From the IMG/VR virus record IMGVR_UViG_3300035703_000474, positions 1-20,020 of that record: a DNA stretch of 20,020 nt; one strand, written 5' to 3'. The position numbers and the translations under genes are program-made. Every line of letters starts with the position of its first letter. Within the stretch, counting starts at the first letter, position 1. The DNA is from a virus. Positions 1 to 20,020 of this stretch are shown one piece after another. Below the pieces are notes generated by a model. The model ran no database searches, had not been told where the DNA came from, and saw nothing but the letters and a program-made list of their open reading frames with translations.

Positions 1-351
1 TGCGAGACCCACAGCGGTGGCGCCGATCACCACGCCAAAGCCAAGCCCCGTGTCCGTGAGCACAATGTCCCCGCGCTGCGCCAAAAGTGGGGTTGCGCGC
101 GGTTCTCCTAAGAGCGCCCGCCCCATGCCCTCCACTGAGGCCCAGCCAAGGCGGCGCATCACACGCAGGCCCCCAAGATGCGTTGTATAGCGCCCGCGCC
201 AGAGGGCCGCGATATCCTCGCCGCCGGTCAGGATCATCCGTGTTTCAAAAGCAAAGGTCGGGCAGTCATGGAGGCCCCAGATGAAGGGTCGCTCGCGGGC
301 GGTGTCGATCACCGATGCAAGCAGGCGTTCCCAGTGTTCAACGCGTGGCAT
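1..351 (-). CDS. Tail-tip peptidase-like protein, DUF6950 type (partial)
   Basis: This gene runs off the left edge: 117 codons are visible from an ATG at 349-351. Its start lies two bases past the stop of the preceding gene, so it belongs to the same tail-tip operon. Residues 23-30 read FIWGLHDC, and Cys30 sits in the 'WG..DC' setting typical of NlpC/P60-like phage proteins and the DUF6950 family. A later stretch (about residues 90-115, including QRGDIVL) resembles the second half of such folds, where a histidine would be expected beyond the edge. In the Rhodobacter GTA the equivalent position (gene 14) holds a cell-wall peptidase used at the tail tip. The role here is inferred from position and the Cys motif. 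It could be a structural, non-catalytic relative. Confidence 0.7.
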   Translation of the reverse strand, partial: MPRVEHWERLLASVIDTARERPFIWGLHDCPTFAFETRMILTGGEDIAALWRGRYTTHLGGLRVMRRLGWASVEGMGRALLGEPRATPLLAQRGDIVLTDTGLGFGVVIGATAVGLA

Positions 352-353
352 GT

Positions 354-914
354 CTATCCCCGCCCCCAGGTGATTTCTCTGTCCTGGATCGCGGTCACAT
401 ATTCAAACCCGAGATCGCCTGGATGCAGCACCTGCTGACTTTCGTGGGTGTAGCGCCAGGTCCGCGCCACGGTGAGATCAATGAGCCGGCTTTCATAGCT
501 GATCGTAATCGTGCAGGTGTCCGCGTCATCCTTGATTTCTGGGACATCAAGGCGACCAGAGAAGGCCTGAACGGGATCAGCGATGATGCTGCCATTCTCG
601 GCCAGAAGCCCCAGCCAGATCCGACCCGGCAGGCCCTGACGCGCTTCGTCTATTGCAATCTGCACGAGATCCAGCGGCACGCCAGAAAGCGACACGGCCG
701 TTCCACCAGCTACGACCTCGCCGGTCTCATCGATGCCCCCGAGGCCAAGCAACGAGCCTGCGCCAGACCAAGTTCGTCCGTTCCAAGTGACAGACCCAAG
801 GCCCGACCAGATCCGCACCCAGCCCGTGGCAAACTGGCCTTCAAAGAAGATGACTGGCCGCAGCGACTGATCCGCCAGTGCCGTGGCGAAGGCGGGTGTG
901 ATGTTACGCGACAT
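354..914 (-). CDS. Tail-tip / baseplate hub-like protein (GTA gene 13 position)
   Basis: A 186-residue protein between a distal-tail-like gene and a peptidase-like gene. The C-terminal end, around residues 150-183, carries the pattern RYTHESQQ..HPGDLGFEYV..IQDREITWG. I recognise this pattern from phage tail-tip proteins of alphaproteobacteria. The N-terminal half (VRIWSGLGSVTWNGRTWSG) looks like a beta-rich hub domain. The position matches GTA gene 13 (DUF2163-type), but the protein is shorter than typical full-length DUF2163 proteins, so the family name is not firm. It probably contributes to the baseplate or tail tip that contacts the cell. The upstream sequence has only a weak purine-rich ribosome site. 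Confidence 0.7.
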   Translation of the reverse strand: MSRNITPAFATALADQSLRPVIFFEGQFATGWVRIWSGLGSVTWNGRTWSGAGSLLGLGGIDETGEVVAGGTAVSLSGVPLDLVQIAIDEARQGLPGRIWLGLLAENGSIIADPVQAFSGRLDVPEIKDDADTCTITISYESRLIDLTVARTWRYTHESQQVLHPGDLGFEYVTAIQDREITWGRG

Positions 915-940
915 AGGAGCTCGCTTTCACATGGCTTTGG

Positions 941-1528
941 TCAGAGCGCTTCGCGCGCGGAGAGGGTGAAGCGGTGCTGATCCGCGCGGCCAATCACTGT
1001 GGGCACAGGTGCGGTGAGCCTCAAGAGCACCGACGGGGCGCTGAGACCAAGAAGCGCACCGGCCGGGACTGAGGCTCTGAGCGGCGGCACAAAGTTGATC
1101 ACCGCCTCGCTCCCGAGGGGCACGATATCCGCGGTTACCTGGTAAAGCCGGGTGGTGGCATCAGATCCGAGTTGAAAGAAGTCACCAGCCCTGAGGCCAA
1201 CTCCCCATCCAGCAGTTTTCAGGGTGGAGGCGCCTGCGACTTGCGCCTCGGTGACATAGGGATTGCCCACCGCCACCGGCACCTCGATCGAGGGATCGGA
1301 GAAGAGGAACCGGCCCCGCAATCCGCCAAGGGCGGTAAAGAAGGCCGAAAGCCGACGCGCCTTGGCCCCTTGGGTCACCGCCATTTCAATCTGGTACTCC
1401 CACCAGGAGGCACCCCAGTCCTGAATCTGGGATGTGCCCGTAAAGGGCGAGCGCGCCTCGGCGACCGACGTGACCAGCCGCCGTTCGAGAGAGGACACGA
1501 GCGTCAGGGGCAAGACTGGAAGGACCAT
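941..1528 (-). CDS. Distal-tail-like minor tail protein (GTA gene 12 position)
   Basis: A 195-residue protein starting one base after the tape measure stop, so it is translationally tied to that gene. Residues 60-85 read as an 'FFTALGGLRGRFLFSDP' segment, similar to the 'FF..rGr..gF.w.DP' region of distal-tail and DUF2460-type proteins that form the ring joining tail tube to tail tip. The order tape measure, this gene, hub-like gene, peptidase-like gene matches GTA genes 11 to 14. No signal peptide or membrane segment is seen. The assignment rests on order plus that segment. The exact Pfam family is uncertain. Confidence 0.65.
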   Translation of the reverse strand: MVLPVLPLTLVSSLERRLVTSVAEARSPFTGTSQIQDWGASWWEYQIEMAVTQGAKARRLSAFFTALGGLRGRFLFSDPSIEVPVAVGNPYVTEAQVAGASTLKTAGWGVGLRAGDFFQLGSDATTRLYQVTADIVPLGSEAVINFVPPLRASVPAGALLGLSAPSVLLRLTAPVPTVIGRADQHRFTLSAREAL

Positions 1529-1529
1529 C

Positions 1530-4043
1530 TCAGATCACCTGACCCCGGCGCCGCCCATCGGCCACGCTTTCCTTCGCGATGCGGGCGATTTCTGGGATGG
1601 CTGCCCGCAGTCGCGCATCGATCTGCTCGGCCACGCCCATCTGCGCGCCGCGTGCGTCGATGTTCACGTGCACGCCGGTGCCAGCGCTGGCGCCCCGGCC
1701 GTAACCAGTAGCCTCGCGCCGATTAAGCACCCGTTCTCCACGCTGCAAGATGGCCGGCACCTCATCAGGTCTAAGTCCCGCCCAGCCGCCAGAATGCAGC
1801 CGGGGGGCATCTGCAAAGGCCGAGACTGGAACAGCTCGCATCGGTGCGCCCGCACCGACGATGCCGCCCGCATGCCAGATGCTCGCATTCACCATCGGGT
1901 TTGCGGCAGCCGCTGCCCCACCTCCGAAGACCCCACCGCCAAAGACGCCCGAAAGCGCTGAGGCCAAGGGGCCCAAGACCGCGTTCTTGAAGGCAAGTGT
2001 GGCAAGGTCCGCCAAGATCGAGGAGACCAGCGATTTGAAGTCAAACTTGCCGGTGGTCACAAACTGCCGGAACGCGCTTTCCGCTGAAGAGAAGGCCGAG
2101 GTCAGCGTCTCGCCAAGCCCTTTGCCCCAATCCATCGCGCCCTTGGCATAGTCCGCGAGGGACTTTGTAACCTGCGCCCAGCCGGTCGCCGCTTCTTCTG
2201 CCGCCTTCTTGGCCGCACCGCCCGCCCCACCAGCGGCTTGGCCTGCCGCATCAAAGCCATCGGATACAGCGCCCGCCGCCTCAGTAGCACCAGCCAAAGC
2301 GTCCTCGCCCTCTCTCCCCGCGCCGGTGATTGCTGCCTTGAGGGCCTCCCAAGCGTTCATCGGGCGGGAGGCGGCCTCCGAGAGCATACCCGCCGCCTCA
2401 CCATAGCCGGAAGCGCGACCGCGTGCTGCCTCCGCCATGCCACCGAAGAGATCAGGCGCCTCGATGTAGGTCGTGCCCATGGCTGCACGGAATGCATCAG
2501 CCGCCGCCGTGCCTGCAGCGGAGGCTGCGCCTTCGAAGGGATTGGTAATTCCGCCGAGGTCCACCGCCTCGAGTGTGCCGATTCTTAGGCCAGCTTCACC
2601 CGTCGCCCAATCAGGCAGGAGGGCCAGCGCCGCGTTCAGCCCTTCGATGAAACTGTTGATCCGCACGACCACCGCATTCAGCATCGACTCGACGCCACCG
2701 ATGAGCCCATTCGCCGCCTGATAGGCAAAATCCCCGATCGCCTGCGGCAGCGCGCCCCAGATTGCCTTCACCCCGTCAAACGAACCCTGGAACGTCCCGA
2801 CCGCAGAATTGCCCCAGCCAACCACCGCCGCCAGCGCCGATTGCAGCCCGTCGTAAATCCCCGCCTGTGCGTTGGCCCAGCCGGCCTCAACGCGAGACCA
2901 GGCCGCCGTGGCCGCCAGCGCAAGGCGGTCCCAAGCCTCCGCCGCGGCATCACGCAAAAGGCCAAAGGCGGCACCAACGCCGCCGACTTTGCCCACCAGT
3001 TGCGTGAACTGATAGACCAGCTCGCCTGCGCCCACGATCAGAGCGCCGATCCCAGTGCGGATCAATGCCCCACGCAGAAAGACAAGCGCCGTGGCGAGGC
3101 CCTTCACGGAGAGAGCCGCAGCAGCCAGCCCTGCAACCCAGCGTCCGGCCATGACCGTGACAAAGGTTACGGCATAGGCCGTAAGCCTCCCAAGATTGTC
3201 GAGCACAGCGGTGAAGGCCCGATTGATGGGCCCACCAACCTCCGCCAGCCGCAAAAACCCCTCGGCCAGCGCCGTCACCGCAGGCGCCAAAGCCGCGCCG
3301 ATCTGATTGCGCATGCCCTCAAAGACCTGACCCACACCGATCAGGGCCAACTCTGCCCGTCGCAAGGCGCTGAGCGCCCTTTGGTCAAGCACCACCCCAA
3401 GCCCCGCCGCCCGCTCGCCCAACCGCGCCATCTCCGCGCCACCGTCTTGCAGCAAGGGAATGAGCCGCGTGGCATCCGAGGCCATCGCCTCGAGATAGAA
3501 GGTCATCTCTTGGCTGTTGACGCCCGCCTTCTCCAAGCTTGAGACATAAAGCTGCAGCGCCTCAGGTCCCGAGAGCCGTGCAAACTCTTCAGCCGTCACC
3601 CCCACCTTCGGCGCGATCTTCTCAAAAAAGTCCGCCATCGGGCCGCCGCCCGTCTGCAGGAAGTCCCCCACCCGGTCGTTCACGTCCTTCAGAATATCGG
3701 CGAGTTTCTCTTGTTCGATCCCGACCGTCACCGATGCGGCCGTCCAGCGCTGGAAAGCCTCCGGCGCGGCATTGGCGATCTGGGCAAACTGGGTGATCTC
3801 GGCAGCACTCTGTGCCGTGGATCGCACAATAACGCCCAGCGACGCTGTCGCTGCCGCGGCCGCAGCTCCAAGGGCAATTCCGGCTTTGCGCGCAAAACCC
3901 GCAAGACGGGCGTTGGCCAGCTCCATCTCGCGTGAGAGACGTCCAAAGCCTTTGGATCCGGCCTGGCCCACACCTTCCAGCTCAGCACGAACTTGACGGC
4001 CACCCACCGCGGCAAGCCGGACAGAGATGCGTTTTTCGGCCAC
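1530..4043 (-). CDS. Tail tape measure protein
   Basis: An 837-residue protein that would set tail length and assist DNA ejection. It is rich in Ala and Gly, has long helical stretches, and has hydrophobic segments around residues 290-350 that could interact with membrane. Near the C-terminus (about residues 665-710), 'TGKFDFKSLVSSILADLA' is a clear match to the lambda-family tape measure C-terminal signature, followed by a Gly-rich tail. The start is a GTG at 4041-4043 with AAGGG upstream. It follows the tail chaperone gene, as expected in siphophages, but here a plus-strand toxin-antitoxin pair separates the two. The start is divergent from the toxin gene, with only 44 bases between them. 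Confidence 0.93.
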   Translation of the reverse strand: MAEKRISVRLAAVGGRQVRAELEGVGQAGSKGFGRLSREMELANARLAGFARKAGIALGAAAAAATASLGVIVRSTAQSAAEITQFAQIANAAPEAFQRWTAASVTVGIEQEKLADILKDVNDRVGDFLQTGGGPMADFFEKIAPKVGVTAEEFARLSGPEALQLYVSSLEKAGVNSQEMTFYLEAMASDATRLIPLLQDGGAEMARLGERAAGLGVVLDQRALSALRRAELALIGVGQVFEGMRNQIGAALAPAVTALAEGFLRLAEVGGPINRAFTAVLDNLGRLTAYAVTFVTVMAGRWVAGLAAAALSVKGLATALVFLRGALIRTGIGALIVGAGELVYQFTQLVGKVGGVGAAFGLLRDAAAEAWDRLALAATAAWSRVEAGWANAQAGIYDGLQSALAAVVGWGNSAVGTFQGSFDGVKAIWGALPQAIGDFAYQAANGLIGGVESMLNAVVVRINSFIEGLNAALALLPDWATGEAGLRIGTLEAVDLGGITNPFEGAASAAGTAAADAFRAAMGTTYIEAPDLFGGMAEAARGRASGYGEAAGMLSEAASRPMNAWEALKAAITGAGREGEDALAGATEAAGAVSDGFDAAGQAAGGAGGAAKKAAEEAATGWAQVTKSLADYAKGAMDWGKGLGETLTSAFSSAESAFRQFVTTGKFDFKSLVSSILADLATLAFKNAVLGPLASALSGVFGGGVFGGGAAAAANPMVNASIWHAGGIVGAGAPMRAVPVSAFADAPRLHSGGWAGLRPDEVPAILQRGERVLNRREATGYGRGASAGTGVHVNIDARGAQMGVAEQIDARLRAAIPEIARIAKESVADGRRRGQVI

Positions 4044-4061
4044 GGTATTGCCCTTGCAATA

Positions 4062-4080
4062 TGTATCACATGATGATACA
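4062..4080. promoter_or_regulatory. Palindromic operator candidate upstream of higB
   Basis: The 19 bases are a perfect inverted repeat: TGTATCA, a 5-base spacer CATGA, then TGATACA. It lies 7 bases before the preferred toxin start and 18 bases from the start of the divergent tape measure gene. HigA antitoxins normally repress their own operon by binding such palindromes, so this is the natural autoregulatory site. A weak promoter fit, TTGCAA (4054-4059) with ATACAT (4076-4081), would overlap it. That layout is inferred. Confidence 0.6.
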
Positions 4081-4087
4081 TGCCATT

Positions 4088-4369
4088 ATGATCTTCAGCA
4101 CACGTGGAAAGCTTGCCGCTGGAGCGGTTCAAGGTCGCTTCGGCAAAGGCTTTCCTGCTGACTTGGTTAAGAGAACGCGCGCCATGCTTTCAGCCTTGGA
4201 TGCGGCCGTCGTTCTCGAAGACTTGCGGTTCCCGCCCGGCAACCATTTGGAAGCTTTGAGCGGTGACCGTGCAGGACAACATTCGGTGCGCATCAACGGC
4301 CAATGGCGCATTTGTTTCATCTGGACCGATCAGGGACCTGCCGAGGTCGAGATTCTGGACTATCACTAG
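4088..4369 (+). CDS. higB: HigB-type toxin of the RelE/ParE fold
   Basis: A 93-residue mRNA-interferase-type toxin. The middle (VKRTRAMLSALDAA) and the end (GDRAGQHSVRINGQWRICF, then EILDYH) match the HigB pattern 'R..R.L.ALD.A ... L.GD..G..S..VN..WRI.F ... DYH'. HigB toxins cleave mRNA on the ribosome. In-frame ATGs also occur at 4061, 4070 and 4073. I chose 4088 because the resulting N-terminus (MIFSTRGKL) aligns with HigB starts (MIxSFxHKGL), and because the earlier ones fall inside or just before the operator. No Shine-Dalgarno is visible, so a leaderless or weakly translated start is possible. The toxin comes first and the antitoxin follows 11 bases later, as in higBA loci. It is on the strand opposite to the surrounding tail genes. 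Confidence 0.88.
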   Translation: MIFSTRGKLAAGAVQGRFGKGFPADLVKRTRAMLSALDAAVVLEDLRFPPGNHLEALSGDRAGQHSVRINGQWRICFIWTDQGPAEVEILDYH

Positions 4370-4380
4370 GAGGGCTAAAC

Positions 4381-4671
4381 ATGAGCCTCGTAACCAATCC
4401 ATCCCACCCGGGCGAAGTCCTGGCGGAGCTTTATCTCATGCCACTCGACATGAGCCCGATTTCGCTCGCCGGCAGGCTCGAAGTGCCGAGAACCCGTATC
4501 GAGCGCCTTGTTAAAGGCCAGACCGCCATCACGATTGATACTGCGATGCGGCTTGCTCAGTTTTTCTCAACCACGCCAGAGTATTGGATGAACCTCCAGC
4601 GCGCTTGGGATTTGGCGCGTGCCCGAGAGACAATCGACGTCTCACACATCACACCTCTAAAGGCCGCCTGA
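4381..4671 (+). CDS. higA: HigA-type antitoxin, XRE helix-turn-helix
   Basis: A 96-residue XRE-family DNA-binding antitoxin. The N-terminus carries the HigA/VapI signature 'HPGEVLAELYL'. Helix-turn-helix residues are about 24-50 (SPISLAGRLEVPRTRIERLVKG), and the typical 'AMRLAQFFSTTPEYWMNLQ' follows. A strong AGGAGGG lies just before the start, overlapping the toxin stop region, in contrast to the toxin's poor ribosome site; this favours excess antitoxin. It should neutralise the toxin and repress the operon through the palindrome upstream. Its last 15 bases overlap, in antisense, the end of the frameshifted tail chaperone extension coming from the other strand. Confidence 0.92.
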   Translation: MSLVTNPSHPGEVLAELYLMPLDMSPISLAGRLEVPRTRIERLVKGQTAITIDTAMRLAQFFSTTPEYWMNLQRAWDLARARETIDVSHITPLKAA

Positions 4672-5321
4672 GCCGAGCCGGTCATTTACCTTACGCACCA
4701 TCACCGCCTCGATGGCAGGTAAAAGTTCAGCGATCGCTGGGGCCGGAATGCCGAGGGCCGCACCAAGCGCAAAGGCCGCGTTCATGTCCCAGCCGATCAC
4801 AGCGCCGGGGACGATGCGCAACTGACCCCCAAGGCGGCCGACCAGGTCCCAGACCAGCCAACCCTCGAAAGTTATTGGCTGGTTCAGTCGTGTAGGGCAG
4901 TCAGGGCAGACGGATCCGCAGGCAGCGCAGTAGCCGTCGCCCCCGCCGAACTCCCACTCGGCACGGGCGATGAGGCGTTTTTTTCCGCGTCCAGCAGCAA
5001 GCCTTTCGCGACATAAAGGCTTTGGAAGGCCTCGAAGATCGGCCAGATGTCCAAAAGCGCGTCGATCGCATCAGGGCTTATCGGCAATGGCTCTCCCTCC
5101 GCGTCCCCAATCCCTTCCCATTCAAGAATGGCAGAGCGCGCGAGCGCCTTGGCCATCGCCAGTGCGGCCTCCTCCGTCCTCGCCTCTTTCGGCAGGTCGG
5201 CAATCGCTGGATCGCTGCGTGCAGCCACCATCAGCGCCGTGGTGAGCGGGCGGAGTTTTACGCGCACGCCGGGGACAAGGTCGCACCAAATAGGTGCGTT
5301 GGTGAGATCGAGGGTTAGCAT
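4657..5321 (-). CDS. Tail assembly chaperone, long form (G-T-like fusion by -1 frameshift)
   Basis: A 221-residue predicted product made when ribosomes slip back one base at 4977. The first 115 residues come from the short form. The remaining 106 run in the -1 frame from 4977 to a TAG at 4657-4659. The extension is clearly coding: it has a four-cysteine cluster (YCAACGSVCPDC), then a helical region with EGWLVWDLVGRLGGQ and AIEAVMVRKVND that resembles the extensions of tail chaperones in GTA-like phages. The long form is expected to recruit the tape measure while the shared N-terminal part binds tail tube subunits, as with lambda gpGT. Separate translation of the extension is unlikely because no good start is seen near its beginning. 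Confidence 0.83.
4884..5321 (-). CDS. Tail assembly chaperone, short form (G-like)
   Basis: A 145-residue protein from the ATG at 5319-5321, preceded by GAGAGAA. An upstream in-frame extension to 5408 exists but runs into the tail tube gene and looks non-coding. The core (residues 1-115) is a helical domain (VKLRPLTTALMVAARSDP; FEAFQSLYVAKGLLLDAEKN) like GTA/HK97-type tail chaperones that hold the tape measure and tube subunits during assembly and are absent from the virion. After the slippery site the zero frame continues for about 30 low-complexity residues (SSPVPSGSSAGATATALPADPS), as expected when the real function is in the -1 frame. It lies 11 bases after the tail tube stop. Confidence 0.82.
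   Translation of the reverse strand: MLTLDLTNAPIWCDLVPGVRVKLRPLTTALMVAARSDPAIADLPKEARTEEAALAMAKALARSAILEWEGIGDAEGEPLPISPDAIDALLDIWPIFEAFQSLYVAKGLLLDAEKNASSPVPSGSSAGATATALPADPSALTALHD
4937..4983 (-). promoter_or_regulatory. -1 programmed ribosomal frameshift signal
   Basis: On the minus strand, heptamer A-AAA-AAC (4983 to 4977) is in the X-XXY-YYZ phase with the zero-frame codons GAA AAA AAC. Next comes a 6-base spacer (GCCTCA, 4976-4971), then a hairpin. The left arm is TCGCCCGTGCCGA (4970-4958), the loop is 8 bases (4957-4950), and the right arm is TCGGCGGGGGCGA (4949-4937). Eleven of 13 positions are Watson-Crick pairs, one is a T-G wobble and one a G-G mismatch. Slippery site, spacing and stimulatory stem together match a canonical -1 frameshift element. 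Confidence 0.87.
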
Positions 5322-5332
5322 GTTGGGTTCTC

Positions 5333-6271
5333 TCAGTAGGAGGCGACAGTGTTGACGAGGACGGCCGTACACATCCGGGTGGGGCTCGCAGCCTTGGCGG
5401 CCTGCCATTCGAAGGTCGCCTGAATGCCCTGTGGCCCCGGGATTTCGATCCGGGGGCGCGGCAGGTAGACGGCATGGGCCGTGAAGGTGAAGCTGGCACT
5501 TGCCCCAAGGCTCCAGGCGAAGACCAACTCACAAGGTGTGCCATCCAGGGCTTGGGTGATGAGGGCCGTGTCGGCAAATCGCACCTCCATCCGCCCGGTT
5601 AGGGACGCCATTCCGGGATCGGCACCCTCGATCTTGCCGTCCGCGCGAATTGTCTCGATCCGGTCAAGACCATTGGAATAGGTGACCTCCGCTGAGATGA
5701 CATTGCCGAGCGGCGTCCCATTGCGGGTAATGGATCCGTTGAAGTGCCCGAAGCGCTGCAAGCCAAGCGCGGTGGTCGTACCTGCAGCCGTGGCGGCTGA
5801 GGCACTTTCCCCTTGCGCGATGAGCCGCGCGGTTGCGGTTAGAAGACCTGACCGTGACATTTGCCAGCTTAGCTGATCGCAAACGCAGCCCGTGTACATC
5901 GCATAGCGCGGCACTTCGGGCATGCCCGTCTCGATCGCCATGCTTGGAAGCGACCAGTTCCCCGACTGGAACGTGTGGGTCTTCGGTGTCGTGCCGGTGG
6001 TCGTGGGGCCTCCGAAGGCCGCCTTCAGCCAGAGGCCAAAGTTCTCAACATCGATCGGCACCACGACATCGCCATCCGCCGTGACCGCATCCTTGATCGG
6101 GGCCAGCGGGTCGCGCCCCTGGCCCAAGAGCTCCGAGGCAATCAAGGGCTGCTCGGACCCAATCGTGGTGCTGGCAAAGGGCACCGTGCGGAAGCCTGTG
6201 GCGGGCGCAGTGCCATAAACAGTCTCGAACGCCAGCGCCATGTGCGCCCGCGCCCCATGGGCTCGTGCCAT
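5333..6271 (-). CDS. Major tail tube protein
   Basis: A 312-residue protein located before the tail chaperone, where siphophages encode their tube subunit. The start (ATG 6269-6271) has AAAGGATA upstream. The first part (ETVYGTAPATGFRTVPF) is the usual N-terminal region of this tail tube family, followed by a two-domain beta-rich protein with alternating Thr/Gly/Ser segments. Residues about 195-225 (ISAEVTYSNGLDRIETIRADG) match the repeat domain of such tube proteins. It should polymerise into the tail shaft around the tape measure. Its start is divergent from the bactofilin gene, with 130 bases between, so this spacer could also hold a promoter for the distal tail genes. Confidence 0.85.
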   Translation of the reverse strand: MARAHGARAHMALAFETVYGTAPATGFRTVPFASTTIGSEQPLIASELLGQGRDPLAPIKDAVTADGDVVVPIDVENFGLWLKAAFGGPTTTGTTPKTHTFQSGNWSLPSMAIETGMPEVPRYAMYTGCVCDQLSWQMSRSGLLTATARLIAQGESASAATAAGTTTALGLQRFGHFNGSITRNGTPLGNVISAEVTYSNGLDRIETIRADGKIEGADPGMASLTGRMEVRFADTALITQALDGTPCELVFAWSLGASASFTFTAHAVYLPRPRIEIPGPQGIQATFEWQAAKAASPTRMCTAVLVNTVASY

Positions 6272-6401
6272 TTTGGTATCCTTTTCAGCGGATTTTGGTT
6301 AGAGGAGCAGCAATTGCATTTGACGCAGAGGCAATTCATGCTGGGACAAGCGCTCAGCCAACGCACCTATGGTGCAGACACGACCCGAAGGCAGACCTCG
6401 A

Positions 6402-6776
6402 ATGACCACTCTCACACCAAGCACGGCAAAACCTTCCGTCCTCGCACCGGATCTCGAAGTCACGGGTGATATTACCAGCAGAGGCCCCTTGGTGGTTCAA
6501 GCGCGTGTTGTCGGCAACATCACCGGCGAGATCGTGACGATTGAGCACTGGGCCAATGTGAAGGGTGACATCGAGGCCAAGCAGGCAACGATTGAAGGCG
6601 TCGTTGTTGGCGCAGTCATCGCGGAGGATGTCCGCGTTGCGCATTCCGGTCAAATCAACGGCTCAGTTCATTACACCAAACTGGCCGTGGAAGCTGGCGC
6701 GATGATCGAGGGCCATCTGAGAATGATAACCCCGCCCCCGGAACCCACTCAGCCAAGTGGATCGGCCAGCGAATAA
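6402..6776 (+). CDS. Bactofilin (polymer-forming cytoskeletal protein)
   Basis: A 124-residue protein with the bactofilin (DUF583) right-handed beta-helix pattern. From about residue 15 to 110 it repeats short hydrophobic rungs: DLEVTGDITSRGPLVV, then ARVVGNITG, then VTIEHWANVKGDIEA, then ATIEGVVVGAVIA and GQINGSVHYTKLAV. The ends are Pro/Thr-rich, as in bacterial bactofilins. These proteins polymerise without nucleotide and organise envelope or cell-shape functions. I chose ATG 6402 over 6369 because GAAGG lies 10 bases upstream and the extra residues (MVQTRPEGRPR) look non-conserved. It is a single gene on the strand opposite to the tail operon, and its last 28 bases overlap the end of the tail terminator gene. 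What a phage does with it is unknown. Confidence 0.9.
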   Translation: MTTLTPSTAKPSVLAPDLEVTGDITSRGPLVVQARVVGNITGEIVTIEHWANVKGDIEAKQATIEGVVVGAVIAEDVRVAHSGQINGSVHYTKLAVEAGAMIEGHLRMITPPPEPTQPSGSASE

Positions 6777-7174
6777 TGTAGCATGATGGGGACGACGGCT
6801 GCCTTTAGGCTGGCTGCCCCTTCAACAGCAAGATCGACAGGCTCCGGGGCTGCCGCCTCGACCCAATCGCAGAGCCCACCCAATGTACGCTCAACAGCGA
6901 TGTCGGCGCCAATCCGGGCAATGAGTTGGTCAAATCGTGTATCACGATCACCGCTTGCCTGTACGATGACCTCAAGTTCTGCCCGCTGCTGGTAGTGATA
7001 GCGCAGCGGGGACAGTGTAACCTCCGGATCGCCCGGGTTGCCGTCGCGCAGGATCAGCAGCCCTGCGGATGGGATGCGCTCAGGCAGCACCTCGCCGCGC
7101 AGAACCGGCACATGCGGGACCGTGCGCAAGGCATCCGCCAAGGCGGTGAGAATGGTTTCGCGTTGCGTGAGCAT
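6749..7174 (-). CDS. Tail terminator / tail completion protein
   Basis: A 141-residue protein of a phage family often labelled 'acyl-CoA transferase' by mistake. It starts MLTQRETILTALADALRTVP, contains RDGNPGDPEVTLSPLRYHYQQRAELEV, and ends in a short beta segment. Size, two-layer alpha/beta character and place before the tail tube gene fit a gpU-like terminator that caps the tube once the tape measure length is reached. The ribosome site is weak. The 3' end overlaps the convergent bactofilin by 28 bases. The start is divergent from the DUF1778/GNAT cassette. The function is inferred from family and order. Confidence 0.72.
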   Translation of the reverse strand: MLTQRETILTALADALRTVPHVPVLRGEVLPERIPSAGLLILRDGNPGDPEVTLSPLRYHYQQRAELEVIVQASGDRDTRFDQLIARIGADIAVERTLGGLCDWVEAAAPEPVDLAVEGAASLKAAVVPIMLHYSLADPLG

Positions 7175-7207
7175 CGAACTCGTTGCTTCTCATTTGGGCA
7201 TCTTGAA

Positions 7208-7230
7208 ATGTACGGCGCTATACCGTACAT
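7208..7230. promoter_or_regulatory. Palindromic operator candidate upstream of the GNAT toxin-antitoxin operon
   Basis: An inverted repeat with 8-base perfect arms, ATGTACGG and CCGTACAT, separated by 7 bases (CGCTATA). It lies 22 bases before the antitoxin start. A TTGAAA at 7203-7208 with GTACAT at 7225-7230 (16-base spacing) is a possible promoter. If it is correct, binding here would block transcription. Ribbon-helix-helix antitoxins of this type commonly autoregulate through such sites, so this is a good operator candidate. Confidence 0.6.
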
Positions 7231-7252
7231 GTTTGCACGAAGGAGACCCCTC

Positions 7253-7561
7253 ATGTTCGCAATCGAAAGCATCGCTACGACCCCGGGCAAGATGGATGCG
7301 CGCAAGGAATTGCGCCTTCATCGCGCTGATGAAGAACGCATCCGGGCCGCCGCTGCGGCGACTGGCTTGCAGGAGGCTGACTTCATCCGTCAGGCTGCGC
7401 TCTTGCGCGCGCGGGAGATTGAGCAGCGTCTGTCCCTTTCAATCCTGCCCAATGAAGCGTTTGAGGCCTTTCGCCGCGCGACTGAGGCGTCAGGCAAGGT
7501 CGTGACCGGACTGGCGCGTGCTGCCGCTCAGTCGAAAGGTCGTCTGACGGATGCCAAGTAA
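7253..7561 (+). CDS. DUF1778-type ribbon-helix-helix antitoxin
   Basis: A 102-residue protein. Residues about 14-56 (MDARKELRLHRADEERIRAA, then TGLQEADFIRQAAL) match the N-terminal ribbon-helix-helix of DUF1778/TacA-type antitoxins. The C-terminal tail (LPNEAFEAFRRATEA...) would wrap the toxin and block its acetyl-CoA site. ATG 7253 is preferred because AAGGAGA lies 7 bases upstream. A longer frame reading from 6926 crosses the tail terminator gene and is not coding. The toxin gene overlaps its end by 11 bases, so the two are translationally coupled. It probably represses its own operon through the palindrome just upstream. Confidence 0.88.
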   Translation: MFAIESIATTPGKMDARKELRLHRADEERIRAAAAATGLQEADFIRQAALLRAREIEQRLSLSILPNEAFEAFRRATEASGKVVTGLARAAAQSKGRLTDAK

Positions 7562-8096
7562 AGCACTGGCGTATCAACCCGCCCTGGTAATCGCGAAGTT
7601 CGACAAGGCGCTGCATGACCGCAGCGCTTTTTCTTGCGGCTTTGGCCCGATCGACAATTTCCTAAAGTCCTCGCTTTCGGATCAGATCAAGAGCGGTATG
7701 GTTGCCGCCTGGATCGCGACGGCCGAAGACGATCAGGCGGTCTTGGGGTTCTATACTCTTGGCGCACTTGCCGTTCGGGCCAATATCGGCCCAGGTAAAT
7801 GGCAGCGTGCCGGGGTGCCGGACATTCCTGTAATTTATATCCGAGCGGTCGGCGTTCACACGGACATGCAGGGGCAGGGCCTTGGCACAGCTCTTCTCAT
7901 AGATGCGATGACGCGTTGCCTTGGCATCGCAGATCAGATGGGGGCCGCGGCAATCGTTCTCGATGTCCTGAAGGATGACCAGTTCGAAAAGCGCTGGCGC
8001 TTCTATGAAGGGCTTGGGTTTAAGTCACTATGCGATCCCGACAACCCGCAGAGGGTCTTTATTCCGATGGCCGATGTCAGGGCGACGCTGGGCTGA
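7551..8096 (+). CDS. GNAT-family acetyltransferase toxin
   Basis: A 181-residue GNAT protein partnered with the DUF1778 antitoxin. The acetyl-CoA motif QGQGLG is at residues 107-112 and follows 'IRAVGVHTD'. RFYEGLGF at about 150-157 supplies the conserved Tyr (Y152) used as general acid. The N-terminal FSCGFGPIDNFLK segment is typical of TacT/AtaT-like toxins. Such toxins acetylate the amino acid on charged tRNAs and stop translation; which tRNA cannot be read from sequence. All recognisable catalytic elements are present, so it looks active. It ends 9 bases before the stop of the convergent DUF6441 gene. Confidence 0.9.
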   Translation: MPSKALAYQPALVIAKFDKALHDRSAFSCGFGPIDNFLKSSLSDQIKSGMVAAWIATAEDDQAVLGFYTLGALAVRANIGPGKWQRAGVPDIPVIYIRAVGVHTDMQGQGLGTALLIDAMTRCLGIADQMGAAAIVLDVLKDDQFEKRWRFYEGLGFKSLCDPDNPQRVFIPMADVRATLG

Positions 8097-8105
8097 CACA
8101 TGATT

Positions 8106-8744
8106 TTATAACTTATCTGAAACCCAATTTGCCGCGATCATCTTTGGTATCGCTGGCCACAGCTTCTCCGCATCCTTTGCCAAATTGAGCCGCTTCTCCA
8201 GCCGCACCTGCGGCACGAGCAAAAAGATTGGTGCGGTCAGGAGGCCCCGACCGGTCTTGGAGCGCGACGCCACAGCCCGGCCTTTGGTGTTGAGCCGCCC
8301 CTCAGCCACCAAGAGGCTCGGCCCCTGGCGTCGATAGATAAAGCGCAACCTCAAGCCGGTACGGCGCTCCCATTCACCGGGGCTGATCCGGCCGCTGCGG
8401 GCAGATTTACCAGCCGCGGGCGTGGGAATCGCGAGCCAAAAGCCGTTCTCCGAGCGGATCAATGGCCCTGTATTGTGCGCCCCAAGAATGACCGGGGCCT
8501 TCGACCAGACCAGAGCCGCCGCGTTCAGACTGGGTTTGCCCTTTGGATATTGCTCAGACCGAATGCTGCGCGCCAACCTGGTGCCAAGCCCCGCGTCCGT
8601 AATCTGGCCGCGCCAAGCCGTTTTGAGCTGCGTACCGGCTTCGCGGATCGCTGTCGACACCGCACGCTCGCCGGTGGCAATCTCTTCCCGCAGGAGCGCC
8701 ACAATGTCAGGATCAATGTTGAGGCTCAGATGCATCGCACTCAC
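8106..8744 (-). CDS. DUF6441 family phage protein (probable tail completion)
   Basis: A 212-residue protein that resembles the DUF6441 family found between head-joining and tail genes in alphaproteobacterial phages. Features are an N-terminal helical part (residues 10-50, ending AGTQLKTAWRGQI), a central AHNTGPLIRSENGFWLAIPTP segment and a basic C-terminal half (KGRAVASRSKTGRG). The start is GTG at 8742-8744, overlapping the previous stop (GTGA). An ATG three codons further in is an alternative. The position suits a neck or tail-completion role like HK97 gp10, but this is inference. Confidence 0.72.
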   Translation of the reverse strand: MSAMHLSLNIDPDIVALLREEIATGERAVSTAIREAGTQLKTAWRGQITDAGLGTRLARSIRSEQYPKGKPSLNAAALVWSKAPVILGAHNTGPLIRSENGFWLAIPTPAAGKSARSGRISPGEWERRTGLRLRFIYRRQGPSLLVAEGRLNTKGRAVASRSKTGRGLLTAPIFLLVPQVRLEKRLNLAKDAEKLWPAIPKMIAANWVSDKL

Positions 8745-9052
8745 GCGGGGCAGAGGGTCATTGTCCAGATGAGCCGCTCCCGATCTCGGCGCGGCTCACC
8801 CTCAATCAAAAATGTCTCATCTCCTATCAGGATCTGCTCCTGCGGTCGGGGATTGGGGATGTCTGCCACCCGGACGTCGATCCGGGTGGTATCTGAGAGA
8901 AGCCGCGCCGCGCCAAACTCCGTGATCTCGTCAGGGCGACGCAGGATACCCCGTGCCCGTGTGAAGGCCCCTGCCCCGTCGCGGTACCAAATCTCGACGG
9001 CGATGTTCTTATCCGCAAAAAGCACCTCCAGCGCATCCGCGAAGGCCGTCAT
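8741..9052 (-). CDS. Head-tail joining / head completion protein
   Basis: A 103-residue protein immediately after the capsid gene; its ATG shares a base with the capsid stop (TGATG). Sequence such as VEIWYRDGAG, RGILRRPDEITEFGAA and TFLIEGEPRRDRERLIWTMTL fits small beta-barrel head-tail stoppers of the lambda gpFII/phage-attachment type, which close the portal channel and connect the tail. The gene after capsid is the usual place for this function. The short length and lack of a sharp motif make the family name less certain than the role. Confidence 0.7.
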   Translation of the reverse strand: MTAFADALEVLFADKNIAVEIWYRDGAGAFTRARGILRRPDEITEFGAARLLSDTTRIDVRVADIPNPRPQEQILIGDETFLIEGEPRRDRERLIWTMTLCPA

Positions 9053-10065
9053 CAGGTCCGCCGGCCCGCACGAAGGACCTGCGGACGCGTACAGATCGGC
9101 AGCGGGTTGCTCTCGATCTCAAGGCGTACCCATTCGTCACGGTCGCGATCGGGGATCATGCGCGCATAAAGCGGCAACCCAATCGTATTGACTGTCTCAA
9201 AGGTATCCGCCGGGGCAAAGTAGATCTCAAAGAGCCCCTCAATGCCCTGAGGATAAAAGTAGGCCTTGTCCGTCGGCACACCGATCGTGGCACTGCCCCC
9301 ATACCGGCGGAAGGTGATGCCACCAAAGGTGAACTCATCCACCGCCCTGCCCCGCAGTTCATTGGCGGCGGCCGTGTTGAGATAGGTCTCCCGGATCTCC
9401 TTATGGGCGACCAAGTCGGCAAAGAAGGCCGAGCCACATTCCGCGCGCAACTGCACAGGCCCCACCGCAAGCCCACCGAGGCTCTCCTCGACGCTTTCGA
9501 TCAAAGCCTGGCAGCGCTTCCTGAGCGCACCGGATGCCGGCGACTGGTTATCAAGATCAAAATCGATCTCTGCAGCCGGCGTGATGCCGAACTCCGTGGC
9601 GAAGTTGGTCACCACCGAGCCATCGCGAGGATCCTTCACCAAACCCTGAAGCCCATTCAGCAAATGATACTCAAAGGTCGCCTCAGCATCCGATCTCAGG
9701 CGCCGCATCCGGCGCGCAACTTCGGCCTGCGCCTGCTGCGTCACGCTTTCCGAGCCGAACTCGCGGATGCCTTGGATCTCGGAGGCCCACAGCACATCCT
9801 GCTTTTTGAACTGCCGGCACACAAAGGCACGGACCTGCCGGCTTTCTGGGGATTGCTGGTCATAGGATGATCCGCGCTCGGAGAACGGGATCAGCGACAA
9901 AGTCCCATCCCGGCTTTCGATCACAACAGTGCGCGTGCGCACCCCGCGCTCGCCGAAGAGACCTGAGCCGGACAAGGTCGCGGGCTTGAAGGGAATATTC
10001 TCCAAGGCACGTGTGAGCTCAATGACGGAGAAGGCATCGCCTTCAAAGATATCCATGGTGGCCAT
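9052..10065 (-). CDS. Major capsid protein, lambda gpE type
   Basis: A 337-residue protein with the pattern of Phage_cap_E proteins. Near the start are DIFEGDAFSVIELTRALENIPFKP and LFGERGVRTRTVVIE; in the C-terminal half are GITFRRYGGSATIGVPTDKAYFYP and FEIYFAPADTFETVNT, with an ending like other gpE homologues. It forms the icosahedral shell with the HK97 fold. A strong AAGGAGG lies 8 bases before the ATG, the best ribosome site in the operon, in keeping with the most abundant virion protein. It is preceded by the decoration protein, as in lambda D-E. Confidence 0.95.
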   Translation of the reverse strand: MATMDIFEGDAFSVIELTRALENIPFKPATLSGSGLFGERGVRTRTVVIESRDGTLSLIPFSERGSSYDQQSPESRQVRAFVCRQFKKQDVLWASEIQGIREFGSESVTQQAQAEVARRMRRLRSDAEATFEYHLLNGLQGLVKDPRDGSVVTNFATEFGITPAAEIDFDLDNQSPASGALRKRCQALIESVEESLGGLAVGPVQLRAECGSAFFADLVAHKEIRETYLNTAAANELRGRAVDEFTFGGITFRRYGGSATIGVPTDKAYFYPQGIEGLFEIYFAPADTFETVNTIGLPLYARMIPDRDRDEWVRLEIESNPLPICTRPQVLRAGRRT

Positions 10066-10110
10066 ATGCCAACCTCCTTGATGTGAGTGTCTTTAGGCCC
10101 GACCCAGCGC

Positions 10111-10482
10111 TCAGCGCAGGACGATGCCGAGCGCCGCCAGTGCCGTGGTGGCTGCCGTGATCTGGGCCTCGGTGGCACCCTCGGGCCACACAAGGTCATG
10201 TCGGTTGACGAGTGCGGGTCCGCGCAGGATCACAACGCCAGGAGCGTCAGCCGCACTTGCGTCGACCGCGGCCCAGAGAATGGCGGTGGGGGTTTGGCTG
10301 CCGTTGGTCGCGGTCGGTGCAAGGCGGGTATATTTGCCGCCCGTGGTGATCTTGCCAAGCACGGAGCCTGGCTCGAGCGATCCAGCGCCGGAGGCAATGG
10401 TAACGGTTTCTCGGGTGAAGTCGCGCAGTACTTCCCAGACGAGAAAGCCGCCTGCGTGTTGGCCTTCAGTGAGCATGGTCAT
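10111..10482 (-). CDS. Head decoration protein, lambda gpD type
   Basis: A 123-residue protein between protease and capsid genes, the position of lambda gpD. Features match gpD-like trimers: a short N-terminal arm (MTMLTEGQHAGGFLVWE), a beta region with SGAGSLEPGSVLGKIT and GGKYTRL, and AILWAAVDAS...GVVILRGPALVN in the middle. It would bind the outside of expanded capsids and stabilise packaged DNA. The ribosome site AAGGATA overlaps the last codons of the protease, so translation is probably coupled. An ATG two codons later is an alternative start. Confidence 0.9.
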   Translation of the reverse strand: MTMLTEGQHAGGFLVWEVLRDFTRETVTIASGAGSLEPGSVLGKITTGGKYTRLAPTATNGSQTPTAILWAAVDASAADAPGVVILRGPALVNRHDLVWPEGATEAQITAATTALAALGIVLR

Positions 10483-10488
10483 GGAAGC

Positions 10489-11586
10489 TTATCCTTTCGT
10501 CTTGAAGGTGCGGGCGATGACCTCGCCCCAGGGATGGAGGGAGGCTGCGCATCCAGGCTGTGCGTGGGCGCTCAGGGTGATCTCGGGGGTGGCGTCCGCC
10601 TTGGCCGAGAGAAGGCGACTGCGAACCGCATCAAGGCTCGCGTCCTCCTCGAGGAACCGGCCCGCCATCTGCGGCTGGCCTGCAAGGCGGCAGAGATCGA
10701 TGACCGCGCGGGCATGGGCCATCGCCTCGGCGCGGATTGCAGGCGCGCTTGATGCCCCGTGGTCGATAGGGCTGGGATCCTCGGAGGTCAGCTTAGGAGA
10801 CGCGGGGCTCTCAATGATCGCCGTCTCGACCTCGCTGTTGGGCGACCCTTGGTCCTGCAGTGCGTCACCAGTGTCACTGGACAGGACCTCAGGTCGGTCA
10901 ACAGGTGCATCGATGTCGCCTAAGGGGACCGCAGCCGGGCTGGGGTCTTCATCCTCGGCGCCAAAACTGGCAGGCGGCGGATGAGCGTCCGCGGCAGCTT
11001 CGAGCAGCTCTGTCGGCGCATTGCGGAAGCGTGCCACATCAAAGGAGGCGGCGAGCTTCACGGGCTCTGCGATCTGGTCAATCAGGCCAAGATCCAAAGC
11101 CTCCGTTGCATCAAGCCAAGTCTCGGCCGCCATGAGGGCGGCGATTTCGTCATCGGGCTTGCCGGACTTGGTCGCATAGCCCTGGATCAAGCTGACCTTG
11201 ACCTTATCGAGCGCCTCGGCGGTGGCGCGCATATCCTCGGCCGTGCCCACAACCAGCCCCGAAGGATCGTGGATCATCAGGAAAGCGTTTTCGGGCATGA
11301 CGATGGTGTCGCCAGCCATGGCGATGTAGCTCGCAGCCGAGGCGGCAATGCCGTCAATCCAAACAGTGACCTCGCCCGGATGGCGTCTCAGCGCATTGTA
11401 GATCGCCACCGCATCAAATACCGAGCCGCCGGGGCTGTTGAGCCGCAGATCAATGGCCGCATCATCAGGCAGCGCGCCCAACTCCGCCAGAAAGCCCTTC
11501 GCCGTGACGCCATAGGCGCCGATTTCGTCATAGATCAGCACTTCCGTGCCCGAGGAACGAGCACGGATTGCGTACCAGGATTTCAT
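10489..11586 (-). CDS. Prohead protease (ClpP fold, S14/S49 type) with scaffold-like C-terminus
   Basis: A 365-residue protein. Residues about 1-185 are a ClpP-like domain: LRLNSPGGSVFDA near 48-58, nucleophile Ser83 in GIAASAAS, and His106 in MIHDP. WLDATEALDLGLID closes the domain. The rest is a long acidic, Pro/Ser-rich linker (about 200-285) and a helical end, as expected for a fused scaffold like lambda C/Nu3. It processes and shapes the prohead. I chose ATG 11584-11586 because GAGGAG is just upstream and the longer frame back to 11832 lies inside the portal gene. It starts 4 bases after the portal stop. Confidence 0.92.
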   Translation of the reverse strand: MKSWYAIRARSSGTEVLIYDEIGAYGVTAKGFLAELGALPDDAAIDLRLNSPGGSVFDAVAIYNALRRHPGEVTVWIDGIAASAASYIAMAGDTIVMPENAFLMIHDPSGLVVGTAEDMRATAEALDKVKVSLIQGYATKSGKPDDEIAALMAAETWLDATEALDLGLIDQIAEPVKLAASFDVARFRNAPTELLEAAADAHPPPASFGAEDEDPSPAAVPLGDIDAPVDRPEVLSSDTGDALQDQGSPNSEVETAIIESPASPKLTSEDPSPIDHGASSAPAIRAEAMAHARAVIDLCRLAGQPQMAGRFLEEDASLDAVRSRLLSAKADATPEITLSAHAQPGCAASLHPWGEVIARTFKTKG

Positions 11587-11590
11587 GGGG

Positions 11591-13099
11591 TTACTCCTCG
11601 AGAGTATCTGGAACGGTCCTATCCCCGGACGGTCCGGGGTTAGGATTTGGATTGGGTTCTTGGACTGGCGTGGCCCTTGCCCCCTGCGTCTCACCGGGGC
11701 TCGTTTTGTAACTGAGCCCCATCTCTCTGACCCGTGCGGCGTCGGCGGCGTTTTCGCGGTCGACCTCTTCGATGTCATAGCCTGTGGCCTCGACCACCTT
11801 GCGCCGCGAGGTAATGCCCGCTCCCATCGCAAGAACCTGCGCCTGGATGTCTTTGAGTGGATCTACCCAGTCCCACCTTGGCGGGATCCATTGCACGGCG
11901 CGCGCGTCAGCGGGGTCTGCATCGAGCGCGCCCGACAGCACAGCCGTCTCCAGCCAGCGCCGCCAAACGGGACGGCATAGCTGATGCGCCATGACACCAT
12001 GCTGCAACTGGCCAATGCGGCGGCGGAACTCGACCAGTTCGGCACGCAAGGACGAGTAGTTTGCCTGCCGGACATCGCCCGTGACGAGATGATAGGGCAG
12101 ACCCAGCGAGGCCGAGACCGCTAAGAGTGTCCGGTACTGGAACGCCTCATAGCCACCACCAACATCAGCGGGGCTTGAGAACTTCACATCCTCGCCGGGC
12201 AGCAGAACCTGCATGGTTCCGGGCTCGAGGCTTGCGATGGCGGCCCCATCAAGATCAGCTGCCCCCTCCCCCATCATCGGGTCCTCGGGTGCGGTCTTCG
12301 TGATGAAGCCCGCAAACATCGCCGCGGTCTTTTTCCGGTCAAGCTCTGCATCATCGTACTGGTCTAGGAGGAAGAGCCGTACCATGGCTGGCGCTACATG
12401 CGGCAACCCTCGGATCTGGCCCGCATCGATGGGGCGGTAGATGTGCAGCACCTCCTCAGCCGGCACGCGCACCGTCTCGGGCACCGCCATCCGCTGGTCT
12501 GTGCTGTCGCCCGGGTGACGGCGGCGGAAGTGATAAGCCACCCGCCGTCCGATCAGATCGAACTCAACCCCACAGCGGATGGGGTTGCCGTTCGGGTCCG
12601 TCTCCGTTTTCTCAAAGGGCAGCATCTCGGATTGGAGAAGCTGCAACTGCAGCGGCACAAGGAGCTCATCCTCCGCACGTCTGGGCCGCAGGCGCACGAA
12701 GCACTCGCCCGCCACAAACATCTCGCGTGCGACCATGGCTTGCAGGCCGTAGAAATCGGTCAGCCCATCTGCGTCCGCCTCGTCCGTCCAGGCGAGCCAG
12801 AGCTTCTGGACCTGGTCCCGCAGCGCCGCATCCGTGATGAGCGAGGACGGCTTGATACCGTCCCCAACAAGGTTGGCCGCAAAGGCCTCGCAGGCGTTCG
12901 CCGCATAGCCGTTGGTCACTACCAGTTCGCGAGACCGCGCCAGCAGTTTGGGTCCGCCAGAAGCGACGAGCGCGTTGATGTTCTCGAGCGGTGGGTTCCA
13001 GCCCCGCAAGCGCCGCTTTGCCATCGCCCCTTCAAGCCGCGCGCGCATGGCTTCAGTGCCGCCCGGCTTGGGGCGGCGGAACAAGTCGAACATCCCCAT
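11591..13099 (-). CDS. Portal protein, lambda gpB family
   Basis: A 502-residue portal. Recognisable parts are the N-terminal AMRARLEGAMAKRRLRGWNPP, the 'RSRELVVTNGYAANACEAFAANLVGDGI' type segment near residues 55-85, EVLHIYRPIDAGQIRGLPHVAPAM near 215-240, and RQANYSSLRAELVEFRRR around 345. These are diagnostic for the lambda portal family. It forms the dodecameric ring through which DNA is packaged and released. The end (residues after 470) is a Pro/Asn-rich tail. An ATG two codons in is an alternative start. It lies between the gpW-like gene and the protease, as in lambda. Confidence 0.95.
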   Translation of the reverse strand: MGMFDLFRRPKPGGTEAMRARLEGAMAKRRLRGWNPPLENINALVASGGPKLLARSRELVVTNGYAANACEAFAANLVGDGIKPSSLITDAALRDQVQKLWLAWTDEADADGLTDFYGLQAMVAREMFVAGECFVRLRPRRAEDELLVPLQLQLLQSEMLPFEKTETDPNGNPIRCGVEFDLIGRRVAYHFRRRHPGDSTDQRMAVPETVRVPAEEVLHIYRPIDAGQIRGLPHVAPAMVRLFLLDQYDDAELDRKKTAAMFAGFITKTAPEDPMMGEGAADLDGAAIASLEPGTMQVLLPGEDVKFSSPADVGGGYEAFQYRTLLAVSASLGLPYHLVTGDVRQANYSSLRAELVEFRRRIGQLQHGVMAHQLCRPVWRRWLETAVLSGALDADPADARAVQWIPPRWDWVDPLKDIQAQVLAMGAGITSRRKVVEATGYDIEEVDRENAADAARVREMGLSYKTSPGETQGARATPVQEPNPNPNPGPSGDRTVPDTLEE

Positions 13100-13104
13100 T
13101 TCTG

Positions 13105-13320
13105 TCAGAGCCCCTTGGCCGTCGTCACGCGGACCTGCCGCACGATCCGCCGCCCTTCGGCCATCGCGATCTCACGGTCCAAAGCCTCAATGGCGCGGTC
13201 GATCTCGGCCAAAGACCGGTAGTCGACCGTCTTGCCATCATAGCTGACGCGGGCGACGCCCGAGGCGCGCTGCGAAGACAGAGCCTCCCGGCGGAGTTTC
13301 AGTGTCGCCAGATCCGCCAT
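13105..13320 (-). CDS. gpW-like head-tail joining protein
   Basis: A 71-residue protein between TerL and portal, exactly the place of lambda W (68 residues). It has the short helix, beta hairpin, helix arrangement: LATLKLRREALSSQRASG, then VSYDGKTVDYRSLAEIDRAIEALDREI. It is added to the full head to hold DNA and allow tail joining. A longer frame begins with GTG at 13330-13332, overlapping the TerL stop. I prefer ATG 13318-13320 because GGGGTGAG lies about 7 bases upstream and the length then matches the family. Confidence 0.82.
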   Translation of the reverse strand: MADLATLKLRREALSSQRASGVARVSYDGKTVDYRSLAEIDRAIEALDREIAMAEGRRIVRQVRVTTAKGL

Positions 13321-13328
13321 GCCCAAAC

Positions 13329-15302
13329 TCACCCCATATAGCTTGACCGCGCAACGCGGCGGACCGGTGCTGACCTTATTGGCCTCGCGGTGGTCGCCTT
13401 AGGTGTCTGCACGCCGTCACTATCCGCAATTTGCGCCGCCAGCTCTTCCCACCTCGCGTCTGACCAGCGATCGGCGCCAAGGATCCAAGCCGCGGCACGC
13501 GCATAGACCCGGCAATCAAGTGCTTCGTTGCGTTCCCGCAGCTTTTGCCATTCGAGCTTGGCAAAGCCGCGCTTGTTCTTGACCGTGACCAGCTGCTCGG
13601 CCGTGAGCTGCTTCAGCCATTCAGCGTCGACCCAGCCCGGCAGATGGAGAAAGCCGGGAGAAAACCTCTCCCCACCCACCGGGCTGGTGACCTCCAGCGG
13701 GTCAAGCCGCAGGAAGCGATAGGTCTCGGCCTTAAATGTCGATGTTGCCACGGTCCAAAGCCGTGCACCGCGGCGCAAACGTTTGCCCGCGATCGTCGCA
13801 TCTACAAACGTCGGCCCCGTCACGGGGCTTGCCCGATTGAAGCCCTCAACGCCCTTAACAGGTGCGACCTGCGCAAAGCCAACCTGACGCGCCCAAGCGT
13901 AGACGGCTGCGGTTTCATAGCCGGTATCGATCGCCAGCCGCGCGATGGTCATCGGCGTGCCGCTGGCGTGAGCCCAAGTCCGACCAAGAAGGTCAGAGAG
14001 CTTCTGCCAGCAAGCCTGGTCACCCGGGCCGCCCTCGATGACGATGTGATCGATGAGCCAGCTTTGCAGCCCCTTGCCCCAGGCCCAAACATCAACCTCA
14101 ATCCGGTCCTTCTGGACGTCGGCGCCAGCCGTCAGAAACAGCCCGCCCGCCGGCACTGTGCCCGCCCGCCAATCCTCTTTGAGCCCCTGCAGCCGCTGCC
14201 AGTCCGGCGCCTCGCCACTTTCCATCCAGGTCTCGCCGAGGGAGGTGTTGATGAAGGTCTTCATCGTCTCGTCCCCACCGGCGCGGGCCGACAGAAACGC
14301 CTTGGCCATAGCCTCAAGCCGCACCCAGGGCGAATAGATTTCGTTCAGATGGAAGCCGGCTGTCCCATTGAAGGGAGCATCCGCGATCCAGCGTCCCTTG
14401 GAGATGGCCGCCCAGCGGGTCTCATCCTTCCAGACAGCATCGCAGTCCGCGCAGTGGTAGCGCGCGGTTTCCGGGCGATGGGTGCCGTTGTCATCTTTTT
14501 GCCATTTCACCTGTCCCCAGGTCAGAATTTGTTCATGCCCACATTCGGGGCACGGCACCCAAAACCGGCGCTGGTCGCTTTCCTCAAAGGCCGCCTCGAT
14601 CCGGCTCGCGCCCTTGTTCGTCGGCGTCGAGACCAGCACAATCTTGCGGTTCCAGAACGTCACGGTCCGCTTTTTCGCGAGGTTGACCGGGTCGCCCTCA
14701 GCCCCTGCGCTGAACGGATAGCGATCGACCTCATCGCACAAGAGCAGCCGGATCGGGCGGCTCGCCAGCCCTGAGGGCGCGTTGGCCCCAACGATCGTCA
14801 GATGCCCGCCCGGGAAACGTTTGTGCAGGATCTTGTTGTTGCCGTCCCGCGACCTTGGATCTGCGATCTTGCCCTGCAGGCAAGGCGTGTCCCGTGCCAT
14901 CGGCGAGAAGCGGTCCTTCGACCAGGTTTCCGCATCCCGTTCGGTCGGCATCACCACCATGATCGGCGCCGGATCGTGGTCGATGTGATAGCCGACCATG
15001 TTCAAGATCGACTCCGACTTGCCGATTTGACTGCTCGACATGATCACGACGGTTTCGGCCGCCGGATCCGAGATCGCATCCATAATCCCGCGCTGGTATT
15101 CGGCGCGGCTCGTGCGCCACTGGCCGGGCTCGGCGCTGGCTTCAGAGCTTAGCCGGCGGTTCTGGTCCGCCCAATCGCTGATGGTCAGATCCGGCGGCGG
15201 CTTCAGAACTGCCAGTGCTTTCGCCACAGTCCGCTTCAGGATCGGTGACCCCTGCAAGGTCAATGTCGGCTTCAAGTTCAATGTCTGGCTGCGCGAGATC
15301 AT
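13329..15302 (-). CDS. Terminase large subunit, gpA family
   Basis: A 657-residue packaging motor and endonuclease. The ATPase part has a Walker A-like SSSQIGKS at residues 89-96 and Walker B LLLCDE at 186-191. Zinc-binding pairs follow at Cys251/Cys254 and Cys284/Cys287, typical of the gpA (GpA_ATPase/nuclease) family. The nuclease part begins near 390 with FLTAGADVQKDRIEVDVWAWG, where Asp395 is a likely metal ligand. All expected elements are present. The start overlaps the TerS gene by 161 bases. The ATG at 15300-15302 has GAGGTG upstream, but the first ~25 residues may not be conserved, and an in-frame GTG shortly downstream is possible. Confidence 0.95.
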   Translation of the reverse strand: MISRSQTLNLKPTLTLQGSPILKRTVAKALAVLKPPPDLTISDWADQNRRLSSEASAEPGQWRTSRAEYQRGIMDAISDPAAETVVIMSSSQIGKSESILNMVGYHIDHDPAPIMVVMPTERDAETWSKDRFSPMARDTPCLQGKIADPRSRDGNNKILHKRFPGGHLTIVGANAPSGLASRPIRLLLCDEVDRYPFSAGAEGDPVNLAKKRTVTFWNRKIVLVSTPTNKGASRIEAAFEESDQRRFWVPCPECGHEQILTWGQVKWQKDDNGTHRPETARYHCADCDAVWKDETRWAAISKGRWIADAPFNGTAGFHLNEIYSPWVRLEAMAKAFLSARAGGDETMKTFINTSLGETWMESGEAPDWQRLQGLKEDWRAGTVPAGGLFLTAGADVQKDRIEVDVWAWGKGLQSWLIDHIVIEGGPGDQACWQKLSDLLGRTWAHASGTPMTIARLAIDTGYETAAVYAWARQVGFAQVAPVKGVEGFNRASPVTGPTFVDATIAGKRLRRGARLWTVATSTFKAETYRFLRLDPLEVTSPVGGERFSPGFLHLPGWVDAEWLKQLTAEQLVTVKNKRGFAKLEWQKLRERNEALDCRVYARAAAWILGADRWSDARWEELAAQIADSDGVQTPKATTARPIRSAPVRRVARSSYMG

Positions 15303-15738
15303 CGAGCACCTCGCGGATGGCGGCGCGGATCAGGTTCCGGGTGTCTCCGACGGTTGATTGTTCAAAGGCTTGTGGTGCCAGCCGGTCTGGCAGAGCCAGC
15401 AGGCGGGTGCGCAAAAGCGCCAATACCGCGATCCAGGCCGCCTCGATCTCATCCGCCGCAATCAGCGAGCGGCGCTTTTCCTCTGCCTCCATCTCGGCAA
15501 GGTCAGCCCGCGCCCGAATGAAACGGGCCCGTTCGGCCGCATAATCAGGCGCACCGGCCTGCGCCCTCAGCGCCTGATCACGCAAGTACCGGACATAGCC
15601 GCGCACAGACCCGATCAAGTCATACTGGCCGCGCTCAGCCTTCGGGATCACCCCCTCGCGGCTAAGTTGTTGTATGCGCCGTTCCGAGAGATCCAGAAGC
15701 CGCGCGATTACGCCGATGGGCTGTGTGGCTGTCGACAT
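15142..15738 (-). CDS. Terminase small subunit, Nu1-like
   Basis: A 198-residue protein with an N-terminal winged-helix DNA-binding domain of the Nu1/MerR-like type: VIARLLDLSERRIQQLSREGVIPKAERGQYDL at about residues 9-40. A long helical section (AERARFIRARADLAEMEAEEKRRSL, about 68-92) follows for oligomerisation, then a domain with LLALPDRLAPQAF. The C-terminal tail is acidic and Gly/Ser-rich and is read over the start of TerL in another frame. It recognises the packaging site on phage DNA and loads TerL. As first gene of the minus-strand morphogenesis operon, it is probably served by a promoter in the 115-base spacer upstream. Confidence 0.9.
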   Translation of the reverse strand: MSTATQPIGVIARLLDLSERRIQQLSREGVIPKAERGQYDLIGSVRGYVRYLRDQALRAQAGAPDYAAERARFIRARADLAEMEAEEKRRSLIAADEIEAAWIAVLALLRTRLLALPDRLAPQAFEQSTVGDTRNLIRAAIREVLDDLAQPDIELEADIDLAGVTDPEADCGESTGSSEAAAGSDHQRLGGPEPPAKL

Positions 15739-15853
15739 GCGCAGCTCCCGAACCTTCGATTAACTATATGGAATCGCGTCTAATTCACTGGATAAGCTTT
15801 CCCCCTAGAGCGAAGCTCAAGACAGCAGAAAACGCAATTCAGGACGCCTCGAG
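15739..15853. other. Divergent intergenic region upstream of terS
   Basis: This 115-base spacer lies between divergent TerS and the first small plus-strand gene and is AT-rich compared with its flanks. A weak plus-strand promoter fit is TCGATT with TCTAAT 17 bases later (about 15757-15785). On the minus strand TATAGT can be read as a -10 for TerS but has no good -35. A small GAGC-GAA-GCTC hairpin lies at 15808-15818. Lambda-like phages place cos next to terS, so it could also hold the packaging site. None of these is certain. Confidence 0.35.
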
Positions 15854-16066
15854 ATGAGCCACCGCCCAACAGCCCAAGACGCGTTCATCGCCAAGAAGGC
15901 CGCGATCGACACGATGCTCGCGCGGCTACAGGCGCTGAGCGCAGAGAACTTCAACACCCACCCCGACGAGGTTCAGTGGGGCCATGTCGGCAACCTCGAC
16001 TACTACGCCGAGCTCCTGAAGCGCATCACAGACAGCGCCTTCAAGGAAGGCGAGCACGCGGAGTAA
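15854..16066 (+). CDS. Small conserved-looking protein, unknown function
   Basis: A 70-residue, mostly helical protein: SHRPTAQDAFIAKKAAIDTMLARLQALSAENF at the start, then VQWGHVGNLDYYAELLKRITDSAFKEGE. The charge pattern and clean codon use suggest it is real. I recall similar short proteins from Rhodobacterales phages and plasmids but cannot name a family. It has no membrane segment and no catalytic motif. It is first of a two-gene plus-strand unit; the next gene starts 5 bases after its stop. The ribosome site is weak (GGACG region). Confidence 0.6.
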   Translation: MSHRPTAQDAFIAKKAAIDTMLARLQALSAENFNTHPDEVQWGHVGNLDYYAELLKRITDSAFKEGEHAE

Positions 16067-16071
16067 ACCCC

Positions 16072-16290
16072 ATGGAAACCACCAGCATTCGGCTCACCAT
16101 CCGGAACCTGCCCGACCATTTTGACCGCACCCGCATTTCCGCCGTTCTCGACGAGATCGAACTGGCCCTGATGGAGGAGCGCGACGTTCACTGCAGCACC
16201 TCAGCCGACAGTTTCACCATCACGATTGTGGTGCCAACTCTCCGGCTGGTGGATGTGGCGACATGCTTGAAAGGCATTGGCCTGATCTAA
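16072..16290 (+). CDS. Small protein, unknown function
   Basis: A 72-residue protein with alternating beta and helical pattern: SIRLTIRNLPDHFDRTRISAVLDEIELALMEE, then DSFTITIVVPTLRLVDVATCLKGIGLI. It could be a ferredoxin-like alpha/beta fold, judging only from the strand-helix-strand layout. The ATG at 16072 has GGAG 8 bases upstream, overlapping the previous gene's stop region, so it is probably co-transcribed with that gene. Its last 4 bases overlap the end of the convergent DUF7220-type gene. I do not recognise the family. The larger frame starting at 15976 is a shadow. Confidence 0.6.
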   Translation: METTSIRLTIRNLPDHFDRTRISAVLDEIELALMEERDVHCSTSADSFTITIVVPTLRLVDVATCLKGIGLI

Positions 16291-16514
16291 CCTCGCGCAC
16301 CCGCCACCCGGATGGCCTCGAAGAGCCGGCGCAGCAAGAACGATCTTGCCAGGCTTACGATTGTGAAGACCCCGCCCATTGCAAGATTTTGACCCAAGGT
16401 CGTCTGCAGTCCGAACACAGGAAAGATCAGGATCTGCGTCACGACGGCGACGCCATAACCGACGATCACGTTGGCGACAGACTCGGCCAACGACATGAGG
16501 CGGGACTGCTTCAT
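16287..16514 (-). CDS. DUF7220-type small membrane protein
   Basis: A 75-residue protein with two likely membrane segments: about residues 12-34 (ANVIVGYGVAVVTQILIFPVFGL) and 40-58 (LGQNLAMGGVFTIVSLARS). A basic end follows (FLLRRLFEAIRVAG). The pattern 'SRLMSLAESVANVIVGYGVAV' and the 'SLARSFLLRRLFE' ending match a small family I know as DUF7220 from Rhodobacterales phages. Its function is not established. Its ATG overlaps the methyltransferase stop (ATGA), so the two are coupled. With two membrane segments it could be holin-like, but no lysin gene is adjacent and I would not name it so. Confidence 0.7.
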   Translation of the reverse strand: MKQSRLMSLAESVANVIVGYGVAVVTQILIFPVFGLQTTLGQNLAMGGVFTIVSLARSFLLRRLFEAIRVAGARG

Positions 16515-17743
16515 GCGGCCTCACGTTCGGCCTTCAGCGCCCCGAAGGTGGTGTCGCTGCCCTCAAGCACCGCCTGTTTGCCGGTGAACTTCTGCCAACG
16601 TGCAACCGCCACATCGACGTAAGCCGGGTTCAGTTCGATGCCATAACAGACTCGTCCAGTCGTCTCGGCGGCGATCAGCGTCGTCCCTGATCCCATGAAG
16701 GGTTCGTAGACGGCCTGCCCGGGGCTCGAGTTGTTCAGGATTGGTCGGCGCATGCATTCGACGGGCTTCTGCGTGCCGTGGACGGTTTTCTCGTCCTGAT
16801 CCTTGTTGGCAATCTGCCAAAGCGTGGTCTGCTTGCGGTCCCCAGCCCAGTGGCCCTTGCCGGATTTGCGCACGGCATACCAAGCGGGCTCATGTTGCCA
16901 ATGGTAATCACCGCGGCTCAAAACCAGCCGATCCTTGGCCCAGATGATCTGGGACCGGATGCTGAACCCCGCGACCTCGAGGCTTTCTGCGACCGTCGCT
17001 GCATGCAAAGCACCGTGCCACACATAGGCGACGTCGCCGGGAAACAGCGCCCAAGCCTCGCGCCAGTCGGCGCGATCGTCGTTCAGCACCTTACCGGTGC
17101 GTTTTGTTTTGGCTGCGCCCGCCTGATTGCGCCAGCTCGGGTCGTATTCCACGCCATAGGGTGGATCGGTCACCATCAGCAGCGGTTTGACCGTGCCAAG
17201 GAGCCTCTCAACATCCGTAGCGACAGTGCTGTCGCCGCAGAGCATCCGGTGGTTGCCGAGGATCCAGAGATCGCCTTGACGGCTGATCGGATCCTCGGGA
17301 GTTTCCGGCACATCGTCCTCGCCCTCCTGCGGACCGGTGCCTTCCTCAAGGCTCGACATCAGGGCGTTCAGCTCATCTTCGGTGAAGCCAGTCAGCCCGA
17401 GGTCAAAATCCGCCTCCAGCAGGTCGGCCAGTTCGAGGTTCAAGAGGTCCTTGTCCCATTCGGCATTCTCGCCAGAACGGTTGTCCATGATCCGGAACGC
17501 GCGCGCCTGATTAGCTGTCAGACCCTTGGCGACATGCACCGGCGCGGTCTTAAACCCGAGCTTGCGGGCGGCTTCCAGCCGGGTGTGCCCGGCGAGAACC
17601 ACCATCGCCTCATCCACGACGATGGGTTGGCGCCAGCCGAATTCCTGAATCGATGCCGCGACCGCAGCAATCGCCTGCTCGTTGCGCCGCGGGTTGCGCG
17701 CATAGGGAATGATCTGCTCAAGCGGCAGGTCGACGACGTCCAT
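16511..17743 (-). CDS. DNA methyltransferase with N-terminal ParB/sulfiredoxin-like domain
   Basis: About 410 residues. The first ~100 form a ParB-N-like domain (LEQIIPYARNPRRNEQAI, then GWRQPIVVDEAMVVLAGHTRLEAARKLG). The second part is a DNA methyltransferase with DPPYGVEY (catalytic motif, about residue 193) before FMGSGTT (AdoMet-binding, about residue 349), the order seen in the beta class. DPPY implies N6-adenine or N4-cytosine methylation. Such proteins in phages are thought to protect DNA from host restriction. No restriction endonuclease is adjacent. An ATG at 17764 extends it by 7 residues but lacks a ribosome site. ATG 17741-17743 has AAGGA 7 bases upstream and matches the usual start of this family. 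Confidence 0.92.
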   Translation of the reverse strand: MDVVDLPLEQIIPYARNPRRNEQAIAAVAASIQEFGWRQPIVVDEAMVVLAGHTRLEAARKLGFKTAPVHVAKGLTANQARAFRIMDNRSGENAEWDKDLLNLELADLLEADFDLGLTGFTEDELNALMSSLEEGTGPQEGEDDVPETPEDPISRQGDLWILGNHRMLCGDSTVATDVERLLGTVKPLLMVTDPPYGVEYDPSWRNQAGAAKTKRTGKVLNDDRADWREAWALFPGDVAYVWHGALHAATVAESLEVAGFSIRSQIIWAKDRLVLSRGDYHWQHEPAWYAVRKSGKGHWAGDRKQTTLWQIANKDQDEKTVHGTQKPVECMRRPILNNSSPGQAVYEPFMGSGTTLIAAETTGRVCYGIELNPAYVDVAVARWQKFTGKQAVLEGSDTTFGALKAEREAA

Positions 17744-18088
17744 GGTGATGTCCTTGAGGTGCATGAAAGCGAAATGGGGTCGGATGCCCGTTTCGGTTCA
17801 GGCGAGTTGTATCAGGCGGTCATGCCTTTGTTTTGTTGGGGTTCGACGCAAACCGAAACGAAACGGGTGTTTTCAGGGGTGTCACTGGGAAACCCTCGGG
17901 CCTCGCCCCCCCGAATACGGTCATGAACAGGAGGGACCCGTTCAATTTCAATGGGTTGCGAGGCGAAACATTTTGAACGGAGACGGTTTTTTCGGAAACC
18001 TGGTCACCGAGTTCAGCTTTGTTTTGCCTCTTGCAGTGCCACTGATCCTCATCGTCTCATATACGCGTACACACGAGAGAACTGCAAA
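17744..18088. other. 345-base non-coding region between methyltransferase and VRR-NUC genes
   Basis: No convincing gene is seen here. A frame starting at 17951 joins the nuclease but its first 46 residues are basic and unlike coding sequence. The region has runs such as CCCCCCC (17906 area), a perfect 10-base inverted repeat described separately, and a second imperfect repeat around CCCGTT/AATGGG at 17938-17957. The two genes are divergent, so promoters and operator sites for both are expected. I could not find a well-spaced -35/-10 pair. Confidence 0.5.
17789..17860. repeat. Inverted repeat, 10-base perfect arms
   Basis: CGTTTCGGTT at 17789-17798 is repeated in inverse as AACCGAAACG at 17851-17860, with 52 bases between. 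The right arm is followed by AAACGGG, giving an overlapping CGAAACGAAACGGG motif, while the left arm is preceded by CC. The repeat is far too widely spaced for a terminator. It lies upstream of the methyltransferase start and could be paired protein-binding sites. No function is shown. Confidence 0.5.
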
Positions 18089-18721
18089 ATGGCTCAAGCG
18101 CCCACCTTCGACACCGAAATCAACAAAGCGCCGGCGCTCCGCATCAGCCATGTCGTGCGCGGCCGCTTAAACGATGGCAGCAGGGTCCAATACCTCGTGG
18201 ATCCCGAAGGCAAAGGTGATGAGCGAGATATTCCAGAGGACGTCGTCCTGCGGCGTTGGCGACGCAGGACAATGGTTGGCCACACATTCCATGGTTGCAG
18301 GTTGGGACCAAACACCTGGCGCGCCATTGGCTACGCGTTCGGTTCGGAAGCAGAACAGATATGCAGTCTGTCAGTCGAGCAGATCGCAGCGGGTCGACAA
18401 GACCTGAGCCTAGACAACGACAGCCATCACTTCCGGCTGCCGGACGCATCAACTGTGGCGTGCCTCTTTCAGGCCTTGGGGCCTGGTCAACTTGAAAAAA
18501 TCCTCCGTCGTCATCTCTCGCCCGAGCGGGTCGAGAGATTTGGCACACCGGACCTGTTCTTGTTCGCCAAGAAGCGTCAGGAAGCGAAGGTGTCGTTTTT
18601 CCGCTTAGTTGAGGTAAAGAAGCCTGGCGAGCATATCAGTCGTGACCAACACGAAGAAATTGCGTTCCTGCGCTCAATCGGCGTTCCCGCTCGGGTCCTT
18701 CGGCTCATCGAGCGCAACTAA
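18089..18721 (+). CDS. VRR-NUC domain nuclease-like protein
   Basis: A 210-residue protein whose C-terminal third is a VRR-NUC (PD-(D/E)XK) domain: GTPDLFLF at residues 152-159 with Asp155, then LVEVKKP at 173-179 giving Glu175 and Lys177, then Gln187 in RDQHEEIAFLRSIGVPARVL. All residues of the active-site pattern are present. VRR-NUC proteins cut branched or flapped DNA; stand-alone phage versions are often near replication genes. The N-terminal 140 residues are not recognised. The start is ATG 18089 with GAGAGA upstream. The only plus-strand gene in this stretch, it converges on the DUF6362 operon, with 111 bases between the two genes. Confidence 0.85.
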   Translation: MAQAPTFDTEINKAPALRISHVVRGRLNDGSRVQYLVDPEGKGDERDIPEDVVLRRWRRRTMVGHTFHGCRLGPNTWRAIGYAFGSEAEQICSLSVEQIAAGRQDLSLDNDSHHFRLPDASTVACLFQALGPGQLEKILRRHLSPERVERFGTPDLFLFAKKRQEAKVSFFRLVEVKKPGEHISRDQHEEIAFLRSIGVPARVLRLIERN

Positions 18722-18764
18722 CCAACAAAAACGGGGAGAGACGTCTTTCCGACGCACTCTCCCC
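18722..18764 (-). terminator. Intrinsic terminator of the RuvC-DUF6362 operon
   Basis: Hairpin with 8-base perfect outer stem GGGGAGAG (18733-18740) and CTCTCCCC (18757-18764), plus an inner 4-base stem CGTC/GACG (18742-18745 and 18751-18754) and a 5-base loop. Read on the minus strand it is followed by GTTTTTGTTGGT, the T-tract of a rho-independent terminator. It therefore ends transcription from the minus-strand genes to its right. On the plus strand no T-tract follows, although the hairpin may still protect the 3' end of the convergent transcript. Confidence 0.8.
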
Positions 18765-18832
18765 ATCATGCCTTTCAGGTAGCACGGATTTGTTGCAGAT
18801 GTCGAGAAGAAAAATGTTGCAACACATTGGAC

Positions 18833-19213
18833 TCAATGGTGATTCAGTCGATCCGCGATCTTGGCCAACGACACCTGCCACCTCCGCCACGCAGTGGTAC
18901 GATCCACCCCTAACTCGCCACTGATCTCTTTCCAGGGACGACGGGCCGCCCGCCACCAGATCAAGCGACGTTCGTCCTCGCCGATCCACAGCACCCAGTC
19001 GAAGGTCTGCTCAAGCCGAGTGATCGCAGAGGTCGAAGGCCAGACCCGCATCGGCTGCGGCTCCATCGCGAGGATCTCCTTTTCCGACCGCACGATCTGC
19101 GGCCAGGCGTTGAAGTAGCCCTGCACCCTCACGGGCGGCAGCTTGCGCAGGGTGCGGAACGCCTCTTCGAAATGATCGGCGACGTCGTCGGCGGTCCAGG
19201 TGCGATCAGCCAT
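18833..19213 (-). CDS. DUF6362 family protein
   Basis: A 126-residue protein beginning MADRTWTADDVADHFEEAF with AAGGAGG 8 bases upstream; a longer frame to 19279 reads into the previous gene. It matches my recollection of DUF6362, a phage family with a C-terminal helix-turn-helix-like section: EDERRLIWWRAARRPWKEISGELGVDRTTAWRRWQ. This resembles the small terminase or sigma-like recognition helix seen in phage late regulators. It could bind DNA, but there is no evidence of the target. It is the last gene before the terminator and overlaps the preceding stop by 8 bases (ATGGCTGA). Confidence 0.75.
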   Translation of the reverse strand: MADRTWTADDVADHFEEAFRTLRKLPPVRVQGYFNAWPQIVRSEKEILAMEPQPMRVWPSTSAITRLEQTFDWVLWIGEDERRLIWWRAARRPWKEISGELGVDRTTAWRRWQVSLAKIADRLNHH

Positions 19214-19406
19214 GACGTGCCTCCTTGGTCGAGGCCCGCTTGCCGTAGAGCTTGGTGCCAAGTTGTTCGACCAGTTCACGCTGAGGCCAGGTTAACCTCT
19301 GGTCGTCGATACAGACCGCGAGCAGCCCCTGTTCGTGCCAGCCTTCGCGCTTCACTTGTTCCAGATCCCGGCGCTGGCCGCCGTAGCCCCTCGGGTAGAG
19401 CCTCAT
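19206..19406 (-). CDS. Small conserved-looking protein, unknown function
   Basis: A 66-residue protein: MRLYPRGYGGQRRDLEQVKREGWHEQGLLAVCIDD, then RLTWPQRELVEQLGTKLYGKR. It is basic, with no membrane segment or catalytic motif I recognise. A good GGGGAGG sits 8 bases before the ATG. Its start overlaps the RuvC-like stop by 4 bases (ATGA) and its end overlaps the DUF6362 start by 8, so it is clearly part of a three-gene unit. I do not recognise a family. Confidence 0.68.
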   Translation of the reverse strand: MRLYPRGYGGQRRDLEQVKREGWHEQGLLAVCIDDQRLTWPQRELVEQLGTKLYGKRASTKEARHG

Positions 19407-19930
19407 GCCACACCTCCCCGGGTCTCGAGAGCCCAGTGAAGGATGGCGATGGCATCGGCCTCGTTGTCGTCCGCAGGGCTATAACCGCGCGCGCAAGCAG
19501 CCGCGATCATGGCCTCTTTGGATGCGTTACCCTTGCCAGTGGCATGGCGCTTGATCGTGCCCACCGGCACGCCCTCATAGGGAATTCCCCGCAACTCAGC
19601 CCACGCGGTCAGTGAGGCCATAAGGCCCCCATAAACGTGGGCTGCGTCTGTTCCGGCATGACGGCGGACCTCTTCAAACCAGATGGCTGAGATCGGACCG
19701 GACAGCCGGTCGAGTTCCGTCAGCCAGCTGGTGAAGCGCAGATAGCGCATACCGCCTCCGTCATAACGTCCGGGACGGAAGCTGGCCGTACCGCTGGTAA
19801 TCAGACCATCCTGGCCGCGGAGTGCCCAGCCAGTGGTGGTGCCAAGATCGAGGGCAAGGATGGTTCCTGTCCCGGGGCCAGCTTTGGGGCTTGGGCTGAC
19901 GACAGGCAGAGTTCGGGTGTTCGAAGCCAT
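19403..19930 (-). CDS. RuvC-like Holliday junction resolvase
   Basis: A 175-residue protein with the RNase H-like fold of RuvC-type nucleases. Residues 23-35 (TILALDLGTTTGW) give the first catalytic Asp. WFEEVRRHAG near 84-93 gives the Glu. The C-terminal DNEADAIAILHW gives the last acidic pair. Between them, GTIKRHATGKGNASKEAM is the typical phage RuvC substrate-binding stretch. It would resolve branched DNA before packaging or aid recombination. The ribosome site ACGGAGA lies 8 bases before the ATG. Length is close to RuvC (about 170). Confidence 0.92.
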   Translation of the reverse strand: MASNTRTLPVVSPSPKAGPGTGTILALDLGTTTGWALRGQDGLITSGTASFRPGRYDGGGMRYLRFTSWLTELDRLSGPISAIWFEEVRRHAGTDAAHVYGGLMASLTAWAELRGIPYEGVPVGTIKRHATGKGNASKEAMIAAACARGYSPADDNEADAIAILHWALETRGGVA

Positions 19931-19986
19931 GATGGTCTCCGTTATGAGGGGTGATGGGGGATGGTTGGTTTGAATGGGCCGGCTGC

Positions 19987-20020
19987 TCAGTCGGGCGACA
20001 GATCGTCACTGAATCGGCTG
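19987..20020 (-). CDS. C-terminal end of an upstream gene (partial)
   Basis: In one minus-strand frame the right edge reads SRFSDDLSPD and then a TGA at 19987-19989, which would be the end of a gene starting outside the window. It is followed by a 56-base gap before the RuvC-like start. Ten residues are too few to name it, and one other frame remains open, so this is tentative. Confidence 0.3.
   Translation of the reverse strand, partial: SRFSDDLSPD

Follow-up and report, generated by a model that had tools for sequence, protein, structure and literature searches.

Does the tail assembly chaperone gene of this phage encode a single protein, or two forms that share a start and part company at a −1 ribosomal frameshift? 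The stretch of DNA analysed here (the window) is an entire IMG/VR virus record of 20,020 bases and carries siphovirus-like phage head and tail genes on its minus strand (i.e. terminase, portal, capsid, tail tube, chaperone and tape measure). A preliminary description of the sequence had pointed to a complete −1 frameshift element of the lambda G/GT type within the chaperone gene. From the site itself and its conservation among relatives we infer that a programmed −1 ribosomal frameshift almost certainly yields two tail assembly chaperone forms from this one gene.

The proposed frameshift site

The chaperone gene (4884–5321, minus strand; a short, G-like form of 145 amino acids in the 0 frame) lies between a tail tube protein gene upstream (5333–6271, minus strand; PF18906, 1e-58) and a tape measure protein gene downstream (1530–4043, minus strand; phrog_8462, 1e-116, and PF09718). 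The 0-frame protein matches the tail assembly chaperone family phrog_313 (4e-21), as do 25 of the 25 aligned members, and together with the flanking genes this agrees with the identity initially given to it; a Pfam search of the same protein returned no match.

All elements of the site were re-derived and agreed with the preliminary description to the base. The slippery heptamer A AAA AAC (4977–4983, minus strand) is in phase, being read GAA AAA AAC in the 0 frame, and is followed on the same strand by a 6-nt spacer, GCCTCA (4971–4976), and by a stem with 5′ arm TCGCCCGTGCCGA (4958–4970), a loop of 8 bases and 3′ arm TCGGCGGGGGCGA (4937–4949). The 13 positions of this stem comprise 11 Watson–Crick pairs, one G-U pair (T-G in DNA letters) and one G-G mismatch. 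From its ATG at 5321 the chaperone frame continues for 30 codons past the heptamer to the 0-frame stop at 4884. The −1 frame is open for 106 codons plus a stop at 4657–4659 (4657–4977, minus strand), and the long, T-like product counted from the same ATG would comprise 115 + 106 = 221 amino acids, as originally calculated.

AAAAAAC is a rare word in the GC-rich sequence of the window, with a chance expectation of approximately 0.5 per strand and of approximately 0.0008 in phase within a 90-nt slot. The site region has a predicted RNA fold of −29.5 kcal/mol that includes the expected stem (z −2.5 versus dinucleotide shuffles, 3 of 200 being as good). This single-sequence score is only modest because the region is GC-rich, and the real evidence is therefore comparative. 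An Rfam search gave no match.

Conservation of the heptamer among relatives

The comparison set comprised 289 loci from IMG/VR, bacterial genomes and named phages, representing 208 distinct contexts. A slippery heptamer was found at the same codon in 207 of these (201 A AAA AAC; four G GGA AAC; one A AAA AAT; and one A AAA AAA), and in the sole non-slippery context (L206) Ns lie directly beside the site. Since motifs overlapping the stem region had in part been used to find these loci, a second and less biased set was drawn by searching genomes with the profile of DUF7697 alone, the Pfam family matched by the extension (see below), whose profile region lies approximately 160 bases downstream of the site. 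The extension was clearly matched in 41 loci of this draw (some near-duplicates included), 39 of them complete from the first residue of the extension, and all 39 carried a slippery heptamer at offset 0, in the correct phase relative to a long ORF in the 0 frame (35 A AAA AAC; three G GGA AAC; and one A AAA AAA). The heptamer was absent from the other two loci, both of which look degenerate, with broken chaperone and extension reading frames in L300 and tail tube sequence in the place of the chaperone in L312. Loci L303 and L319 fell below the Pfam cut-off and L332 had a DUF7697 match above it but near a contig end and with an in-frame stop; searching these three with the extension profile produced no match in any of them.

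G GGA AAC replaces A AAA AAC at the same codon in several lineages (L126, L129, L130, L200, L302, L304 and L315). Such exchange between slippery heptamers is as predicted under selection for slippage, and the lineages concerned offer natural swaps with which slippage strength could be tested.

Synonymous codon choice at the stem

The stem falls within the codons of a strongly conserved protein motif, ALAEWxFGGG, and Ala GCC codons are inherently able to pair with Gly GGC codons; the hairpin could therefore be a by-product of the protein, and a control for this was needed. Synonymous codons were therefore shuffled within each extension with both protein and codon usage held fixed, upon which the stem was lost. 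The mean folding z of the natural sequences at fixed protein was −2.38 over the stem in 142 representatives, versus −0.55, +0.22 and +0.08 in three later intervals, and −2.29 in 21 divergent members, versus +0.63 and −0.45, with a low folding excess in three of the divergent members (L304, L305 and L317; z +0.57 to −0.56). Individual codons were similarly biased: Gly-12 is encoded by the rare GGG, which pairs with Leu CTY, in 139 of 140 sequences (background 11%), Leu-5 by CTC or CTT in 127 of 127 (background CTG 49%) and Ala-6 by GCC in 136 of 141 (background GCG 49%). A silent change in the −1 frame falls on a second codon position of the 0 frame, and the rest of the two-frame overlap therefore served as a further control. 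Silent codon difference amounted to 0.18 for the stem, to 0.46 for the overlap without the stem and to 0.48 beyond the 0-frame stop, the constraint being confined to the stem rather than extending over the whole overlap. Maintenance of the predicted stem by synonymous codon choice is hence strongly supported, and its origin as a by-product of a conserved motif with complementary Ala and Gly codons appears highly improbable.

Standard pairing was observed at the stem pairs in 89–100% of sequences, except for the outermost T-A (28%) and the inner flanking pair (79%). Within the same-register set, true compensatory changes on both sides are rare (position pairs 7-38 and 13-32), but the divergent members form their stem from other sequence, in some cases with the register shifted. 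With so few compensations, the case for the stem leans mainly on silent-site choice and on these re-made stems. The hairpin had been described as clear and unusually strong. The stem is indeed present, but it does not stand out within its family, since the G-G mismatch is absent from many relatives, which fold at least as well.

The two halves of the predicted long product

The preliminary description had anticipated a DUF1799-like extension; its match is instead to DUF7697 (PF24752; 3e-24, 85.1 bits versus a curated cut-off of 27) and to phrog_11212 (3e-19). These library models (52 positions for PF24752 and 55 for phrog_11212) cover the C-terminal half only, from about residues 53–56 to residue 103 of the extension (4669–4812, minus strand). 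The first half lies outside every library model and contains the ALAEWxFGGG motif and four cysteines (C17, C20, C24 and C27 of the extension; 4897–4929, minus strand) that are invariant in both alignments (A1 and A2) and spaced CxxC-x3-CxxC in most relatives. Their zinc-knuckle-like arrangement suggests a putative zinc-binding knuckle beyond the coverage of DUF7697 and phrog_11212. Protein conservation, seen in IMG/VR, bacterial genomes and named phages alike, begins at extension codon 1, directly after the heptamer, with W8 and the cysteines invariant and the GGG nearly so. A conserved start codon near the beginning of the extension was sought across the 142 representatives and not found.

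When the fused protein of 221 amino acids was compared with PHROGs, its halves matched two separate families and no entry spanned both. Against PDB sequences, the profiles of both halves gave chance-level matches only. Predicted structures were of fair confidence (pLDDT 77 and 80). The first PDB match of the chaperone model was the HK97 chaperone 2ob9, a weak match (E 0.77; TM 0.31–0.39), and chaperones recur among its viral matches in BFVD. Several 'tape measure chaperone' proteins are among the best viral matches of the extension model in BFVD, again weakly (E 0.14–0.7); against the PDB, the extension fold reached a best Z of 3.3, which is uninformative. No mention of DUF7697 was found in the literature searched.

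Alternative explanations

The way in which library models and gene callers treat DUF7697 would suit a separate overlapping gene with its own internal start, the heptamer being incidental. PF24752 and phrog_11212 start only at about residues 53–56, as if the annotated ORFs began there, start-like GTG or ATG codons are common only at extension codons 55, 60 and 65 (53, 101 and 105 of the 142 representatives respectively), and annotation splits the Synechococcus and Nostoc phage relatives into two ORFs. Because the models begin at internal residues, a short, internally started protein could, as far as sequence goes, be made as well. As the origin of the whole extension, however, a separate gene is most unlikely, given that conservation as protein runs from codon 1 through an N-terminal part devoid of a conserved start and that every full-length member retains a heptamer, different versions of it substituting for each other. 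Two findings named at the outset as contrary to frameshifting, homologues without heptamer and hairpin and an extension with its own conserved start, were both looked for, and neither was encountered: the heptamer is kept, the stem is retained by silent-site choice or re-made, and start-like codons become common only well inside the extension.

The frames could also be joined by RNA polymerase rather than by the ribosome, through slippage on the run of seven A that is present in the window and in most relatives. Such a run is short for efficient transcriptional slippage, and the G GGA AAC relatives, whose site is free of long homopolymers, argue against it; a conserved stem six bases downstream that is under silent-site selection fits ribosome stalling, and we regard polymerase slippage as very improbable. 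On the plus strand, the hairpin could in turn be viewed as an intrinsic terminator for the convergent higBA module (see below), since downstream of higA a GC-rich stem is followed by six bases and a G and then by TTTTTTT. Yet at least six bases separate the stem from the T run, a terminator scan finds none, the element also occurs in loci that have no toxin–antitoxin module and in which the chaperone frame runs into the tape measure gene (94 of 198 relatives show such overlap), and 154 of the 208 contexts have neither higA nor PIN modules. Negative in the scan and at odds with the loci that keep the element without any module, the terminator explanation is largely refuted and extremely unlikely to hold.

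Proposed mechanism and comparison with known systems

The programmed −1 frameshift, in the lambda G/GT form first put forward, is supported by the heptamer in 207 of 208 contexts and in 39 of 39 relatives drawn by DUF7697 alone and by silent-site selection on the stem. Translating ribosomes would meet GAA AAA AAC while being hindered by the hairpin six bases further on, and a minority would slip back by one base, with both tRNAs re-pairing on A AAA AAA. Most ribosomes would keep frame and terminate 30 codons later, giving the protein of 145 amino acids, and the minority would continue in the −1 frame to give the 221-amino-acid fusion of chaperone and DUF7697. On the model of lambda gpG/gpGT, the tape measure protein may be coated by the short form, and a few long forms may recruit tail tube subunits via the extension.

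These are the roles ascribed to the lambda short and long forms in the review PMC5009743, where the −1 frameshift work on gpG/gpGT is cited to Levin (1993) and Xu (2004, 2013, 2014). Like its lambda counterpart, the gene of the window lies between tail tube and tape measure genes on the same strand, encodes a short form homologous to known chaperones and has an in-phase −1 slippage motif of the form X XXY YYZ near the end of that form; its extension enters an overlapping ORF ahead of the tape measure gene and is conserved as protein without a start of its own. A downstream RNA structure, which is common but not universal in this type, is indicated here by prediction and silent-site selection. 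Unlike lambda, the family uses A AAA AAC (or G GGA AAC) with a simple stem 6 nt away that is under strong selection, and its extension is a four-cysteine DUF7697 domain. The HK97-related tail assembly chaperone cluster (GeneTack; PMC3711429), in two genes of which a frameshift efficiency of 6–7% was measured, likewise represents a chaperone-type programmed frameshift, but resemblance to HK97 is here limited to a weak fold match (E 0.77).

The Rhodobacter capsulatus RcC-cluster phages (RcKemmy, RcDormio, RcKai and others; PMC8601537, PMC9753621) share with the window the gene position and the stem position, with 39% identity in the chaperone and 52% in the extension, and their chaperone is annotated as a joined CDS. 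They differ in having the heptamer G GGA AAC, a GKG motif at the third Gly with a matching stem change (CTT/AAG), and a tape measure gene directly next, without a toxin–antitoxin module. One of the phages in PMC8601537 is reported, unlike most, to be without clear evidence of the usual chaperone frameshift. The expectation that standard gene calling would miss the long product applies to the Synechococcus and Nostoc phage relatives, where two separate ORFs are annotated, but not to RcKemmy, RcDormio and RcKai, in which manual annotators joined the frames.

This kind of frameshift is already known, joined CDS annotations exist for close relatives, and the site is of a textbook recoding type that the family evidence makes unusually well documented. 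What is added is modest: DUF7697, whose entries PF24752 and phrog_11212 describe the C-terminal half of the extension and omit the N-terminal four-cysteine half, would be the hidden second half of a frameshift product across the family. It would not be free-standing in Alphaproteobacteria prophages and in phages of Rhodobacter, Synechococcus and Nostoc, and as the second half of a long tail chaperone it is consequently split or truncated by gene callers. With two heptamers and stems of differing sequence, the family provides a large natural set for measuring how the short:long ratio is controlled outside lambda, and its four-cysteine, possibly zinc-binding T-like domain is a candidate for tail tube binding.

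Toxin–antitoxin modules and other inverted genes

In the window, an opposite-strand higB-higA pair (4061–4671, plus strand) separates the extension from the tape measure gene, the end of higA overlapping the end of the extension by about 15 bases. The corresponding gap was measurable in 198 relatives and was an overlap in 94, less than 100 bases in 48 and at least 100 bases in 56. The long gaps are in most cases occupied by opposite-strand type II toxin–antitoxin modules, consisting of a PIN toxin with an AbrB/MazE-like antitoxin, higBA, a RelE-HTH pair or composites; by homology, the PIN type was recognized in 43 of the 208 contexts, higA in 10 and both in one. On this gene content, the junction between chaperone extension and tape measure gene is a hot spot for predicted inverted type II modules. 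They always lie opposite to the late genes, and examples after the extension stop include L173, L132, L116, L047 (RelE-HTH) and L016 and L224 (composites of two kinds). Having entered the junction repeatedly, the modules could give rise to antisense transcripts with an influence on the ratio of short to long chaperone, which would couple prophage toxin–antitoxin expression to tail assembly; we consider this very unlikely.

A second inverted toxin–antitoxin-like pair, a TacA-like antitoxin with a GNAT toxin (7295–8096, plus strand), is located between head–tail genes of the window, and homologues of it were detected in 10 loci, also opposite to the late genes. Directly upstream of the tail tube gene lies an inverted bactofilin gene (6369–6776, plus strand; PF04519, 6e-21), and close relatives also have one upstream of their chaperone gene; bactofilin is a cytoskeletal protein and unusual as phage cargo. 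Near the terminase end of the record, a fusion of ParB-N and an N6/N4 DNA methylase is encoded at 16511–17764 (minus strand).
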